From contig NZ_BAGF01000006.1 in the NCBI RefSeq assembly GCF_000308755.1, positions 124,001 to 188,000 of the forward strand: a DNA stretch of 64,000 bases, given 5' to 3'. Made by a program: the position numbers and the translations under genes. Positions 1 to 64,000 of this stretch are shown in pieces. The number at the start of each line of letters is the position of its first letter. Within the stretch, counting starts at the first letter, position 1. Below the pieces are notes generated by a model. It saw nothing but the letters and a program-made list of their open reading frames with translations. It ran no database searches and had not been told where the DNA came from. The stretch comes from Nocardia pneumoniae NBRC 100136 (GTDB lineage Bacteria > Actinomycetota > Actinomycetes > Mycobacteriales > Mycobacteriaceae).

Positions 1-792
1 GCCGGTGGCCAGCACGACGCCGTGGCGGGCGGTGAAGCGGACGGTCTGCCCCTCGTGTTCGGCCTCGACGCCGGTGACCCGATCATCCTCGACGATCAGC
101 CGGGTCAGCGGGGTGTTCAGCAGCACGGGCACGTCCGCGTCGAGCAGCCCCTTGCGCAGCGCGGCGGCCAGCGCCTGGCCCATGCCGAGCAGATGCTTGC
201 CGGTGATCCGTGCCCAGGTGGTGCGCGCGCCGACCCGCATGGCGCGCAGCATGCCGCGCGGATGTCGCCGGATGAGGTTGAGCTGCTTGAAATCGGCCTG
301 GGTGACGACGACGTTCAGCGGCGCCTTGCTGTAGGGCGGTTCCAGATTGAACCGCTCCGCGCCGAGGATTTTGGCGTTGAACGGCTTCGGTTCGCACGAG
401 CGTCCCTCGGCGCGGCCGCCGGGGGCCTCGGGGTAGTAGTCGGAGTAGCCCGGCACCCAGCGCATCTTCAGCGGCGTGTGGTCGAGCACGAAGTCGAAGG
501 CTTCGGCGCCGCGGTCGATGTAGGTGTCGATGCGGTCCTTGGGCACGACGTCGCCGATGATGCTGTGCAGGTAGGTCCGTGCGTCCTCGCGGTCGTCGGG
601 CCGACCGGACGCGCGCAACGCCTTGTTGCCAGGGATCCACACGCCGCCACCGGAGCGTGCGGTCGACCCGCCGTAGTGCGCGGCCTTTTCGATGACCACC
701 ACGCTCAGCCCGTGATGGGCCGCGGTGAGGGCGGCGGTCATGCCAGCGGCGCCGCTGCCGACCACCACCACGTCGTATTCCCGATCAGTCAT
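1..792 (-). CDS. kstD: 3-ketosteroid delta1-dehydrogenase KstD, N-terminal 264 residues (cut by window start)
   Basis: FAD enzyme that desaturates C1-C2 of 3-ketosteroids; with KshA it triggers ring-B opening. The visible part opens with MTDREYDVVVVGSGAAGMTA, a dinucleotide-binding GxGxxG motif, followed by the ALTAAHHGLSVVVIEK and STARSGGGVWIPGN segments typical of KstD. KstD proteins run to about 560 residues, so roughly half is missing off the left edge. The ATG at 790-792 has no Shine-Dalgarno; it lies 7 bases after a -10-like TAACGT (800-805, minus strand) inside a KstR motif, so a leaderless transcript is inferred. Divergent from the flavoprotein-hsaEGF operon. Family assignment is confident; the catalytic C-terminal half cannot be inspected. 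Confidence 0.9.
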   Translation of the reverse strand, partial: MTDREYDVVVVGSGAAGMTAALTAAHHGLSVVVIEKAAHYGGSTARSGGGVWIPGNKALRASGRPDDREDARTYLHSIIGDVVPKDRIDTYIDRGAEAFDFVLDHTPLKMRWVPGYSDYYPEAPGGRAEGRSCEPKPFNAKILGAERFNLEPPYSKAPLNVVVTQADFKQLNLIRRHPRGMLRAMRVGARTTWARITGKHLLGMGQALAAALRKGLLDADVPVLLNTPLTRLIVEDDRVTGVEAEHEGQTVRFTARHGVVLATG

Positions 793-793
793 G

Positions 794-807
794 TAGAACA
801 CGTTATA
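794..807. promoter_or_regulatory. KstR operator for kstD
   Basis: TAGAACACGTTATA matches the KstR pattern (AAC, two bases, GTT within an imperfect palindrome). It covers the predicted -10 region of kstD and ends 1 base before its ATG on the minus strand. Confidence 0.8.
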
Positions 808-870
808 GAATGGACGCGCCATTGGTCTATGTTGTGTGGCAGAAGACTTGCTCGACGTTCCATTTGTCGA

Positions 871-885
871 GGAAACTTGTTTCAG
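871..885. promoter_or_regulatory. KstR-like operator for the flavoprotein-hsaEGF operon
   Basis: GGAAACTTGTTTCAG keeps the AACnnGTT core with flanking dyad symmetry. It lies 21 bases upstream of the ATG at 907. Weaker match than the kstD site. Confidence 0.6.
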
Positions 886-906
886 TTTCAGACCGGAGTT
901 AAGGAC

Positions 907-2532
907 ATGGGCCTCGAATGGGACCTGGCAGGCGACGTTGTCGTGGTCGGATACGGCGCCGCGGGCGCGTCGGCGGCGCTGGAGGCGACCGCGGCGGGCG
1001 CGCAGGTGCTCGTGCTGGAGCGGTTCGCGGGCGGCGGCGCGTCGGCGCTGTCCGGCGGCATCATTTACGCGGGCGGCGGCACGTCGGTGCAGCGTGCGAC
1101 GGGAGTCGAGGACACCCCGGAGGCGATGTACGCCTATCTGGAGCGGGAGGTCGGCGACGCGGTCACTCCCGAGACGCTGCGCCGGTTCGTCGAGGAGAGC
1201 CCGGCGCTGATCGAGTGGCTGAAGGGGCACGGCGTTCCGTTCGAACCCTCACTGTGCCCGTACAAGACCTCCTATCCGAACGACCGCTACTACCTGTACT
1301 ACTCCGGCAGCGAGATCTCCGGCGCGTTCCGTGACATCCCCGCGGCCCAGCGCGGACATCGGGTGAAGGGCCGCGGAACCTCGGGCAAGAAGCTCACCGG
1401 CCCGCTCGCCGCTGCCGCGTCCCGGCTCGGCGTGCGCGTCGAAACCCTCACGCGAGCAACCCGACTGATCACCGACGGCACCGGTGCGGTGATCGGCGTG
1501 GAGTGCCACACGCTGCGCGACGCACCCGGACGTGTGCGGGACCGCTACACCCGCATGGCGAATATCGCGGCCAAGCCGGGCATCTACTACCCGCCGCTGC
1601 GCCGGAGGCTGGAACGGCGGATGGCCGGGCTGGAACGCCGATACGGCACCACGATTCGCGTCCTGGCCAGGCGTGGAGTGGTGGTCAGCGCGGGCGGGTT
1701 CATCGCCAATCGCGACATGGTGCGGCTGTACGCACCCGCCTACCGCGGCGGTCTCGCACTCGGCACCACCGGTGACGACGGCAGCGGCATCCTCATGGCA
1801 CAGCAGGTCGGCGCGGCCGTCGACCGCATGGACAACGTCTCAGCGTGGCGATTCCTCCTGCCGCCGAGCGCTTTCACCGGCGCCCTGTTGGTGGACGCCG
1901 CCGGTCGCCGGGTCATCGACGAGACGCGCTACGGCGCAGCCGTCGGTAACGCGCTGATCACCGAGCACGGCGGCAAAGGCTGGCTGCTGGCCGACAACGC
2001 GTTGATGCGCTCCGCGATCGGGCAGATCGGCAAGCAGGGCGCCTGGTTCCAGCGCGGGCAGTTCGAGACCATGCGGCGCACCGCGATTCGCGGCGCCACG
2101 CTGGAAGAAGCCGCGGCCAAGGCGGGTATCGACCCCGCCGGGTTGCGCGCGACGGTCGATGCGCACAACACCGCGATCGCGACCGGCGCCCCCGATCCGG
2201 TCGGCAAGCCCGCCGAATTCACCGAACCGGTCGGAAGCGGCCCGTTCTGGCTGTTGGATGTGGGCATCAAACCGAGCCTGACCAATCCGTGCCCCATGCT
2301 CACCCTCGGCGGCGTCGTCGTGGACGAACGCACCGGCGCGGTCGAATCGACCGCGGGCGAGGACATACCTGGCCTCTTCGCGGCCGGTCGCACCGCGATC
2401 GGCATCTGCTCGAAGTCCTACGTCAGCGGTCTGTCGCTGGCCGACTGCGTCTTCTCCGGCCGCAGGGCAGGCCGGTCCGCGGCGGGCGAGCAGGTCTCCG
2501 CGCTCGATCAAGCAACAGTGGAAGGAAACTAG
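907..2532 (+). CDS. FAD-dependent steroid dehydrogenase, KstD / delta4-(5alpha)-dehydrogenase superfamily
   Basis: 541-residue flavoprotein. Residues 10-20 carry a GYGAAGASAA dinucleotide-binding loop; an ALSGGIIYAGGGT segment follows near residue 50, and the C-terminus has CSKSYVSGLSLADCVFSGR, the second FAD-contact region of fumarate-reductase/KstD-type enzymes. A Tyr-x-Ser pair there (about Y505/S507) resembles the catalytic Tyr/Ser of delta4-(5alpha)-3-ketosteroid dehydrogenase, so introduction or removal of the C4-C5 double bond is a plausible role; this is inference. A reading frame continues far upstream, but the ATG at 907 follows a KstR-like site and a TTAAGGA ribosome site. It leads the operon and ends 1 base before hsaE. 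Confidence 0.75.
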   Translation: MGLEWDLAGDVVVVGYGAAGASAALEATAAGAQVLVLERFAGGGASALSGGIIYAGGGTSVQRATGVEDTPEAMYAYLEREVGDAVTPETLRRFVEESPALIEWLKGHGVPFEPSLCPYKTSYPNDRYYLYYSGSEISGAFRDIPAAQRGHRVKGRGTSGKKLTGPLAAAASRLGVRVETLTRATRLITDGTGAVIGVECHTLRDAPGRVRDRYTRMANIAAKPGIYYPPLRRRLERRMAGLERRYGTTIRVLARRGVVVSAGGFIANRDMVRLYAPAYRGGLALGTTGDDGSGILMAQQVGAAVDRMDNVSAWRFLLPPSAFTGALLVDAAGRRVIDETRYGAAVGNALITEHGGKGWLLADNALMRSAIGQIGKQGAWFQRGQFETMRRTAIRGATLEEAAAKAGIDPAGLRATVDAHNTAIATGAPDPVGKPAEFTEPVGSGPFWLLDVGIKPSLTNPCPMLTLGGVVVDERTGAVESTAGEDIPGLFAAGRTAIGICSKSYVSGLSLADCVFSGRRAGRSAAGEQVSALDQATVEGN

Positions 2533-2533
2533 C

Positions 2534-3319
2534 GTGCTGTCCGACGCGGTACGAACCGAACTGGCCGACGAACTCGAGCGCGCCGAGCGCGACCGGGTGG
2601 CGATCGATCCGCTGATCGCCAGGCACCCCGGCATCGACGTGGTCGACGCCTACGAGATCCAGTTGATCAACATCCGGCGCAAGCTCGACGGCGGCGCACG
2701 CGTCGTCGGGCACAAGGTGGGCCTGTCCTCGAAGGCCATGCAGCAGATGATGGGCGTCGACGAGCCCGACTACGGGCATCTGCTCGCGGAAATGGAAGTC
2801 TACGAAGACGTTCCGGTCGAAGCGGGCCGCTACCTGTTTCCCCGCGTCGAGGTGGAGGTCGGCTTCATCCTCGGCGCCGACCTGCCGGGAGCCGACTGCA
2901 CCGAGGAGGACGTGCTGGCCGCCACGGTCGCCTTCGCACCGGCGATCGAGCTGATCGACTCGCGGATCAAGGACTGGAACATCGGGCTGGCCGACACCAT
3001 CTCCGACAACGCGTCCTCCGCCGGTTTCGTGCTCGGCGCTCAGCGTGTGGCGCCCGCGGACATCGACGTCAAGGCGATCGACGCGGTGCTCACCCGCAAC
3101 GGCGAGGTGGTCGCCGAGGGCCGCAGCGACGCCGTGCTCGGCGATCCCGTCATCGCGGTCGCCTGGCTTGCGCGCAAGGTCGCGAGCTTCGGCGTCCGGC
3201 TGAAAGCGGGTGACATCGTGCTGCCCGGCTCGTGCACCCGCGCCATCGACGCCCGTCCGGGCGACGCGTTCCACGCCGAGTTCGCCGGACTCGGTTCTGT
3301 CCGTCTGCAATTCACCTAG
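2534..3319 (+). CDS. hsaE: 2-hydroxyhexa-2,4-dienoate hydratase HsaE
   Basis: 261-residue member of the 2-keto-4-pentenoate hydratase / fumarylacetoacetase-like fold. In steroid catabolism HsaE hydrates the dienoate released by HsaD to 4-hydroxy-2-oxohexanoate. Visible family segments: [29 protein letters not shown], and [13 protein letters not shown] with the acidic metal ligands. The GTG start at 2534 begins one base after the stop of the upstream flavoprotein and is served by GGAAGGAAAC. hsaE-hsaG-hsaF order is conserved with Mycobacterium and Rhodococcus steroid clusters; the enzymes act in sequence. Confidence 0.9.
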
Positions 3320-3329
3320 GGAGGCTGTC

Positions 3330-4241
3330 GTGTCCGCGAACGGGACCGTCACCGCCGCGATCGTCGGGTCCGGCAATATCAGTACCGATCTGCTCTACAA
3401 ACTGCTGCGCTCGGAGAAGATCCAGCCGCGCTGGATGATCGGGATCGACCCGGACAGCGAGGGTCTGAAGCGGGCCCGCGGGCTGGGGCTGGAGACCTCG
3501 CACGAGGGCGTCGACTGGCTGCTCGGACAGTCCGAACTGCCGGATCTGATCTTCGAGGCGACCTCGGCCTACGTGCACCGCGCCGCCGCACCGCGCTACG
3601 CCGAAGCGGGCATCCGGGCCGTCGATCTCACACCCGCCGCTGTCGGGCCCGCCGTGGTGCCGCCGGTCAACCTCGGCGCCAACCTCGACGCGCCGAACGT
3701 CAACATGATCACCTGCGGCGGGCAGGCGACCATCCCGATCGTCGCCGCGGTGTCGCGGGTCGTCCCGGTGCCGTACGCGGAGATCGTCGCGTCGGTGTCG
3801 TCGGTCTCCGCGGGACCGGGTACCCGCGCGAACATCGACGAGTTCACCAAGACCACCAGCCGTGGAGTGGAGACCATCGGCGGTGCGCGGCGCGGCAAGG
3901 CGATCATCATTCTGAACCCGGCCGAGCCGCCGATGATCATGCGCGACACCATCTTCTGCGCCATCCCCGACGACGCCGACACCGACGCGATCGCCGACTC
4001 CATCCACCGGATGGTCGCCGACATCCAGCAGTACGTGCCGGGCTACCGGCTGCTCAACGAGCCGCAGTTCGACCAGCCGTCGGTGGTGTCCGGCGGCATG
4101 GCCAAGGTATCGGTGTTCGTCGAGGTGGAGGGCGCGGGCGACTTCCTGCCGCCGTACGCGGGCAACCTCGACATCATGACCGCCGCCGCCACGCAGGTGG
4201 GCGAGGTCATCGCGGAACAGATCGCCTCGGCCCGGGTGTAA
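3330..4241 (+). CDS. hsaG: Acylating propanal/acetaldehyde dehydrogenase HsaG
   Basis: 303 residues. Oxidises the aldehyde released by HsaF to its CoA ester (propionyl-CoA in steroid breakdown) with NAD+. The N-terminus has the Rossmann signature [18 protein letters not shown], and [14 protein letters not shown] holds the nucleophilic Cys. The C-terminal domain ([18 protein letters not shown]) completes the family pattern. The GTG at 3330 is 10 bases after the hsaE stop and has a GGGAGG ribosome site; an earlier in-frame ATG (3210) lies inside hsaE and is rejected. Known partners channel aldehyde directly from HsaF to HsaG; the adjacency fits that complex. Confidence 0.92.
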
Positions 4242-4254
4242 AGGAGCAATCGAC

Positions 4255-5292
4255 ATGGTCTACTCAGCAGAACTCGACATCCGCGTCACCGACACCTCGC
4301 TGCGCGACGGATCCCATCACAAGCGCCACCAGTTCACCGCCACCGAAGTCCGCGACATCGTGGCCGCCCTCGACGGCGCGGGCGTGCCGGTGATCGAGGT
4401 CACCCACGGCGACGGCCTGGGCGGCTCGTCGTTCAACTACGGCTTCTCCAAGACGCCGGAGCAGGAACTGGTCACCATCGCCGCCGAGACGGCCAAGCGG
4501 GCGAAGATCGCCGTGCTGATGCTGCCGGGCGTCGGCGTGAAGGAAGACATCAAGATCTCCCAGGACAACGGCGCGTCCATCTGCCGCATCGCCACCCACT
4601 GCACCGAGGCCGACGTGTCGATCCAGCACTTCGGTCTCGCCCGCGAACTCGGGCTGGAGACGGTCGGCTTCCTGATGATGTCGCACACCCAGCCGCCGGA
4701 GGTGCTGGCCGAGCAGGCTCGCATCATGGCCGACGCCGGGTGCCAGTGCGTCTACATCGTCGACTCCGCCGGAGCCTTGGTGCTGGAGCAGGTCTCCGAC
4801 CGCGTCGCCGCACTGGTCGCCGAGCTCGGCGATGACGCCCAGGTCGGTTTCCACGGTCACGAGAACCTCGATCTGGCAGTCGCCAACTCCATCTACGCCA
4901 TTCGCGCGGGCGCCACCCAGATCGATGGCAGCGCACGCCGTTTCGGTGCGGGCGCGGGCAATACGCCGGTCGAAGCGCTGGTCGGCGTGTGCGACAAGCT
5001 CGGCATCAAGACCGGCATCGATTTCTTCGCCATCGCCGACGCCGCCGAAGACGTCGTCCGTCCCGCGATGCCCCAGGAATGCCTGCTGGACCGCCAAGCC
5101 CTGATGATGGGCTACGCGGGCGTCTACTCCAGCTTCCTCAAGCACGCCGAACGGCAAGCCGAGCGCTACGGCGTCTCCGCGGCCGAAATGCTCGTCCGCG
5201 CGGGCAAGCGCAAGCTCGTCGGCGGCCAGGAAGACCAGCTCATCGACATCGCCCTGGAGCTACAGCGAGAGAAAGCGACAGTCACCGCCTGA
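4255..5292 (+). CDS. hsaF: 4-hydroxy-2-oxohexanoate (oxovalerate) aldolase HsaF
   Basis: 345-residue DRE-TIM metallolyase. Splits 4-hydroxy-2-oxohexanoate into pyruvate and propanal, passing the aldehyde to HsaG. The N-terminal [18 protein letters not shown] carries the catalytic Arg and metal-binding Asp, and [17 protein letters not shown] supplies the HxH divalent-metal ligands. The C-terminal helical part ([19 protein letters not shown]) is the region that contacts the dehydrogenase partner in this family. ATG at 4255 with AAGGAG; 13 bases after hsaG. Last gene of the operon, followed by a hairpin. Confidence 0.93.
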
Positions 5293-5303
5293 CCGGCGAA
5301 ATA

Positions 5304-5338
5304 CGGGCCGCGAACGGATACCCACCGTCCGCGGCCCG
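5304..5338 (+). terminator. Hairpin after hsaF
   Basis: CGGGCCGCG (5304-5312) pairs with CGCGGCCCG (5330-5338); ACGG/CCGT extends the stem beyond small mismatches. It starts 12 bases after the hsaF stop. No U-tract, as is common for actinobacterial terminators. Confidence 0.65.
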
Positions 5339-5437
5339 CGTTGCGGACGCGAACCACGCCCGGTGAGCTCGACTCGCCGGTTCGTGGCCATCCACCCAGG
5401 CCAGAGGCGGTGCGGCGGCTGGGAAGAGAGGGTGCGC

Positions 5438-6577
5438 CTACGGCAGCGGGGGCAGCGGGAAGCGGAGTTCGGCGGCGGCCAGATGCTCCTTCATCTCGGT
5501 ATCGGCTTTGACGTGGCGAACGGAGCCGCCTTCATCGATGACCGCCTGGGCGAGTTCGTCCAGAATGTCCTCGGTCTGGCGAATCGGATCGCCGGACACC
5601 GGGCACTCGTCGCCGGAGAGACCGAGCCAGCCACAGCTGTCGCGGACCCTCCCGTCCAGCATGACACCATCCTGGATCAGCTGCGTATCCACGCCTTTCA
5701 TGGTGCAGGCGCGCAAGCAGTTCGCCACGCCGAGTGTGGCTTGGCCGCCGGTGGCGGCCTTCTCCAGCAGCTGGCCGACCAGACCGACGTCGATATCCCG
5801 CTCGTAGCGCGTGACGATCTCGGCGGCGTCCTGCTTCAGCTCGCCCAGCGTCACCGTGTTCGGGTCGACGGTGAACGTGCCCGCCACCCGCTGGCGCAGC
5901 TCACGGGGCAGCGTGTCCAGAAAATGCGGTATCTCGTCGCGGTGTCCACCTACGGCCAGCAGGTCGTAGTCGTCGGCGTCGAACAGTTCCGCCAGCTCGG
6001 CCGCCGTCCGCCGGTAGTGCTTCTTGGCCAGCTCCTGCACCTTGTGGTGCACCCGGTTCTCCAGGCGGTCCCCCGCGTAGTTCGGGCTGCGCAGCGCGGG
6101 GTCGGCGATGGCGCGGGCTTCCTCGATCTCGTCGGCGAACAGTTCCCACACCAGCGCGCTCGCACGATCGACCACAGCGACGCAACAGCGGGCGTATTCC
6201 TCTAACACGGCCAGCATCGGCCGCGTCCACGCGGTGTTGTCCACGACAACCCGGTCCCGCACGGCGTGCGGGAGTTGCACCGCTTCGAACAGCTCTTTAC
6301 CGCTACAGGAGAACATCGCGACCGCGCCGGGCTGCCAGTAGTCGGAACGGACCGCCTCGCGGAACCGCTCCAGGTCGTCGCGCACCGACAATCTGGCCGC
6401 CCGCTCCATCGATTTGTCCTTGGCCATCGGATTGATCTCGTCCGCCATGCTGTTCACCCGGCTCAACAGCCCGGAACGGTCTCCTGGATCGACCGGCAGG
6501 TGCGCGTACATCGATACGACAGGTATCCCATTGCCTCGCATTCGGCGTATCCGGCCGATCGTCTCGGCTGTGATCAT
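5438..6577 (-). CDS. baeRF (bacterial/archaeal eRF1-like) family protein, probably family 10
   Basis: 379 residues. The order of elements (SMYAHLPVDPGDRSG near the N-terminus, RFREAVRSDYWQPGAVAMFSC, LPHAVRDRVVVDNTAWTRPML, a basic GDRLENRVHHKVQELAKKHYRR stretch, LAVGGHRDEIPHFLDTLP) matches stand-alone proteins related to domain 1 of eRF1/Pelota and to Vms1-type peptidyl-tRNA hydrolases. Family knowledge suggests contact with ribosome or tRNA; substrate unknown. The reading frame opens 10 codons upstream, but ATG 6577 is preceded by GAGGAA and matches the natural domain start. Stands alone between hsaF and a toxin-antitoxin pair; no link to steroid metabolism is visible. Confidence 0.6.
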   Translation of the reverse strand: MITAETIGRIRRMRGNGIPVVSMYAHLPVDPGDRSGLLSRVNSMADEINPMAKDKSMERAARLSVRDDLERFREAVRSDYWQPGAVAMFSCSGKELFEAVQLPHAVRDRVVVDNTAWTRPMLAVLEEYARCCVAVVDRASALVWELFADEIEEARAIADPALRSPNYAGDRLENRVHHKVQELAKKHYRRTAAELAELFDADDYDLLAVGGHRDEIPHFLDTLPRELRQRVAGTFTVDPNTVTLGELKQDAAEIVTRYERDIDVGLVGQLLEKAATGGQATLGVANCLRACTMKGVDTQLIQDGVMLDGRVRDSCGWLGLSGDECPVSGDPIRQTEDILDELAQAVIDEGGSVRHVKADTEMKEHLAAAELRFPLPPLP

Positions 6578-6799
6578 GGTTCCTCGCTTCCATCCGGTCG
6601 GCGCCACCGGTCAGCGGCGCTTCCGGCATGCGTTACCGGCTGCAGGAAGGGACCTCTGTCAACCTCGGAGGTCTCGCCCTGATTGTTCTCGAAAGGGGCC
6701 GGGCGCACCTCGACCTGCGGGGTCGAGTAACACGGCGCCGAATCAACTGACCGGGCCGACAGACCGGGAAACCACCCGCGCGGCTGGCGCGATGTATAG

Positions 6800-6831
6800 C
6801 TTATGATATATAAGGTGCGATATAAGATATC
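6800..6831. promoter_or_regulatory. AT-rich double palindrome upstream of vapBC
   Basis: Two short dyads: CTTAT-GATAT-ATAAG (6800-6814) and GATAT-AAG-ATATC (6819-6831), unusually AT-rich for this region and just before the GGAGG of the antitoxin. This is where VapB-type antitoxins autoregulate; operator role is inferred. Confidence 0.55.
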
Positions 6832-6845
6832 TTCGGAGGTGTGTA

Positions 6846-7061
6846 GTGACTCGGACTGTAATCGACCTCGATGACCAACTGGTGGCCGATGTGTCGAAGG
6901 CGCTGGGCACCGGAACGAAAAAGGAGACGGTGAACGCCGCGCTTCGTGAGGTGTTGGAGACCCGTCGTCGGGCACTCGCTCTCACTCGTCTGCAGGATGC
7001 CGTCGCCGATGGCGCATTCGATCTGGATGTCCTCGAGGACAAGCGGAAATACCGTCGGTGA
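6846..7061 (+). CDS. VapB-type antitoxin
   Basis: 71 residues. The start MTRTVIDLDDQLVADVSKAL is a ribbon-helix-helix N-terminus followed by GTKKETVNAALREVLE, the DUF2191-like pattern of antitoxins partnered with PIN toxins. The C-terminal tail (DAVADGAFDLDVLEDKRKY) is the usual toxin-wrapping segment. GTG start at 6846 with a GGAGG ribosome site. Its stop overlaps the toxin GTG by 4 bases, so the two are translationally coupled. Confidence 0.85.
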   Translation: MTRTVIDLDDQLVADVSKALGTGTKKETVNAALREVLETRRRALALTRLQDAVADGAFDLDVLEDKRKYRR

Positions 7062-7471
7062 GCGCGGCTCAGTTCCTCATCGACACGAGCGCTTTGGTCC
7101 CACTCGTCAGAGGTGACGACGAGGCACGCGCCTGGCAGCGCGCCGCCGCGGCCGGACTGATCGCGATCTGCCCGATAACCGAGCTCGAGTTCTTCTTCAG
7201 TGCACGCTCCCTAGCCGACCGTGAGCGAGCGGTGGAAGACATGCGGTCGCTCTTCGGCTGGGAGCCAGTCGACGATCGCGCCTATGACCGGGCCTGGACC
7301 GTGCAGGGAGAACTGACGAAACGAGGGCTGCATCGCAGCGCTGGCCCTGTCGATCTGGTCGTAGCCGCCACCGCGGAACTGCGTGGGCTGACGTTGCTGC
7401 ATCGTGACCACGATTTCGACTGCATCGCCGCAGTGACCGGCCAGCCACACCAGTGGCTCGGCCCAAGCTAG
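7058..7471 (+). CDS. VapC-type PIN-domain toxin
   Basis: 137 residues. PIN-domain ribonuclease with the acidic pocket visible: Asp in FLIDTSALVPLV, Glu in ITELEFFFSA, Asp in GPVDLVVAATAEL and Asp in HRDHDFDCIA. The GTG at 7058 overlaps the antitoxin stop (GTGA). VapC toxins typically cut specific tRNAs or rRNA; the target here cannot be read from sequence. The pair sits between the baeRF gene and the hsa operon end without disturbing either. Confidence 0.88.
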   Translation: MSAAQFLIDTSALVPLVRGDDEARAWQRAAAAGLIAICPITELEFFFSARSLADRERAVEDMRSLFGWEPVDDRAYDRAWTVQGELTKRGLHRSAGPVDLVVAATAELRGLTLLHRDHDFDCIAAVTGQPHQWLGPS

Positions 7472-7512
7472 TCGGTACGGCTCATTCGATCGAAGAACTC
7501 GTCGTTCGCCGA

Positions 7513-8085
7513 CTACAGCCAGGTGTCGAGAGTGGTCGTGGTGAGGAAGTGTTCGAGGTCGGCGCGCCAGGGGGCCGGGGTGGTCTTCTCGGGTTCGATG
7601 GCGGTGTATTGGCCGCGGTAGAACAGCAGGGGGCGGCCGGTGGTGGTCGTTTCGGAGAGGGCTTGGACTCGGCCGATGACGATGTAGTGGTCGCCGCCGT
7701 CGATGGCGCTGTCGACTGTGCACTGGATGGTGGCCAGGGCGTCGTCCAGGACCGGGAGGTCCAGGTCGGAGGTGTGCCAGTCGGCGCCGGCGAACTTGTC
7801 GGGTTCGCGGGAGCCGAAGCGGGCGCACAGGTCGCGCTGCTGTTCGGCGAGGACGTTCACGCAGAAGCGTCCGGATTTCTCGATCGCCGCCCAGGACCGG
7901 GAAGCCTTGGTGGGGCAGAACAGCACCAGCGGCGGTTCCAGGGAGAGGGCGGCGAACGACTGGCAGGCGAATCCCACCGGGGCCTGGTCGCCGTCGAAAG
8001 TGGTGATCACGGTGATGCCGGTGCAGAACTGCCCGAGCACGTTCCGGAACTGCCGCGGGTCGATCTCGGGTGCGTCCGAGGTCAT
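7513..8085 (-). CDS. hsaB: HsaB, flavin reductase component of the 3-HSA monooxygenase
   Basis: 190-residue flavin-reductase-domain protein that supplies reduced flavin to HsaA for hydroxylation of 3-HSA to the catechol. Signature segments: FRNVLGQFCTGITVITT, PVGFACQSFAALSLEPPLV, and GGDHYIVIGRVQ near the C-terminus. The ATG at 8085 is chosen because family members start just before DPRQFRNVLG and GAGAGGG lies upstream; a GTG at 8109 overlapping the hsaC stop would add 8 residues and is possible. Last gene of the hsaA-D-C-B unit, 41 bases from the convergent vapC end. Confidence 0.9.
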   Translation of the reverse strand: MTSDAPEIDPRQFRNVLGQFCTGITVITTFDGDQAPVGFACQSFAALSLEPPLVLFCPTKASRSWAAIEKSGRFCVNVLAEQQRDLCARFGSREPDKFAGADWHTSDLDLPVLDDALATIQCTVDSAIDGGDHYIVIGRVQALSETTTTGRPLLFYRGQYTAIEPEKTTPAPWRADLEHFLTTTTLDTWL

Positions 8086-8105
8086 CGTTTCGCTCGCCCT
8101 CTCGG

Positions 8106-9898
<1,793 letters not shown>

Positions 9899-11062
9899 CT
9901 ACACCATGCCGTCGGTGACCGGGAGCCCGAACTCGTGCGTGCCGTACATGAGATACGCGCGCTCGGGGTCGTTGGCGGCGTGCACCCGTCCGGCGTGCGC
10001 GTCGCGCCAGAAGCGTTGCAGCGGAGTGCCGTTCGCGAGCGCGGTGGCGCCGGAGCTCTCGAACAGCTTGTCGATGGCCGCGATCGAGCGGCCGGTGGCC
10101 CGCACCTGGTCGCGCCTGGCCCGCACACGCAGGTCGAACGGAATCTCCTTGCCCGCCATCAGCAGCGCGTATTCGTCGGCGACGTTGCCCGACAGCTGCC
10201 GCCACGCCGCGTCGATGTCGCTGGCGGCCTCCGCGATGCGCACCTTGGCGAACGGGTCGTCCTTGGCCTTCTCGCCCGCGTAGGCCGCGCGCACGCGCTT
10301 GCCCTGGTGCTCGACGTGCGCCTCGTAGGCGCCGTAGGCCATGCCGACGATGGGGGTGGAGATGGTGGTGGGATGGATGGTGCCCCAGGGCATCTTGTAG
10401 ACCGGATCGGTGTTCTTTTCCAGGCCGGGCGATTTCAGCTCGCTCATAGCGCGGAAGCTCAGGAACCGGTGCGACGGCACGAAAACGTCCTTGACCACGA
10501 CGGTGTTGGAACCGGTGCCGCGCAGGCCGACGACGTTCCAGACGTCATCGATCCGGTAGTCGTCGCGGGGGATGAGGAAGCTGCCGAAGTCGACCGGCTT
10601 GCCGTCTTTGATCACCGGGCCGCCGAGTACCGCCCAGGTGGCGTGATCGCACCCGGAGGACCAGGCCCACGCGCCGTTGACGATATAGCCGCCGTCGACG
10701 ACCGTGCCCGCGCCCATCGGCGCGTAGGAGGAGGAGATCCGCACCTCGTTGTCCTCGCCCCAGACGTCCTCCTGCGCCTGCTGCGGGAACAGTGCCAGAT
10801 GCCAATTGTGCACGCCCACAATGCCGGCCACCCAGCCGGTGGAGCCGCACGCGCTGGCTATCTTGCGCACCGTGTCGTAGAAGACCACCGGATCGGCGGC
10901 GTGACCGCCCCACTGCTTGGGCTGCAGCAACCGGAAGAAGCCGGTCTCCTGCAACGCCTTCATGGATTCGTCGGGGATGCGCCGCAGGTCCTCGGCCTCC
11001 TGCGCGCGTTCGCGCAGCGTCGGCAACAGCGCTTCGACCCGTTCGGTCACTTCTTGCGTCAT
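9899..11062 (-). CDS. hsaA: HsaA, oxygenase component of 3-HSA hydroxylase
   Basis: 387-residue flavin-dependent monooxygenase with acyl-CoA-dehydrogenase-like fold; hydroxylates 3-HSA to 3,4-DHSA using FMNH2 from HsaB. Near-diagnostic segments: [76 protein letters not shown] and PWGTIHPTTIS. ATG 11062 is preferred (AGGAGCAGG upstream); an ATG at 11095 would add 11 residues but has no good ribosome site. First gene of the operon hsaA-hsaD-hsaC-hsaB, under the KstR motif at 11120. Confidence 0.95.
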   Translation of the reverse strand: MTQEVTERVEALLPTLRERAQEAEDLRRIPDESMKALQETGFFRLLQPKQWGGHAADPVVFYDTVRKIASACGSTGWVAGIVGVHNWHLALFPQQAQEDVWGEDNEVRISSSYAPMGAGTVVDGGYIVNGAWAWSSGCDHATWAVLGGPVIKDGKPVDFGSFLIPRDDYRIDDVWNVVGLRGTGSNTVVVKDVFVPSHRFLSFRAMSELKSPGLEKNTDPVYKMPWGTIHPTTISTPIVGMAYGAYEAHVEHQGKRVRAAYAGEKAKDDPFAKVRIAEAASDIDAAWRQLSGNVADEYALLMAGKEIPFDLRVRARRDQVRATGRSIAAIDKLFESSGATALANGTPLQRFWRDAHAGRVHAANDPERAYLMYGTHEFGLPVTDGMV

Positions 11063-11119
11063 CTCGGGACCTGCTCCTGCCTGGTCGATTGACAACCGAT
11101 AGTCATGTGCCTCTGAGAC

Positions 11120-11133
11120 TAGAACAGGTTCCT
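11120..11133. promoter_or_regulatory. KstR operator for hsaADCB
   Basis: TAGAACAGGTTCCT, a close KstR match, 58 bases upstream of the hsaA ATG on the minus strand. Separate from the kshA-side motif at 11225, so each divergent unit has its own operator. Confidence 0.78.
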
Positions 11134-11224
11134 ATTTCTGTCGAGAACCGGTGTTCACCCCTGGTCGGACTTGCGCCCATGCAGGAAGTGGGGTGAATCG
11201 CTGGCGTCCGAGTCCTCAGTTTTG

Positions 11225-11236
11225 TAACGTGTTCTA
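11225..11236. promoter_or_regulatory. KstR operator for kshA
   Basis: TAACGTGTTCTA, the reverse of TAGAACACGTTA, 24 bases before the kshA ATG and overlapping its likely -10. Confidence 0.78.
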
Positions 11237-11259
11237 GTACAGAAGGAGGAGGAATCGCG

Positions 11260-12534
11260 ATGGCAGTTACCCCACCGCCGCCGAGCGACGGGCCCGGAGG
11301 CGGCAGCCTGCGTAACCACGGAGGGACCCGCGAGGCGGCTGATCCGGCACTGCGGAGCGGTGCGAAGGTCCGGGAGCTCGATGTCGGCACCGCACCCACC
11401 CGGTACGCGCGGGGATGGCATTGCCTGGGTTTGGCCAAGACCTTCCGGGATGGCAAGCCGCACGCGGTCAACGTGTTCGGCACCAAACTCGTCGTCTGGG
11501 CCGACAGCGGCGGTGAACTGCGGGTACTCGACGCCTACTGCAGGCACATGGGCGGCGACCTGAGCATGGGCGAGGTCAAGGGCGACGACATCGCCTGCCC
11601 GTTCCACGACTGGCGCTGGTCGGGGACCAGCGGCAAGTGCACCGCGATTCCGTACGCGCGCCGTGTTCCCCCGTTGGCGCGCACCAGGAAGTGGACCACG
11701 CTGGAGCGCAACGGTCAGCTGTTCGTCTGGCACGACGTCGAAGGCAGCCAGCCGCCGCCCGAGGTCACCATTCCGTACATCAAGGGCCCCTACACCGACG
11801 CCGACGGCAACCCCAGCGAGGAGCTCGACGGCGGGTGGACCGACTGGACCTGGAACTCGATGCTGATCGAGGGCGCCAACTGCCGCGAGATCATCGACAA
11901 CGTGGTCGACATGGCCCACTTCTTCTACATCCACTTCGCCTTCCCGACGTACTTCAAGAACGTCTTCGAGGGCCACATCGCCACCCAGTTCCTGGAGACC
12001 AAGGGCAGGCCGGACATCGGCATGGCCTCCAAGTACGGCGGTGACACGCTGCTGAAGTCGGAGGCCTCCTACTACGGCCCCTCGTACATGATCAACCCGC
12101 TGATCAACATCTACAGCGGTTACGAGGTCAAAAGCGTGCTGATCAACTGCCACTATCCGGTTACCCAGGACTCCTTCGTGCTGCAATGGGGCATCACCCT
12201 GGAGAAGCCGAAGGGTGTCGACGGCGAGATGGCCGATCGGCTGGCGGAGAAGATGACCGAGGGCATCAGTGTCGGCTTCCTGCAGGACGTCGAGATCTGG
12301 AAGCACAAGTCCAAGGTGGAGAACCCGCTGCTGTGCGAGGAGGACGGGCCGGTCTACCAGCTGCGCCGCTGGTACGAGCAGTTCTACGTCGACCTGGCCG
12401 ACGTCACCGAGAAGATGACCCAGCGCTTCGAGTTCGAAGTGGACACCACCAAGGCCAACGAGGTGTGGGAGGCCGAGGTCGCCGAGAACCTGCGGCGCAA
12501 GCGCGAAGCCGAGGAAGCCGAGGCGGGTGTCTGA
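11260..12534 (+). CDS. kshA: KshA, 3-ketosteroid 9alpha-hydroxylase oxygenase component
   Basis: 424-residue Rieske non-heme iron oxygenase that 9alpha-hydroxylates (di)enone steroids; with KstD this causes ring-B opening. Rieske cluster ligands C94, H96 (YCRHMGGD) and C113, H116 (CPFHDW); mononuclear iron His220 and His225 with Asp217 in NVVDMAHFFYIHF. The substrate-domain segments YYGPSYMINPL and VLINCHYPVTQDSFVLQWG are characteristic. ATG 11260 follows AGGAGGAGG. The reductase KshB is not in the window. The stop overlaps the ATG of the next small gene by one base. Confidence 0.95.
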   Translation: MAVTPPPPSDGPGGGSLRNHGGTREAADPALRSGAKVRELDVGTAPTRYARGWHCLGLAKTFRDGKPHAVNVFGTKLVVWADSGGELRVLDAYCRHMGGDLSMGEVKGDDIACPFHDWRWSGTSGKCTAIPYARRVPPLARTRKWTTLERNGQLFVWHDVEGSQPPPEVTIPYIKGPYTDADGNPSEELDGGWTDWTWNSMLIEGANCREIIDNVVDMAHFFYIHFAFPTYFKNVFEGHIATQFLETKGRPDIGMASKYGGDTLLKSEASYYGPSYMINPLINIYSGYEVKSVLINCHYPVTQDSFVLQWGITLEKPKGVDGEMADRLAEKMTEGISVGFLQDVEIWKHKSKVENPLLCEEDGPVYQLRRWYEQFYVDLADVTEKMTQRFEFEVDTTKANEVWEAEVAENLRRKREAEEAEAGV

Positions 12535-12866
12535 TGGCGGCCACCTGGGCGAAGGCACCCGATTTCGCCGACCAGCCCGCTCGGCGAGCCGAAGTGCGCG
12601 CCCAGACCGTGGCCGACAGACAGCGGTATCTGGAGGACGGCCTGACCCCGCTACGGTGTCAGGCATGCCGGAGTCAGGTGCTGGTGCGCAAGAGCAGCTC
12701 ACACCAGACGTCGGTGCAGTGGACCGGCGATCCGGCCGAGCACTGCCCGGTGTTCGCCGAGCTGAGCGCCAGCGGCTACGGGCCCGGTCGCCCGGAATCG
12801 TGCCCTCAGCTGGAGCGCACCATCGCGTGGGCGGTGGACGAGGGTCTGCTCGAAATCCCTGACTAG
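12534..12866 (+). CDS. Small conserved protein coupled to kshA
   Basis: 110 residues, MAATWAKAPDFADQPARRAE at the start. It has a CxxC (LRCQACRSQV) and a later Cys in AEHCPVF, then PESCPQLERTIAWAVDEGLLEIPD. No catalytic motif recognised. The CxxC with further Cys suggests metal or Fe-S binding, but this is only inference. ATG 12534 overlaps the kshA stop (TGATG), implying co-translation with the oxygenase, so a role in KshA assembly, electron transfer or stability is worth considering. Not a standard plant-type ferredoxin, as KshA partners with the separate reductase KshB. Confidence 0.75.
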   Translation: MAATWAKAPDFADQPARRAEVRAQTVADRQRYLEDGLTPLRCQACRSQVLVRKSSSHQTSVQWTGDPAEHCPVFAELSASGYGPGRPESCPQLERTIAWAVDEGLLEIPD

Positions 12867-13022
12867 ACCCGGTATTCGGGTGATCGGCGCATGCGTCGAT
12901 CACCATGACGGTGACCGAGCTGTCGCGAGCGAGCCGCGAGTTGGCTACGTTGACCGGAACGACAAAGACCTTCGCGCCGGATCGGATCCCCTCCGTCCGG
13001 CGCCGTGGGAGGGAGTTTCGCG

Positions 13023-13841
13023 ATGCTCGTGCACCACCTGGACTGCGCGACGATGTGCCCGTTCGGCGGGCGGGCGCTGCTCGGCAGCGGTGGACTGGTG
13101 ACCGGCGAGCTGGTCGGTCACTGCCTGCTCGTCGAGACCGACGACGGGCTGGTATTGGTGGACACCGGATTCGGCATGGCCGATGTGCTCGACCGCAGCA
13201 GGCTCGGCTTCGGCACCGCGCAGCTGCTGCGGCCGCGGTTGCGTCCGGAACTCACCGCGCTGCACCAGATTCGGGCGCTCGGCTATCGGCGGGAGGACGT
13301 CCGCCACATCGTGCTCACCCATCTCGACCTCGATCACGCGGGCGGCCTGTCCGATTTCCCCGACGCCACCGTGCACGTCTTCGCCGACGAGCTCGACGCG
13401 GCGACCCAGCGGCCGACGATCGGCGAACGCTGGCGCTACCAGCCGCGCCAATGGGAGCACGGCCCACGCTGGCTCGCCCACGAAACCGGCGCCGACTCGT
13501 GGTTCGGGTTCACCGCTGTGCCGGTGCTCGAAGACATCCTGCTGGTCCCCCTGATCGGGCACACTCGCGGCCACAGCGGCGTCGCCATCCGGCAGAGCGA
13601 CGGTTGGCTGCTGCATTGCGGCGACGCGTACTTCCACCACCGGGAGCTCGAATCGGCGAAGGCGCGTCCCCCGGTCGGGCTCGGGTTCTTCGAGGTGCTC
13701 GCGGGCACGCTGAGCCGAGCACGGGTGGAGAACCTGGAGCGGCTGCGCACGCTGCGCGCCGAACACGGCGACCGGATCCGGATGTTCTGCGCGCACGATC
13801 CGCGGGAACTCGCCGCGTTCGCCCCGGCGCCGGTGCACTGA
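13023..13841 (+). CDS. MBL-fold metallo-hydrolase
   Basis: 272 residues. The metal-binding motif HLDLDH is intact in IVLTHLDLDHAGGLSDFP, with the later His in IGHTRGHSGVAI, Asp in LLHCGDAYFHH, and a C-terminal FCAHDPRE. The N-terminus MLVHHLDCATMCPFGG resembles lactonase-like or uncharacterised MBL hydrolases of actinobacteria. Start ATG 13023 has GGGAGGGAG seven bases upstream, favoured over the frame opening at 13005. Substrate not deducible. It sits 3 bases from the convergent cupin gene. Confidence 0.82.
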   Translation: MLVHHLDCATMCPFGGRALLGSGGLVTGELVGHCLLVETDDGLVLVDTGFGMADVLDRSRLGFGTAQLLRPRLRPELTALHQIRALGYRREDVRHIVLTHLDLDHAGGLSDFPDATVHVFADELDAATQRPTIGERWRYQPRQWEHGPRWLAHETGADSWFGFTAVPVLEDILLVPLIGHTRGHSGVAIRQSDGWLLHCGDAYFHHRELESAKARPPVGLGFFEVLAGTLSRARVENLERLRTLRAEHGDRIRMFCAHDPRELAAFAPAPVH

Positions 13842-13844
13842 ACT

Positions 13845-14255
13845 TCAGTCCAGCCGGAAATCGGCGAAGTCGAATCCTGGTGCGACTATGCAGCTGACCA
13901 GGACATAGTCCGTACCCGCCGGGCGGGCCGCCTGGCTCACCCCACCCGGCACCACTGCCTGGAGCACCTGACCGTGCTCCAGGTCCGGACCGAGGATCAC
14001 TTCTTCGCCGCCGATGTTCAGCGCCAGCGGCCCACCGCGATGCCACAGCCACAGCTCGTCGGAGCGCACGGTGTGCGGGGCCGACCGCTCACCGGGCAGC
14101 AACAGGAAATAGATCGCCGTCGCGCTCGCGCGCGGGCCGCCGTACCCCTCGGGCGTGAATTCGACCGGACTGCGCCAGGTTTCGCGGTACCAGCCGCCTT
14201 CGGGGTGCGGCGCGAGATCGAGGGCGACGGCGAGCGGCGGTCGGTTGTCGGTCAT
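13845..14255 (-). CDS. DUF985-type cupin
   Basis: 136 residues of the cupin DUF985 family: HPEGGWYRETWRSP, ASATAIYFLLLPGERSAPHTVRSDELWLWHRGGPL, LQAVVPGGVSQAARPAG and VSCIVAPGFDFADFRLD in family order. A small beta-barrel protein of unknown substrate. Metal ligands are less complete than in dioxygenase cupins. Seven bases separate its start from the stop of the upstream gene on the same strand, so the two are probably co-transcribed. Confidence 0.8.
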   Translation of the reverse strand: MTDNRPPLAVALDLAPHPEGGWYRETWRSPVEFTPEGYGGPRASATAIYFLLLPGERSAPHTVRSDELWLWHRGGPLALNIGGEEVILGPDLEHGQVLQAVVPGGVSQAARPAGTDYVLVSCIVAPGFDFADFRLD

Positions 14256-14262
14256 CGTTCGA

Positions 14263-15345
14263 CTATGCCCGATTCCGTGCCGGTTCTCCGGTTTCCTCGA
14301 TGCGCCAGGTGATGCCGAACGGCGCCAGTGCGTCGAGGAAGTCGGTCGCGTCGAAGGCTTCGGCCGGGGCCAGCGCGCCCGGCGCGGCGGCGCCTTCGGC
14401 CAGCCGGACAGCGGTTTCCACCGCCATCAGCGCCGAATCGCGATAGGAATCGACGCCGCTGACCACGCCGCGAACCAAGCGCCCGTCCGTCCCGGCCGCG
14501 TCGACCACGAGGTCGTAGCGCAGATCCGAGCTGGGCTCGTCGGGCAGCGTGTCGATGAGCTCGGCGGTGAACCCGCTGAGCGTGTCGAGGATCGAGGTGG
14601 CGAGCACGCCCTCGACGTAGGAGACGTCGGAGTGTCGCGGGATGGTGAGGACCGGTGGCTGCGGGAATTTCGCGACGGCGGTCGGCTCGGTGTCGCCGGG
14701 GAAGATCATCTTGTCGTGGCGCGCCGCCGCGCCGGTGCGCAGTTCGCCGTCGGCGTAGTGCCAGCCGCCGCCGCGGAACCAGTCCAGGCTGGCGAAGACG
14801 GTCTTGGCGCTGCCCTTGGAACCGTTGCCGCCGCTCTTGCTGAGGTGGCTCAGCACCACGTCGGCCGGTCCTGCGACGCGTCGGCTGGTGAGGTAGCCGA
14901 GCAGGTCGCCGGGGGCGTTGCTGTCGGTGATGCCGGAAACCACGGTGACGCCCGCCGCCGCGGCTCTCGGTCCGAACTCGTCGAAGACCCGCTTCAGGAA
15001 CAGTTGCTCACCGGACATGTCGGTGTAGTGCGCGCCCGCCTCGATGGCCGCCGCGAGTACGGCGGCGCCGTGGTTCACGTACGCGGGCAGACTGCTGATC
15101 ACCACGTCGGCGCCGGTGAATGCCGCGACGAGGGCCGCGTGGTCGGTCAGGTCCGCGACGCGCACGTCGGCGCCGGACAGGTCCGCGGCGTCGGCGGCGG
15201 CGCGGATTCGGTCCGCGTCGCGGCCCACCAGGATCGGGGTGAGTCCGCGGCGGCGCAGTTCGGTGAGCAGGTAGCCGCCGGTGTGGCCGGTGGCGCCGTA
15301 GACGGCGATCGCCGGGGAGGGTGCGGGGGATTCGGTCGATGTCAT
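14263..15345 (-). CDS. Saccharopine-dehydrogenase-like NAD(P)-binding protein
   Basis: 360 residues. The Rossmann start PAIAVYGATGHTGGYLLTEL plus VLVISSLPAYVNHG-type and AGAHYTDMSGEQLFL segments match the saccharopine dehydrogenase / trans-acting enoyl reductase group, whose members act on diverse substrates. True lysine-pathway function is unlikely. ATG 15345 lies 95 bases from the divergent AraC-family gene start, which may regulate it. Ribosome site weak. Confidence 0.75.
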   Translation of the reverse strand: MTSTESPAPSPAIAVYGATGHTGGYLLTELRRRGLTPILVGRDADRIRAAADAADLSGADVRVADLTDHAALVAAFTGADVVISSLPAYVNHGAAVLAAAIEAGAHYTDMSGEQLFLKRVFDEFGPRAAAAGVTVVSGITDSNAPGDLLGYLTSRRVAGPADVVLSHLSKSGGNGSKGSAKTVFASLDWFRGGGWHYADGELRTGAAARHDKMIFPGDTEPTAVAKFPQPPVLTIPRHSDVSYVEGVLATSILDTLSGFTAELIDTLPDEPSSDLRYDLVVDAAGTDGRLVRGVVSGVDSYRDSALMAVETAVRLAEGAAAPGALAPAEAFDATDFLDALAPFGITWRIEETGEPARNRA

Positions 15346-15440
15346 GGATGGAAACCTATTGCGGATCTACGAGTCATTCCATGGCCATATCGCTCGATGA
15401 GATATCTGAAACGCTCACATCGAGAGTGTATGGTGATCAG

Positions 15441-16358
15441 GTGGACATTTTGAGCGAGACGATCGCCGCCATCCGCACCGGCAGCCCGACATCCGGTCTG
15501 TTCATCCGGCACGCGCCCTGGGGCCGCAGGTACCCGGTGGTACCCGGCGCGGGTTTCCACGTCGTCTTGCAGGGGTCGTGCTGGGTGGTTCCGCCGAAGG
15601 GCGATCCGATGGCGCTCGGCGTGGGAGACGTGCTGTTCATGCCGCGCGGCGCCGATCACGATCTGGTCGACAGCCTGGACAGCCCGGTCACCGAGACCGC
15701 GCGGCCCGGCGAGCCGAGGGAGATCGTGGGGCCGGGTGCGCGGACCGCGCTGCTGTGCGGCGCCTACGAACTCGGACGGGGCCGCAGCCATCCGATCCTC
15801 GACGAGCTGCCCGAATTCATCCATCTTCCCGCGCGTCTCGGGCGTCATCCCGCGCTGCGCGGGGCGGTCGATCTGCTGGCCGCCGAGGTCGCCGAGCCGC
15901 GCCCGGGTAGTGACGCCGCCGTCCCCGCACTGTTGGAGACGCTGCTGCTGTTCATCTTGCGCGCGTGGTTCGACGAGCAGGCCGACGTCCAAACCTCCGG
16001 CTGGGCAGGCGCTTTCGCTGATCACGCGGTTGCCGCGGTGCTCCGTGCGGTGCACGAGGATCCCGCGCGCTCCTGGACCGTCCCCGATCTCAGCGAGGTC
16101 GCCGGGGTCTCCCGCGCCACGCTCGCCCGCCGCTTCACCGCGACGGTCGGCGAACCGCCACTGTCCTACGTGACCCGCTGGCGCATGCTGACCGCCGCCC
16201 GCCTGCTCCGTGACACCGACCGCGGTCTCGGCGCCGTTGCCCGCCAAGTCGGCTACACCTCGGAGTTCGCCTTCGCGAAGGCGTTCAAACGCGAATACGG
16301 CGTGGCCCCTGGGCAATACCGCCGCGCGGCCGACAGCCCGCCACTGGTCGCGGTCTGA
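15441..16358 (+). CDS. AraC-family regulator with N-terminal cupin domain
   Basis: 305 residues. N-terminal AraC-binding cupin (PVVPGAGFHVVLQGSCWVVP, VGDVLFMPRGADHDLVD) and C-terminal double helix-turn-helix (WTVPDLSEVAGVSRATLARRFTATVG; LGAVARQVGYTSEFAFAKAFKREYGVAPGQYRR). GTG 15441 gives the family-typical start VDILSETIAAIRTG; in-frame ATG at 15381 is an alternative. The divergent saccharopine-dehydrogenase-like gene starts 95 bases away and is the natural target. The inducer is unknown. Confidence 0.83.
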   Translation: MDILSETIAAIRTGSPTSGLFIRHAPWGRRYPVVPGAGFHVVLQGSCWVVPPKGDPMALGVGDVLFMPRGADHDLVDSLDSPVTETARPGEPREIVGPGARTALLCGAYELGRGRSHPILDELPEFIHLPARLGRHPALRGAVDLLAAEVAEPRPGSDAAVPALLETLLLFILRAWFDEQADVQTSGWAGAFADHAVAAVLRAVHEDPARSWTVPDLSEVAGVSRATLARRFTATVGEPPLSYVTRWRMLTAARLLRDTDRGLGAVARQVGYTSEFAFAKAFKREYGVAPGQYRRAADSPPLVAV

Positions 16359-16448
16359 CCAGAGCGGCGCGGCGCGTTCACGTGTTGCAACGGTCCCGCC
16401 GCCGACATGACCGGCCTACCGGCGGGCTACCGGTGGACTCGGAGTCGC

Positions 16449-17201
16449 TCAGCTGAACGGCGAGCGGGGCCGTTCCTGGAGTTCGCCGTCCAGGTAGATG
16501 TCGACCTTCTCGTTGTAGAAGCAGACCAGCCCGGCCACCTTCTGGCTCTCCGGCAGCGGGGTGCGGTAACCCCACACGTAGTCGAAGTACTCTTTGCCGT
16601 CGACGCGAACGGTCCAGTAGTCGGCGGTGCCCTTGTACGGGCAACTGGTGTGGGTGGTCGACGGGTGCAGCAGATCCATGCGAACGTCCGTCATGGGCAG
16701 GTAATACCGTCGCGGCAAACCGGTTTCGAAGAGGATGCGCGGTGCGTGGGAGTCGGCGACGATCACGCCGTCGATCTCCACTCGCACGTGCCGCGAGCTG
16801 GCCAGGATGTCGACGCGCGTATACGGATCGCGCGGATGGACGTAGATCGGCTCGTCCTCCTCGAACCATTCGTCCATCGCGTCCCACTCCAGCCGGACGA
16901 GGTCGCGCAGTTCGGTGATCGGCGAATCGTGATATCGCAGCGCCGCCGCCCCGGCAGTCGTGCCGTCGACCGCCACGTCGTACACGGTCGCGTCGCCCCG
17001 GCTGGTGGAGTGCTGGGTGGTTCCGTGCGGTTCCAGCTTCGCGTGCAGATCCGCGACCGGCACATAGTAGGTCGGGTAGTGCGGGTTCTCCCACACGAGC
17101 ACCGGCCGGACCGTGTCGGCCACCAAGTACCCGCCCACATAGACTCGCACTCGCTTCTGGCCGGTCTCGACGCGGACGCGGCCCCGCTTCGTTTCGGTCA
17201 T
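16449..17201 (-). CDS. Tandem DUF427 protein
   Basis: 250 residues with two DUF427 repeats: VRVYVGGYLVADTVRPVLVWE ... YYVPVADL in the first, VRVEIDGVIVADSHAPRILFE ... YYLPMTDVRMDLL ... TSCPYKGTADYWTV in the second. DUF427 is a small beta-barrel domain of unknown function, common in actinobacteria. ATG 17201 with an adjacent AGGAG; the frame opens 8 codons earlier without a ribosome site. Sits alone between the AraC gene and the MFS gene. Confidence 0.83.
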   Translation of the reverse strand: MTETKRGRVRVETGQKRVRVYVGGYLVADTVRPVLVWENPHYPTYYVPVADLHAKLEPHGTTQHSTSRGDATVYDVAVDGTTAGAAALRYHDSPITELRDLVRLEWDAMDEWFEEDEPIYVHPRDPYTRVDILASSRHVRVEIDGVIVADSHAPRILFETGLPRRYYLPMTDVRMDLLHPSTTHTSCPYKGTADYWTVRVDGKEYFDYVWGYRTPLPESQKVAGLVCFYNEKVDIYLDGELQERPRSPFS

Positions 17202-17260
17202 ATCTCCTGACCGTACTCCTCGCACGGGACCGCGCCAGCGGTGTGAATCGACGCTTCGAG

Positions 17261-18499
17261 TCAGTCGCCGACGGTGATGGCCTGGGCTTCACCGATGCTG
17301 TGCGGTGCGGGGTCGTGGTCGTCGATATGGGCCAGGACCGCGCGCCCGGCCAGCAGCACGCCGACGGAGGCGGCCGTGCATGCCGCGCCGACCCAGAACG
17401 GCAGCGCGACGCTGTGCTCGCCGAGCTTGCCCGCGAGGTACGGCGCGGCGGCGCCGCCCGCGAAGCGGACGAAGCTGTAGGCCGCCGAGGCGGTGGACCG
17501 CTCCACCGGCGCCGAGATCATCACGGCCTCGGTGATCAGCGTGTTGTTCACGCCGAGGAACAGCCCGGCCAGCACGGTTCCCGCGATCAGCACCGGCTTG
17601 TGCTCGGCGAACACGGCCATCACGGCCAGATCCGCCGCGAACAGGGCCAGCGACAGTCCCATCATCGGCAGCGAGCCGAACCTGCGCTGGAGGACCGGAG
17701 CCAGGAACACCGACGCGATCGCCAGCAGCGCACCCCAGCCGCAGAAGATGAAGCCGATCGCGTAGGTGCCCATGTCCAGCGGGAACGGGGTGTAGGCGAG
17801 CAGGGTGAAGAAGCCGTAGTTGTACAGCAGGGCGGTGATGCTCACGATCAGCAGTCCGCGATACCGCAACGCCAGGAAGGGCGCGGCGATCGAGGTCCGG
17901 TGCGTAGGCTCGGGGCCTTCCGGCACCAGCGTGACGATGCTGACCAGCGCGATAGCCATCAGCACCGAGACACCGAAGAACGGTCCGCGCCAGCTGATCC
18001 CGCCCAGCACGCCGCCCACCAGCGGTCCGGTCGCGATACCGATACCGAGCGCCGCCTCGTACAGGATGATCGCGCGGGCGACGCCGCCGCTGGCCGCACC
18101 GACGATGGTGGCCAGCGCGGTGGCGATGAACAGCGCGTTCCCCAGACCCCAGCCGGCGCGGAAGCCGACGATCTGCGCGACCGTGTTCGACATTCCGGCC
18201 AGCGCGGCGAACACGATGATGACGGCCAGCCCGGCCAGCAGCGTCTTCTTGGCGCCGAAGCGGCTGGACACCACGCCGGTGACCAGCATGGCCACGCCCG
18301 TCACCAGCATGTAGCTGGTGAACAGCAGCGACACCTGGGACGGCGAGGCGTTCAGCTGCTCGCCGATCGGCTTCAGAATCGGATCGACCAAGCCGATCCC
18401 CATGAATGCGATCACGCTCGCGAACGCGACCGCCCACACGGCTTTCGGTTGCTTGGTGTTCTCCGCAGCGGACGTGCGGGTGGCTGCCACAGTGCTCAT
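17261..18499 (-). CDS. MFS transporter, drug:H+ antiporter type
   Basis: 412 residues with about 12 predicted membrane segments. Early helices (VWAVAFASVIAFMGIGLVDPIL, SLLFTSYMLVTGVAMLVTGVV) are followed by the motif-A loop SSRFGAKKTLLAG; EAALGIGIATGPLVGGVLGG is the motif-C region typical of exporters. ATG 18499 overlaps the stop of a 42-codon ORF by 4 bases (ATGA), so it may depend on that ORF for translation. Substrate unknown. Downstream of it lies a 59-base gap to the DUF427 gene. Confidence 0.85.
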   Translation of the reverse strand: MSTVAATRTSAAENTKQPKAVWAVAFASVIAFMGIGLVDPILKPIGEQLNASPSQVSLLFTSYMLVTGVAMLVTGVVSSRFGAKKTLLAGLAVIIVFAALAGMSNTVAQIVGFRAGWGLGNALFIATALATIVGAASGGVARAIILYEAALGIGIATGPLVGGVLGGISWRGPFFGVSVLMAIALVSIVTLVPEGPEPTHRTSIAAPFLALRYRGLLIVSITALLYNYGFFTLLAYTPFPLDMGTYAIGFIFCGWGALLAIASVFLAPVLQRRFGSLPMMGLSLALFAADLAVMAVFAEHKPVLIAGTVLAGLFLGVNNTLITEAVMISAPVERSTASAAYSFVRFAGGAAAPYLAGKLGEHSVALPFWVGAACTAASVGVLLAGRAVLAHIDDHDPAPHSIGEAQAITVGD

Positions 18500-18624
18500 C
18501 TATGTTCCCTCGAGATCGGACCTTGCTGTCGCACAGCTGCTTTCAGGGCCTCCAGTAGTTCGTGCAATTCGGCGTCCAGCCGGGCCGGGCGTTCGGTGTC
18601 GAAGCCGGGCATGCGGTGTCCCAT
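18496..18624 (-). CDS. 42-residue ORF translationally coupled to the MFS gene
   Basis: Reads MGHRMPGFDTERPARLDAEL, then a helix-like HELLEALKAAVRQQGPI and ends SREHR. Its TGA (18496-18498) overlaps the MFS ATG. CGAGGCG is just upstream of its ATG. It could be a leader peptide or small regulator that gates expression of the exporter, or simply a coupling ORF. No homologue recognised. Compositional bias (charged, Leu/Glu-rich) is protein-like. Confidence 0.45.
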   Translation of the reverse strand: MGHRMPGFDTERPARLDAELHELLEALKAAVRQQGPISREHR

Positions 18625-18644
18625 CGCCTCGGGAATATTATTAC

Positions 18645-18657
18645 ATAGGCTAACTAT
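18645..18657. promoter_or_regulatory. AT-rich dyad upstream of micro-ORF/MFS
   Basis: ATAG-GCTAA-CTAT, in the 33-base gap between the cupin stop and the micro-ORF start, next to AATATTATTA. Suggestive of an operator/promoter for the exporter. The TAGGCTAAC core resembles part of an IdeR/DtxR box, but the flanks do not match. Confidence 0.35.
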
Positions 18658-19233
18658 CTATCTCTCGTGGGGTTTGCCACATCCGCTGCCGGGCCACCCC
18701 GTGGAGTCGTCGCACTCCACGGGGTCGTTCCGTGTTCTGCTGAATGGCGTTGCGCCGCAAGGGCGTTGCTGCGTCGTTTCTTCGTAATGGATGTCGTACT
18801 CGGCGGCGATGGGATTGATCTTCACCGGGTCCAGCGCCCCGTCGGTGAGTACCGACGGTCCTGCCTCGAAAAGGTCCTCGAGGTAGCACTCCCAACCGCC
18901 GGGGGAGGAGATCTGCAGTACGCGCGGCGGTGGCTGCGATCCGCACCGCAGGGCGTGCGGCACGCCGCGCGGCAGGAGCACGAACGTGCCTTCGGTCGCC
19001 GTGAACGTCCGGTCGTCGAACTCGACGTCGAGCGCGCCCGCCAGCACGTAAACGCACTCGTCCGCGACATGGTGGATGTGCCGTGGGATGTCGCGCGCGA
19101 GGGTCACTTCCAGCAGAGAGAACCTGCCTTCGGTGTCGGCGGTCGTGGCTTTGACGGCGAACGCGGGCGGGAGCGGCACGCGGCCCGGTCGTACTTCGCC
19201 GGGGCCGAGCAGGTGGAAACGATCGTCGGACAT
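18658..19233 (-). CDS. Cupin-domain protein with odd C-terminal extension
   Basis: 191 residues. The cupin core is clear: VTLARDIPRHIHHVADECVYVLAGALDVEF (metal His/His/Glu) and GTFVLLPRGVPHALRCG (second His). The core would normally end near residue 150 (IAAEYDIHYEE); the last 40 residues (TTQQRPCGATPFSRTRNDP...) are low-complexity-like and contain a 12-bp perfect hairpin in the DNA. This suggests an eroded stop and read-through past an old terminator. ATG 19233 chosen over the frame opening at 19323. Divergent TetR at 19308 is the likely regulator through the palindrome at 19265. Confidence 0.75.
   Translation of the reverse strand: MSDDRFHLLGPGEVRPGRVPLPPAFAVKATTADTEGRFSLLEVTLARDIPRHIHHVADECVYVLAGALDVEFDDRTFTATEGTFVLLPRGVPHALRCGSQPPPRVLQISSPGGWECYLEDLFEAGPSVLTDGALDPVKINPIAAEYDIHYEETTQQRPCGATPFSRTRNDPVECDDSTGWPGSGCGKPHER
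18696..18725 (-). terminator. Perfect 12-bp hairpin inside the cupin 3' end
   Basis: ACCCCGTGGAGT (18696-18707), loop CGTCGC, ACTCCACGGGGT (18714-18725). Placed within the annotated C-terminal extension, so it looks like the terminator of a formerly shorter cupin gene. Confidence 0.5.
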
Positions 19234-19264
19234 GGAACTGCTACCCTTCGTAGATATAAACGGA

Positions 19265-19283
19265 ACCGGAATCCGATTCCGGT
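19265..19283. promoter_or_regulatory. TetR operator between cupin and TetR genes
   Basis: ACCGGAATC-C-GATTCCGGT is a perfect 9+1+9 inverted repeat located between the divergent starts at 19233 and 19308. The size and place fit a TetR-dimer operator. Confidence 0.75.
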
Positions 19284-19307
19284 TAACTGAATCCGAAGGG
19301 ATCGTCA

Positions 19308-19907
19308 GTGTCAAGGCCGCCATCGCCCCGCAAATCGCGCGCGGACGCCACGCTCAACCGCGCCCGGATCATCGCCGCGGCCCGCACGTTGTTCGCCGAG
19401 CGTGGCGCGGCGGTGCAGTTACCCGAGATCGCTCGGGCCGCCGGAGTGGGCATCGGCACCGTGTATCGCCATTTCCCCGCCCATGCGGAGCTCATCGAGG
19501 CCGCGGCCGAGCAGCGCTTCGCCGAGATCGAGGATTTCGCCCGCACCGAATGCCTGCGGGGTGCCGAGCCGGGCCAGGGGCTTGCCCGCTACCTGAGCCA
19601 TGTCGGCGAGGTGCTGACGGCCGATCGTGGATTGTCCGCGGCGATCGCCGCAGCGCGCGAGTCGACGGGCAGCGAACCGCGGGGTGCGGCCAGGGCCCGG
19701 CTCGAAGCCGTGATCGGCGAACTGATCGAGCGAGACCGGGAAGCGGGAACGCTGCGCGGCGACTGCACGCCCGGTGACGTCTACCTGATCGTCGGCGCCC
19801 TGTCGGCGACGATCAGCAGCGGTAGCGGCGACTGGCGGCGTCTGGTGGAGATCGTCCTCGACGGTCTGCGTCCGAAGGGCGATCGAGTGGGTGACCGGCG
19901 CGGGTGA
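19308..19907 (+). CDS. TetR-family repressor
   Basis: 199 residues. N-terminal helix-turn-helix: NRARIIAAARTLFAERGAAV, then LPEIARAAGVGIGTVYRHFPAHAELIEAA. The C-terminal ligand-binding part is divergent. GTG 19308 with GAAGGG upstream. It faces the cupin gene across a perfect 19-bp palindrome, so it most likely represses the cupin and itself. Ligand not inferable. Confidence 0.85.
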   Translation: MSRPPSPRKSRADATLNRARIIAAARTLFAERGAAVQLPEIARAAGVGIGTVYRHFPAHAELIEAAAEQRFAEIEDFARTECLRGAEPGQGLARYLSHVGEVLTADRGLSAAIAAARESTGSEPRGAARARLEAVIGELIERDREAGTLRGDCTPGDVYLIVGALSATISSGSGDWRRLVEIVLDGLRPKGDRVGDRRG

Positions 19908-20010
19908 GTGCGTCTGCGACGTCGCGGCGGCGGCAGCCGCCCGGCTCGGGACTCGACGACACATGGACGCTGAGACGGCACGCAATGCGACGCCGTCGAC
20001 ACCGAGACGT

Positions 20011-20036
20011 GCGCATCGACAACGGAATCGATGCGC
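20011..20036 (-). terminator. Hairpin after fadE33
   Basis: GCGCATCGA, 8-base loop, TCGATGCGC: perfect 9-bp stem 7 bases beyond the fadE33 stop, between convergent fadE33 and TetR genes. Confidence 0.6.
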
Positions 20037-20043
20037 CCGGCCC

Positions 20044-21099
20044 TCAGGCCGACCGGGTCAGCGGCCGTCGCGGCGTGCCGAACAACTGAGCGTCCGCGTG
20101 GGCGCGCTTGAAGAACAAATGCGCGTCGTGCTCCCAGGTGATCGCGATGCCGCCGTGCAGCTGGACGGTCTCGGCCGCGATGGCGGTGAGCGCTTCCGAG
20201 CAGTGCACGCGGGCAACCCATACGTCCTCGGCGGCCGACGGGCTGTTCGCCGCCACCGCCGCCGTGGCCGCGGCGGACGCGGACCTGGCCGATTCCAGCA
20301 GCACGTACATGTCCGCCATGCGGTGCTTGAGCGCCTGGAAGCTGCCGATCACCCGGCCGAACTGCACTCGGGACTTGGCGTAGTCCACGGTCATCTCCAG
20401 GCAGCGATCCGCCGCGCCGACCTGCTCGGCGGCGACGGCGGCCCAGGCGATCTCGTGCAGCCGGGCGAGGGTCGCCGCCGGATCGCCGGACCCGAGTCGG
20501 CGGGCGGGCGCCGCGGCGAAGGCGATCTCGGCGAGTTTCCGGGTGGGGTCCATGGTCGGCGCGGACCGCCGGGTGACGCCCGCCGCCGTCGGCTCGACTT
20601 CGAAGAGACCGCCCCGGGTCACGACGACGAGGGTGTCCGCGGACATCCCGTCGAGCACGTAGTGCGCGGTCCCGGTCAGGACACCGTCCGTCTCGTGCAC
20701 GCCCGGCTCGTCCCAGCCGCTCTCGCCCGCCCAGCAGACCGCGATCGCCCTGGTGCCCTCGGCGACCTCGGGCAACAGCCGCGCGCACGCCTCGGCGTCA
20801 CCCGACAGCAGCACGGCTTGCGCACCGAGCACGGCCGACCCGAGCATCGGCACCCCGGCGAGTGTGCGGCCCAATTCGCCGACCACCAGCAGTGATTCCA
20901 CCAGGCTCGCCCCGAAGCCGCCGTACTCCTCGGGAATCGCCAGCGCCGCGACGCCGATCTGCTCGCACAGCAGCCGCCACAGGGCCGGGTCGTAACCGAG
21001 TTCGGTGTCCATCGCGGCCCGCACCGCCGCGGACCCGGCGTGCTTGGTCAGCAGGGCGCGGACCGAGGCGAGGAATTCCTGGTGTTCGGCGCTGCTCAT
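20044..21099 (-). CDS. fadE33: FadE33-like acyl-CoA dehydrogenase subunit
   Basis: 351 residues, last gene of the fadD3 operon. Acyl-CoA dehydrogenase fold: IPEEYGGFGASLVESLLVVGELG in the N-terminal helical part, VDYAKSRVQFGRVIGSFQALKHRMADMY and VQLHGGIAITWEHDAHLFFKRA in the C-terminal part. Shorter and more divergent than FadE31, as known for the partner subunits of mycobacterial alpha2beta2 steroid dehydrogenases that act on HIP-derived CoA esters. ATG 21099 overlaps the fadE32 stop (ATGA). FadE33 rather than FadE32 is assigned from gene order only. Confidence 0.8.
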   Translation of the reverse strand: MSSAEHQEFLASVRALLTKHAGSAAVRAAMDTELGYDPALWRLLCEQIGVAALAIPEEYGGFGASLVESLLVVGELGRTLAGVPMLGSAVLGAQAVLLSGDAEACARLLPEVAEGTRAIAVCWAGESGWDEPGVHETDGVLTGTAHYVLDGMSADTLVVVTRGGLFEVEPTAAGVTRRSAPTMDPTRKLAEIAFAAAPARRLGSGDPAATLARLHEIAWAAVAAEQVGAADRCLEMTVDYAKSRVQFGRVIGSFQALKHRMADMYVLLESARSASAAATAAVAANSPSAAEDVWVARVHCSEALTAIAAETVQLHGGIAITWEHDAHLFFKRAHADAQLFGTPRRPLTRSA

Positions 21100-22127
21100 G
21101 CGATCCCCCGTTCGGCGCGATCCCGCTCGGTCTCCTCGCGCAGCGCGCGGGCGATCCGGGAGCGGTGCAAATCCGTTGTGCCCCAGGCCGAACGCAAGGC
21201 GGTCACCTTGGTCAGCCACAGCGAGAGGTCGTACTCGGCGGTGTAGCCGATGGCGCCGTGCACTTGGAGGGCGGCGCGGGCCGCGCGGTAAGCCGCGTCG
21301 CCGCAGGCGATCACGGCGGCCGACACGTCCCGGCCACGGGTGGGTCCGGTCATGGTCAGCGCGGCGCGGTAGAGCAGAGGCTCGGCCAGATCCAGCGCGA
21401 TCAGCACGTCGGCGAGCTTCTGCTTCACGGCCTGGAATTCACCGATCGGCTTGCCGAATTGTTTGCGCTGCTTGGCGTATTCGGTCGAAGCGTGCAGCAG
21501 CGCCCGCCCAGCGCCGAGCAACTGGGCCGCGCAAGCCAGCGCACCGGTGTCGAATCCCGCCGTGGCGGCCTCGCGGACCTGTTCCCCCTCGGCGACGGCG
21601 TCGTCGGCGGCCACGGTGAACAAGCGCCGTGCGGGATCGATCGATCGCGTCAGGCCGGTGCGGTGCCCGGTGGAGAGCCGTGTTCCTTCGGCCAGGAGGA
21701 CGACCTCGGCGGTATCGGCATCCAGCGCGACGCCGCTGCGGCCGGGCGCATCGAACGCGACAGTGCCCAGCGCCACGCCGCTCGCGAAGTCCGGCAACCA
21801 CCGCGCGGCCGAACTCGGATCCGGAAGTGCTTGCAGCAGTGCCGGAAGCGCGGCGGCCGTCTCCACCAGCGGTCCCGGCACGGCCGCACGTCCGATCTCG
21901 TGGAAGGCGACGACGAGGTCGATCGGCTCGGCGCCGAGGCCGCCGTGCCGCTCCGCGACGGCCAAGCCGAGCACACCGGCCTCGGCCAGCTGCCGGATCA
22001 GGGCGCGGCCCGGTCCCGGATCGCCCGACGCCCACGCGCGCACCGCGGCGGGCGTGCGGCCCGCGTCCAGCAGTTTGCGCAGGCTGGCGCCGAAATCGAG
22101 TTGTTCGGGGCTGAGCGCGAATCTCAT
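21096..22127 (-). CDS. fadE32: FadE32-like acyl-CoA dehydrogenase subunit
   Basis: 343 residues: MRFALSPEQLDFGASLRKLL, LAVAERHGGLGAEPIDLVVAFHEIGRA, then STEYAKQRKQFGKPIGEFQAVKQKLADV and QVHGAIGYTAEYDLSLWLTK. A short acyl-CoA dehydrogenase partner subunit. Its ATG overlaps the fadE31 stop and its stop overlaps the fadE33 start, both ATGA, so FadE31, 32 and 33 should be made in matched amounts, as expected of hetero-oligomers. Step: alpha,beta-dehydrogenation during ring C/D degradation; exact substrate not fixed here. Confidence 0.82.
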   Translation of the reverse strand: MRFALSPEQLDFGASLRKLLDAGRTPAAVRAWASGDPGPGRALIRQLAEAGVLGLAVAERHGGLGAEPIDLVVAFHEIGRAAVPGPLVETAAALPALLQALPDPSSAARWLPDFASGVALGTVAFDAPGRSGVALDADTAEVVLLAEGTRLSTGHRTGLTRSIDPARRLFTVAADDAVAEGEQVREAATAGFDTGALACAAQLLGAGRALLHASTEYAKQRKQFGKPIGEFQAVKQKLADVLIALDLAEPLLYRAALTMTGPTRGRDVSAAVIACGDAAYRAARAALQVHGAIGYTAEYDLSLWLTKVTALRSAWGTTDLHRSRIARALREETERDRAERGIA

Positions 22128-23266
22128 CGGCCGCTTCCTCTCGGTAGTCCGAGCAGCCGCTCGGCGATGATGTTGCGCTGGATCTCGTTGGTGCCCGCGT
22201 AGATCGGGCCGGACAGCGCGAACAGGTATCCGTCGGTCCACGGGCCGGAGCGTTCGGCCGCCGCGCCGAGCACCTCGAGCGCGGTCTCGTGCATGGCGAT
22301 GTCGAGTTCGGACCAGAACACCTTGGTGATGGAGGATTCCGCGCCCAGCTTGCCGCCCTCGTCGAGCCGGGTGACCGTGCCGAAGGTGTGCAGCCGGTAT
22401 GCCTCGCTGCCGATCCACGCGTCGACGACCGCGTCGCGCTGCGCTGTGTTGTCGTGATCGCCGGTGTCGAGCCACAGATCGATCAGCCGCCGGGCGGTGG
22501 CGCTGAACCGGCCCGGGCTGCGCAGCGAGAGGCCGCGTTCGTTGCTGGAGGTGCTCATCGCCACCCGCCAGCCCTCGCCGGGCGCGCCGATCACGTCCCG
22601 ATCGGGCACGAAGACGTCGTCGAGGAAGATCTCCGCGAACCCGGGCTCGCCGTCCAGCTGCGGAATCGGACGCACGGACACGCCGTCGGCGCTCAACGGG
22701 AACATCACATAGGTCAGGCCCTTGTGCCGCTCGGCCTCCGGGTCGCTGCGGAACAGCCCGAACGCCCAGTCCGCGAAGGCGGCGCGCGAGCTCCACGTTT
22801 TCTGGCCGCTCAGCAGCCAGCCGCCGGTGGTGCGCCGGGCGGTGGAGCGGATACCGGCCAGGTCGCTGCCCGCCTCCGGCTCGGACCACGCCTGCGCCCA
22901 GATGTCGTCGCCGCGCGCCATCCGCGGCATGATCCGCGCGAGTTGCTCCGGCGTGCCGTGCTCGAACAGCGTCGGCGCCAGCAGGAAGATGCCGTTCTGG
23001 CTGACCCGCCCAGGCGCGCCCGCCGCGTAGTACTCCTGCTCGAACAGCACCCATTCCAGCAGCGAGGCGTCGCGCCCGCCGAACTCCTCTGGCCAGGCGA
23101 CCACGGAGAGCCGGGCGTCGGCGAGGGTGCGCTCCCAGGCGCGGTGCGCCTCGAATCCGGCCTTCGTGTCCATCGAGGGCAGCGGCTGCGCGGGTTTGTT
23201 GGCGGCCAGGAATTCGCGGACCTCCCGCTGGAATTCCCGCGTCGCCTGGTCGAGATCCAGATCCAC
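22124..23266 (-). CDS. fadE31: FadE31-like acyl-CoA dehydrogenase
   Basis: 380 residues, the full-length member of the trio: VVAWPEEFGGRDASLLEWVLFEQEYYAAGAP, IWAQAWSEPEAGSDLAGIRSTA (flavin contact), LLSGQKTWSSRAAFADWAFGL, ending GPIYAGTNEIQRNIIAERLLGLPRG. GTG 23266 shares a base with the stop of the upstream hydratase (TAGTG); the reading frame runs on upstream antisense to that gene and is ignored there. Known KstR2-regulon enzyme of HIP breakdown in relatives. Confidence 0.85.
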   Translation of the reverse strand: MDLDLDQATREFQREVREFLAANKPAQPLPSMDTKAGFEAHRAWERTLADARLSVVAWPEEFGGRDASLLEWVLFEQEYYAAGAPGRVSQNGIFLLAPTLFEHGTPEQLARIMPRMARGDDIWAQAWSEPEAGSDLAGIRSTARRTTGGWLLSGQKTWSSRAAFADWAFGLFRSDPEAERHKGLTYVMFPLSADGVSVRPIPQLDGEPGFAEIFLDDVFVPDRDVIGAPGEGWRVAMSTSSNERGLSLRSPGRFSATARRLIDLWLDTGDHDNTAQRDAVVDAWIGSEAYRLHTFGTVTRLDEGGKLGAESSITKVFWSELDIAMHETALEVLGAAAERSGPWTDGYLFALSGPIYAGTNEIQRNIIAERLLGLPRGSGR

Positions 23267-24171
23267 TACGTCGTTCCGTTCTGTTCTGCGGTGCTCGCGG
23301 AAGCCTTCATCGACTTGGCGTTCATGCCGCCCAGCGAGTCGGCGCCGACCTCGGCGTTGTGCGCGTGGGCGAAGTGGTGCAGACCGAAGACCGAGTCCAT
23401 GCCCGATCGCATGCCCATCAGGTCCTCGGCCTGGTTGACCGCTTTCTTGGTCAGCGCGAGACCGAATTGCGGCATGGTGGCGATCTTTTCGGCCAGCGCC
23501 AAGGTCTCCGCTTCGAGCTCGGCGCGCGGCACCACCCGGTTGACCATGCCCCACTCTTTGGCCTGGGCCGCGCCGAACCGGTCGCCGGTGAACAAGAACT
23601 CCTTGGCCGCGCGCGGACCCATCACCCAGGGGTGCGCGAAGTATTCGACGCCCGGAATGCCCATGCGGACGACCGGATCGGAGAAGAATGCGTCATCGGA
23701 GGCGATGATCAGATCGCACACCCAGGCCAGCATGAGCCCGCCCGCGATGCAGGCGCCCTGCACCATGGCGATGGTCGGCTTGGGAATCTCCCGCCAGCGG
23801 CGGCACATGCCGAGATAGACCTCGAGCTCCCTGGCGAAGCGCTGATCGCCGCCGACCCGGTCGACGTGGTCCCACCACAGCGCGGCCTTGTTCTGGTATC
23901 GCACGTGGTGGTCGCGGCCCGGCGTGCCGATGTCGTGCCCGGCGCTGAAGTGCTTTCCGTTGCCCGCCAGGACGATCACTCCGACTTCGGGGTCCTCCAC
24001 GGCGCGCTCGAAGGCGGCGTCGAGCGCGTAGGTCATCACCGAGTTCTGCGCGTTGCGGTAGTCCGGCCGGTTCAGCGTGACGATCGCGACGCGACCTCGC
24101 CGCTCGTAGGTGACCACCTCGCCCTCGTCCGGGATGGCCGGACCCTCGTTCGGGGTTGCCGGTTGCGACAT
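23266..24171 (-). CDS. Enoyl-CoA hydratase/isomerase within the fadD3 operon
   Basis: 301-residue crotonase: RVAIVTLNRPDYRNAQNSVM, LAGNGKHFSAGHDIGTPGRDHH (oxyanion-hole strand), MVQGACIAGGLMLAWVCDLIIASDDAFFSDPV and a long C-terminal VFGLHHFAHAHNAEVGADSLGG. It resembles the group annotated EchA13 in mycobacteria. Sits between fadD3 and fadE31, a place that is empty in the M. tuberculosis order as I know it. ATG 24171 shares a base with the fadD3 stop; its stop overlaps fadE31. Probably hydrates a C/D-ring enoyl-CoA made by FadE31-33. Confidence 0.8.
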   Translation of the reverse strand: MSQPATPNEGPAIPDEGEVVTYERRGRVAIVTLNRPDYRNAQNSVMTYALDAAFERAVEDPEVGVIVLAGNGKHFSAGHDIGTPGRDHHVRYQNKAALWWDHVDRVGGDQRFARELEVYLGMCRRWREIPKPTIAMVQGACIAGGLMLAWVCDLIIASDDAFFSDPVVRMGIPGVEYFAHPWVMGPRAAKEFLFTGDRFGAAQAKEWGMVNRVVPRAELEAETLALAEKIATMPQFGLALTKKAVNQAEDLMGMRSGMDSVFGLHHFAHAHNAEVGADSLGGMNAKSMKASASTAEQNGTT

Positions 24172-25724
24172 TACGACTTCTCCTCACGTAGTTGACGCTT
24201 GAGCACTTTCCCGGCGGCGCTGTAGGGCAGCTGGTCGCGGAATTCGACGAACCGCGGCACCTTGAAATTGGCCAGCACGGTGCTGGCGTGGGCGAGCACC
24301 TGGTCCTCGGTGAGCGCCGAACCGGGCCTGCGCACCACGAACGCCTTGCCCACCTCGCCCATCCTGTCGTCGGGCACCCCGATGACGGCGGATTCGGCTA
24401 CGCCGTCCAACCGGGCCAGCGCCTGCTCGACCTCGGCCGGATAGACGTTGAAGCCGCCGGAGATGTACATGTCCTTGAGCCGGTCGGTGATCTTCAGATA
24501 CCCGCGCTCATCGATCACGCCGACGTCGCCGGTGTGCAACCAGCCGTCGGCGTCGATCGCCTCGGCGGTGCTGTCCGGGTCGTCCAGGTATCCGAGCATG
24601 ACGTTGGGTCCGCGCAGCAGCACCTCGCCCGCCTCGCCCAGCCGCAGTTCGAAATCCGCGATCGGCCTGCCGCAGGTGTTCGCGATGGTCTCGGCGTCGT
24701 CTTCGGCGCGGCACATGGTGCCGAAGCCCGCGGCCTCGGACAGGCCGTAGGCGGTGATGACGACATCGAAGTCGAGCTCCGAGCGCATCCGCTCGATCAG
24801 CACCACCGGCACCGTCGCCGCGCCGGTGACGGCCACCCGCAGGCTGCTCAGGTCGAACCGGTCGCGGTCGGGGAAGTCCAGGATCGTCTGGTAGATGGTC
24901 GGCGGGCCGGGCAGCACCGTGACCTTCTCCGCGCCGATCAGCCGCATCGTCTCCGGCACGTCGAAGGTCGCCTGCGGGATGATCGTGGCGCCGGTGACCA
25001 GGCAGGCGAGAATGCCCGCCTTGTAACCGAAATTGTGGAAGAACGGACTGATCACCAGGTACCGGTCGTCGCGGCGCAAGGTGGCGCATTCGGCCCACGC
25101 TCGCACCACCGCGAGCGCCTGCCGGTGCGCGACCAGGGTGCCTTTGCTGCGCCCGGTGGTACCGGAGGTGAACAGGATGTCGGAGATTTCATCCGGCCGC
25201 ACCGCCGCCGCGCGATTCTCGGCCTCGGCCACCGTGACCTGTTCGGCGACGATCGCCAGTTCCGACCAGTCCAGCGCGGCGATGTCCATGTTCTCGGTAC
25301 CCGGTTCGACCGGAATCACCACGACCGTGTCGATGGCCAGATCCGGGGCGGCGGCGTGGAGTTCCGCGAGCCGGTCGCGGCCGAGGAACGTTCCCGCGAT
25401 GAACAGCGCCTTCGCCCGCACCCGGTGCAGGACGTCGGCGGCCTCTTCGGCGACGTAGCGCGTGTTCAACGGCACCAGCGCCGCTCCGGCGTAGTGCGCG
25501 GCGAGCGCGGCGATCACCCAGTGCTGGGTGTTGGGCGCCCATATGGCCACCCGGTCACCCGCCCGCACGCCGCGCGCGATGAGCGCCCGCGCCACGTCCT
25601 GGACCGACTCGAGCAGATCGGCCCAGCTCAGCCGGACCGCGCCAGTCGCTACCGCGGGGGCGGCCCCGAATGTGCGCGCGGCGTGATGCAGTGCCATCGG
25701 TGTCGTTTGTGCAGGGGTTGTCAC
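24171..25724 (-). CDS. fadD3: FadD3, HIP-CoA synthetase
   Basis: 517-residue ANL-superfamily acyl-CoA synthetase that activates HIP, the propionate side chain of the C/D-ring fragment freed by HsaD; this commits rings C/D to degradation. Motifs: ILFTSGTTGRSKGTLVAHR (P-loop), ITAYGLSEAAGFGT, WLHTGDVGVIDERGYLKITDRLKDMYISGGFNVYP and C-terminal Lys in AAGKVLKRQLRE. GTG 25724 has AAGGA upstream. First gene of fadD3-ech-fadE31-fadE32-fadE33, divergent from fadE30 under a shared KstR2 motif. Confidence 0.92.
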   Translation of the reverse strand: MTTPAQTTPMALHHAARTFGAAPAVATGAVRLSWADLLESVQDVARALIARGVRAGDRVAIWAPNTQHWVIAALAAHYAGAALVPLNTRYVAEEAADVLHRVRAKALFIAGTFLGRDRLAELHAAAPDLAIDTVVVIPVEPGTENMDIAALDWSELAIVAEQVTVAEAENRAAAVRPDEISDILFTSGTTGRSKGTLVAHRQALAVVRAWAECATLRRDDRYLVISPFFHNFGYKAGILACLVTGATIIPQATFDVPETMRLIGAEKVTVLPGPPTIYQTILDFPDRDRFDLSSLRVAVTGAATVPVVLIERMRSELDFDVVITAYGLSEAAGFGTMCRAEDDAETIANTCGRPIADFELRLGEAGEVLLRGPNVMLGYLDDPDSTAEAIDADGWLHTGDVGVIDERGYLKITDRLKDMYISGGFNVYPAEVEQALARLDGVAESAVIGVPDDRMGEVGKAFVVRRPGSALTEDQVLAHASTVLANFKVPRFVEFRDQLPYSAAGKVLKRQLREEKS

Positions 25725-25769
25725 GGTTGTCCTTACCGTCCGCGAGCCAGTTATGCGCGCGCTCTACAA

Positions 25770-25783
25770 AGCAAGTGCTTGGT
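25770..25783. promoter_or_regulatory. KstR2 operator between fadD3 and fadE30
   Basis: AGCAAGTGCTTGGT fits the KstR2 consensus AnCAAGnnCTTGnT completely. Located 46 bases from the fadD3 start and 16 bases before the fadE30 GTG. A -10-like TATCCT (25788-25793) sits just downstream, 6 bases before the GTG. Confidence 0.88.
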
Positions 25784-25799
25784 AGGTTATCCTACCGGC

Positions 25800-27008
25800 G
25801 TGGGTGCGATCCAGACCTCAGAATCCGATACCGCCGCGCCGGACGGCCGGTTCTCCGACGCGCGATTCGCCGCCGAGGTGCGCGAGTGGCTGGAGGAGAA
25901 CCTCAGCGGAGAATTCCGCGCGCTGCGCGGCCTCGGCGGCCCCGGCCGCGAACACGAGGCGTTCGACGAGCGCCTGGCCTGGGACCGGCATCTGGCCGCC
26001 GCGGGATGGACCTGCCTGGGCTGGCCGAAGGAATACGGCGGCCGCGAGGCGACCGTGCGGCAGCAAGTGATCTTCCACGAGGAGTACGCCAAGGCCAACG
26101 CGCCCGCGCGGGTGTCGCACGTGGGTGAAGAACTGCTCGGCCCGACCCTGCTCGCCTTCGGCACCGAAGCCCAGAAGGATCGGTTCCTTCCCGGCATCCG
26201 CACCGTCAGCGAACTGTGGTGTCAGGGTTATTCGGAACCGGGCGCCGGCTCGGACCTGGCCGCGATCACCACCTCGGCGCACCTGGAGGGCGACGAGTGG
26301 TCGATCAACGGGCAGAAGATCTGGACGTCGCTGGCCCACGTGGCCGACTGGTGCTTCGTCGTCGCCCGCACCGAGCGCGGTTCCACCCGGCACAAAGGCC
26401 TGTCCTACCTGCTGGTTCCGATGAAGCAGCCGGGCATCGACGTGCGTCCGATCATCCAGCTCACCGGGACCTCGGAGTTCAACGAGGTGTTCTTCGACGA
26501 CGCCCGCACGGCCGCGGACCTGGTGGTCGGCGAACCGGGTGACGGCTGGCGGATCGCCATGGGCACGCTCACCTTCGAACGCGGTATCTCCACTCTCGGT
26601 CAGCAGATCCGGTTCGCCCGCGAACTGGCCGACATCGAGGCGCTGGCCCACCGCACCGGCGCGGCCGACGACCCGCTGATCGCCGACCGGATCGACCGGG
26701 CCTGGGTCGGCCTGCGCGTGCTGCGCGCGCACGCCATGCGCACGATGGAGGGCGCCGGAGTGGACGACGGCGGCGGCCAGGCATCGGTGGCGAAACTGCT
26801 GTGGGCCAACTGGCATCGCGGACTCGGCGAGCTGGCGATGGCCGTGCTCGGCGCCCGCGGCCTGGTGGCGGAGGGCGACGATCTCGACGAATGGCAGCGG
26901 CTGTACCTGTTCACCCGCGCCGACACCATCTACGGAGGTTCGAACGAAGTGCAGCGCAACATCATCGCCGAGCGGGTGCTCGGACTGCCGCGCGAGGCGC
27001 GCCCGTGA
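25800..27008 (+). CDS. fadE30: FadE30 acyl-CoA dehydrogenase
   Basis: 402 residues. FadE30 carries out an early dehydrogenation of the HIP-CoA side chain. Segments: CLGWPKEYGGREATVRQQVIFHEEYAKANAP, WCQGYSEPGAGSDLAAITTSA, INGQKIWTSLAHVADWCF, and the terminal TIYGGSNEVQRNIIAERVLGLPRE. GTG 25800 is taken because it lies directly after the KstR2 site and a TATCCT box; there is no ribosome site, so a leaderless mRNA is inferred. The upstream open frame is only the antisense of fadD3. Overlaps ipdF by 4 bases (GTGA). Confidence 0.9.
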   Translation: MGAIQTSESDTAAPDGRFSDARFAAEVREWLEENLSGEFRALRGLGGPGREHEAFDERLAWDRHLAAAGWTCLGWPKEYGGREATVRQQVIFHEEYAKANAPARVSHVGEELLGPTLLAFGTEAQKDRFLPGIRTVSELWCQGYSEPGAGSDLAAITTSAHLEGDEWSINGQKIWTSLAHVADWCFVVARTERGSTRHKGLSYLLVPMKQPGIDVRPIIQLTGTSEFNEVFFDDARTAADLVVGEPGDGWRIAMGTLTFERGISTLGQQIRFARELADIEALAHRTGAADDPLIADRIDRAWVGLRVLRAHAMRTMEGAGVDDGGGQASVAKLLWANWHRGLGELAMAVLGARGLVAEGDDLDEWQRLYLFTRADTIYGGSNEVQRNIIAERVLGLPREARP

Positions 27009-27802
27009 CGGGCCCGCTGTCGGTCGCCCCCGCGCCCGTTCCCGGGCACGGCCTGCTGACCGGGCGCACCGCCGTGATCACCGCCGCCGCGGGCACCGGC
27101 ATCGGCTCGGCCACAGCGCGCAGGCTGCTGGCGGAGGGTGCGGACGTGGTGGTCTCGGACTGGCACGAGCGGCGGCTGGCGGAGACGGCCACCGAGCTCG
27201 CCGCCGAGTTCCCGGACCGGCGGGTCGCCTCGATCGTGTGCGACGTGCAGAGCACCGAGCAGGTGAACGCGCTGGTGCGCGGCGCGGCCGAGGCCGTGGG
27301 CCGGATCGACATCATGGTCAACAACGCCGGGCTGGGCGGGGAGACGCCTGTGGTCGACATGACCGACGAGCAGTGGAGCCGCGTCCTGGACATCACGCTG
27401 AACGGCACGTTTCGCTGCACCCGCGCCGCACTGGGCTACTTCCGTGCGGCGGGCCACGGCGGCGTGATCGTCAACAACGCGAGCGTGCTCGGCTGGCGGG
27501 CGCAGCACGGCCAAGCGCACTACGCCGCGGCGAAGGCGGGCGTGATGGCGCTGACCAGGTGCAGTGCGATCGAAGCCGCCGAACTCGGCGTCCGGATCAA
27601 CGCGGTGGCCCCGAGTATCGCCAGGCACGCTTTCCTCGACAAGGTGAGTTCCGCCGACCTGCTGGACCGGTTGTCCGAGCGCGAGGCGTTCGGCCGCGCG
27701 GCCGAGCCGTGGGAGGTCGCCGCGACGATCGCGATGTTGGCCAGTGACTACACCTCGTATCTGACCGGCGAGGTGGTCTCGGTCAGCAGCCAGCGCGCCT
27801 GA
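27005..27802 (+). CDS. ipdF: IpdF-like short-chain dehydrogenase
   Basis: 265-residue SDR, positional and sequence counterpart of Rv3559c/IpdF beside fadE30. Cofactor loop AVITAAAGTGIGSATARRL (residues 24-40, with an unusual AAAGTGIG in place of TGxxxGIG), NNAG at about 103, catalytic Ser in VNNASVLGW and YxxxK in HYAAAKAGV. IpdF is reported to act as an alcohol dehydrogenase on hydroxylated HIP-CoA intermediates. GTG start overlaps the fadE30 stop; co-transcribed, followed by a hairpin. Confidence 0.85.
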   Translation: MTGPLSVAPAPVPGHGLLTGRTAVITAAAGTGIGSATARRLLAEGADVVVSDWHERRLAETATELAAEFPDRRVASIVCDVQSTEQVNALVRGAAEAVGRIDIMVNNAGLGGETPVVDMTDEQWSRVLDITLNGTFRCTRAALGYFRAAGHGGVIVNNASVLGWRAQHGQAHYAAAKAGVMALTRCSAIEAAELGVRINAVAPSIARHAFLDKVSSADLLDRLSEREAFGRAAEPWEVAATIAMLASDYTSYLTGEVVSVSSQRA

Positions 27803-27820
27803 GCGCCTGGGGTTCCGCGG

Positions 27821-27858
27821 CCGCCCGTCCAGTTCGTTGGCGCTGGATAGGCGGGCGG
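27821..27858 (+). terminator. Hairpin after ipdF
   Basis: CCGCCCG-TCCAG pairs with CTGGA and CGGGCGG (27852-27858) around a loop, with a 4-base bulge on the right arm. Located 19 bases after the ipdF stop. Confidence 0.55.
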
Positions 27859-28059
27859 GCGTGTCCCTGGCGATCATCGAGCAGCCGCTTGCTCGGTGCC
27901 GGTGCGGCGATCCGCGCGCCGTAGTGCGTTCGCCTTCCAGCGTCGGGCACAGTGCACCGAAATAGGCGGCTGATCAGGTGGAAAAGGGCGAGCCGGAGAG
28001 CGCGGGGGTGTGCCATGCTGGATGGGATCGGATCCGCGCTCTGCAAGGGGGCGATGGCT

Positions 28060-28791
28060 ATGGGCCTGGATCGCCCACCTGCCCGCGAACAACTGGAACT
28101 CGACTTGGTCCGCGACGTCGTACTCGCCAGGCGGCGGCTGGACAGCCTCGTGCTATCGGCGCTCACCCTGGGTGCCGAACTCATCGAGCACACTTCCGAA
28201 CGCTCGGTCGCGATGGCGGCCGCACGCATTCTCGAGCAGCACGCCGTCGACGAGACCGAAGTCGCCCGCGACCCGCGCGGCGCGTTGCGCGCGGATCTGG
28301 CGCGTGATCGGGAGCGCGCCAGGCGCATCGGCCTCAGCGTGCCGGGGAATTCCGACACCGAGGACGAGCGGCGCAGGCAGCGTCAGACGGCTCTGCTGTG
28401 TGAGGTGCGCGCCGACCTGCTCGCGGTGCTCGCGAAATGCCGCAGATCCCGGTTCGACGGGGTGGCCTTCGCGGACGAGATCGCCCAGGGGCTGTGCGCG
28501 GCCACGGACAAGCTCGTGATCGGCGCCGACATGGAGACCTATCGCGCCTGGCAGCGCGGCATGGTGCTCAAGTTGAGCGAGGAACCGGTCGCGGGCGGTC
28601 CGCCGCGGGTGATGGCCACCGTGGACGCGGGACCGGACCGGGGCCAGCTCACCGTGGAATGGGACAGTTGCGAACGCCGTCTCGCGCTTGTCGCGCGAAT
28701 GGCGCGTGCGGGCGTCTCGCCCGTGGTGATCTGCGATCGACTGCTGGCCGACCTCTCGGTTTCCTCCCCGCTGCGCTACTCGGCGCGCTGA
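28060..28791 (+). CDS. Actinobacterial hypothetical protein
   Basis: About 243 residues, no known domain recognised. The start MGLDRPPAREQLELDLVRDV is followed by an alpha-helical region (VLARRRLDSLVLSALTLGAELIEHTSE; VRADLLAVLAKCRRS) and a C-terminal block with ERRLALVARMARAGVSPVVICDRLLADL. Soluble. Start uncertain: ATG 28060 has GGGGGC at good distance; ATG 28054 and 28015 are in frame. It lies between the ipdF hairpin and the kstR2 promoter without its own KstR2 motif, so it may not belong to the steroid regulon. Confidence 0.6.
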   Translation: MGLDRPPAREQLELDLVRDVVLARRRLDSLVLSALTLGAELIEHTSERSVAMAAARILEQHAVDETEVARDPRGALRADLARDRERARRIGLSVPGNSDTEDERRRQRQTALLCEVRADLLAVLAKCRRSRFDGVAFADEIAQGLCAATDKLVIGADMETYRAWQRGMVLKLSEEPVAGGPPRVMATVDAGPDRGQLTVEWDSCERRLALVARMARAGVSPVVICDRLLADLSVSSPLRYSAR

Positions 28792-28802
28792 ATGACCACT
28801 CG

Positions 28803-28820
28803 ACCAAGCAAATGCTTGGT
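28803..28820. promoter_or_regulatory. KstR2 operator upstream of kstR2
   Basis: ACCAAGCA-AA-TGCTTGGT, an 18-bp dyad. Against AnCAAGnnCTTGnT the right half is exact and the left half differs by one base in the same register (AGCAAATGCTTGGT). It ends 2 bases before a TATGAT -10 box (28823-28828), so autorepression is expected. Confidence 0.82.
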
Positions 28821-28835
28821 TGTATGATGGGCCGC

Positions 28836-29444
28836 GTGACCGCACCAGACGCCTCGAAATCAGCACGGCGCAGCGAGCTGCTCGCCCTTGCGGCCGAATT
28901 GTTCGCCGAGCGGGGATTGCGCGCCACCACCGTGCGTGACATCGCCGACGCGGCCGGAATCCTGTCGGGGAGCCTCTACCACCACTTCGATTCCAAAGAG
29001 TCGATGGTGGACGAGATCCTGCGCGGATTCCTCGACGACCTGTTCGGCCGTTACCGCGAGATCGTCGCCTCCGGACTGAGTTCGCGAGACACCTTGGAAG
29101 CCTTGGTGCTCGCGTCCTACGAGTCGTTCGACCGCTGGCACGCGGCGGTCGCGATCTACCAGGCCGAGGCGAAGCGGTTGCGCACCGCCGAGCGGTTCAC
29201 CTACATCGCCGACTACAACCGCGAATTCCGTGAACTCTGGCACCGGGTGCTGACCAACGGCGTCCAGGACGGCAGCTTCCGGCCGGAACTCGACGTCGAA
29301 CTGGCATACCGCTTCCTGCGCGACACGGTGTGGGTCGCGGTGCGGTGGTACCGGCCCGGCGGCCCCATCACCGTCGACAACCTCGCCAAGCAGTACCTGA
29401 CCATCGTGCTCGACGGGCTCACCGTCCCCGAGCGCACCACGTAG
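28836..29444 (+). CDS. kstR2: KstR2, TetR-family repressor of the HIP regulon
   Basis: 202 residues. The helix-turn-helix SELLALAAELFAERGLRATTVRDIADAAGILSGSLYHHFDSKE and C-terminal FRPELDVELAYRFLRDTVWVAVRWYRPGGP match the KstR2 pattern; family knowledge says HIP-CoA is the inducer. The GTG at 28836 is chosen over ATGs at 28824/28827: it gives exactly the ten-residue leader before the conserved RR-x-ELL seen in M. tuberculosis KstR2, and it lies 7 bases after TATGAT, consistent with a leaderless transcript. Upstream of and 10 bases from fadA6. Confidence 0.92.
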   Translation: MTAPDASKSARRSELLALAAELFAERGLRATTVRDIADAAGILSGSLYHHFDSKESMVDEILRGFLDDLFGRYREIVASGLSSRDTLEALVLASYESFDRWHAAVAIYQAEAKRLRTAERFTYIADYNREFRELWHRVLTNGVQDGSFRPELDVELAYRFLRDTVWVAVRWYRPGGPITVDNLAKQYLTIVLDGLTVPERTT

Positions 29445-29454
29445 GAGTCCTTAC

Positions 29455-30648
29455 ATGTCAGCACCTTCCGCGTCCCGTCGTCCGTATGCCCCGCTGCGGG
29501 AGGCGTACGTGATCGATGCGGTACGCACCCCGGTCGGTAAGCGCGGCGGCGCACTGGCGGGCGTCCACCCCGCCGATCTGGGTGCGGCCGTGCTGCGCGG
29601 CCTGCTGGACCGCAGCCCGATCGACCCGGGCGTCGTGGACGACGTCATCGTGGGTTGCGTCGACAACATCGGTCCGCAGGCGGGCAATATCGGCCGCACC
29701 ATGTGGCTGACCGCGGGGTACCCCGAAGAGGTTCCCGGTGTCACGGTGGACCGGCAGTGCGGATCCAGCCAGCAGGCGATCAATTTCGGCGCGCAGGCCA
29801 TCATGAGCGGCACCGCCGAGGTGATCGTGGCCGGTGGCGTGCAGAACATGAGCGCGATCCCGATCTCCGCGGCCATGCTCGCTGGCAAGGAATACGGCTT
29901 CGACTCGCCGTTCGTCGGCGCGGAAGGCTGGGACCACCGCTACGGCACCGGCGAGGTCTCGCAGTTCCGCGGCGCGGAGTTGATCGCCGAGAAGTGGGGC
30001 ATCAGCAGGGAGGACATGGAGCGCTGGGCGCTGCGCAGCCACGAACGGGCCCGCGACGCGATCAAGAACGGCCGCTTCGACAACGAGATCGTCCCGGTCG
30101 GCGATTTCTGGATCGACCAGGGCCCCCGCGAGACCAGCCTGGCGAAGATGGCCGCGCTGCCGCCGCTGGCCGAGGGCAGCCCGCTCACCGCGGCGGTAGC
30201 CAGCCAGATCTCCGACGGCGCCAGCGCCACCCTGCTCGCGTCGGAGTGGGCGGTGCGGGAGTACGGCCTGACGCCGCGGGCGCGCATCCACCATGTGAGC
30301 GCACGCGGCGCGGACCCGATCTTCATGCTCAGCGCGCCGATTCCGGCGACCAGGTGGGCGCTGGAGAAGTCCGGGCTGACCATCGACGACATCGATGTGG
30401 TCGAGATCAACGAGGCGTTCGCGCCGGTGGTGCTGGCCTGGTTGAAGGAGACCGGCGCCGACCCGGAGCGGGTCAACGTCAACGGTGGGGCCATCGCCCT
30501 CGGCCACCCGCTCGGGGCCACCGGCGCAAAGCTTTTCGCCACCCTGCTCAACGAGCTCGAGCGGATCGAGGGCCGCTACGGCCTGCTGACCATCTGCGAG
30601 GGCGGCGGCACCGCCAACACCACCATCATCGAGCGCCTGCCGCGCTGA
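29455..30648 (+). CDS. fadA6: FadA6 thiolase
   Basis: 397-residue acetyl-CoA acyltransferase that closes ring C/D breakdown by thiolysis. Nucleophilic Cys102 in [28 protein letters not shown] carries the catalytic His; LLTICEGGGTANTTIIERL the second Cys. VIDAVRTPVGKRGGALAGV at the start is the thiolase CoA-loop region. ATG 29455 with TAGGAG upstream, 10 bases after kstR2, so co-transcribed with the repressor. Same gene pair order as Rv3557c-Rv3556c. Confidence 0.92.
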   Translation: MSAPSASRRPYAPLREAYVIDAVRTPVGKRGGALAGVHPADLGAAVLRGLLDRSPIDPGVVDDVIVGCVDNIGPQAGNIGRTMWLTAGYPEEVPGVTVDRQCGSSQQAINFGAQAIMSGTAEVIVAGGVQNMSAIPISAAMLAGKEYGFDSPFVGAEGWDHRYGTGEVSQFRGAELIAEKWGISREDMERWALRSHERARDAIKNGRFDNEIVPVGDFWIDQGPRETSLAKMAALPPLAEGSPLTAAVASQISDGASATLLASEWAVREYGLTPRARIHHVSARGADPIFMLSAPIPATRWALEKSGLTIDDIDVVEINEAFAPVVLAWLKETGADPERVNVNGGAIALGHPLGATGAKLFATLLNELERIEGRYGLLTICEGGGTANTTIIERLPR

Positions 30649-30660
30649 GACGGACGAGCG

Positions 30661-30692
30661 GCACGTCGGCGACGCCGAGTCCGCCGACGTGC
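30661..30692 (+). terminator. Hairpin after fadA6
   Basis: GCACGTCGGCG (30661-30671), 10-base loop, CGCCGACGTGC (30682-30692): perfect 11-bp stem 13 bases after the stop. Confidence 0.65.
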
Positions 30693-30763
30693 GCCCGGGA
30701 AACGAGGGGGCGACCCCTGGGCCGCTGGTGACACCCCGATGGGGACGTCCTGGAGGACTCCGG

Positions 30764-31237
30764 TCAGGCCGGTCCGGTGTCGACGGTGTAGGTGCCGACC
30801 AGCTGACCGTGTCCGATACTTGCTTCCTCGATCGCGGATTTCGCCTGCGCCACGGACGTTTTCGAGTTCAAGGAAACCGGGTGTGACAGCGCATGCACGA
30901 TGAATCGGTAATGGTGCACTCCGGTCCCGGTCGGTGGGCACGGCCCGAAGTAATCGGCCAGGTCCGCGCTGTTCAGGCTGACCACACCGCCCTTCGGTGT
31001 CTGGCCCTCCTCGCTGAAGGTCGTGGTCGGCGGGATGTCGCTGACCACCCAGTGGGTGAACAGCCCGATAGGCGCGTCCGGGTCGTCCATGATCAGCGCG
31101 AGCCGGACGGCCGACTCCGGAACGCTCCAGGTCAGCGGTGGCGGCCGGTTCTTTCCGGTGCACGAGTAGACCTCCGGAATGGGTGCGCCATCGGCGAAAG
31201 CGCTACTGCTCACCGTGATCTCGTTCGTCGCAGGCAT
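30764..31237 (-). CDS. YbhB/YbcL-type PEBP-family protein
   Basis: 157 residues from ATG 31237. The fold is plain: IPEVYSCTGKNRPPPLTW, LALIMDDPDAPIGLFTHWVVSDIPP and GPCPPTGTGVHHYRFIVHAL hold the phosphate-binding pocket of the phosphatidylethanolamine-binding family. GCGGAGG precedes the ATG. The frame remains open to 31360 (TTG) and encodes a lipobox-like SVAACGGTGESKDSTTTT, typical of a lipoprotein N-terminus, so an exported longer form is possible. Function unknown. Confidence 0.8.
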   Translation of the reverse strand: MPATNEITVSSSAFADGAPIPEVYSCTGKNRPPPLTWSVPESAVRLALIMDDPDAPIGLFTHWVVSDIPPTTTFSEEGQTPKGGVVSLNSADLADYFGPCPPTGTGVHHYRFIVHALSHPVSLNSKTSVAQAKSAIEEASIGHGQLVGTYTVDTGPA

Positions 31238-31447
31238 CGTGGCCTCCGCTCGAGTGGTAGTGGTCGAGTCCTTGGATTCGCCGGTGCCGCCGCATGCCGC
31301 GACCGACGCCTGCGCCGGCGCGGCGGAGACAGGCGAAACCGGTATGCGGTTATAGATCAAGATTAGGCCGCCGATTCCCCGTCAACCAGGCGTCGGCGGT
31401 AAATGCGCTGGTCCGGGTACCGGTCGGGCTGGTGGTGGTGCGTGGGG

Positions 31448-32023
31448 TCACGGCAGACCGGCGAGGGCCGCAACGACTGCCCAAGCGTCGGCACCTGGTT
31501 CCGATGTCCAAGGGGCTGTGGGTTTGTGGATGCGTAGCGAGACCACGCCGTGCAGGGCACACCACACACGCAGCGCGATATCCGGTGATTGCTCTGCGGC
31601 GGGTAACAGATCGGCGAGACGGTCCAGCAGATCCAGCCCCGGCCCGGTACCGGATTCGATCGAGGGATCGGGGCGTTCGAACAGCAATTGGTAGGCGCCG
31701 GGATGCTTCTCGGCCCACGTGAGATAGGCATCGATCAACGAGCGCAGCCGGTCGGCGCGGGTGCCGTCGACAGGGTCCGCGGCATCCAGCGCGTGCCGCA
31801 GCCGACCGAACAGTTCCTCGGTCACGGCATAGTTCAGCGCGTCCTGCGACGGGAAATGCATGTAGACCGCACTGGGCGCGACACCGCAGGCCCGGGCGAT
31901 GGCCCGCAGTGACGGCGTCGGCAACGACTGCGGTTCCAGCAGCAGCTCGATCGCGGCGGCTACCAATTCCGCGCGCAGCCGCTCACCCTCCCCACGCGCT
32001 CGTCGCTGGCGTGTATCGGTCAT
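31448..32023 (-). CDS. TetR-family repressor
   Basis: 191 residues. N-terminal helix-turn-helix: AELVAAAIELLLEPQSLPTPSLRAIARACGVAPSAVYMHFPSQDAL; C-terminal WHG-like ligand domain with RLRSLIDAYLTWAEKHPGAYQLLFE. ATG 32023. Divergent from an SDR gene across two near-identical palindromes at 32047-32085, so self- and neighbour-repression is likely. Confidence 0.85.
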   Translation of the reverse strand: MTDTRQRRARGEGERLRAELVAAAIELLLEPQSLPTPSLRAIARACGVAPSAVYMHFPSQDALNYAVTEELFGRLRHALDAADPVDGTRADRLRSLIDAYLTWAEKHPGAYQLLFERPDPSIESGTGPGLDLLDRLADLLPAAEQSPDIALRVWCALHGVVSLRIHKPTAPWTSEPGADAWAVVAALAGLP

Positions 32024-32046
32024 CGGGCCTCCTTGACACAGCTCAC

Positions 32047-32085
32047 TGAACAGCTGTTAAGTATAGCTAGCTGAACAGCTGTTCA
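32047..32085. promoter_or_regulatory. Paired TetR operators TGAACAGCTGTT
   Basis: TGAACAGCTGTT at 32047-32058 and the perfect 14-bp palindrome TGAACAGCTGTTCA at 32072-32085, separated centre to centre by about 26 bp. The second ends 15 bases before the SDR ATG; they frame the divergent promoters. Confidence 0.75.
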
Positions 32086-32100
32086 CCTTCAGGAGGCGAC

Positions 32101-32892
32101 ATGAGGAACTGGGAAGGCGCGACCGCGGTCGTGACCGGCGCGAGTAGCGGGATCGGCGCGGCGTTCGCCACGGCCTTGGCCGAACGGCGGTGCGACCTGA
32201 TCCTGGTCGCCCGGCGCGAGCATCGGCTGCGCGAGCTGGCGGCAGACCTCGAACACAGCTTCGGCATCCGGGCGCGAGTCGTCACCGCGGACCTTTCGCT
32301 TCCCGCGGACGTCGAGCGACTCGCCGCGGTGCTGAGCGCGGACGGCAACCCGATCGATCTCCTGGTCAACAATGCCGGTTTCGCGACCCACGGCCCGCTC
32401 GTCGACCACGACCCCGCGCGAATGCGCGAGGAGATCGCGGTCAACATCACCGCCGTCGCGGAACTGACCAGGGCGGTCCTGCCGGACATGATTCGGCGCG
32501 GCGACGGAGCGGTGGTCAGCATCGCCTCCACCGCGGCGTTCCAGCCGATCCCGTTCATGGCCGTCTACGGCGCGACGAAGGCGTTCGTGCTCTCGTTCAC
32601 CGAGGCGCTGTGGGGCGAACTCGAAGGCAGCGGCGTCACCGCGCTGGCCGTGTGCCCTGGTGCCACCGATACCGAGTTCTTCGAGGTGGCGGGCGAGGCC
32701 GCCAGCGTCGGACGACGGCAGACATCGGCGCAGGTGGTGGCGACGGCTCTCGGCGAACTGGACCGCCGCGCGCCACGGCCGAGCGTGGTATCCGGGTTGA
32801 CGAACGCGGTGTCCGCGCGGCTGCCGCGGTACCTACCGCGCCGCACCACGATTCGACTGACCCGTGGATTGGTCGCCGAGAAACGACCATGA
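32101..32892 (+). CDS. Short-chain dehydrogenase/reductase
   Basis: 263 residues, classical SDR: TAVVTGASSGIGAAFATALA, LLVNNAGFATHGPL, VVSIASTAAFQPIPFMAVYGATKAFVLSFTEAL with Ser, Tyr and Lys in place, then VCPGATDTEFF. ATG 32101 with AGGAGG at ideal distance. Similar to lipid-type SDRs (DltE-like), substrate unknown. Regulated in all probability by the divergent TetR. Convergent with ipdC (5 bases apart). Confidence 0.85.
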   Translation: MRNWEGATAVVTGASSGIGAAFATALAERRCDLILVARREHRLRELAADLEHSFGIRARVVTADLSLPADVERLAAVLSADGNPIDLLVNNAGFATHGPLVDHDPARMREEIAVNITAVAELTRAVLPDMIRRGDGAVVSIASTAAFQPIPFMAVYGATKAFVLSFTEALWGELEGSGVTALAVCPGATDTEFFEVAGEAASVGRRQTSAQVVATALGELDRRAPRPSVVSGLTNAVSARLPRYLPRRTTIRLTRGLVAEKRP

Positions 32893-32897
32893 CGCCA

Positions 32898-33962
32898 TCA
32901 TTCGGGCAGCGCGGCGAGCACACCGATCCGCGCCAGGGCGTCGGTGACGATCCGATCGATCAGCTCCTCGCAGGTGGGCAGGTCATCGATGATCCCGGTG
33001 ACCTGGCCCGCCGCGAGCACTCCCGCCTGGGTGTTGCCCTCGACCAGTCCGGCGCGCAGCAGCATGGGCGTATTCGCCGCCATGACGACCTGGGACCAGC
33101 TGAGATCCTTGGTCTTTCGCATGGCCAGGCCGTCGCGGATCATGGTGGACCACTTCATGCCGGTCATGCTCTTGAACCGGGCCGCGTTCGCGACCGCCGC
33201 GGTGAGCCCGCGCCAGCGGCCCGAATGCTCCAGGCGCTGTACCAGTTCGGTGTTCAGCACCCGGTGCGGCATGCCGTCGACCTTCAGTGACACCACCGTG
33301 TCCTGGAGCTGCCTGCGCAGGTACTCCTGCTTGACCGCGCCCGGGACCGTGCTCTCCTGGGTGAGCAGGAAGCGGGTGCCCATCGCGATGCCCGCCGCGC
33401 CGTAGGCGAGGGCGGCGGCCAACCCGCGTCCGTCGAAGAACCCGCCCGCCGCGATCACGGGAATGTCCACCGCGTCCAGCACGGACGGCAACAGCAAAGT
33501 GGTGGCCACCGGGCCGGTGTGCCCGCCGCCCTCGCCGCCCTGCACGATCACCGCGTCCGCGCCCCAGGCCGCCACCTTGACCGCGTGCTTGGCCGCACCG
33601 ATCGACGGGATGACTACCACGCCAGCGTCTTTCAGCTTCGCGATCAGGTCCTGCTTGGGCGCGAGCGCGAACGAGGCGACCGCGACTTTCTCCCGGATCA
33701 GCAGATCGATCCGCTCGGCGGCGTCGGCGGCGTCGGCGCGAATGTTGACGCCGAACGGTTTCCCGGTGTGCGCCTTGGTCTTCGCGATGGCCGCCTCCAG
33801 CTCCGCGAAGGTCATGGTGGCGGAGGCGAGGATGCCGAGTCCGCCCGCTTCCGCCGTGGCCGCGACCAGCCGCGGACCCGCCACCCAACCCATACCGGTC
33901 TGCACGATCGGGTGTTCGACGCCGACCAGATCGGTCAGCGCGGTACGCAGATGTGCCGTCAT
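32898..33962 (-). CDS. ipdC: IpdC, flavin-dependent reductase of ring C/D catabolism
   Basis: 354-residue TIM-barrel flavoprotein of the nitronate monooxygenase / 2-nitropropane dioxygenase-like family: GVEHPIVQTGMGWVAGPRLVAATAEAGG at the start, VVIPSIGAAKHAVKVAAWGADAVIVQGGEGGGHTG (FMN phosphate site), IPVIAAGGFFDGRGLAAALAYGAAGIAMGTRF. In relatives IpdC works on the HIP-CoA pathway. ATG 33962 overlaps the ipdB stop (ATGA). Last of echA20-ipdA-ipdB-ipdC. Confidence 0.9.
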   Translation of the reverse strand: MTAHLRTALTDLVGVEHPIVQTGMGWVAGPRLVAATAEAGGLGILASATMTFAELEAAIAKTKAHTGKPFGVNIRADAADAAERIDLLIREKVAVASFALAPKQDLIAKLKDAGVVVIPSIGAAKHAVKVAAWGADAVIVQGGEGGGHTGPVATTLLLPSVLDAVDIPVIAAGGFFDGRGLAAALAYGAAGIAMGTRFLLTQESTVPGAVKQEYLRRQLQDTVVSLKVDGMPHRVLNTELVQRLEHSGRWRGLTAAVANAARFKSMTGMKWSTMIRDGLAMRKTKDLSWSQVVMAANTPMLLRAGLVEGNTQAGVLAAGQVTGIIDDLPTCEELIDRIVTDALARIGVLAALPE

Positions 33963-34717
33963 GACGGGACCTCGGTTTCGCGAATCTTCTTGGGGTCGAG
34001 CACCTCTCGGATCAACCGCAGTTCCTCGGCGGTGGGCTTGCGCGTCTCCTCCGCGTCGGCGAGTCCCGCGATGTCGAAGGACGTGTTCTCGGCGACCTCC
34101 TCGGCGGTGACGCCGGGGTGCAGGCTGCGCGCGCGCATGGTGTGGCCGGGACCTTCGAAATCGAAGACGCCCAGGTTGGTCACTACGCGGTGCAGGTGAT
34201 GGAAGCGGTAGGCGGGGTCGGCCGGGTCGATGTTGTCGTATCCCACACCCGAGACGATGTCGACCCGCTCGGTGAACACGCGCTTGGTGTGCCGCGCGAC
34301 CCAATAGCTGGTGGCGTGATTGATCGTGTTGCCCGGCGCGCCACGCACACCGAACATCTGCCGGGTCGGCTGCTGCAACGGACCGAACGCCGAGAGGTTC
34401 TGGTTGCCGAAGCGGTCGATCTGGTTGGCGCCCATCACCACATGCCTGCGCCCGGAGGCCACCACATCGAAGACCCTCCGGAACGGAATCCAGCCCTCGA
34501 TCGGAGCCTTTCCGCCCAGCGGGGGAGTCTCGGCGAGCAAGAGCGCCTCACCGTCCGACAGCAGCAGATCCGGTTCGGTGGTGAGCTTGGCCAACCGGGC
34601 GCCGAGGATGGACATCGGCGACATCGGACTGGCCATGATCTCCCCCGCGCCGCGGAAGATCTCCGCGCAGGCGACCGCGCACACCTCGGCGCGGGTCACG
34701 GTCTCGGTGCTGGTCAT
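33959..34717 (-). CDS. ipdB: IpdB, beta subunit of COCHEA-CoA hydrolase
   Basis: 252 residues of CoA-transferase-like fold. With IpdA it opens the last ring of COCHEA-CoA by hydrolysis rather than CoA transfer. Segments: EIMASPMSPMSILGARLAKLT, PDLLLSDGEALLLAETPP, RRHVVMGANQIDRFGNQNLSAFG, VRGAPGNTINHATSYWV. ATG 34717 shares one base with the ipdA stop. The frame opens 28 codons earlier, antisense-like, and is not used. Confidence 0.9.
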   Translation of the reverse strand: MTSTETVTRAEVCAVACAEIFRGAGEIMASPMSPMSILGARLAKLTTEPDLLLSDGEALLLAETPPLGGKAPIEGWIPFRRVFDVVASGRRHVVMGANQIDRFGNQNLSAFGPLQQPTRQMFGVRGAPGNTINHATSYWVARHTKRVFTERVDIVSGVGYDNIDPADPAYRFHHLHRVVTNLGVFDFEGPGHTMRARSLHPGVTAEEVAENTSFDIAGLADAEETRKPTAEELRLIREVLDPKKIRETEVPS

Positions 34718-35592
34718 CACGCCTCCTCGGCGAATCGGCGGACGGCGGCCTGGTACTGCTCCTCGGACCCGGCCAGGTAGGTGTCGACGAACCGCTGCCA
34801 CGCTTCCGGCGTCTCGGCCGACTCGACGTAGTGCTTCTGGAACTTCTCGTCCCGGCCGTAGCTGTCGGCCGCGAGGGTGAAATGCGCGCCGCCAGGGGCC
34901 TCCACGACGCCGTCGACCATCATGCGATTGAGCAGCAGCGCTTGCGGCGGGACGGTTTTCACCAGTTCGCCGGTCTCCACCACCCGTTCCACCGAGACGT
35001 AGCGCCGCTGCGCCGCCAGGCAGAACAGGTCGTCGAAGTACGGGTCGACGCCGGTGTAGGCGGCGTTGCCGTGCGCGTCGCCGAGGTTCAGGTGCACCAG
35101 TGCCGCATCCAGGCGCAGCGCCGGCATGGCGATCAGAGTCTCCGGCGTGCCGTCCACCGGGTACGGCGATTCGACCGTCTTCAGCTCACCCTCCCAGAAG
35201 TTCGGCACGTCCGACCCCAGACCGGCACGGATCGGCAGGAACGGCAGCCGTGCCGCCGCCGCCTCCAGGCCGCACTTGAGCATGCCCTCGTCCATCTCGC
35301 GGGCGACCAGCGCGCCGGAGGTCCGCGCGGCGGCGAACCACGGGTCGTAGAACGGCGGCGAATCCAGCGACACGAAGCCGTAGTACGCCTTGCGCACCTT
35401 CCCCGCCGAGCACAGCAGCCCGAGGTCCGGCCCGCCGTAGCTGACGACGGTCAGATCTGTCAGATCCGACCGCAGGATGGCCCGCACCAGCGCCATCGGC
35501 TTGCGCCGGGAACCCCAGCCGCCGATGCCGATGGTCATCCCGCTGCGCAGTTCGCCGACGACCTCGTCGAGCGACATCCGCTTGTCTCGCAT
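34717..35592 (-). CDS. ipdA: IpdA, alpha subunit of COCHEA-CoA hydrolase
   Basis: 291 residues: MRDKRMSLDEVVGELRSG, IGIGGWGSRRKPMALVRAIL, VVSYGGPDLGLLCSAGKVRKAYYGFVSLDSPP, LPIRAGLGSDVPNF and LNLGDAHGNAAYTGVDPYFDDLF are strongly conserved with Rv3551. ATG 35592 gives the ortholog-type start with GAGAGAG upstream. A GTG at 35649 overlapping the echA20 stop would add 19 residues and is an alternative. Partner ipdB follows immediately. Confidence 0.9.
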   Translation of the reverse strand: MRDKRMSLDEVVGELRSGMTIGIGGWGSRRKPMALVRAILRSDLTDLTVVSYGGPDLGLLCSAGKVRKAYYGFVSLDSPPFYDPWFAAARTSGALVAREMDEGMLKCGLEAAAARLPFLPIRAGLGSDVPNFWEGELKTVESPYPVDGTPETLIAMPALRLDAALVHLNLGDAHGNAAYTGVDPYFDDLFCLAAQRRYVSVERVVETGELVKTVPPQALLLNRMMVDGVVEAPGGAHFTLAADSYGRDEKFQKHYVESAETPEAWQRFVDTYLAGSEEQYQAAVRRFAEEA

Positions 35593-35645
35593 CGCTTTCA
35601 GCTCTCTCTCCGATGGGCGGCTCGCCGCCTCCCGGCCCGTTGTGG

Positions 35646-36410
35646 TCACTGCCCGGCCTTGCGCGCCGCGAGATCGTCGTCGAAACGGGCGCGGATCTCG
35701 TCGGCGACGCCGGCGAGGTTGAGTTCGAAGGTGAATCCCTGCTCGTACCGGTAGCTGCGGTGCACGTCCTGCACGTCGATGCCGTTCAAGGCCCGCTTCG
35801 CCGCACGGATCACCCGGCCGTCCTTGGCCGCGATGTTCTTGGCCAATTCCAAGGCCGCCGCGTCGAGTTCGGCGCGCGGTACCACCTGGTAGACCGAGCC
35901 GTAATGGTGCAACTGCTGCGCGGTGACGGTGCTCGCGGTGTAGAAAAGTGCGCGCATCAGGTGCTGGGGCACCAAGCGCGCCAAGTGGGTCGCCGCTCCG
36001 AGCGCGCCGCGGTCCACCTCGGGCAGGCCGAATGTGGCGTCGTCGGAGGCGATCACGATGTCCGCGTTGCCGACCAACCCGATGCCGCCGCCCAGGCAGA
36101 AGCCCTGCACCACCGCGATGACCGGCACCTGGCACTCGTAGACCGCGGCGAAGGCCTCGAAACAGCCGTGGTTCGCGTCGATCAGCGCCTGGTGGCCGGG
36201 CTTGCTCTGGATCTCCTTGATGTCCACGCCCGCGTTGAAGCCACGGTTCTCCGCACGCAAGACGACCACCCTGGTGTCCGGATCGCGGCCCGCCGCGCGC
36301 ACTTCGTCGGCGATGGCGAACCAGCCCGCGGTCGGGATGGCGTTGACCGGCGGGTAGTCCACCGTGACCACGGTGACGCCGGTGGATTCGGAGTGGCGGT
36401 TGATCCCCAT
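35646..36410 (-). CDS. echA20: EchA20, crotonase-fold ring hydrolase of C/D degradation
   Basis: 254 residues: VTVVTVDYPPVNAIPTAGW, LRAENRGFNAGVDIKEIQ, VIAVVQGFCLGGGIGLVGNADIVIASDDATFGLPEVDRGALGAATHLARLVPQ. EchA20 opens ring D of a HIP-CoA-derived intermediate by retro-Claisen type hydrolysis. ATG 36410 has GGGAC at fair distance; ATG 36422 is also possible. Transcribed from the KstR2 site at 36443, divergent from an SDR gene. Confidence 0.88.
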   Translation of the reverse strand: MGINRHSESTGVTVVTVDYPPVNAIPTAGWFAIADEVRAAGRDPDTRVVVLRAENRGFNAGVDIKEIQSKPGHQALIDANHGCFEAFAAVYECQVPVIAVVQGFCLGGGIGLVGNADIVIASDDATFGLPEVDRGALGAATHLARLVPQHLMRALFYTASTVTAQQLHHYGSVYQVVPRAELDAAALELAKNIAAKDGRVIRAAKRALNGIDVQDVHRSYRYEQGFTFELNLAGVADEIRARFDDDLAARKAGQ

Positions 36411-36442
36411 CGCAAGTCCCATCGTCGATGAACGCAGTGGCA

Positions 36443-36461
36443 AAGCAAGCAGTTGCTTGGT
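36443..36461. promoter_or_regulatory. KstR2 operator between echA20 and SDR genes
   Basis: AAGCAA-GCAG-TTGCTT core extended to TTGCTTGGT. The right half is identical to the two other KstR2 sites; the left half is shifted by two bases. A TAGGTT box (36461-36466) follows, 6 bases before the GTG at 36473. Confidence 0.75.
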
Positions 36462-36472
36462 AGGTTAGCACG

Positions 36473-37255
36473 GTGGCACTCGAAATCGATCTCGCCGGAC
36501 GCGTCGTTCTGGTGACCGGCGGTGTTCGCGGCGTCGGCGCCGGAGTGAGCAAGGCTTTCCTGGCCGCGGGTGCGACCGTCGTCGCGTGTGCGCGGCGGCC
36601 CGCCGACGTTCCCGTCGAGGTGGACGGACGCGCCATCGACTACCTGCCGTGCGATGTCCGGGACGCGGACGCCGTCGGTGCGCTGATCGAGACGATCACC
36701 GAGCGCCACGGCCGCCTCGACCACCTCGTCAACAACGCGGGCGGCGCGCCTTTCGCGCTGGCGGCTGAGGCGGGCAAGAACTTCCACGCCAAGATCGTCG
36801 AACTGAACCTGCTCGCTCCACTGCTCGTGGCGCAGGCCGCCAACGCGGTGATGCAGCGCCAGGACGAGGGCGGCTCGATCGTGAACGTCTCCAGTGTCAG
36901 CGGGCACCGTCCGTCGCCGGGTACCGCGGCCTACGGCGCGGCCAAGGCGGGCATGGACAGCCTCACCGGCTCGCTCGCCGTCGAATGGGCGCCGAAGGTG
37001 CGGGTCAACTCGCTGGTGGTCGGGCCGGTCGACACCGAACTGAGCCACCTGCACTACGGCGACCAAGACGGCGTCGACGCGGTGGGGCAGACCATCCCTC
37101 TGGGTCGCCTGGCGCGCCCGGAGGACATCGGCCGCTGCGCTGTCTTCCTCGCCTCGCCGCTGGCGGGCTACGTCAGCGGCGCGACCCTGCTGGTGCACGG
37201 CGGTGGCGAGCGACCCGCCTTCCTCGCCGCCTCCACCGCGGATCAGCAGTCCTGA
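36473..37255 (+). CDS. SDR of the KstR2 regulon (Rv3549c counterpart)
   Basis: 260 residues: VVLVTGGVRGVGAGVSKAFL, HLVNNAGGAPFAL, GSIVNVSSVSGHRPSPGTAAYGAAKAGMDSLTGSLAVEW with Ser-Tyr-Lys intact, then NSLVVGPVDTELSHL. GTG 36473 directly after the KstR2 motif and TAGGTT, with no ribosome site: leaderless by inference. First of two adjacent SDR genes, placed as Rv3549c-Rv3548c are next to echA20/ipdAB. Reaction not established; an oxidation in the C/D-ring pathway is likely. Confidence 0.85.
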   Translation: MALEIDLAGRVVLVTGGVRGVGAGVSKAFLAAGATVVACARRPADVPVEVDGRAIDYLPCDVRDADAVGALIETITERHGRLDHLVNNAGGAPFALAAEAGKNFHAKIVELNLLAPLLVAQAANAVMQRQDEGGSIVNVSSVSGHRPSPGTAAYGAAKAGMDSLTGSLAVEWAPKVRVNSLVVGPVDTELSHLHYGDQDGVDAVGQTIPLGRLARPEDIGRCAVFLASPLAGYVSGATLLVHGGGERPAFLAASTADQQS

Positions 37256-37296
37256 ACAACCGGACCCCAACCCGACCACCCACGAAGAGGAAACCC

Positions 37297-38208
37297 ATGG
37301 ACACCGACCAGATCTGCGCCGGACGCGTCGTCATCGTCACCGGAGCGGGCCGGGGCATCGGCCGCGCGCACGCCCTCGCCTTCGCCGCGGCGGGCGCCCG
37401 CGTGGTGGTCAACGACCTCGGTTCGGCGCTGGACGGCGCGGCCACCGCCGAGACACCGGCGCAGCAGGTGGTCGCGGAGATCGAGGCGCTCGGCGGGGAA
37501 GCCGTGGCCAACGGCGACGACGTCGCGGACTGGGCTGGCGCCCGCAGACTCGTCCGCCAAGCCGTGGATACGTTCGGCACGCTGGACGTGCTGGTCAACA
37601 ACGCCGGTTTCGTGCGCGACCGGATGCTGGTCAACCTCAGCGAGGAGGAATGGGACGCGGTGATCCGCGTGCATCTCAAGGGTCATTTCGCCACCATGCG
37701 GCACGCGATCGAGTACTGGCGGGCGGAGACCAAGGCGGGCCGTCCGGTCGACGGCCGCATCATCAACACCAGCTCCGGCGCGGGTCTGCAAGGCAGCGTG
37801 GGACAGGGCAACTACGGCGCGGCCAAGGCCGGTATCGCGGGCCTGACACTGACCGCCGCCGCCGAGTTCGCCCGCTACGGCGTCACGGTGAACGCGATCG
37901 CCCCGGCCGCGCGCACCCGGATGACCGAGACGGTGTTCGCCGAGACGATGGCCAAGCCGGACAACGGCTTCGACGCCATGGCCCCGGAGAATGTGTCTCC
38001 GCTGGTCGTGTGGCTGGGCAGCACGCAGTCGGCGGCCGTGACCGGGCGGATGTTCGAGGTCGAGGGCGGCAAGGTGGCGCTGGCCGACGGGTGGCGGCAC
38101 GGCGTCGCGGTCGACCGCGGCGCCCGCTGGAACCCGGCCGAACTCGGTCCCGTCGTAGCCGATCTGATCGCCAAAGCGGCGCCGCCGGAGCCGGTCTATG
38201 GGGCTTGA
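37297..38208 (+). CDS. SDR of the KstR2 regulon (Rv3548c counterpart)
   Basis: 303 residues, related to the dehydrogenase domain of peroxisomal multifunctional (17beta-HSD4-type) enzymes: VVIVTGAGRGIGRAHALAFA, VVVNDLGSALDG, VLVNNAGFVRDRMLVNLSEEEWDAVI, IINTSSGAGLQGSVGQGNYGAAKAGI, NAIAPAARTRMTETVF. ATG 37297 with GAAGAGG; 41 bases after the previous SDR. Similar in build to hsd4A at 59816, so 3-hydroxyacyl-CoA dehydrogenase activity is a fair guess. Confidence 0.85.
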   Translation: MDTDQICAGRVVIVTGAGRGIGRAHALAFAAAGARVVVNDLGSALDGAATAETPAQQVVAEIEALGGEAVANGDDVADWAGARRLVRQAVDTFGTLDVLVNNAGFVRDRMLVNLSEEEWDAVIRVHLKGHFATMRHAIEYWRAETKAGRPVDGRIINTSSGAGLQGSVGQGNYGAAKAGIAGLTLTAAAEFARYGVTVNAIAPAARTRMTETVFAETMAKPDNGFDAMAPENVSPLVVWLGSTQSAAVTGRMFEVEGGKVALADGWRHGVAVDRGARWNPAELGPVVADLIAKAAPPEPVYGA

Positions 38209-38567
38209 TCGGCACCGCCCGGCGTGGGCGCGGTCGAGGCTGGGATGAATCGTCACCGGTCCGCGCGTGGCCGATCTGGCCGACCGGGCGGCGCGGCGGA
38301 CGCCCGGTGGATAGCTCCGCCGGAAGGCATTAGTCCATGCGCATGGGTCCAGGCCAGCCGCAGAGCTATGCGGCGATGGCTTCCCCGCCCGCTCGAAATT
38401 GGGCGCGCTGGGGCGCGGACAGTCGGTCGGATGCAATAGTGCGCGACCGGTCGGCTATTCGAACGAACCGGCCCGGCGGCGAATCCGGTTCGGCGCGAAC
38501 GAGGAACGCCGGACGACATCGAAAACGGTTATCCACGTCGCTGATCCGGACGCCATCGCATACCGGA
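38209..38567. other. Intergenic stretch without a supported gene
   Basis: Between the SDR stop and the hairpin cluster. Open frames here are short, Arg/Pro-rich and lack ribosome sites. I see no promoter or repeat that I can support. Confidence 0.5.
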
Positions 38568-38681
38568 CCGCGGTCATGCCCTTATTTCTTCGGGCACGAC
38601 CGCGGCGCCCGTTATGTGCCGCAAGCACGTTTGCACGTGCATAACGCAACACAGTGCGACCCGGTGGGCCGCACTGTGTTG
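38568..38681. other. Three abutting hairpins 3' of the espR homologue
   Basis: Hairpin 1: CCGCGGTC (38568-38575) with GACCGCGG (38598-38605), inner TGCCC/GGGCA. Hairpin 2: CGTTATG (38610-38616) with CATAACG (38640-38646), or the internal GCACGT-TTGC-ACGTGC (38625-38640). Hairpin 3: CAACACAGTGCG (38647-38658) with CGCACTGTGTTG (38670-38681). The last is 14 bases from the espR-like stop and may be its terminator; the others are unexplained. Confidence 0.6.
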
Positions 38682-38695
38682 CCGTGCAGGAGAAC

Positions 38696-39112
38696 CTATT
38701 CGGTGCCGTCCGGAGGAATTTCGGGCAAGCCTTCGCTGGCCCGCAACTTCTCCGCCATGGACGTGAGTAGGTTCTGTGATTCTTCGGACAAGTCGAACGC
38801 CCTACTCGACAGCCGTCGCAGTCCGTAGCCCTGCAGCTGGGACAGCAGCTCCAGATCGTGATCGATCTTGGCGGCATAGATGTCGTTGAAGAAGTAGTCC
38901 GGCTTGACCTTGAAGAACTTCGCCAGGGCGGCCACCGTCTCATCGGACGGGTTCGTCCGTTGTCCCGACCGCAACTGCGACAGGTACGGTTTCGAGATCG
39001 GATGTCCGGAGGCCGTCAGCGCCGCCGCAACCTCCGCGTTGGTATGCGGCTTACGCCCCGGGGGATGCACGGTTTCGAACAGCTTGTTCAGCCGCGCCGC
39101 GAAATCAGCCAT
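38696..39112 (-). CDS. espR: EspR-like nucleoid-associated transcription factor
   Basis: 138 residues. FAARLNKLFETVHPPGRKPHTNAEVAAALTASGHPISKPYLSQLRSGQRTNPSDETVAALAKFF is the helix-turn-helix domain of EspR; the rest (VKPDYFFNDIYAAKIDHDLELLSQLQGYGLRRLSSRAFDLS) is the dimerisation part. In M. tuberculosis EspR is an architectural regulator that binds many loci, including lipid and ESX-1 genes. Here it lies between the KstR2 cluster and fadA5/cyp125. ATG 39112. The 359-base region upstream could contain a long leader, as reported for M. tuberculosis espR. Confidence 0.85.
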   Translation of the reverse strand: MADFAARLNKLFETVHPPGRKPHTNAEVAAALTASGHPISKPYLSQLRSGQRTNPSDETVAALAKFFKVKPDYFFNDIYAAKIDHDLELLSQLQGYGLRRLSSRAFDLSEESQNLLTSMAEKLRASEGLPEIPPDGTE

Positions 39113-39471
39113 TGTGAGCCGCCCAATTCCCTTCGCTGTACTAACAGTCGTTATCTCGGATACGTATCATTGATATTAGCGGCTCAGTAACTGAAAACCT
39201 ACGCCTGATTCCGGATTTCCTTGAAGCTTCTAGGTCGGATGGCGGCGAAGGCACTGGGACGGTTGGGTTTGCGGGTCACCCCAACGGCTCTCGAGAACCC
39301 TGGGTACGGCCAGGTTCTGGCCCGTCGTTGCGGTCTCGCGGCAGGGGGTCTTGATAGCCGCAAGATAGCTGACGTCTCATCGACCGAGCGGTATGGGGGT
39401 TTGTGTGGCGTACGACACGTTTCGGCCCCTAGGGGATGAACGTTCAACAAACGGGCAAAGTGGTTGAAACT
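39113..39471. other. Upstream region of espR homologue; no supported gene
   Basis: Less GC-rich than its neighbours near 39120-39240 and 39440-39471. It holds a 72-codon frame (39221-39439, TTG start, no ribosome site) that I do not trust. Most likely promoter and leader of the espR-like gene plus the 3' end of the fadA5 unit. Confidence 0.45.
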
Positions 39472-40740
<1,269 letters not shown>

Positions 40741-40743
40741 TTA

Positions 40744-40757
40744 TAGAACGTGTTTCA
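40744..40757. promoter_or_regulatory. KstR operator for cyp125
   Basis: TAGAACGTGTTTCA, 21 bases before the cyp125 GTG. Good KstR match, separate from the fadA5 motif. Confidence 0.78.
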
Positions 40758-40778
40758 GTTTGTCGAAGGAGACATCTG

Positions 40779-42038
40779 GTGGTAGACACTCGGAATACCC
40801 GGCCGAATCTCCCGGACGGGTTCGACGTCACGGACCCGGACATCTACGCCGAGCGTGTTCCGGTCGAGGAGTTCGCCGAACTGCGCCGGACCGCTCCGAT
40901 CTGGTGGAATCCGCAGTCGCCCGACGTCAGCGGGTTCCACGACGACGGTTTCTGGGTGGTCAGCAAGCACGCCGATGTCAAAGAGGTCTCGCGGCGCAGC
41001 GACGTGTTCTCCAGCTACGAGAACACCGCCATCCCGCGGTTCAACGACGACATCTCCCGCGAGCAGATCGAGCTGCAACGCATCGTCCTGCTGAACATGG
41101 ACGCGCCCGAGCACACCAAGCTGCGCAAGATCATCTCGCGCGGGTTCACGCCGCGCGCCATCAACGGTCTGCGTGCCGAGCTGTCGGCCCGCGCCGAGTC
41201 GATCGTGAAGGCGGCGGCCGAGGCGGGGTCCGGCGATTTCGTCACCCAGGTCGCGTGCGAACTGCCGCTGCAGGCCATCGCCGAGCTGATCGGCGTGCCG
41301 CAGGAAGACCGGATGAAGGTGTTCACCTGGTCCAACGACATGACCGGCTACGACGACCCGGAGAGCACCGCCGACCCGGTCGCGGCCTCCGCCGAGATCC
41401 TGGGTTACGCCTACCAGATGGCGGCCGCCCGCAAGCAGTGCCCGGCCGACGACATCGTGACCACGCTGATCGAGGCCGATGTCGACGGTGACAAGCTCAC
41501 CGAGGAGGAGTTCGGCTTCTTCGTGATCATGCTCGCCGTGGCGGGCAACGAGACCACCCGCAACGCCATCTCGCACGGCATGATGGCGTTCCTGGAGAAC
41601 CCGGACCAGTGGGAGCTGTTCAAAAAGGAGCGGCCCGCCACCGCCGCCGACGAGATCATCCGCTGGGCCACCCCGGTCACCTCGTTCCAGCGGACCGCGC
41701 TGGAGGACACCGAACTCGGCGGCGTGCGGATCAAGAAGGGGCAGCGCGTGGTCATGCTGTACCGCTCGGCGAACTTCGACGAGGACGTCTTCGATCACCC
41801 GGAGAAGTTCGACATCATGCGCAAGGACAACCCGCACCTGGCCTTCGGCGGCACCGGCGCGCACTTCTGCATCGGGGCGAATCTGGCCCGGCTGGAGATC
41901 GACCTGATCTTCAACGCCATTGCCGATCACCTGCCCGACATCACCAAGGTCGCCGACGCGAAGCGGCTGCGTTCGGGCTGGCTCAACGGGATCAAGGAGT
42001 TCCCGGTCGACTACAAGACGTGCCCGGTCGCGCACTGA
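40779..42038 (+). CDS. cyp125: CYP125 steroid C26/C27-monooxygenase
   Basis: 419-residue cytochrome P450 that oxidises the terminal methyl of the cholesterol/cholestenone side chain, the entry to side-chain beta-oxidation. I-helix MLAVAGNETTRNAISHG, ExxR in ADEIIRWATPV, heme loop AFGGTGAHFCIGANLAR with Cys364. N-terminal TDPDIYAERVPVEEFAELRRTAPIWWNPQ and IVLLNMDAPEHTKLRKIISRGFTPRAI are CYP125-like. GTG 40779 with GAAGGAGA six bases upstream; reading frame upstream lacks support. Followed by a strong hairpin. Confidence 0.95.
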   Translation: MVDTRNTRPNLPDGFDVTDPDIYAERVPVEEFAELRRTAPIWWNPQSPDVSGFHDDGFWVVSKHADVKEVSRRSDVFSSYENTAIPRFNDDISREQIELQRIVLLNMDAPEHTKLRKIISRGFTPRAINGLRAELSARAESIVKAAAEAGSGDFVTQVACELPLQAIAELIGVPQEDRMKVFTWSNDMTGYDDPESTADPVAASAEILGYAYQMAAARKQCPADDIVTTLIEADVDGDKLTEEEFGFFVIMLAVAGNETTRNAISHGMMAFLENPDQWELFKKERPATAADEIIRWATPVTSFQRTALEDTELGGVRIKKGQRVVMLYRSANFDEDVFDHPEKFDIMRKDNPHLAFGGTGAHFCIGANLARLEIDLIFNAIADHLPDITKVADAKRLRSGWLNGIKEFPVDYKTCPVAH

Positions 42039-42048
42039 GATCCGAAAA

Positions 42049-42079
42049 GGGCCCGCACACCGGCATGGTGTGCGGGCCC
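42049..42079. terminator. Bidirectional terminator between cyp125 and SnoaL-like gene
   Basis: GGGCCCGCACACC, 5-base loop GGCAT, GGTGTGCGGGCCC: perfect 13-bp stem between convergent genes (stops at 42038 and 42099). Confidence 0.8.
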
Positions 42080-42098
42080 CTATTCGTTCGGAGTGCGT

Positions 42099-42512
42099 TC
42101 AGTCGACCGGTCGCGCGGTCGCCATGGCGCGATCGACCTCCCAGAACGCGCGCAGGGCGGCGATCTTCCCGTCCTCGTCCACCCGGTAGGTGAACACGCC
42201 GTCGGCGTCGATCCGGTGACCGCCGATCGTGCTGCGGATGGTGCCGGTGAAGGCGACTTCATTGCCGCAGGCGAACGAGTCGCCGAACAGGAACTCGATC
42301 AGGTCGGTCTTGGCGATCGCCTTGTCCCAGAACGCGGCGATGGCTTCCTTGCCGCGGTGTCCCTTGCCCTCCGGATCGAATCCGGACGCGCCGATCGGGT
42401 CTTCCACGATGCCGTCCTCGGCGAACAGCGCGACCCATGCCTGCTTGTCCCGCGCTCGAACCGCGGCCTGCGACGCGAGGCCAGCTGCTCTGGCGGGGTG
42501 CTCACTGCTCAT
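42099..42512 (-). CDS. SnoaL-like / ketosteroid-isomerase-fold protein
   Basis: 137 residues: AVRARDKQAWVALFAEDGIVEDPIGASGFDPEG, GKEAIAAFWDKAI, ADGVFTYRVDEDGKIAALRAFWEVDRA, the NTF2-like cone fold seen in delta5-3-ketosteroid isomerases and SnoaL cyclases. The active-site acids of true KSI cannot be confirmed by eye, so isomerase activity is inferred from fold and place. ATG 42512 overlaps the LLM gene stop (ATGA). Last gene of the KstR-controlled DUF35-ltp4-ltp3-LLM-SnoaL operon. Confidence 0.8.
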   Translation of the reverse strand: MSSEHPARAAGLASQAAVRARDKQAWVALFAEDGIVEDPIGASGFDPEGKGHRGKEAIAAFWDKAIAKTDLIEFLFGDSFACGNEVAFTGTIRSTIGGHRIDADGVFTYRVDEDGKIAALRAFWEVDRAMATARPVD

Positions 42513-43411
42513 GGCGTGTCCTTTCCCGGCCGCGCGGCCACGATCGGTTCGGCGATGTTCTGCTGTGCGAACTTGCGCAGCGAGTCCTGCTTGGCGGCGA
42601 GCTCGCCGTCGAAGCCGATGCCGTCGGCCAGCCAGGGCACCACGATCGCGTCGGTGACGCCCGCGTCGGCGAGGTCCTGATACCCGGACCGGCCGAAGCG
42701 GTCTACGCATACCGCTTGGATCTCGAACGGTTCGCCGGTCCTGCCGAACTCGGCGCGCAGCTCACCGAGTCTTCCGATCGTGCGCCGCAGCTCGTCGTAG
42801 GTCATCATGGCCGAGGTCCAGCCGTCGCCAACCCGTGCTGCGCGCCGCAGCGCCGCGTCGGTGTGCCCGCCGATGTAGAACGGCACCGGCTCGCTCGGCG
42901 CCGGGCTCATCTGCAACGGATCGAAGTCGAAGAACTCGCCGTGATACTCGACCATCCCTCCGCCCAAGACCAGCTTGATGACCTCGATCATCTCGTCCAC
43001 CCGGGCGCCCCGCCGCGCGAACGGCGCCCCGCACCACTCGAATTCCTCCGGCGCCCAGCCGATCCCGACGCCGAAGCCGAAGCGGTTGCCGGACAGATTG
43101 GCCACCGAGCCGACCTGCCTGGCCAGCAGCAGCGGGTTGCGCGAACCCAGCTTGAGCACGTTCGTGTAGAAGCGGATGCGGCTGGTCACGGCCGCCATGG
43201 CGGTCGCGCCGATGAGCGGGTCGACCCACGGTGTGTCCGGTCCCCAGAACCTGCTGCCGTCTGGCGTGTACGGGTATTTCGCCGCCGCCGACTTCATGTA
43301 GAACAGCGAGTCCGGCAGCGCGATCGACGAAAAGCCGCATTCCTCAGCGGTTTTCGCCAGCTCGGGCAGCTGGTCCAGTGGGCTCAGCGCGATGCCGAGG
43401 GTGAACTTCAT
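42509..43411 (-). CDS. LLM-class F420-dependent oxidoreductase
   Basis: 300-residue luciferase-like monooxygenase-fold protein: MKFTLGIALSPLDQLPELAKTAEECGFSSIALPDSLFY, IRFYTNVLKLGSRNPLLLARQVGSVANLSGNRFGFGVGIGWAPEEFEW, VPFYIGGHTDAALRRAARVGDGW. F420 rather than FMN use is typical for this group in mycolata. ATG 43411 matches the usual MKF start; GTG 43420, overlapping the ltp3 stop and preceded by GGAG, is an alternative. Role in steroid breakdown is suggested only by the operon. Confidence 0.82.
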   Translation of the reverse strand: MKFTLGIALSPLDQLPELAKTAEECGFSSIALPDSLFYMKSAAAKYPYTPDGSRFWGPDTPWVDPLIGATAMAAVTSRIRFYTNVLKLGSRNPLLLARQVGSVANLSGNRFGFGVGIGWAPEEFEWCGAPFARRGARVDEMIEVIKLVLGGGMVEYHGEFFDFDPLQMSPAPSEPVPFYIGGHTDAALRRAARVGDGWTSAMMTYDELRRTIGRLGELRAEFGRTGEPFEIQAVCVDRFGRSGYQDLADAGVTDAIVVPWLADGIGFDGELAAKQDSLRKFAQQNIAEPIVAARPGKDTP

Positions 43412-43416
43412 GGCGG

Positions 43417-44637
43417 TCACCGCCGCTCCGATCCGACCACCCACATCGAGAAGTACTGCGACCCGCCGCCGTACGCGTGACCGAGCGCCTTGCGCGCACC
43501 CTCGACCTGATAGTCCCCGGCCCGTCCCATCACCTGCTTGGCCGCCTCGGCGAACCGGATGAGCCCCGAAGCGCCGATCGGGTTGGAGGACAGCACGCCA
43601 CCGGACGGGTTGACCGGCAGGGTGCCGCCGATCTCGGTCTCACCTTTGTCGGTGAGCTTCCAGCCGTCGCCCGGGGGCACGAAGCCGAGGTTTTCCAGCC
43701 ACATCGGCTCGAACCAGGAGAACGGCACGTAGATCTCGGCCACGTCGATCTCCTCCAGCGGGTTGGTGATCCCGGCCGCCTCCCACAGCGCCGCGGCCGC
43801 GTCGCGTCCCGCCTGGGGATTCACCTGGTCTCGTCCGGCATAGGTGGTCGGCTCGGTGCGCATCGCGGTGGCGTGCACCCAGGCGACCTTCCTGCCGGTG
43901 GCCTCGACGGAGGCGGCGGCGTCGGCGTCGCCGAGCACGATCGCGCATGCGCCGTCGGAGGAGGGGCAGGTCTCGTCGAAGCGGATCGGGTCCCACAGCA
44001 TCTGCGAGGCGAGCACCGATTCCAGCGTGATGTCGGGCTGCTTCAGATGGGCGAGCGGGTTCTTGGCGCCGTTGCGGCGATCCTTCACCGCGACCATCGC
44101 GCCGATGTGGCCCGGCGCGTTCGAGCGGCGGATGTAGGAGCGCACGTGCGGTGCGAAATACCCACCCGCTCCCGCGCCGACGGGCATGGTGAACGGCACC
44201 GGGATCGACAACGCCCACATGGCGTTCGATTCCGACTGCTTCTCCCAGGCCACCGCGAGCACGCGCTTGTGCACGCCCGCCTGCACCAGGTTGGTCGCGA
44301 CGATGCCGGTGGAGCCGCCGACCGACCCGGCGGTGTGCACGCGCAGCAGCGGTTTCCCGGTCGCGCCCAAGGCGTCCGCCAGATACAGCTCGGGCATCAT
44401 GACGCCCTCGAACAGGTCGGGCGCCTTGCCGACCACGACCGCGTCGATATCGGCGATGGTCAGCCCGGCGTCGGCGAGGGCGCGATCGATCGCCTCGCGG
44501 CACATGCCCGCCATCGACACATCGGTGCGTTTCGTCACGTGATGGGTTTGTCCGGTGCCGAGCACCGCGGCGGGGAAACGCCCACCCGTCGCCCGACCCC
44601 CGCCCCTCACCGAATCGCTGCGCGATGCTGTAGTCAT
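43417..44637 (-). CDS. ltp3: Ltp3-like thiolase-fold lipid-transfer/aldolase protein
   Basis: 406 residues: AAVLGTGQTHHVTKRTDVSMAGMCREAIDRALADAGL, VVVGKAPDLFEGVMMPELYLADALGATGKPLLRVHTAGSVGGSTGIVAT, DPIRFDETCPSSDGACAIVLGD, GGTLPVNPSGGVLSSNPIGASGLIRFAEA. The thiolase Cys position reads HTAGSVGG (no Cys), as in SCP2-thiolase-like Ltp proteins that act as aldolase subunits with DUF35 partners. Numbered ltp3 from position (Rv3523). ATG 44637 overlaps the ltp4 stop. Confidence 0.82.
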   Translation of the reverse strand: MTTASRSDSVRGGGRATGGRFPAAVLGTGQTHHVTKRTDVSMAGMCREAIDRALADAGLTIADIDAVVVGKAPDLFEGVMMPELYLADALGATGKPLLRVHTAGSVGGSTGIVATNLVQAGVHKRVLAVAWEKQSESNAMWALSIPVPFTMPVGAGAGGYFAPHVRSYIRRSNAPGHIGAMVAVKDRRNGAKNPLAHLKQPDITLESVLASQMLWDPIRFDETCPSSDGACAIVLGDADAAASVEATGRKVAWVHATAMRTEPTTYAGRDQVNPQAGRDAAAALWEAAGITNPLEEIDVAEIYVPFSWFEPMWLENLGFVPPGDGWKLTDKGETEIGGTLPVNPSGGVLSSNPIGASGLIRFAEAAKQVMGRAGDYQVEGARKALGHAYGGGSQYFSMWVVGSERR

Positions 44638-45671
44638 TGGGCCTCCGATTCCAAAACAGTCACAAGGTTCTGCTGAAGGGCAGGCCCGCTGGTGGCATGG
44701 GCGAGGGCGCGATTCGCCGAGCCCGCCATGATCGCCTCGGCCGCGAAGCCGATGCGCTCCAGGCCCGCCGCGAACATGGGGTTGGCCGCCAGCGCGCCGC
44801 CGGACGGGTTGATCGCGGTGCCGTCGCGCAGGCCGATGGCCTCGGTGAGGATCAACTGCTGATGGCTGAACGGCGCGTGCAGTTCGGCGATGTCGAAACC
44901 GCTGGTGTCGGCGCCGGTGACGGCCTTGGCGGCGGCCGACGTCGAGGGGGAGACGGCGAGGTCGCGTGCGCCGAGCACCGGGGTGTCCACCCGGTGCGCC
45001 ATGCCGGTGATCCAGGCGGGACGCTCGCACAGTTCCCGGGCGCGATCACCGACCGCGAGCACGATCGCGGCCGCGCCGTCGGTGATCGGCGCGACATCGT
45101 GGGCGCGCAGCGGATCGGCGACATACGGTTTGTCCAGCAGGCTGTCGACGTCACCGGATTCGCCCGCGGCCACGGCCGCCATATCGCGCTCGGTCCAGCG
45201 CCCGGCGTCGAGCCCGGCGCGCGCCTGCAATCCGGCGATGGACAGCGCGTCCGGCCACAGCGGGGCGACCAGATAGGGGTCCAGCTGCATGGTGAGCACC
45301 TGGCGCAGCGTGCCCGCGGAGGACTTGCCGAAGCCGTACACCAGCGCGGTCTTCGCCTGCCCGGAACGCAGTTTCACCCACGCCTCGTACAGCGCCCACG
45401 CGGCGTCCATCTCCACGTGCGATTCGTTGATCGGCGGCACCGCGCCGATCGCGTCGACCGCCGAGATGAACGAGAACGCGCGTCCGGCAAGGTAATCGGA
45501 GGATCCCGAGCACCAGAAGTCGATATCGGACTTGGTGATGCCGAGTCGGTCGTAGAGCTGCTGGAAGCAGGGCACCAGCATCTCGACGCCGTTGGTGGTG
45601 CCGAAGGTCTCCGGCACGTGCGGTGCGTGGGCGAAACCCACGACCGCGATGTCGGTGGCGTTGTCAGTCAA
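44634..45671 (-). CDS. ltp4: Ltp4-like thiolase-fold lipid-transfer protein
   Basis: 345 residues: DIAVVGFAHAPHVPETFGTTNGVEMLVPCFQQLYDRLGI, DFWCSGSSDYLAGRAFSFISAVDAIGAVPPINESHVEMDAAWALYEAW, PITDGAAAIVLAVG, INPSGGALAANPMFAAGLERI. Start is TTG 45671 (GAGAGG upstream); no ATG or GTG nearby in frame fits. Counterpart of Rv3522, predicted to pair with the DUF35 protein and Ltp3 for retro-aldol removal of a side-chain unit; this function is by family analogy. Confidence 0.82.
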   Translation of the reverse strand: MTDNATDIAVVGFAHAPHVPETFGTTNGVEMLVPCFQQLYDRLGITKSDIDFWCSGSSDYLAGRAFSFISAVDAIGAVPPINESHVEMDAAWALYEAWVKLRSGQAKTALVYGFGKSSAGTLRQVLTMQLDPYLVAPLWPDALSIAGLQARAGLDAGRWTERDMAAVAAGESGDVDSLLDKPYVADPLRAHDVAPITDGAAAIVLAVGDRARELCERPAWITGMAHRVDTPVLGARDLAVSPSTSAAAKAVTGADTSGFDIAELHAPFSHQQLILTEAIGLRDGTAINPSGGALAANPMFAAGLERIGFAAEAIMAGSANRALAHATSGPALQQNLVTVLESEAQ

Positions 45672-45683
45672 CGTGCGCCTCTC

Positions 45684-46778
45684 TCAGAGGTGATGCTTGT
45701 AGGTCTCGTAGTCGGCGTCCGGCTCGCCGGTGGGACGGAAGTGGTCCACGTTCTCCAGGCCGTAGCCCCACTCCTCGCGCGGCTTCCACACCGCCTCCAC
45801 CCGCATGCCCATCCGCACTTCGCTGGCGTCGCAGCCGAGCACCAGGTGCAGCACCGGGATGTCCGCGCCGTCCAGCAGCACATACGCCGCGACATACGGC
45901 GGCTTGATCCGCTGCCCGAGGAACGGCACGTTGACGATGCAGAACGTGGTCACCGTCCCGCGGTCGGGCAGCTCGATGAAGTCGTTGGTCGGCCTGCCAT
46001 CGGTCGGGTTCGCGCCGCGCGGCGGGAAGTACACCTTGCCCGCGGCGTCCGTGCGCGCTCCGATCAGCTTGCCCTCGGCGAGTCCGCGCAGGTAGACGGT
46101 CTCCTGCGGGGAGGCGGTGTGCTTGTAGGACAGGTCGACCGGGGTGGTGATCATGGTGACCGGCTCGGCCGCTGGACCGGATTCGGCAGGCGCGCCGGAC
46201 TTCTCGCCGGGCTCGAAGCACGCGATGTCCCGAATGCTGCCCTCGGTCCGCGCCGCCCACCGAGCGGTTACCCGCAGGCCGGTGTGGATGTCCTCCGGCG
46301 CGGCGACGTCGACGGCGTGCAGCAACGTGGTGTCCGCGCCATCGAGCCGGATCAACGCCCAGGCGAACGGGCGGTCGAACGGTTGGCCGGGCAGCGGGTC
46401 ACGTACCCAGGTCCACGATTCGACGGTGCCGGTGTCGGCGACGTCGACGAATTCGGTCAGCGGTTCGGCGGTGATCGGGTCGTATTCCGGCGGCGGCACG
46501 ATCACCCGGCCGTCCGAGCCGCGCGCGCCGACGATCTTGCGGTCGCGCAGGTTGGTCAAGAACGTCCCGATGGTGGTTCCGACGGAGCGGGTGTAATCGA
46601 AACGCACCCGCAGGGGCGCGCTGAGTACCTCGGGCGCTGGGTCAGATTGGCGGCGCTCCCGGGGCCCTGCGTGGTTACGCTCCGCTGCCGCCTCCGGGCC
46701 CGTCGCTCGCGCCGCAGTGTCCAATCCCGTGCCGCTCCCACCCGCGATTGTCGTGGATGCAGTATTCCCCTGAGTCAC
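45684..46778 (-). CDS. Tandem DUF35 OB-fold protein (Rv3521 counterpart)
   Basis: 364 residues with two DUF35-type halves: about 60-200 (LRVRFDYTRSVGTTIGTFLTNLRDRKIVGAR ... GTVESWTWV ... FAWALIRLDGADTTLLHAVD) and 215-350 (PVDLSYKHTASPQETVYLRGLAEGKLIGART ... GTVTTFCIVNVPF ... AAYVLLDGADIPVLHLVLG). The Cys pairs of a zinc ribbon are not evident. DUF35 proteins bind acyl-CoA and activate Ltp-type aldolases. GTG 46778 starts just after the KstR motif; first gene of the operon, 12 bases before ltp4. Confidence 0.85.
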   Translation of the reverse strand: MTQGNTASTTIAGGSGTGLDTAARATGPEAAAERNHAGPRERRQSDPAPEVLSAPLRVRFDYTRSVGTTIGTFLTNLRDRKIVGARGSDGRVIVPPPEYDPITAEPLTEFVDVADTGTVESWTWVRDPLPGQPFDRPFAWALIRLDGADTTLLHAVDVAAPEDIHTGLRVTARWAARTEGSIRDIACFEPGEKSGAPAESGPAAEPVTMITTPVDLSYKHTASPQETVYLRGLAEGKLIGARTDAAGKVYFPPRGANPTDGRPTNDFIELPDRGTVTTFCIVNVPFLGQRIKPPYVAAYVLLDGADIPVLHLVLGCDASEVRMGMRVEAVWKPREEWGYGLENVDHFRPTGEPDADYETYKHHL

Positions 46779-46787
46779 GATATCGAG

Positions 46788-46801
46788 TAGAACAGGTTCT
46801 A
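46788..46801. promoter_or_regulatory. KstR operator for the DUF35-ltp operon
   Basis: TAGAACAGGTTCTA, near-perfect palindrome, 9 bases upstream of the DUF35 GTG on the minus strand. Also 90 bases ahead of the divergent LLM gene. Confidence 0.83.
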
Positions 46802-46891
46802 ACTCTGGTGGCAAGCGGCGGTGTGGACGATGGGCCGAGAGGCTCGCTGACGCCGCCGAGGCAAACGCAGTCGATCGGAAAGGGGTCCGGT

Positions 46892-47926
46892 GTGAAGTTC
46901 GGATTGCAACTCGGGTACTGGATGGCTCAGCCGCCCGCGAACGCGGGGGAACTGGTGGTGGCGGCCGAGGAAGCCGGGTTCGACGCCGTGTTCGCCGCCG
47001 AGTCCTGGGGGTCGGACGCCTTCGGCCCGCTCACCTGGTGGGGATCCTCGACCCGGCGGGTACGCCTCGGGACCTCGGTGGTGCAGATGTCCGCGCGCAC
47101 GCCCGCGGCGACCGCCATGCATGCGCTCACCCTCGATCACCTCAGCGGCGGCCGCGCGATTCTCGGCCTCGGCGTCTCCGGCCCGCAGGTGGTGGAGGGC
47201 TGGTACGGGCAGCCGTTCGCCAAGCCGTTGCAGCGCACCAGGGAGTACGTCGACATCGTGCGCAAGGTGTTGGCCCGCGAGGCGCCGGTCACCAGCGACG
47301 GCCCGCACTACCCACTGCCCTACACCGGGCCGGGCTCGCTCGGACTCGGCAAGCCGCTCAAGCCGATCGTGCATCCGCTACGTGCGGATTTGCCGATCTG
47401 GCTGGGCGCGGAGGGGCCGAAGAACGTGGCTCTCACCGCCGAGATCGCCGACGGCTGGCTGGCCATCTACTACGCGCCCCGGCTGGCCGGGATGTACAAC
47501 GACTGGCTCGACGAGGGCTTCGCCAGGGCGGGTGCGCGGCGCGGCAGGGACGATTTCGAGATCGCCGCCAGTTGCCAGGTGGTGATCACCGACGATCCGG
47601 CGAGCGAGTTGGAGCGGATGCGCTGGATCATGGCGCTCTACATCGGCGGCATGGGCGCGCCGGAGCTGAACTTCCACGCCCAGGTGTATCGGCGGATGGG
47701 CTATGACCGCGAGGTCGACGAGATCGGGCGGCTGTTCCAGGCGGGCAAGAAGGCCGAGGCCGCTGCGGCGGTGCCGGACGAGCTGATTCTGGACACCGCG
47801 ATCATCGGCGACGAGCAGCACGTCCGGGGGCAGCTGAAGGTGTGGGAGGCCGCCGGCGTCACCATGATGCTGGTTTCGGTTCCCGATATCGCGCAATTGC
47901 GCCGGTTGGCACCCCTTGTCGAATAG
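46892..47926 (+). CDS. LLM-class F420-dependent oxidoreductase (Rv3520c counterpart)
   Basis: 344 residues: VKFGLQLGYWMAQPPANAGELVVAAEEAGFDAVFAAESWGSDAFGPL, VRLGTSVVQMSARTPAATAMHALTLDHLSGGRAILGLGVSGPQVVEGWYGQPF, LPIWLGAEGPKNVALTAEIADGWLAIYYAP. This is a different subgroup from the 42.5 kb LLM gene. GTG 46892 with AAAGGGG. Divergent from the DUF35-ltp operon as Rv3520c is from Rv3521. Activity on steroids is inferred from regulon context only. Confidence 0.85.
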   Translation: MKFGLQLGYWMAQPPANAGELVVAAEEAGFDAVFAAESWGSDAFGPLTWWGSSTRRVRLGTSVVQMSARTPAATAMHALTLDHLSGGRAILGLGVSGPQVVEGWYGQPFAKPLQRTREYVDIVRKVLAREAPVTSDGPHYPLPYTGPGSLGLGKPLKPIVHPLRADLPIWLGAEGPKNVALTAEIADGWLAIYYAPRLAGMYNDWLDEGFARAGARRGRDDFEIAASCQVVITDDPASELERMRWIMALYIGGMGAPELNFHAQVYRRMGYDREVDEIGRLFQAGKKAEAAAAVPDELILDTAIIGDEQHVRGQLKVWEAAGVTMMLVSVPDIAQLRRLAPLVE

Positions 47927-47940
47927 TAGAACACGTTCTA
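47927..47940. promoter_or_regulatory. Perfect KstR palindrome upstream of acyl-CoA synthetase
   Basis: TAGAACACGTTCTA is fully symmetric except the central pair and begins right after the LLM stop. A -10-like TAAATT (47939-47944) overlaps its end and precedes the GTG by 7 bases. Confidence 0.88.
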
Positions 47941-47951
47941 AATTCAATGGC

Positions 47952-49511
47952 GTGGTGACGACGCAGGAGTCAGTGGAAATTCTCGGTCTGTGGAACATCG
48001 CCGAAGCCGAACCCGATCGGATCGCGATGGTCGATCCGGCGGGCCGGGAGGTGACGTATCGCGAATTGGCAACGCTGGCCAATCGTTACGCCACCGGCCT
48101 GCGGGGGCTCGGCTTGAATACCGGCGATGTGCTGGTGAGCATGGTGCACAACTGTGTGGAGGCGGTGGCCGCCTATTTCGCGGCCTATCAGTCCGGGTTG
48201 TACATCGTCGCGGTGAACTGGCATCTCACCGGCCCGGAGGTGGCCTACATCCTCGGCGACAGCGAGGCGAAGGCGTTCATCGCCAGCGATCGTTTCGCCG
48301 CCACCGCGAAGGCCGCGGCCGACGAGGCGGGACTGCCCGCGACGGCGCGGTTCGCGGTGGGCGAGATCGAGGGTTTCAAGTCGGTGGCCTGGCTCGGCGC
48401 CGCCGACACCGGGCGTCCGACCGATCGCAGCACGGGCGCGCCGATGCTCTACACGTCCGGAACCACGGGACGGCCCAAGGGAGTTCGGCGCCCGCTCACC
48501 GGCGCCGACCCGGATGTCGTTCCGCCGCACACCACCGCGTTCTTCGGACTCTTCGGCCTCGCGCCCTATGACGATCACGTGCACATCTGCGGCTCGCCGC
48601 TGTATCACACGGCGGTGTTGAACTTCGCCACCATCTCGATTCAGTTGGGCCACAAGCTCGTTCTGATGGATCGCTGGGACGCGGAGGAAATGCTGCGGCT
48701 GATCGACAAGTACCGGGTGACGCACAGCCACATGGTGCCCACCCAGTTCCACCGCCTGCTCGCGCTGCCGGAGGAAGTGCGCGCCAAGTACGACGTCTCC
48801 TCGCTGCGCAGCATGGTGCACGGCGCCGCGCCCTGCCCGCAGGAGACCAAACGGCAGATGCTCGAGTGGTGGGGCCCGACCGTCACCGAGTACTACGCGG
48901 CCACCGAGGGCGGCGGGACGGTGATCAACGGCACCGAGTGGTTGCGCAAGCCTGGCTCGGTGGGCAAGGCGTGGCCGTGGTCGGTGATCAAGGTGCTCAG
49001 CGAAGAGGACGGCTCCGAGGTCCCGGTCGGCGAACCCGGCCTGGTCTACATGCGCATGGGCGCTTCGAGTTTCGAGTACCACCACGACAAGGCCAAGACC
49101 GAGGACTCGCGCGTGGGTGATCTGTTCACCGTCGGCGACATCGGTCATCTCGACGAGGACAGCTACCTCTACCTGCACGACCGGCGCTCGGACCTGATCC
49201 TGTCCGGCGGTGTGAACATCTATCCCGCCGAGATCGAGAACGTCCTGATCACCCACCCGAAGGTCGCGGACGTCGCGGTTTTCGGCATCCCGCATCCCGA
49301 TTGGGGTCAGGAAGTGAAGGCGGTCGTGCAGCCCGCGGAGGGATTCGAGGGCAACGACGAACTCACCACCGAGCTACTCACCTTCGCCGCAACGCAATTG
49401 GCCAAGTACAAGATGCCCAAGTCGATCGACTACCTCCCCGAACTACCACGCGACCCCAACGGCAAGCTCTACAAGCGCAAACTCCGCGACCGCTACATCC
49501 CGGCGCAGTAA
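47952..49511 (+). CDS. Acyl-CoA synthetase of the steroid regulon
   Basis: 519-residue ANL-family ligase: AMVDPAGREVTYRELATLANRYATGLRGLGL, MLYTSGTTGRPKGVRRPL, HICGSPLYHTAVLNFATI, EYYAATEGGGTVINGTEW, FTVGDIGHLDEDSYLYLHDRRSDLILSGGVNIYPAEIENVL, and Lys in PNGKLYKRKLRDRY. Not FadD19 (52.5 kb) or FadD3 (24 kb); probably activates another steroid side-chain acid or cholate-type substrate, inferred from the KstR motif. GTG 47952 lacks a ribosome site and sits 7 bases after TAAATT: leaderless start. Confidence 0.85.
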   Translation: MVTTQESVEILGLWNIAEAEPDRIAMVDPAGREVTYRELATLANRYATGLRGLGLNTGDVLVSMVHNCVEAVAAYFAAYQSGLYIVAVNWHLTGPEVAYILGDSEAKAFIASDRFAATAKAAADEAGLPATARFAVGEIEGFKSVAWLGAADTGRPTDRSTGAPMLYTSGTTGRPKGVRRPLTGADPDVVPPHTTAFFGLFGLAPYDDHVHICGSPLYHTAVLNFATISIQLGHKLVLMDRWDAEEMLRLIDKYRVTHSHMVPTQFHRLLALPEEVRAKYDVSSLRSMVHGAAPCPQETKRQMLEWWGPTVTEYYAATEGGGTVINGTEWLRKPGSVGKAWPWSVIKVLSEEDGSEVPVGEPGLVYMRMGASSFEYHHDKAKTEDSRVGDLFTVGDIGHLDEDSYLYLHDRRSDLILSGGVNIYPAEIENVLITHPKVADVAVFGIPHPDWGQEVKAVVQPAEGFEGNDELTTELLTFAATQLAKYKMPKSIDYLPELPRDPNGKLYKRKLRDRYIPAQ

Positions 49512-49524
49512 CGCGGCCCGGTGA

Positions 49525-49986
49525 GATCCGGGGTAGTCAAATGGTTGCTCTCTCTGGCCCTGAAGCCACCATTTGACTCCCGTCGATGCTCTCGAGTTCT
49601 CCAACGCAACCACAGCCGGTTGACTGGGCTGGGACTGCGGGTGCGTGATCGACGGCGGGAGGTAAGTCGGTACGGCCCCCAGCGTGCCCAGCACTGCTCC
49701 AGTACAAGCATGGAGGGTGTACTCAGCTCGGGGCATCGCCAGGGACTTCTCCGCGGCAGGCTTCGAGTGATGCCCGCCTACCATTGTTTTCTCTGGCGGT
49801 GCTGGGCGCGTCGAGTGCCGTACCCGGCTTACCTCCCGCAGTTGGTCACATCCCGTGGGCTTCCAGCGTGGCCAACCGGCTGTGGTTGCGTTCAGAAATC
49901 CCGGCTGAGGGGCTTTCGCGGGATCGAGGGTAGTCAAATGGTGGCTCTCTTTTGCCCTGCAGCCGCCATTTGACTCCCCTCGATGC
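49525..49986. repeat. Large nested inverted-repeat element without a gene
   Basis: The left end (GATCCGGGGTAGTCAAATGG, 49525-49544) and right end (CCATTTGACTCCCCTCGATGC, 49966-49986) are inverted copies. Each end is itself a hairpin: AGTCAAATGG (49535-49544) with CCATTTGACT (49569-49578), and AGTCAAATGG (49932-49941) with CCATTTGACT (49966-49975). Inside, CAACGCAACCACAGCCGGTT (49602-49621) recurs inverted at 49873-49892, and the GGGAGGTAAGTCGGTACGG-like block near 49650 is inverted near 49820. Arms of ~170-200 bp, centre ~90 bp. No credible coding frame; MITE-like. Confidence 0.75.
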
Positions 49987-50000
49987 TTCAGTTCACTTGA

Positions 50001-51002
50001 TCAGCGCACCGGCTCGCGGAGTTCGGGGGCGAGGCCGAAGAGCGGGAAGAGCTTCTCGGTGTCGAGGAAGAAGTTCAGCCCGGCGATGGTGTGGCCGTCG
50101 AGTTCCAGCACCGTGATCGACCACGGCACCCACACGCCCGGCTCGGCGCCCGGCTTGTAGTGGCCGAAGGCGGGCAGGCCGTTGGCGCCCGCCAACCGCA
50201 CCAGTCGCGAATCGCGGCAGGCGCTTCCGGTGCCGAGCATGAACGCGGCCACGTTCTCCGGGCCGGAGATCCACAGCTCGATCGGCGGCATGGACAGTGC
50301 CACATCCTCTTTCAGCAACGAGGTGAGCGTGTCCATGTCGTAGGCCTCGAACGCCTTGACGAAGTTGTCCACCAGTCTGCGCTGGTCCTCGTCGGTCTCG
50401 TCGTAGCTATCGGTCGTTGTCGGCTGGACCTTGGACATGGTGGCCCGCGCCCGCTGCAGGGCGCTGTTCACCGACGCGGGTGACATGGTGAGCGCCTCGG
50501 CGGTCTCGCTGGCGGAGAACCGCAGGACCTCGCGCATGATCAGGATCGCGCGCTGGGTGGCGGGCAGGTGCTGGCAGGCGGCGACGAAGGCCAAGCGCAG
50601 GGTGTCCTTGGCGCTGGCGTGCTCGGCCGGATCGGCGCCGAAGGCGAGCGCGTTCGGGATGGGCTCGATCCAGACGTAGTCCGGCTGCGGCGCCGGGAGC
50701 GGCGAATCCGGCCGCGACGGACCGGACAGATCCATCGGACGTGCCCTGCGCTGCGGGCCGTCGAGCATGTCGAGGCAGACGTTCGTGGTGATCTTGTAGA
50801 GCCAGGATCGGAGGCTGGCCCGGCCCTCGAACGAGGCATAGGACTTCCACGCGCGGGTGAAGGTCTCCTGCACCGCGTCTTCCGCTTCGAAGGAGGAGCC
50901 GAGCATGCGGTAGGCGTACGCGCACAGCTCTCTGCGATGGGTCTCGAACGAGGCGAGCACGTCGGGAGCGAGGCCCGCGGAGGAGCCGGGCGAGTCGTTC
51001 AT
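50001..51002 (-). CDS. ECF sigma factor with C-terminal SnoaL-like domain
   Basis: 333 residues. Sigma-2: ELCAYAYRMLGSSFEAEDAVQETFTRAWKSYASFEGRASLRSWLYKITTNVCLDMLD. Sigma-4: LPATQRAILIMREVLRFSASETAEALTMSPASVNSALQRARATM. The last ~115 residues (DQRRLVDNFVKAFEAYDMDTLTSLLKEDVALSMPP...) are SnoaL/NTF2-like, as in SigG/SigJ-type ECF factors where this domain takes the place of an anti-sigma factor. ATG 51002, AGGGTGG upstream. Divergent from a VOC-family gene, probably its target. Confidence 0.88.
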   Translation of the reverse strand: MNDSPGSSAGLAPDVLASFETHRRELCAYAYRMLGSSFEAEDAVQETFTRAWKSYASFEGRASLRSWLYKITTNVCLDMLDGPQRRARPMDLSGPSRPDSPLPAPQPDYVWIEPIPNALAFGADPAEHASAKDTLRLAFVAACQHLPATQRAILIMREVLRFSASETAEALTMSPASVNSALQRARATMSKVQPTTTDSYDETDEDQRRLVDNFVKAFEAYDMDTLTSLLKEDVALSMPPIELWISGPENVAAFMLGTGSACRDSRLVRLAGANGLPAFGHYKPGAEPGVWVPWSITVLELDGHTIAGLNFFLDTEKLFPLFGLAPELREPVR

Positions 51003-51184
51003 GGGTGCCACCCTGCCACAGGCCACCGACACAAAACAGGCCTCGAGCTCGAGCGCCCGCACCGATCAAGATCATTAAACCTGTGCGGTTTGTGGGACGT
51101 GTCACCTTTGCCGTGACGATGAGTTTTTCCGGGATGGCCCGTCATATCCAGTGACACGAACGATGCGCTCGAAAGGACGAGGCC

Positions 51185-51604
51185 ATGAGCAGCAAGATGA
51201 TCTTCATCAATCTCCCCGTCGACGACCTGAACCGGTCGAAGACCTTCTACGAGGCACTGGGCTGGAAGGTCAACCAGGAGTTCACCGACGACAACGCCGC
51301 CTGCATCGTGGTCGACGACAACATCTGCCTGATGCTGCTCACCAAGGATTTCTTCACCACCTTCAGCAAGCGGCCGCTGGCCGACACGAAGGCGGCGATC
51401 AATGCCGCATACGCGCTGTCGCTCGGCAGCGCCGCGGAGGTCGACAGTCTCACCGCCGCCGCGCTTGCGGCGGGCGCGACCGAAGAGGTGAACGAGGACA
51501 AGCGCGCGCAGGAGGCGCAGGTCGGCATGCACGGCCGCACGTTCATCGATCCCGACGGCCACCAGTGGGAGCCGTTCTGGATGGACTACCCGGGCAGCAA
51601 CTGA
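51185..51604 (+). CDS. VOC (glyoxalase/bleomycin-resistance-like) protein
   Basis: 139 residues: MIFINLPVDDLNRSKTFYEALGWKVNQEFTDDNAACIVVDDNICLMLLTKDFF and HGRTFIDPDGHQWEPFWMDYPGS. One betaalphabetabetabeta module plus partner; the metal residues of true glyoxalase I are not all evident, so it may bind rather than convert a ligand. ATG 51185 with AAGGACGAGG. Faces the ECF sigma gene, a common pairing for this sigma type. Ends 15 bases before a very strong hairpin. Confidence 0.83.
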   Translation: MSSKMIFINLPVDDLNRSKTFYEALGWKVNQEFTDDNAACIVVDDNICLMLLTKDFFTTFSKRPLADTKAAINAAYALSLGSAAEVDSLTAAALAAGATEEVNEDKRAQEAQVGMHGRTFIDPDGHQWEPFWMDYPGSN

Positions 51605-51618
51605 GCCCGGCGAGGGGT

Positions 51619-51670
51619 CGCCCCCCGATGCGTGTGCGCGCCGACCGGCGCGCACACGCATCGGGGGGCG
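51619..51670. terminator. 24-bp perfect hairpin between VOC and echA19
   Basis: Left arm 51619-51642, loop GACC (51643-51646), right arm 51647-51670, no mismatches. Lies between convergent stops at 51604 and 51683, so a two-way terminator; exceptionally long stem. Confidence 0.85.
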
Positions 51671-51682
51671 TTGCGCTTTCGC

Positions 51683-52465
51683 TTAGTTGCCGGTGAAAGT
51701 GGGCTTGCGCTTCTCCGCGAACGCTTTGGGGCCTTCCTTGGCGTCGGCCGAGCGGAACACCGCCATGCCGAGCTTGGCGTCGATCTGGAACGCGTCCTCT
51801 TCCGGCATGGCCTCGGTCTCCCGGATGGTGCGCAGGATGGCCTGCACCGCGAGGGGACCGTTGGCGGCGATCAGCCCGGCGAGTTCGAGTGCCTTGTCCA
51901 GCGCCGTTCCGTCCGGCACCACATGCCCGATCAGGCCGACCTCCTTGGCTTCCGCCGCCGTGATGTGCCGACCGGTGAGCAGGATGTCGGCCGCGACGGT
52001 GTAGGGGATCTGGCGGACCAGCCGCACCGCCGAGCCGCCCAGCGGGAACAGGCCCCAACGCGCTTCGGACACACCGAATTTCGCGCTCTCCCCGGCCACG
52101 CGGATGTCGGTGCCCTGCAGGATCTCGGTGCCGCCCGCGATGGCGGGGCCCTCGACCGCCGCGATCAGCGGCTTGGTGAGCCTGCGGCCCTTGAGCAGCG
52201 CCTCCAGTTTGGCCGGATTCCAGCCGCCGCCCTCCATGGTGTCGCCGGGGTGCGCGGAAGTCATGCCCTTGAGATCGGCGCCCGCGCAGAACGCGCCGCC
52301 CGCGCCGGTCAGGATCGCCACTCGAATGTCCGGATCGCTGTCCACCTGGTCCCAGGCGGACTTCATGATCGCCATCATCTCGCCGGTCAGCGCGTTGCGC
52401 GCCTCGGGCCGGTTCATGGTGACGATGAGGACATGGTCGCGCTTCTCGACGAGGCAGTGCGGCAT
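51683..52465 (-). CDS. echA19: EchA19, steroid enoyl-CoA hydratase
   Basis: 260-residue crotonase: [45 protein letters not shown] (oxyanion strand), [53 protein letters not shown] with the hydratase Glu. EchA19 hydrates steroid side-chain enoyl-CoAs. ATG 52465 with AGGAGA. Divergent from fadD19 across a KstR motif, same layout as Rv3516/Rv3515c. Confidence 0.92.
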
Positions 52466-52502
52466 TGCTGATTCTCCTGACTTCGAGCCTTGTCAGAAAC
52501 AG

Positions 52503-52514
52503 TAACACGTTCTA
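52503..52514. promoter_or_regulatory. KstR operator between echA19 and fadD19
   Basis: TAACACGTTCTA, KstR core AACACGTT. Its end overlaps the -10-like TATTTT (52513-52518) of fadD19. Confidence 0.8.
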
Positions 52515-52519
52515 TTTTT

Positions 52520-54175
52520 ATGGCTGTGAGCTACAACATAGCGGACCTTGTCGAACACGCCATCGATCTGATGCCCGACCGCGTCGCGCTGGCCGACGAC
52601 GGCCGCGAGGTCACCTATGCCCAGTTGGAGGAGCGGGCCAACAAACTCGCTCACTACCTGCAAGAACAGGGAGTCCAGCCGGGCGACAAGGTGGGCATCT
52701 ACTCACGCAACACGATCGAGGCCGTCGAGGCAATGGTCGCGATCTTCAAGGCGCGCGCCGTGATGATCAACGTGAACTACCGATATGTCGAGAACGAGTT
52801 GCAATACATCTTCGACAATTCGGACATGGTCGCGCTGATCCACGAGCGCCGCTACAGCGACAAGGTGGCCGCGGTCGCACCGAACACCCCGAAGCTGCGC
52901 ACCGTCATCGTCGTGGACGACGATACGACCGGGACGATTCCCACCGCAGCGGATTCGGTGGAATACGAGGCGGTGATCGCGCGGTCTTCGGGTGAGCGCG
53001 ACTTCGGCGAACGCTCCCCGGACGACCTGTACATGGTCTACACCGGCGGTACCACCGGCATGCCCAAGGGCGTCATGTGGCGCCAGGAGGACGTGTGGCG
53101 GGTGCTCGGCGCCGGCATCAACTTCATCACCGGCGAATACGTCCAGGACGAGTGGGAATTGGCGAAGGTCGGCGCAGGCAGCCCGCCGATGGTGCGGTTC
53201 CCGATTCCGCCGATGATCCACGGCGGCGCGCAGTGGGCCACCTTCCACAGCCTGTTCGGCGGCGGCAAGGCCGTGATGATCCCGGAGTTCTCCGGGCACG
53301 GCGTCTGGCGGGCCGTCGACAAGCACAAGATCAATCTCATTTTCATCACCGGCGACGCGATGGCGCGCCCGATGCTGGACGCCCTGATCGAGGGCAATCC
53401 GGAAACCGGTCAGCCCTATGACCTTTCCAGCCTGTATGTGATGGCCAGCAGCGCGGCGCTGTTCTCGCCCGCGCTCAAGGACCAGTTCCTGGAGCTGTTG
53501 CCCAACCGGATGATCTCCGATTCGATCGGCTCCTCGGAGACCGGTTTCGGCGGTATCTCCATCGTGGCCAAGGGCGCGACGCACACCGGAGGTCCCCGGG
53601 TGAAGATCGACGCCTCCACCGAGGTGCTCGACGAGGACGGCAATCCGGTGGAGCCCGGCTCCGGGAAGGTCGGCATCCTGGCGCGGCGCGGGCACATCCC
53701 GCTCGGCTACTACAAAGACGAAGCGAAGACCGCGGCGACGTTCAAGGAGTTCAACGGGATTCGCTACGCCATCCCCGGCGACTTCGCCAGGGTCGAGGAA
53801 GACGGCACGGTCACGATGCTCGGCCGTGGTTCGGTCTGCATCAACAGCGGCGGCGAGAAGATCTACCCCGAGGAGGTCGAGGGCGCGCTCAAGACGCACC
53901 CGGAGATCTTCGACGCGCTCGTGGTCGGCATCGAGGACGAACGTTGGGGCCAGCGGGTGGTCGCGGTGGTGCAATGTCGCGGCGAGAACCGGCCGACGCT
54001 CGAAGAGCTGCGCCCGTTGCTCATCCAGGAGATCGCCCCGTACAAACTGCCCCGCAGTCTCTGGTTCGTCGACGAGATCAAGCGCTCCCCGGCGGGCAAG
54101 CCGGACTACCGCTGGGCCAAAGAGCAAACCCAGGCCCGGCCCGCGGACGACCACGTCGAGGCGAGCGCCAAGTAG
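52520..54175 (+). CDS. fadD19: FadD19, steroid C26/C24 acyl-CoA synthetase
   Basis: 551 residues. Activates C26 steroid acids made by CYP125 for side-chain beta-oxidation. YNIADLVEHAIDLMPDRVAL at the N-terminus, MVYTGGTTGMPKGVMWRQEDV (P-loop), IPPMIHGGAQWATFHSLFGGG, SIGSSETGFGG, INSGGEKIYPEEVEGALKTHPE, and Lys in SPAGKPDYRWAKEQ. ATG 52520 has no ribosome site; GTG 52526, two codons on, lies 7 bases after TATTTT and is the better leaderless start. Ends with a strong hairpin. Confidence 0.94.
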   Translation: MAVSYNIADLVEHAIDLMPDRVALADDGREVTYAQLEERANKLAHYLQEQGVQPGDKVGIYSRNTIEAVEAMVAIFKARAVMINVNYRYVENELQYIFDNSDMVALIHERRYSDKVAAVAPNTPKLRTVIVVDDDTTGTIPTAADSVEYEAVIARSSGERDFGERSPDDLYMVYTGGTTGMPKGVMWRQEDVWRVLGAGINFITGEYVQDEWELAKVGAGSPPMVRFPIPPMIHGGAQWATFHSLFGGGKAVMIPEFSGHGVWRAVDKHKINLIFITGDAMARPMLDALIEGNPETGQPYDLSSLYVMASSAALFSPALKDQFLELLPNRMISDSIGSSETGFGGISIVAKGATHTGGPRVKIDASTEVLDEDGNPVEPGSGKVGILARRGHIPLGYYKDEAKTAATFKEFNGIRYAIPGDFARVEEDGTVTMLGRGSVCINSGGEKIYPEEVEGALKTHPEIFDALVVGIEDERWGQRVVAVVQCRGENRPTLEELRPLLIQEIAPYKLPRSLWFVDEIKRSPAGKPDYRWAKEQTQARPADDHVEASAK

Positions 54176-54182
54176 GAACCCA

Positions 54183-54219
54183 CGACCGGGCGGGCCGCAC
54201 TTCGCGGCCCGCCCGGTCG
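54183..54219. terminator. 16-bp terminator hairpin after fadD19
   Basis: CGACCGGGCGGGCCGC, loop ACTTC, GCGGCCCGCCCGGTCG with no mismatch, between the convergent stops at 54175 and 54235. Confidence 0.85.
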
Positions 54220-54234
54220 GATCTCGGCGCCTGT

Positions 54235-55422
54235 TCAGCGGTTGGCGAGTTCGGCCAGTCGGAATGCGAGGCGGCGGCGGACGGCGGGGATGCGGGTGAG
54301 GGTGGCGAGCGTCAGGTTGCGCACCGCACGGGCCGGGCGGGGACGCAAGGTCGCCATCTTGGTCATCCGGTCGGTGAACGAGACGACGCCGAGTGCGACG
54401 GGGCGGCGGGTGGCTTCGTAGTCGTCCAGCAGGGTGTCCGGCTCGCCCGCGAGTACTCGGGCCAGCAGCGGGCCGAGGGCGGCGGCGTCCTGGATGCCGG
54501 TGTTCATTCCTTGGCCGCCCGCTGGGCTGTGCACGTGGGCGGCGTCGCCCGCCAGGAGGATTCGGCCACTGCGGTAGTGGTCGGCGACCCGGTGGTGCAC
54601 GCGGAAGCGCGAGCTCCACAGCACCTCACGAACTTTCACCTCGCCGCCGGGCCCGCGGGTGTCCAGGATGGACTGGATGTCCTCGGCGGTCGAGTGTTCG
54701 GGCGCCGTTTCCAGGGTGGCGACCACGCGGTAGCGGTTCGGTTCGTCCTGGTCCGGCAGCGGCGCGACCACGGTGACCCCTTCGGGTGACAGGTGCAGGG
54801 CGACTTCGTCGCGTGCGACGGGCCAGTCCATCCGCACGTCGGCGAGCACGAAGGATTCCGGGTACGTCGCGCCGGTGAATCCGATGCCCGCCTGCTCGCG
54901 CACCAGGCTGTGCATGCCGTCGGCCCCGATGACGTAGGCGGCGCGGATGCTGCCCGTGACTCCTGCCGCATCGGTGTATTCGACCGTCACGCCGTCGGTT
55001 TCGCCGATCACCTTGCTGACCTGGCACGGCCGGTGCACGTCGCCGCCCGCCTTGCGCAGCCGGTTCAGCAGAACCGCTTCGGTGGTGTCCTGCGGGGTCA
55101 TCAAGGTGTACGGGTAGCGCGTCGGAAGACCGCCGAACAGGATCGTGGCGAGCACGCGCTTGCCGTCGCGAACTGTGAAGCGCGGCACGACGATACCCGT
55201 CGCGGCCAGTTCGTCGGCGATGCCGAGCCGCTCGAGCACCTCGAGTGTCCTGGCGTGCACAACGGCGGCGCGCGAGGTGTTCGCGCCTTCGGCGAGCCGG
55301 TCCAGCAGCACGAAATCCACCCCGGCGTCGGCCAGCGTGATGGCGGCGGTCAGTCCGGCCGGTCCGGCGCCGACGATCACGACGGAGGTGGTCGCGGGCA
55401 GCGAGTTCGGGGTGGTGTTCAT
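54235..55422 (-). CDS. FAD-dependent aromatic-hydroxylase-type monooxygenase
   Basis: 395 residues. N-terminal GxGxxG (TTSVVIVGAGPAGLTAAITLADAGVDFVLLDR), GD motif in GRILLAGDAAHVHSPAGGQGMNTGIQDAAALGPLLARVLAGEP, and the middle YVIGADGMHSLVREQAGI; these are group A flavoprotein hydroxylase marks (PheA/TfdB, tetracycline-oxidase-like). C-terminus short, no thioredoxin-like domain. ATG 55422. Divergent from a TetR gene, with two of four shared operators close to its start; not obviously steroid-related. Confidence 0.85.
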   Translation of the reverse strand: MNTTPNSLPATTSVVIVGAGPAGLTAAITLADAGVDFVLLDRLAEGANTSRAAVVHARTLEVLERLGIADELAATGIVVPRFTVRDGKRVLATILFGGLPTRYPYTLMTPQDTTEAVLLNRLRKAGGDVHRPCQVSKVIGETDGVTVEYTDAAGVTGSIRAAYVIGADGMHSLVREQAGIGFTGATYPESFVLADVRMDWPVARDEVALHLSPEGVTVVAPLPDQDEPNRYRVVATLETAPEHSTAEDIQSILDTRGPGGEVKVREVLWSSRFRVHHRVADHYRSGRILLAGDAAHVHSPAGGQGMNTGIQDAAALGPLLARVLAGEPDTLLDDYEATRRPVALGVVSFTDRMTKMATLRPRPARAVRNLTLATLTRIPAVRRRLAFRLAELANR

Positions 55423-55435
55423 CGGAACTCCTCAA

Positions 55436-55523
55436 GTCAACGTTTGTAGGCCAACGCTTGTTGGCATAACCATAGCCCCGTCCGGAGATTGAAGTCAACA
55501 GTTGTTGGCCTACTCTTGTTGGC
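55436..55523. promoter_or_regulatory. Four 16-bp operators in two overlapping pairs
   Basis: GTCAACGTTTGTAGGC (55436-55451), GCCAACGCTTGTTGGC (55450-55465, perfect dyad arms GCCAAC/GTTGGC), GTCAACAGTTGTTGGC (55494-55509) and GCCTACTCTTGTTGGC (55508-55523). Members of each pair overlap by GC, giving 14-bp spacing; pairs are 58 bp apart. The first pair is near the monooxygenase start, the second ends exactly at the TetR ATG. Confidence 0.8.
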
Positions 55524-56111
55524 ATGACTGCCGAGCCTGATCGAGTCCCCGCCCGCCGCTCGGACGCGACCCGTGCCGCGATCCTCACGGCCGCCCGCGC
55601 CCGCTTCGCCGCCGAAGGCTTCCGCAAGGCCACCATCCGCGCCATCGCCGCCGACGCCGCCATCGACCCGTCCATGGTCATGCGGTATTTCGGCAGCAAA
55701 GACGGCCTGTTCGCGGCCGCGGTCGACATCGACCTGGACCTGCCCGATCTCAGCTCCGCGGAGCCGGATGCCCTGGGTGAACTGCTGGTTCGCCGGTTCT
55801 TCGCGATCTGGGAGGAGCAGCCGAACCAGGAGGTAATGCTGACCTTGCTGCGCTCATCCATCACCGACGACGCGGTCGGCGAACGCTTCCGCGCGATCTT
55901 CGCCCAGCAAGTGCTGCCCGCCGTCCTGCGCTTCGGCGATCCCGCCGACGCCCCGCGCCGGGGCGGTCTCATCGTCACGCAGATGCTCGGCCTCGCCCTG
56001 TGCCGCTACGTGCTGCGCCTGCCACCGGTTGTCGCGCTGACCCGCGAGCAGATCATCGCGGATGTCGCGCCCACCATCCAGCGCTATTTGACTTCGTCTC
56101 CGTCCGACTGA
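55524..56111 (+). CDS. TetR-family repressor
   Basis: 195 residues. Helix-turn-helix: TRAAILTAARARFAAEGFRKATIRAIAADAAIDPSMVMRYFGSKDGLFAAAV; C-terminal ligand domain with VMLTLLRSSITDDAVGERFRAIFAQQVLP. ATG 55524 follows the last operator without a ribosome site; TACTCT (55511-55516) lies 7 bases before it, so a leaderless transcript whose -10 is covered by operator four is inferred. Controls itself and the divergent FAD monooxygenase. Confidence 0.87.
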   Translation: MTAEPDRVPARRSDATRAAILTAARARFAAEGFRKATIRAIAADAAIDPSMVMRYFGSKDGLFAAAVDIDLDLPDLSSAEPDALGELLVRRFFAIWEEQPNQEVMLTLLRSSITDDAVGERFRAIFAQQVLPAVLRFGDPADAPRRGGLIVTQMLGLALCRYVLRLPPVVALTREQIIADVAPTIQRYLTSSPSD

Positions 56112-56153
56112 AATCCGAACAGTCCGAGTAGTCGCGTGCGGCATCATCGAGGG

Positions 56154-56291
56154 ATGGCTGATCTGAATATTCGCCTCCGAGCAGGAGCTGGTTGCCCGCC
56201 GCACGCGGAGACGGCGGGCCACAGCATGTTCGACGAAGCTGCCGATCACGTCTTGCAAGCCAGTGAGGAGTTGAACCGGAGACTGTCCTGA
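56154..56291 (+). CDS. Possible 45-residue small protein
   Basis: Reads MADLNIRLRAGAGCPPHAET, then AGHSMFDEAADHVLQASEELNRRLS and stops. CGAGGG abuts the ATG, too close for an ideal ribosome site. The C-terminal half is helix-like. It begins 42 bases after the TetR stop. Weakly supported. Confidence 0.3.
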   Translation: MADLNIRLRAGAGCPPHAETAGHSMFDEAADHVLQASEELNRRLS

Positions 56292-56312
56292 ATCCTGACG
56301 TCGGGGGCCGAA

Positions 56313-56750
56313 TCAGGGGGTGGGCGCGATCAGTTCGACGGTCGGGAAGTAGCTGCGGTACCGCGCGACGTCCCGGGTCAGCAATCGGTAGCCCGCCATC
56401 GCGGCATGTGCTCCGATGTAGAAGTCGGGCATCGGTGAACGCTTCTCACCGCCGTTGCGCCGATAACGCTGGTACGCCTTGCCTGCAAGGAAGCCTGCCC
56501 GAAACGGCAGCGCTTCGCGCTCGAACTCGTCGAAGGGCAGCAGATAATCCAGTTCTTCGACTGTGTCGTATCCGACAGAGACCTCGGCGTAAATGATCGG
56601 ATTGATGACGACCCGACCCGAATCCAATGCCTCGGTGATTCGGTGCGCCGACCATTCCGCCCAGCGCTTGTCATTGGTCATCACGTCAAGCAGAACGCAG
56701 GTGTCGATCAGAACGGCAGCTCCACCAATTGGCGTCAGGCTACTCGCCAC
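56313..56750 (-). CDS. VapC-type PIN-domain toxin
   Basis: 145 residues. PIN acids: Asp in AAVLIDTCVLLDVMT, Glu in NPIIYAEVSVGYDT, Asp in RSPMPDFYIGAHAAMAGYRLLTRD plus the final Asp of LTRDVARYRSYFP. GTG 56750 lies inside the antitoxin 3' end (11-base overlap). Unlike the 7 kb pair, its partner is an AbrB-type antitoxin. Confidence 0.86.
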   Translation of the reverse strand: MASSLTPIGGAAVLIDTCVLLDVMTNDKRWAEWSAHRITEALDSGRVVINPIIYAEVSVGYDTVEELDYLLPFDEFEREALPFRAGFLAGKAYQRYRRNGGEKRSPMPDFYIGAHAAMAGYRLLTRDVARYRSYFPTVELIAPTP

Positions 56751-56982
56751 GAAGCAGGTCCATGATCTGGTCGGTGCTCATGCCTTCGATGTCCCTGCTG
56801 TCCGCCGTGCCGCGCAGTCGCCGGACGAGGCGTTGGCCTCGGGTAGAGGCGCCTTCGGCTCGCACTATCCGCAGCGCGCCATCGACTTCGATGATCTCCA
56901 CATCGTCGCCCTCGTGAAGATTGTGCTTGGCCCGAAGGTGGGCAGGGATCGTCACCTGGCCCTTGCTGTTCAGCAGCATCAC
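56740..56982 (-). CDS. AbrB/SpoVT-type antitoxin
   Basis: 80 residues: MLLNSKGQVTIPAHLRAKHNLHEGDDVEIIEVDGALRIVRA is a swapped-hairpin AbrB DNA-binding domain; STDQIMDLLRGE at the end is the toxin-binding tail. ATG 56982 with GAGGAGG; the ATG at 56979 is equally possible. Operon with the PIN toxin. AT-rich TAATAACTGTAGTACGTAAT just upstream (57007-57026) is the likely promoter/operator. Confidence 0.86.
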   Translation of the reverse strand: MMLLNSKGQVTIPAHLRAKHNLHEGDDVEIIEVDGALRIVRAEGASTRGQRLVRRLRGTADSRDIEGMSTDQIMDLLRGE

Positions 56983-57070
56983 AGCCTCCTCGTTGCATGG
57001 TGTTCGTAATAACTGTAGTACGTAATACTCACTCCGCGCAGCAAGGTGATCAGGCGCGCTCCGAACGTGT

Positions 57071-57100
57071 AGTCGGTCCCGCCGTGGCGGCGGGCCGACT
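57071..57100 (-). terminator. Hairpin after fadE27
   Basis: AGTCGG-CCCGCCG pairs with CGGCGGG-CCGACT around loop TGG with one bulged T. 12 bases past the fadE27 stop. Confidence 0.65.
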
Positions 57101-57111
57101 CGGGGATCCGT

Positions 57112-58215
57112 TCAGACCGGGGTTCCTGCGAGGAGTGCGCCGAGCGCGCGCAGGTGGTCGGTGCCCGTGCCGAGGGCGAACTCGTTGTGTTTGGCGGCGG
57201 TGAAGTAGTTGTGCACGATGTGGTCGCGGTCGATGCCGACGCCGCCGTGCACGTGGACGACGGTGTGCGCGACGCGGTGGCCCGCGTCGGCGGCCCAGAA
57301 CTTGGCGGTGTGCACGGCCTCCGCCGCGGGCAGGTCCTCCGACAGCAGCCACGCCGCCTGGGTCGTCGCCAAGCGCAGGCCTTGCACGTCGATGTACGCG
57401 TCGGCGAGCCGCTGGGCGACGGCTTGGAAACTGCCGACCGCCTTGCCGAACTGCTCTCGCTCCCTGGCGTATTCGGCGACCAGTTCGAGCGCTCGTTCCA
57501 GGGTGCCCAGCTGCAGGGCGCTCAGTCCGAGCCAGGCGCGGGTCAGAATCCAGTCGAGGATCTCCGCGCCGCTGGCGACGGTGCCGACCAATTCACCTGG
57601 GGTATCGGTGAGTTCGACCGCGAACTCCGGGCTGCGATCGACGCCCTGCTGTGCCGTCACCGTCGCCGCCGCAGGATCGACCAGGAACACCGCGGTGGTG
57701 CCGGACACCGTGGCGGGCACCAGGATTCGCTCGGCGCGGTTCGCGTACGGCACGGTGGTTTTCGCGCCGGTCAGCCGCCAACCATCGCCGGTCTCGACCG
57801 CGGTGGTGGTCGGCACGGCGGGCTCCCAGTTGCGCTCTTCGGCCAGAGCCACGGTGAGGATGATCCGGCCCGCGCCGGCACGGGTGGCCAGATCCTGTTG
57901 CGCCGCACCGCCGAAGCGGGCCAGCGCGCCCGCGCCGAGGACGATCGACCACAGGTACGGCACGGCCGCGACATGCTTGCCCAGCTCGCGCAGGACGGCG
58001 GTCTGCTCCAGCGAGCCCAGGTCGCTGCCGCCGACCGACTCGGGCAGGGCCGCGGCGAGCACGCCGGTCTCGGCGAGCGAACTCCACAGCGGCTGGTCGA
58101 ATCGCTCGTCCGCGGTATCGAGTTCGCGCAACCGGTCGGCGGTGACCAGCTTGCCGCATACTTCGCCGGTGAGCCGGGCGAGATCCAGTTGGGCTTCGGT
58201 GGGGGTGAAATCCAT
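57112..58215 (-). CDS. fadE27: FadE27 (ChsE5) acyl-CoA dehydrogenase subunit
   Basis: 367 residues, partner of FadE26. MDFTPTEAQLDLARLTGEVCGKLV, VLAAALPESVGGSDLGSLEQTAVLRELGKH, ELVAEYAREREQFGKAVGSFQAVAQRLADAYIDVQGLRL, VHVHGGVGIDRDHIVHNYFTAAK. In M. tuberculosis FadE26-FadE27 form an alpha2beta2 enzyme that dehydrogenates steroid-CoA side chains, with the catalytic base in FadE26. ATG 58215; 20 bases after fadE26. Confidence 0.92.
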   Translation of the reverse strand: MDFTPTEAQLDLARLTGEVCGKLVTADRLRELDTADERFDQPLWSSLAETGVLAAALPESVGGSDLGSLEQTAVLRELGKHVAAVPYLWSIVLGAGALARFGGAAQQDLATRAGAGRIILTVALAEERNWEPAVPTTTAVETGDGWRLTGAKTTVPYANRAERILVPATVSGTTAVFLVDPAAATVTAQQGVDRSPEFAVELTDTPGELVGTVASGAEILDWILTRAWLGLSALQLGTLERALELVAEYAREREQFGKAVGSFQAVAQRLADAYIDVQGLRLATTQAAWLLSEDLPAAEAVHTAKFWAADAGHRVAHTVVHVHGGVGIDRDHIVHNYFTAAKHNEFALGTGTDHLRALGALLAGTPV

Positions 58216-58235
58216 GGTGGTCTACTCGTTTCCGA

Positions 58236-59429
58236 TCAGCGGGCAGCGGCAGGCTGCTTCAGGGCGGTCATGGCGATGATGTCGCGCTGCACCTCGTTGG
58301 TGCCGCCGCCGAAGGTCAGGATGAGCGCGGCGCGGTGCATCCGCTCGAGTCGTCCGCGCAGTTCGGCGCCGGGGGAGTCCTGGCGCAGATACGCCTGCGG
58401 ACCGAGCACCTCCATGAGCAGCCGGTAGGCCTCGGTGGCCAGCTCGGTGCCGTACACCTTGCAGGTCGAGGCATCCCACGGCCGCGGAGCCGCGTCGCCG
58501 CCCGCGTCGGCCCGGCTTGCGATCTCCCAGTTCAGCAGCTTCAGGTACTCGACCTTGGCGTGCACCTTCGCCAGGTTGAGCTGCACCCACTCCCGGTCGA
58601 TCACCCGCGAGCCGTCACTGGCCTTGGTATTGCTGGCCCACTCCACGGTCTGGCGCAGCGCCAGCGCCAGCGGCCCGGCGGACGTGAGCGCCACGCGTTC
58701 GTGGTTGAGCTGGTTGGTGATCAGCGCCCAGCCGCCGTTCTCCTGACCGACCAGCGCGCTCGCGGGCACCCGGACATCCTGGTAGTACGTCGCGCTGGTG
58801 TCCGGGCCGGCCATGGTGTGCACCGGGGTCCAGGAGAAGCCCTCGGCGGTGGTCGGGACGATGAGCATGCTGATGCCCTTGTGCTTCTTGGCCGTCGGGT
58901 CGGTGCGCACGGCCAGCCAGACGTAGTCGGCGTAGGCGATCAGGCTGGTCCACATCTTCTGGCCGTTGATCACGTACTCGTCGCCGTCGCGCACCGCGGT
59001 GGTGCGCAGACTGGCCAGGTCGGTGCCCGCCCCCGGCTCGGAGTAACCGATGGAGAAGTGCAGCTCCCCGGCCGCGATCTTGGGCAGGAAGAACTTCTTC
59101 TGTTCCTCGGTGCCGTAGTGCATGATCGTCGGCGCGACCGAGTTGATGGTCAGGAACGGCACCGGCGCGCCCGCGATCGCGGCCTCGTCGGTGAAGATCA
59201 GCTGGTCCATGGTCGGGCGGTCCTGGCCGCCGTACTCCTTGGGCCAGCCCAGCGCCAGCCACCCGTCGTGGCCCATCTGCTGGACGACCTCGCGATAGAC
59301 GTTGCCCTGCCCGTACTCACCGGTCTGCGCGCTGAGCGCCGCCCTGCGCTCGGGGGTGATGAGCCGCGCGAAGTAGTCGCGCAACTCCGCGCGCAGCTGC
59401 TCCTGTTGCGGCGTGTACGCAATGCGCAT
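58236..59429 (-). CDS. fadE26: FadE26 (ChsE4) acyl-CoA dehydrogenase subunit
   Basis: 397 residues: MRIAYTPQQEQLRAELRDYF, LALGWPKEYGGQDRPTMDQLIFTDEAAIAGAPVPFLTINSVAPTIM, FSIGYSEPGAGTDLASLRTTAV, VHTMAGPDTSATYYQDVRVP, ATLTFGGGTNEVQRDIIAM-like C-terminus (ALILTFGGGTNEVQRD). Near-identical landmarks to Rv3504. First gene of the fadE26-fadE27 unit, divergent from fdxD; KstR motif at 59482. ATG 59429 with TGAGG upstream. Confidence 0.94.
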   Translation of the reverse strand: MRIAYTPQQEQLRAELRDYFARLITPERRAALSAQTGEYGQGNVYREVVQQMGHDGWLALGWPKEYGGQDRPTMDQLIFTDEAAIAGAPVPFLTINSVAPTIMHYGTEEQKKFFLPKIAAGELHFSIGYSEPGAGTDLASLRTTAVRDGDEYVINGQKMWTSLIAYADYVWLAVRTDPTAKKHKGISMLIVPTTAEGFSWTPVHTMAGPDTSATYYQDVRVPASALVGQENGGWALITNQLNHERVALTSAGPLALALRQTVEWASNTKASDGSRVIDREWVQLNLAKVHAKVEYLKLLNWEIASRADAGGDAAPRPWDASTCKVYGTELATEAYRLLMEVLGPQAYLRQDSPGAELRGRLERMHRAALILTFGGGTNEVQRDIIAMTALKQPAAAR

Positions 59430-59481
59430 GGCAGTACCTCATGCCTTCGTTGGATCGGGTTCTCCCGATCATTGCATATGG

Positions 59482-59499
59482 ACTGAAACATGTTCCAGT
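59482..59499. promoter_or_regulatory. KstR operator between fadE26 and fdxD
   Basis: ACTGAAACATGTTCCAGT, AACnnGTT core with extended dyad (ACTG...CAGT). 52 bases upstream of fadE26 and 84 upstream of fdxD. Confidence 0.78.
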
Positions 59500-59583
59500 A
59501 TTGATACGGAATCCCCCGATGACGCCCCGCAGGGCCCGCTCGGCTTGTTAGGCTTCGGCCGGAGCGGTGGTAAAGGAGTTGCC

Positions 59584-59772
59584 ATGAAGATCAGTGTCGA
59601 TCTCGACCAATGCGAAGCGAACGGAATCTGCGTCGGAATCGCCCCCGACGTGTTCGAACTCGATGACGAGGACGTGCTGCACATCGCGAACGCCGACGTG
59701 CCCGCCGATCGGCTCGCCGACGTCGAGGACGCCGTCGCGCAGTGCCCCAAGGCGGCGCTGCGGTTGCAGTGA
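59584..59772 (+). CDS. fdxD: FdxD-type ferredoxin
   Basis: 62 residues: MKISVDLDQCEANGICVGIA, then PDVFELDDEDVLHIANADVPADRLADVEDAVAQCPKAAL. The three Cys (CxxxxxC and a distal CP) fit a single 3Fe-4S-type cluster, like ferredoxins that feed P450s. Counterpart of Rv3503c; may donate electrons to CYP125 or another P450 of the pathway. ATG 59584 with AAAGGAG. A KstR motif and hsd4A follow. Confidence 0.9.
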   Translation: MKISVDLDQCEANGICVGIAPDVFELDDEDVLHIANADVPADRLADVEDAVAQCPKAALRLQ

Positions 59773-59790
59773 ACGACCCTTGCCGTAAGT

Positions 59791-59804
59791 TGGAACACGT
59801 TCTA
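59791..59804. promoter_or_regulatory. KstR operator for hsd4A
   Basis: TGGAACACGTTCTA; its right end merges with a TAGAGT -10 box (59803-59808) that lies 7 bases before the hsd4A GTG. Confidence 0.82.
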
Positions 59805-59815
59805 GAGTCGGCCGC

Positions 59816-60718
59816 GTGAGCAATGATCTGAGCCTTGCGGGCCGAGTGGCGATCGTGACCGGCGGCGGCGCCGGACTTGGACGGGCCGAGGCGCTCGCGC
59901 TGGCCGGGGCGGGTGCCTCCGTGGTGATCAACGATCTCGCGGAGTCGGACGCGGTCGCCGATACGCTCGCCGAGATCCGCGGCCTGGGCGCCAAGGCGGA
60001 GTTCGTCGCGGGCAGCATCGCCGAGCGCGCCACCGCCGACGCGCTGATCCGTACCGCAGAGGAATCCTTCGGATCGGTCGACATCGTCGTCAACAACGCG
60101 GGCATCACCCGCGACCGCATGCTGTTCAACATGTCCGACGAGGACTTCGACGCGGTGGTCGCGGTGCATCTGCGCGGCCACTTCCTGCTGTCGCGCAACG
60201 CCGCCGCCTACTGGCGCGGCAAATCCAAGCAGGCGGGCGCTCCGGTCTACGGCAGACTGGTCAACACCTCCTCCGAGGCGGGCTTGCTCGGTCCTGAGGG
60301 GCAGGCAAACTACGGCGCCGCGAAGGCGGGCATCACCGCCTTGACCTTGTCGGCCGCACGGGCGCTGTCGCGCTATGGCGTGCGCGCCAACGCGATCGCG
60401 CCGCGGGCTCGGACCGCCATGACCGAAGCGGTGTTCAGTCCCGCGCCGGACGGGGAAGTCGATCCGTTGTCGCCGGAACACGTGGCCCGGCTGGTCGCCT
60501 ACCTCGCCTCGCCCGCCGCGGACGCGGTCAATGGGCAGTTGTTCGTCGTCTACGGCGGGATGGTGGCGCTCATGGCGGCGCCGGTCGTCGAACGCCGGTT
60601 CGACGCGACCGGCGGGCAGTGGTCGGCCCGGGACCTGGCCGACACGCTGGGGGACTACTTCGCCGACCGCCCGTCCGGGCGGACGTTCTCGGCGTCTTCG
60701 CTGATCGAGCTGGGGTGA
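59816..60718 (+). CDS. hsd4A: Hsd4A, steroid side-chain 3-hydroxyacyl-CoA dehydrogenase
   Basis: 300-residue SDR like the dehydrogenase domain of 17beta-HSD4: VAIVTGGGAGLGRAEALALA, VVINDLAESDAVADTL, IVVNNAGITRDRMLFNMSDEDFDAVVAVHLRGHF, LVNTSSEAGLLGPEGQANYGAAKAGITALTLSAARALSRYGVRANAIAPRARTAM. Counterpart of Rv3502c, which oxidises beta-hydroxy steroid-CoAs. GTG 59816 lacks a ribosome site; leaderless start inferred from the TAGAGT box. Upstream of mce4 as in M. tuberculosis. Confidence 0.9.
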   Translation: MSNDLSLAGRVAIVTGGGAGLGRAEALALAGAGASVVINDLAESDAVADTLAEIRGLGAKAEFVAGSIAERATADALIRTAEESFGSVDIVVNNAGITRDRMLFNMSDEDFDAVVAVHLRGHFLLSRNAAAYWRGKSKQAGAPVYGRLVNTSSEAGLLGPEGQANYGAAKAGITALTLSAARALSRYGVRANAIAPRARTAMTEAVFSPAPDGEVDPLSPEHVARLVAYLASPAADAVNGQLFVVYGGMVALMAAPVVERRFDATGGQWSARDLADTLGDYFADRPSGRTFSASSLIELG

Positions 60719-60921
60719 CCGGCGGCGGCTTGCCGCGGGCGTGCTACTGATCAACTGTCCAGCTGTTGATCGGGCGATCGGCGCTTGGTAGACATAGGGA
60801 CGGGTTATGTCACACCGCACAAAGGTGGGATCATTCCCCGATGAAACCGGTGTCAAATTAATATGCCGATCTTTCGAGAAAATGCACTTCAAAAGTGTGA
60901 AAAAGGCTTCCGGCAACACGG

Positions 60922-60934
60922 TGAACATGTTCTA
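60922..60934. promoter_or_regulatory. KstR operator for mce4 operon
   Basis: TGAACATGTTCTA, 76 bases before yrbE4A ATG. The 292-base gap also contains GATCAAC/GTTGATC (60749-60771), a small dyad that may end the hsd4A transcript. Confidence 0.78.
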
Positions 60935-61010
60935 ATCGTTCCGGCGGTGCGGCCACGGTGAAGATTCGCGCCGTGCCCCGTATACGTCGGTTGAGCAAGG
61001 AGGATCGCGG

Positions 61011-61775
61011 ATGAACGAGGTCCTTGCCGTGCCGTTGCGGGCTGTCGGTGGATTCTTCGAACTCACCGCTGATGTCGCGCGTTCCAGTGTGCGCAGACCC
61101 TTTCAATGGCGTGAGTTCATCGACCAGTCCTGGTTCATCGCGCGAGTATCGATCGTGCCGACATTGCTGGTGGCCATTCCGTTCACCGTTCTGGTGAGCT
61201 TCACCCTGAACATTCTGTTGCGCGAGATCGGCGCGGCCGACCTCAGCGGCGCGGGCGCGGCATTCGGCGCCGTCACGCAGGTCGGGCCGATCGTCACCGT
61301 GCTCATCGTCGCGGGTGCGGGCGCCACCGCGATCTGCGCCGACCTGGGTGCGCGCACCATTCGCGAGGAAATCGACGCGATGCGGGTGCTGGGCATCAAT
61401 CCGGTACATCGACTCGTGGTGCCGCGCGTGCTCGCGTCGATGTTCGTGGCGCTGATGCTCAACAGCCTGGTGTGCACGATCGGCATCGTCGGCGGGTTTC
61501 TGTTCTCGGTATATCTGCAGGATGTGAACCCCGGCGCGTTCGTCAATGGGATCACGCTGCTCACCCATCTGCCCGAACTGATCATTTCCGAGGTGAAAGC
61601 CGGTTTGTTCGGGCTGATCGCGGGACTGGTCGCCTGTTATCTGGGCCTGAATGTCAAAGGTGGACCCAAGAGTGTCGGTGATGCGGTGAATCAGACCGTA
61701 GTCTTCGCTTTCATGGCCCTGTTCGTCGTGAACGTGGTGGTCACCGCCGTCGGCATCAAGTTCACGGCGCGGTGA
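61011..61775 (+). CDS. yrbE4A: YrbE4A, Mce4 transporter permease
   Basis: 254 residues, MlaE/YrbE permease with about 5 membrane spans: VSIVPTLLVAIPFTVLVSFTLNILL, VTQVGPIVTVLIVAGAGATAICADLGARTIREEIDAMRVLGI (the conserved cytoplasmic EQ-loop-like region), VLASMFVALMLNSLVCTIGIVGGFLFSVYL. Forms the ATPase-driven channel of the steroid importer with YrbE4B. ATG 61011, AAGGAGG. KstR motif 76 bases upstream. First gene of the operon; 4 bases before yrbE4B. Confidence 0.93.
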   Translation: MNEVLAVPLRAVGGFFELTADVARSSVRRPFQWREFIDQSWFIARVSIVPTLLVAIPFTVLVSFTLNILLREIGAADLSGAGAAFGAVTQVGPIVTVLIVAGAGATAICADLGARTIREEIDAMRVLGINPVHRLVVPRVLASMFVALMLNSLVCTIGIVGGFLFSVYLQDVNPGAFVNGITLLTHLPELIISEVKAGLFGLIAGLVACYLGLNVKGGPKSVGDAVNQTVVFAFMALFVVNVVVTAVGIKFTAR

Positions 61776-61779
61776 CGCG

Positions 61780-62631
61780 ATGGCCTTCGTCATCGAATCC
61801 CGCTTCCCCCGAACCGTTCGGCGGGTACGCCGGATATCGGACTCGCTCGATTCGGTCGGCAGGCATGCCGTGTTCTACGCACAGGCGCTCGGCGCCATTC
61901 CGCGGGCGCTGGTGCACTACCGCACCGAGACGATCCGGCTGATCGCCGAGATCAGCATGGGCACTGGAGCTTTGGCGGTCATCGGCGGCACGGTCGTGAT
62001 CGTCGGATTCCTCACGCTGTTCGCGGGCGGCACCATCGCGGTGCAGGGCTACAGCTCGCTGGGCAACATCGGCGTCGAGGCGCTCACCGGCTTCTTCGCG
62101 GCGTTCATCAACGTCCGCATCGCGGCGCCGGTCATCTCCGGCATCGGCCTGGCCGCCACCATCGGGGCCGGTTCCACCGCGCAGCTGGGCGCGATGCGAG
62201 TGGCCGAGGAGATCGACGCGCTGGAGTCGATGGCGATCCGGCCGGTGCCGTACCTGGTCGGAACCCGCGTGCTGGCCGGGATGATCGCGATCGTCCCGCT
62301 CTACGCGCTCGCGGTGATCGCCTCGTTCCTGGCCAGCCGGTTCGCCACAGTCGTGATCTACGGACAATCGGCGGGCGTCTACGACCATTACTTCTCGACC
62401 TTCCTCATCCCGAGCGACATCCTCTGGTCGTTCGCCCAGGCGATCTTCATGGCCTTGGCCGTCATGTTGATTCACACCTACTACGGCTACAACGCCGCGG
62501 GCGGACCGGTCGGCGTCGGTGTCGCGGTAGGCAACGCGGTGCGAGCCTCGCTGGTCGCGGTGGTCACGGTGACCCTGCTGATCTCGCTGGCCATCTACGG
62601 CACCTCCGGCAACTTCCATCTCTCCGGATAA
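61780..62631 (+). CDS. yrbE4B: YrbE4B, Mce4 transporter permease
   Basis: 283 residues, second MlaE-type permease: LALIAEISMGTGALAVIGGTVVIVGFLTLFAGG-like region (ALAVIGGTVVIVGFLTLFAG), AAPVISGIGLAATIGAGSTAQLGAMRVAEEIDALESMAIRPVPYLVGTRVLAGMIAIVPLYAL. It pairs with YrbE4A. Starts 4 bases after it (ATG 61780) and ends 5 bases before mce4A. Confidence 0.93.
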   Translation: MAFVIESRFPRTVRRVRRISDSLDSVGRHAVFYAQALGAIPRALVHYRTETIRLIAEISMGTGALAVIGGTVVIVGFLTLFAGGTIAVQGYSSLGNIGVEALTGFFAAFINVRIAAPVISGIGLAATIGAGSTAQLGAMRVAEEIDALESMAIRPVPYLVGTRVLAGMIAIVPLYALAVIASFLASRFATVVIYGQSAGVYDHYFSTFLIPSDILWSFAQAIFMALAVMLIHTYYGYNAAGGPVGVGVAVGNAVRASLVAVVTVTLLISLAIYGTSGNFHLSG

Positions 62632-62636
62632 GCGAC

Positions 62637-63851
62637 ATGGCGGAATCGAAGCAAACGGAAAGCAGCCTGATGCGGGCACTGCGCGGCGGACTCGGCCTGA
62701 AACTGGCCGGGGCGGCGATGGTGCTCGCGCTGGTCGCCGTGGTCGCCGTCGCCCTGATCTTGTTCGTCGGCGGATTCACTCCCACGGCCACCGTGACGGT
62801 GGACGCGCCGCGCAGCGGACTGGTCCTCGACCCGGACGCCAAGGTGAAGGTGCGCGGCGTGGAGATCGGCCGCGTCGAGTCGGTCGACCACACGGCCGAC
62901 GGCGCCAGACTGAAACTGGCTCTCGATCCGGAGTTGCTGAAGCTGGTGCCCTCCAACGCGGACGTCGACATCCGCTCCACCACCGTGTTCGGCGCGAAGT
63001 ATGTCAATTTCGTGGTCCCCCAGCAGCCTTCGTCCACCCCGCTGCGGCCGGGCGCGACCGTCACGGCGCAGCGGGTGACCGTCGAGTTCAACACGCTGTT
63101 CCAGCATCTGTCCGACGTGCTCGCCAAGATCGAGCCGGAGAAGCTGAACGCGACGCTGTCCGCGCTGGGGACGGCGTTGCAAGGCCGGGGGCAGAAGCTG
63201 GGCGACCTGCTCGCGCAGAGCGACGCCTACCTGCGCGACATCAACCCGTCTCTACCCACGCTGCAACAGGATCTGGCGAAGACCGGCGACGTCACCAACC
63301 TGTACGCGGACACGGTGAACGACCTGCTGCGCACGGTGAGCAACGCGACCGTCACCAGCAACACCCTGGTCGAGGAGCGCGACAGTCTGGACAACGTGCT
63401 GGTGAACCTCATCGGACTGGCCGACACCACCGGTTCGGTCCTGCGCGACAACGAGAGCCAGCTCGTCACGGCGCTCGATCTGCTGCGCCCGACCACCGGA
63501 CTGCTCGACGAGTACGCGCCCGCGCTGTACTGCCTGATCGGCGGCCTCGGCAAAGCGCTGCCGATGGGTGAGGCGGTCTTCGGCGGCCTGCAAGAAGGGG
63601 TCGCGCTGAACACCGGCTTCATGTACGGCGCCAAGCCCTACACCTATCCGGAGGACCTGCCCAAGGTCAACGCGACCGGCGGCCCGCGCTGCGAAGGCCT
63701 GCTGGACCGGGTGCCGGGCAGCCACGCCGACTATGTCGTCACCGATACCTCGGAAGGTCTCGTGTACACACCGTCGACGACGCTGACGGTGAACCCGCCG
63801 AAGATCTTCCAGATCCTGTTCGCCGGAATGCCGGGGGTGCCGCGTCCGTGA
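62637..63851 (+). CDS. mce4A: Mce4A, steroid-import Mce protein
   Basis: 404 residues. One N-terminal membrane span (AGAAMVLALVAVVAVALILFVGG, about 21-45), then MlaD-type Mce domain (TATVTVDAPRSGLVLDPDAKVKVRGVEIGRVESVDHTADGARLKLALDPELLKLVPSNADVDIRSTTVFGAKYVNF) and a long helical region with SYLRDINPSLPTLQQDL-like repeats. No lipobox. ATG 62637. Counterpart of Rv3499c. Its stop overlaps the mce4B start by 4 bases (GTGA). Confidence 0.93.
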   Translation: MAESKQTESSLMRALRGGLGLKLAGAAMVLALVAVVAVALILFVGGFTPTATVTVDAPRSGLVLDPDAKVKVRGVEIGRVESVDHTADGARLKLALDPELLKLVPSNADVDIRSTTVFGAKYVNFVVPQQPSSTPLRPGATVTAQRVTVEFNTLFQHLSDVLAKIEPEKLNATLSALGTALQGRGQKLGDLLAQSDAYLRDINPSLPTLQQDLAKTGDVTNLYADTVNDLLRTVSNATVTSNTLVEERDSLDNVLVNLIGLADTTGSVLRDNESQLVTALDLLRPTTGLLDEYAPALYCLIGGLGKALPMGEAVFGGLQEGVALNTGFMYGAKPYTYPEDLPKVNATGGPRCEGLLDRVPGSHADYVVTDTSEGLVYTPSTTLTVNPPKIFQILFAGMPGVPRP

Positions 63852-64000
63852 AAAACACCGCGACGACCGTCAAATTGGCCATCTTCACCCTGGTGATGAC
63901 GCTGGTCTTCGCCGGACTCGCGGTCGTGTTCAGCCAGATGCGCTTCGCGCGGGAGAACGGCTACCACGCCGTGTTCACCAGTTCCTCCGGCATGCTGCCC
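63848..64000 (+). CDS. mce4B: Mce4B, N-terminal 51 residues (cut by window end)
   Basis: VKNTATTVKLAIFTLVMTLV is a short cytoplasmic lead and membrane span, followed by FAGLAVVFSQMRFARENGYHAVFTSSSG, the first strands of an Mce domain. GTG 63848 overlaps the mce4A stop (GTGA). Consistent with the next gene of mce4; the remainder is outside the window. Confidence 0.9.
   Translation, partial: MKNTATTVKLAIFTLVMTLVFAGLAVVFSQMRFARENGYHAVFTSSSGMLP

Follow-up and report, generated by a model that had tools for sequence, protein, structure and literature searches.

A ~470-base single unit at 49525-49992 of the window (the whole 64,000-nucleotide stretch of Nocardia pneumoniae NBRC 100136 that was analyzed) belongs to a real BIME-like palindromic repeat of Nocardia, for which no description was found in the open-access literature. 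Two modules make up the repeat, a ~100-bp arm that comes in inverted pairs and a 66-bp hairpin, here called H, with no coding detected. In the best explanation, to which we give a probability of roughly 0.4, the repeat is a BIME-like mosaic whose arm is a DNA site bound by a protein; it was dispersed by way of DUF222-HNH (13E12-type) proteins, and the window unit is now a relic. The linkage between arms and DUF222 genes is the most informative new fact on the repeat.

Architecture of the unit

The unit opens and closes with H; between the two H modules lie a ~100-bp arm, the centre, and the same arm inverted. Two genes, an AMP-binding enzyme gene on the plus strand and a sigma-70/SnoaL-type gene on the minus strand, converge on it. 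The features are as follows.

47973-49511, strand +, flanking AMP-binding enzyme gene (PF00501, PF13193), start approximate; its end lies 13 bp ahead of the unit
49525-49992, no strand, whole dispersed unit; 81.4% identical over 473 columns to the non-orthologous copy L133 of N. amamiensis
49525-49590, strand +, left H module, repeated directly by the right H; hairpin core 49535-49578
49603-49697, strand -, left ~100-bp arm, match to the arm profile (model R1, 82.2 bits)
49698-49796, no strand, centre between the arms, 99 bp; aligned, with conservation below that of the arms
49797-49892, strand +, right ~100-bp arm, in inverted orientation to the left one, match to the arm profile (model R1, 90.4 bits)
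49922-49987, strand +, right H module, hairpin (core 49932-49975), fold z -8.5
50001-51002, strand -, flanking sigma-70 region 2/4 and SnoaL-like gene, start approximate; stop at 50001

The two H modules are direct repeats of 66 nt, 88% identical and 397 nt apart. The sub-hairpins AGTCAAATGG...CCATTTGACT, which an earlier note on this DNA had described in both arms, are present at 49535-49578 and 49932-49975. The left H folds with a z of -3.7, one of 200 shuffles being equally good. The 20-base exact inverted block of that note exists as well. It pairs 49603-49622 with 49873-49892 within a 30-nt pair that is 87% complementary, and its left end had been placed one base off, at 49602-49621. Two more inverted pairs are nested inside the 30-nt pair, 49645-49670/49824-49849 (85%) and 49669-49697/49796-49824 (79%). 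The proposed bounds, 49525-49986, lie close to the true ends of the unit, as the homology to N. amamiensis L133 runs from 49525 to 49992 and then stops. Gene calling with a home-made codon model returned nothing inside the unit, in agreement with its description as an element without a gene. Neither T-tract terminators nor sigma-70 promoters were found between 49300 and 50200 of the window.

Copies and distribution

Arms were detected in 111 of 150 genomes of the genus, the window's own included (E<=1e-3, at most 24 candidates scored per genome). When up to 150 candidates were scored for each genome, there were 4 arm matches in the window's genome (G000), 20 in G152, 45 in G082, 45 in G010, and 31 in G149. 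The matches in G000 are the window pair, one single arm (L003), and one partial copy (L002). A strict H pattern found five H modules in this genome, two in the window unit, one beside the partial copy, and two without a detected arm, and its reversed control gave no match there. The H module can stand without arms.

The window unit as a DNA query matched 19 of 60 genomes, its own included, all from the same genus. A 23-mer of the arm core occurs in 54 stretches of named genomes, 49 from Nocardia, four from Rhodococcus, and one from Prescottella. In N. amamiensis, one copy occupies the orthologous site (L158) and another, L133, an unrelated site. Complete palindromes in G010 are ~500-560 bp long, and one of them folds with a z of -22.6 (20 shuffles). 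No match to the window unit was found in phages, and in the plasmid collection this query hit only one record, of N. farcinica and 2.66 Mb in size, over 10% of the query. The copy at the unrelated N. amamiensis site and the arms in 111 genomes bear out the earlier reading as a structured repeat; the search for relatives proposed with that reading returned copies from the own genome and from others, and not the lone sequence with non-aligning arms that would have spoken against it.

In N. amikacinitolerans, arms lie within ~550 bases of contig ends at L109, L116, L120, L121, L123, L129, L131, L146, and L148. Arm palindromes may break short-read assemblies. L003:2059-2979 of the own genome (contig C95) spans 920 bp, is 66% identical to its own reverse complement, and overlaps an open reading frame that looks SSB-like by eye, with a single arm nearby. 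The element at L232:1379-2708 in G082 contains long GC-rich repeat arrays.

Variation at the orthologous spacer

The flanking gene pair is adjacent in several relatives, but the content of the spacer differs. In G006 the spacer measures 122 bp and holds an unrelated hairpin with a 14-bp perfect stem; it is ~45 bp in G015, where a hairpin extends into the next gene, and ~300 bp in G019. In G007 (L193), 1.1 kb of GC-rich repeats, judged by eye, stand in place of the unit, and G016 has H alone. No arm was detected in the orthologous spacers of these five genomes. G008 has H and one arm. The orthologous site of N. amamiensis, whose flanking proteins are 97% and 98% identical to those of the window, has one unit followed by pieces that appear degenerate by eye. 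At the orthologous site of G152 (L254; flanking proteins 97% and 96% identical), there are two tandem units in the order H, arm-, arm+, H, arm-, arm+, H.

The presence of one unit in the window and N. amamiensis and of two in G152 at one and the same site indicates that whole ~400-bp units are gained or lost in tandem. Such gain and loss, together with H modules standing without arms, is BIME-like behavior, and a mosaic repeat explains the differences between relatives at this locus. Arm-free orthologous spacers exist, for example in G006 and G016; the comparison of relatives established none of them as an empty-site allele with cleanly defined ends. A target-site duplication was not noticed by eye at the printed ends, which are uncertain. 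The outer 66-bp direct repeats are H modules, and since H stands alone elsewhere and units repeat in tandem, these direct repeats need not be a target-site duplication.

Folding and nature of the arm

The predicted RNA fold of the unit reaches -289.5 kcal/mol on the plus strand (z -11.3) and -258.4 kcal/mol on the minus strand (z -13.2), and none of 100 shuffles equaled it on either strand. The best local score of the unit against its own reverse complement is 144, compared with a maximum of 53 in 60 shuffles. The folded inverted structure is real and far beyond chance, which answers the folding check suggested along with the first description.

Selection on RNA pairing is unsupported. The long hairpin is kept among ten elements, but of its 88 pairs only 8 show two-sided changes, and the term for covariation is unfavorable. 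RNAalifold found no pair common to 56 single arms. Rfam covariance models gave no match at the gathering threshold in the window; one sub-threshold match in five related loci was disregarded. A structured RNA family was rejected on the lack of both an Rfam match at the gathering threshold and a common fold of single arms. Sequence blocks of the arm are conserved across genera. Conserved blocks without a common fold and with little covariation favor recognition of the arm as DNA by a protein over a function as RNA. The arm is most likely a DNA site recognized by a protein, as judged from its sequence.

Gene context and comparison with known repeats

In the loci examined, arms show a strong preference for gaps between convergent genes. 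The 64 arm-bearing gaps came from chosen loci (20 loci in G010, 15 in G149, 5 in G152, 20 in G082, and the window), with a single arm at the end of a locus disregarded; they comprise 40 convergent, 21 codirectional, and 3 divergent gaps. The control consisted of 323 element-free neighboring pairs less than 1.5 kb apart on the same sequences, with genes from a home-made caller, and contained 50 convergent, 187 codirectional, and 86 divergent pairs (binomial p 1.9e-17 for the convergent excess). The convergent share is 27 of 43 without G010, and 9 of 21 in G082 alone. This bias may reflect tolerance, a function at the 3' end, or both.

REPs are 20-40 bp long, and REP/BIME elements are extragenic palindromes tagged with GTAG or CGTC, as described in PMC3733652. 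The Nocardia repeat is likewise an extragenic palindrome with units in opposite orientations, and it shares with these elements a position mostly downstream of genes, between unidirectional or convergent genes. Units of alternating orientation form an array at L254 of G152. The modules are larger, ~98-100 bp for the Nocardia arm and 66 bp for H compared with the 20-40 bp given in the same source. The REP tag is an unpaired GTAG or CGTC; H begins with GGTAGTC, most bases of which pair in the predicted stem. The main text of PMC3733652 contains no mention of Nocardia, Streptomyces, mycobacteri, or Actinobacteria.

MITEs and foldback elements are gene-free and dispersed, with long inverted repeats, and the Nocardia unit is alike in these respects. 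It differs in having no arm-matched transposase, in its tandem units, and in its outermost H modules, which are direct repeats. No parent transposon with the same ends was seen at the four inspected arm matches of G000, whose assembly of 151 contigs may be incomplete. The earlier suggestion of a REP/BIME- or MITE-like element is partly borne out, by the multi-copy, non-coding nature, the alternating arms, the tandem units, the copy at an unrelated site, and the orthologous spacers without arms.

Linkage to DUF222-HNH genes

The arms of G010 are clustered with DUF222 genes. In this genome, an arm follows within 3 kb on the 3' side of 23 of the 24 DUF222 genes, and all but one of the 45 arms (44) have a linked DUF222 gene no more than 3.6 kb away; in 2000 random placements, the number linked never exceeded 3. 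All 20 fetched loci have a gene with DUF222-type homology near the palindrome, and the five genes checked against Pfam all have both DUF222 and HNH. The palindrome starts 0.14-0.86 kb past the DUF222 stop in 14 measured loci and 1.5 kb past it in L274. A ~70-bp stretch upstream of the gene is also common to the copies.

Outside G010, 40 DUF222 loci were chosen from 14 other genomes. Nine had less than 400 bp downstream, leaving 31 testable loci (at least 400 bp downstream) from 12 genomes. An arm lies within 800 bp downstream in 15 of the 31: 8 of 13 in G150, 2 of 2 in G063, 2 of 3 in G143, 2 of 2 in G138, and 1 of 1 in G149. Nine of these 15 (from G150, G063, and G138) score just 17-25 bits with the arm profile, although two of the nine, L329 and L335, reach 43 and 46 bits with model R1. 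The other 16 loci have no downstream arm, four of them having one on the 5' side; all testable loci of G018 (three), G108 (two), and G084, G085, G086, G007, and G016 (one each) are among these 16.

DUF222-HNH/13E12 repeats are known from mycobacteria (PMC10589994) and "lack defined biological function" (PMC13061034). The linked genes of G010 resemble these repeats in combining DUF222 with HNH and in being multi-copy, whereas the window copy has no such gene. A palindromic site beside DUF222 genes in six Nocardia genomes offers a direct, testable substrate for DUF222-HNH proteins.

In the 14 G010 loci, palindromes differ by 9.2% when the genes are less than 10% apart and by 10.0% when the genes are more than 25% apart (rho 0.19, p 0.06 for palindrome against gene distance). 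Palindrome distance does not track gene distance, in keeping with a palindrome that is homogenized or moves independently of the DUF222 gene, and this counts in favor of the best explanation. No DUF222 gene was found in the window's genome (E<=1e-10), in G152, or in G006. G082, G149, G007, G008, and G016 have one or two DUF222 genes each and G152 none, against 10-45 arms in each of the six, so most arms there are not beside one. Dispersal of the window unit by such nucleases, if any, would have occurred in an ancestor or a donor.

A palindrome of G010 (L284, G010:C1:466018-467959; L096:88-1320 and 1870-3054) is split into halves ~1.4 kb apart. A Mutator-family transposase gene lies between the halves, and an IS110-family gene adjoins.

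Arm cores on plasmids

The arm core is also found on small plasmids of Rhodococcus. In eight small RepA/RepB plasmid records, it lies upstream of repA in the direction of repA. The 20-mer core has one mismatch on three plasmids of 2.03-2.04 kb that carry little else, and none on the other five. The likeness of these upstream regions to the Nocardia arm lies in the core GTACCCGRYYTACCTYCCGC and one further block, with only 15-22 bits by the full arm profile. They differ from the Nocardia repeat in having mostly single arms, on replicons. Presumably, these plasmids are kin to pAL5000. Four other plasmid records have the core, at 0-2 mismatches, upstream of a gene for a ~200-aa protein of unknown function. 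Two inverted copies of the core, far apart, are present on pN30, pRET1200, and pREC01.

A second group of Nocardia arms has in common a longer 5' module in the alignment. Of seven loci of this group with checked neighbors, one has a GntR/UTRA-type gene nearby and another an FtsK/SpoIIIE-type gene; the neighbors of the remaining five are ordinary or unknown. These loci may represent integrative elements. Common descent of the plasmid and chromosomal arms is likely, and the arm can be read, from these sequence matches, as one DNA site used on both replicons and chromosomes.

Dispersal of the repeat

The unit is probably a non-autonomous BIME-like repeat that DUF222-HNH nucleases would once have dispersed. 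In the proposed mechanism, a DUF222-HNH protein would recognize the arms, bind there, and cut, and would in this way copy or home the DNA bearing them. Solo units such as the window copy would spread in trans. In a genome free of DUF222, the window unit would be a fixed relic, persisting because it is tolerated in a 3'-3' spacer; a further role of H may be that of a two-way hairpin at 3' ends. That a DUF222-HNH enzyme moves the arms is possible, at slightly less than even odds. The copy at an unrelated site, the differing number of units at one site, the convergent bias, and the linkage in G010 and in 15 of 31 loci elsewhere speak for it. Against it stand the lack of DUF222 genes in the window's genome, the many arms in genomes with at most two such genes, the 16 testable loci with no downstream arm, and the low profile scores of nine of the 15 linked ones. 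A wider proposal, which we regard as rather unlikely, is that DUF222-HNH proteins represent a novel type of mobile element, the combination of an HNH nuclease with a palindromic cis site on its 3' side that is recognized as DNA and copied in trans between 3'-3' gaps. The site would be the one that small Nocardiaceae plasmids and integrative elements have next to their replication genes; nucleases, repeats, and plasmids would form one network, and the window unit would be a non-autonomous member.

The linkage could equally result from DUF222 genes inserting beside palindromes. In its general form, this alternative is unlikely: the palindromes would be independent intergenic repeats, beside or into which homing-type DUF222-HNH genes or IS elements insert, and palindromes between convergent genes would be safe, cleavable targets. 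The near-uniform palindromes of DUF222 subfamilies that have diverged by a gene distance of up to ~0.43 are consistent with it, as are the many palindromes in genomes with 0-2 DUF222 genes and the G010 copy split by the Mutator-family gene and bordered by the IS110-family gene. Against it, all 23 linked DUF222 genes of G010 have the palindrome on the 3' side, and the common ~70 bp upstream looks as if gene and palindrome moved jointly. It is distinctly unlikely that the element owes its retention chiefly to a role as a bidirectional transcription terminator or an insulator of convergent genes, with dispersal secondary. The bias of arm gaps to convergent genes and the other strong hairpins in the same spacer of relatives (the 14-bp stem in G006, H in G016, and the hairpin in G015) suit such a role, but those relatives manage with a single H or a short hairpin, and ~330 bp of arms and centre would be unneeded. 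The absence of a T-tract terminator around the unit and the scarcity of two-sided changes with an unfavorable covariation term also argue against it.

The arm might instead be a cis site of replication (an origin, an initiator-binding site, or a single-strand start) of Nocardiaceae plasmids or integrative elements that was copied to chromosomes and fell into inverted pairs. The core upstream of repA on eight small plasmid records points to this origin, as do the GntR/UTRA-type and FtsK-type neighbors in the second group. It is nevertheless quite improbable, as the similarity of the plasmid arms is mainly two core blocks, five of the seven second-group loci have no telling neighbors, and inverted pairing and H are not seen on most plasmids. 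A true REP/BIME family mobilized by a RAYT (Y1) transposase is largely refuted and highly improbable. The alternating units, the location at 3' ends, and the GTAG at the foot of H fit such a family, and PF01797 occurs in 5 of 36 genomes, including the arm-bearing G003, G013, and G018. However, PF01797 is absent from five arm-bearing genomes (G000, G007, G008, G010, and G016) at E<=1e-5, no arm is present at any of the nine PF01797 loci within ~1.5 kb on either side, and arms of ~100 bp exceed the size of REPs cited above. The earlier idea of mobilization in trans by a transposase encoded elsewhere thus fails for RAYT in the own genome; the DUF222-HNH proteins, which we favor, are linked to arms in other genomes and absent here.

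Other genes beside arms

In R. marinonascens, R. spelaei, and P. subtropica, the arm core has as its neighbor a gene for a ~200-aa protein with a CxxC...CxxxC motif, which in R. marinonascens sits between two inverted arms. The R. marinonascens protein has no match in Pfam or NCBIfam. Members of the family, whose motif reads CPWC...WCSDQC, are encoded at L125:3702-4331, L141:5828-6436, and L143:717-1355, and on small Rhodococcus and Prescottella plasmids. The genes are preceded by a common stretch, ACACACCTCTTGCACTA...GGCGCGACGAAATA. Relatives are nearly absent from the window's genus (three hits in 60 genomes, one of them from that genus) and were found in 12 plasmid records. This protein was rejected as the mobilizing enzyme.

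In G082, an inverted repeat of 351 bp, 95% identical, at L231:1062-1410 and 3679-4028 flanks a MerR/beta-clamp-like gene and its neighbor. By Pfam, neither gene is a transposase. A composite element was rejected, and the locus is read as a pair of insertions with ordinary genes between them.

Around the plasmid arm, the motif ACACACCTCTTGCA occurs repeatedly, at L215 ~2501-2541, L200 ~1636-1676, and L208 ~258-277 and ~580-594. A promoter, an initiator site, or a piece of oriT is possible for this region. A larger R. pyridinivorans plasmid has a stretch like L200 1636-1676 directly ahead of a mobF relaxase gene.
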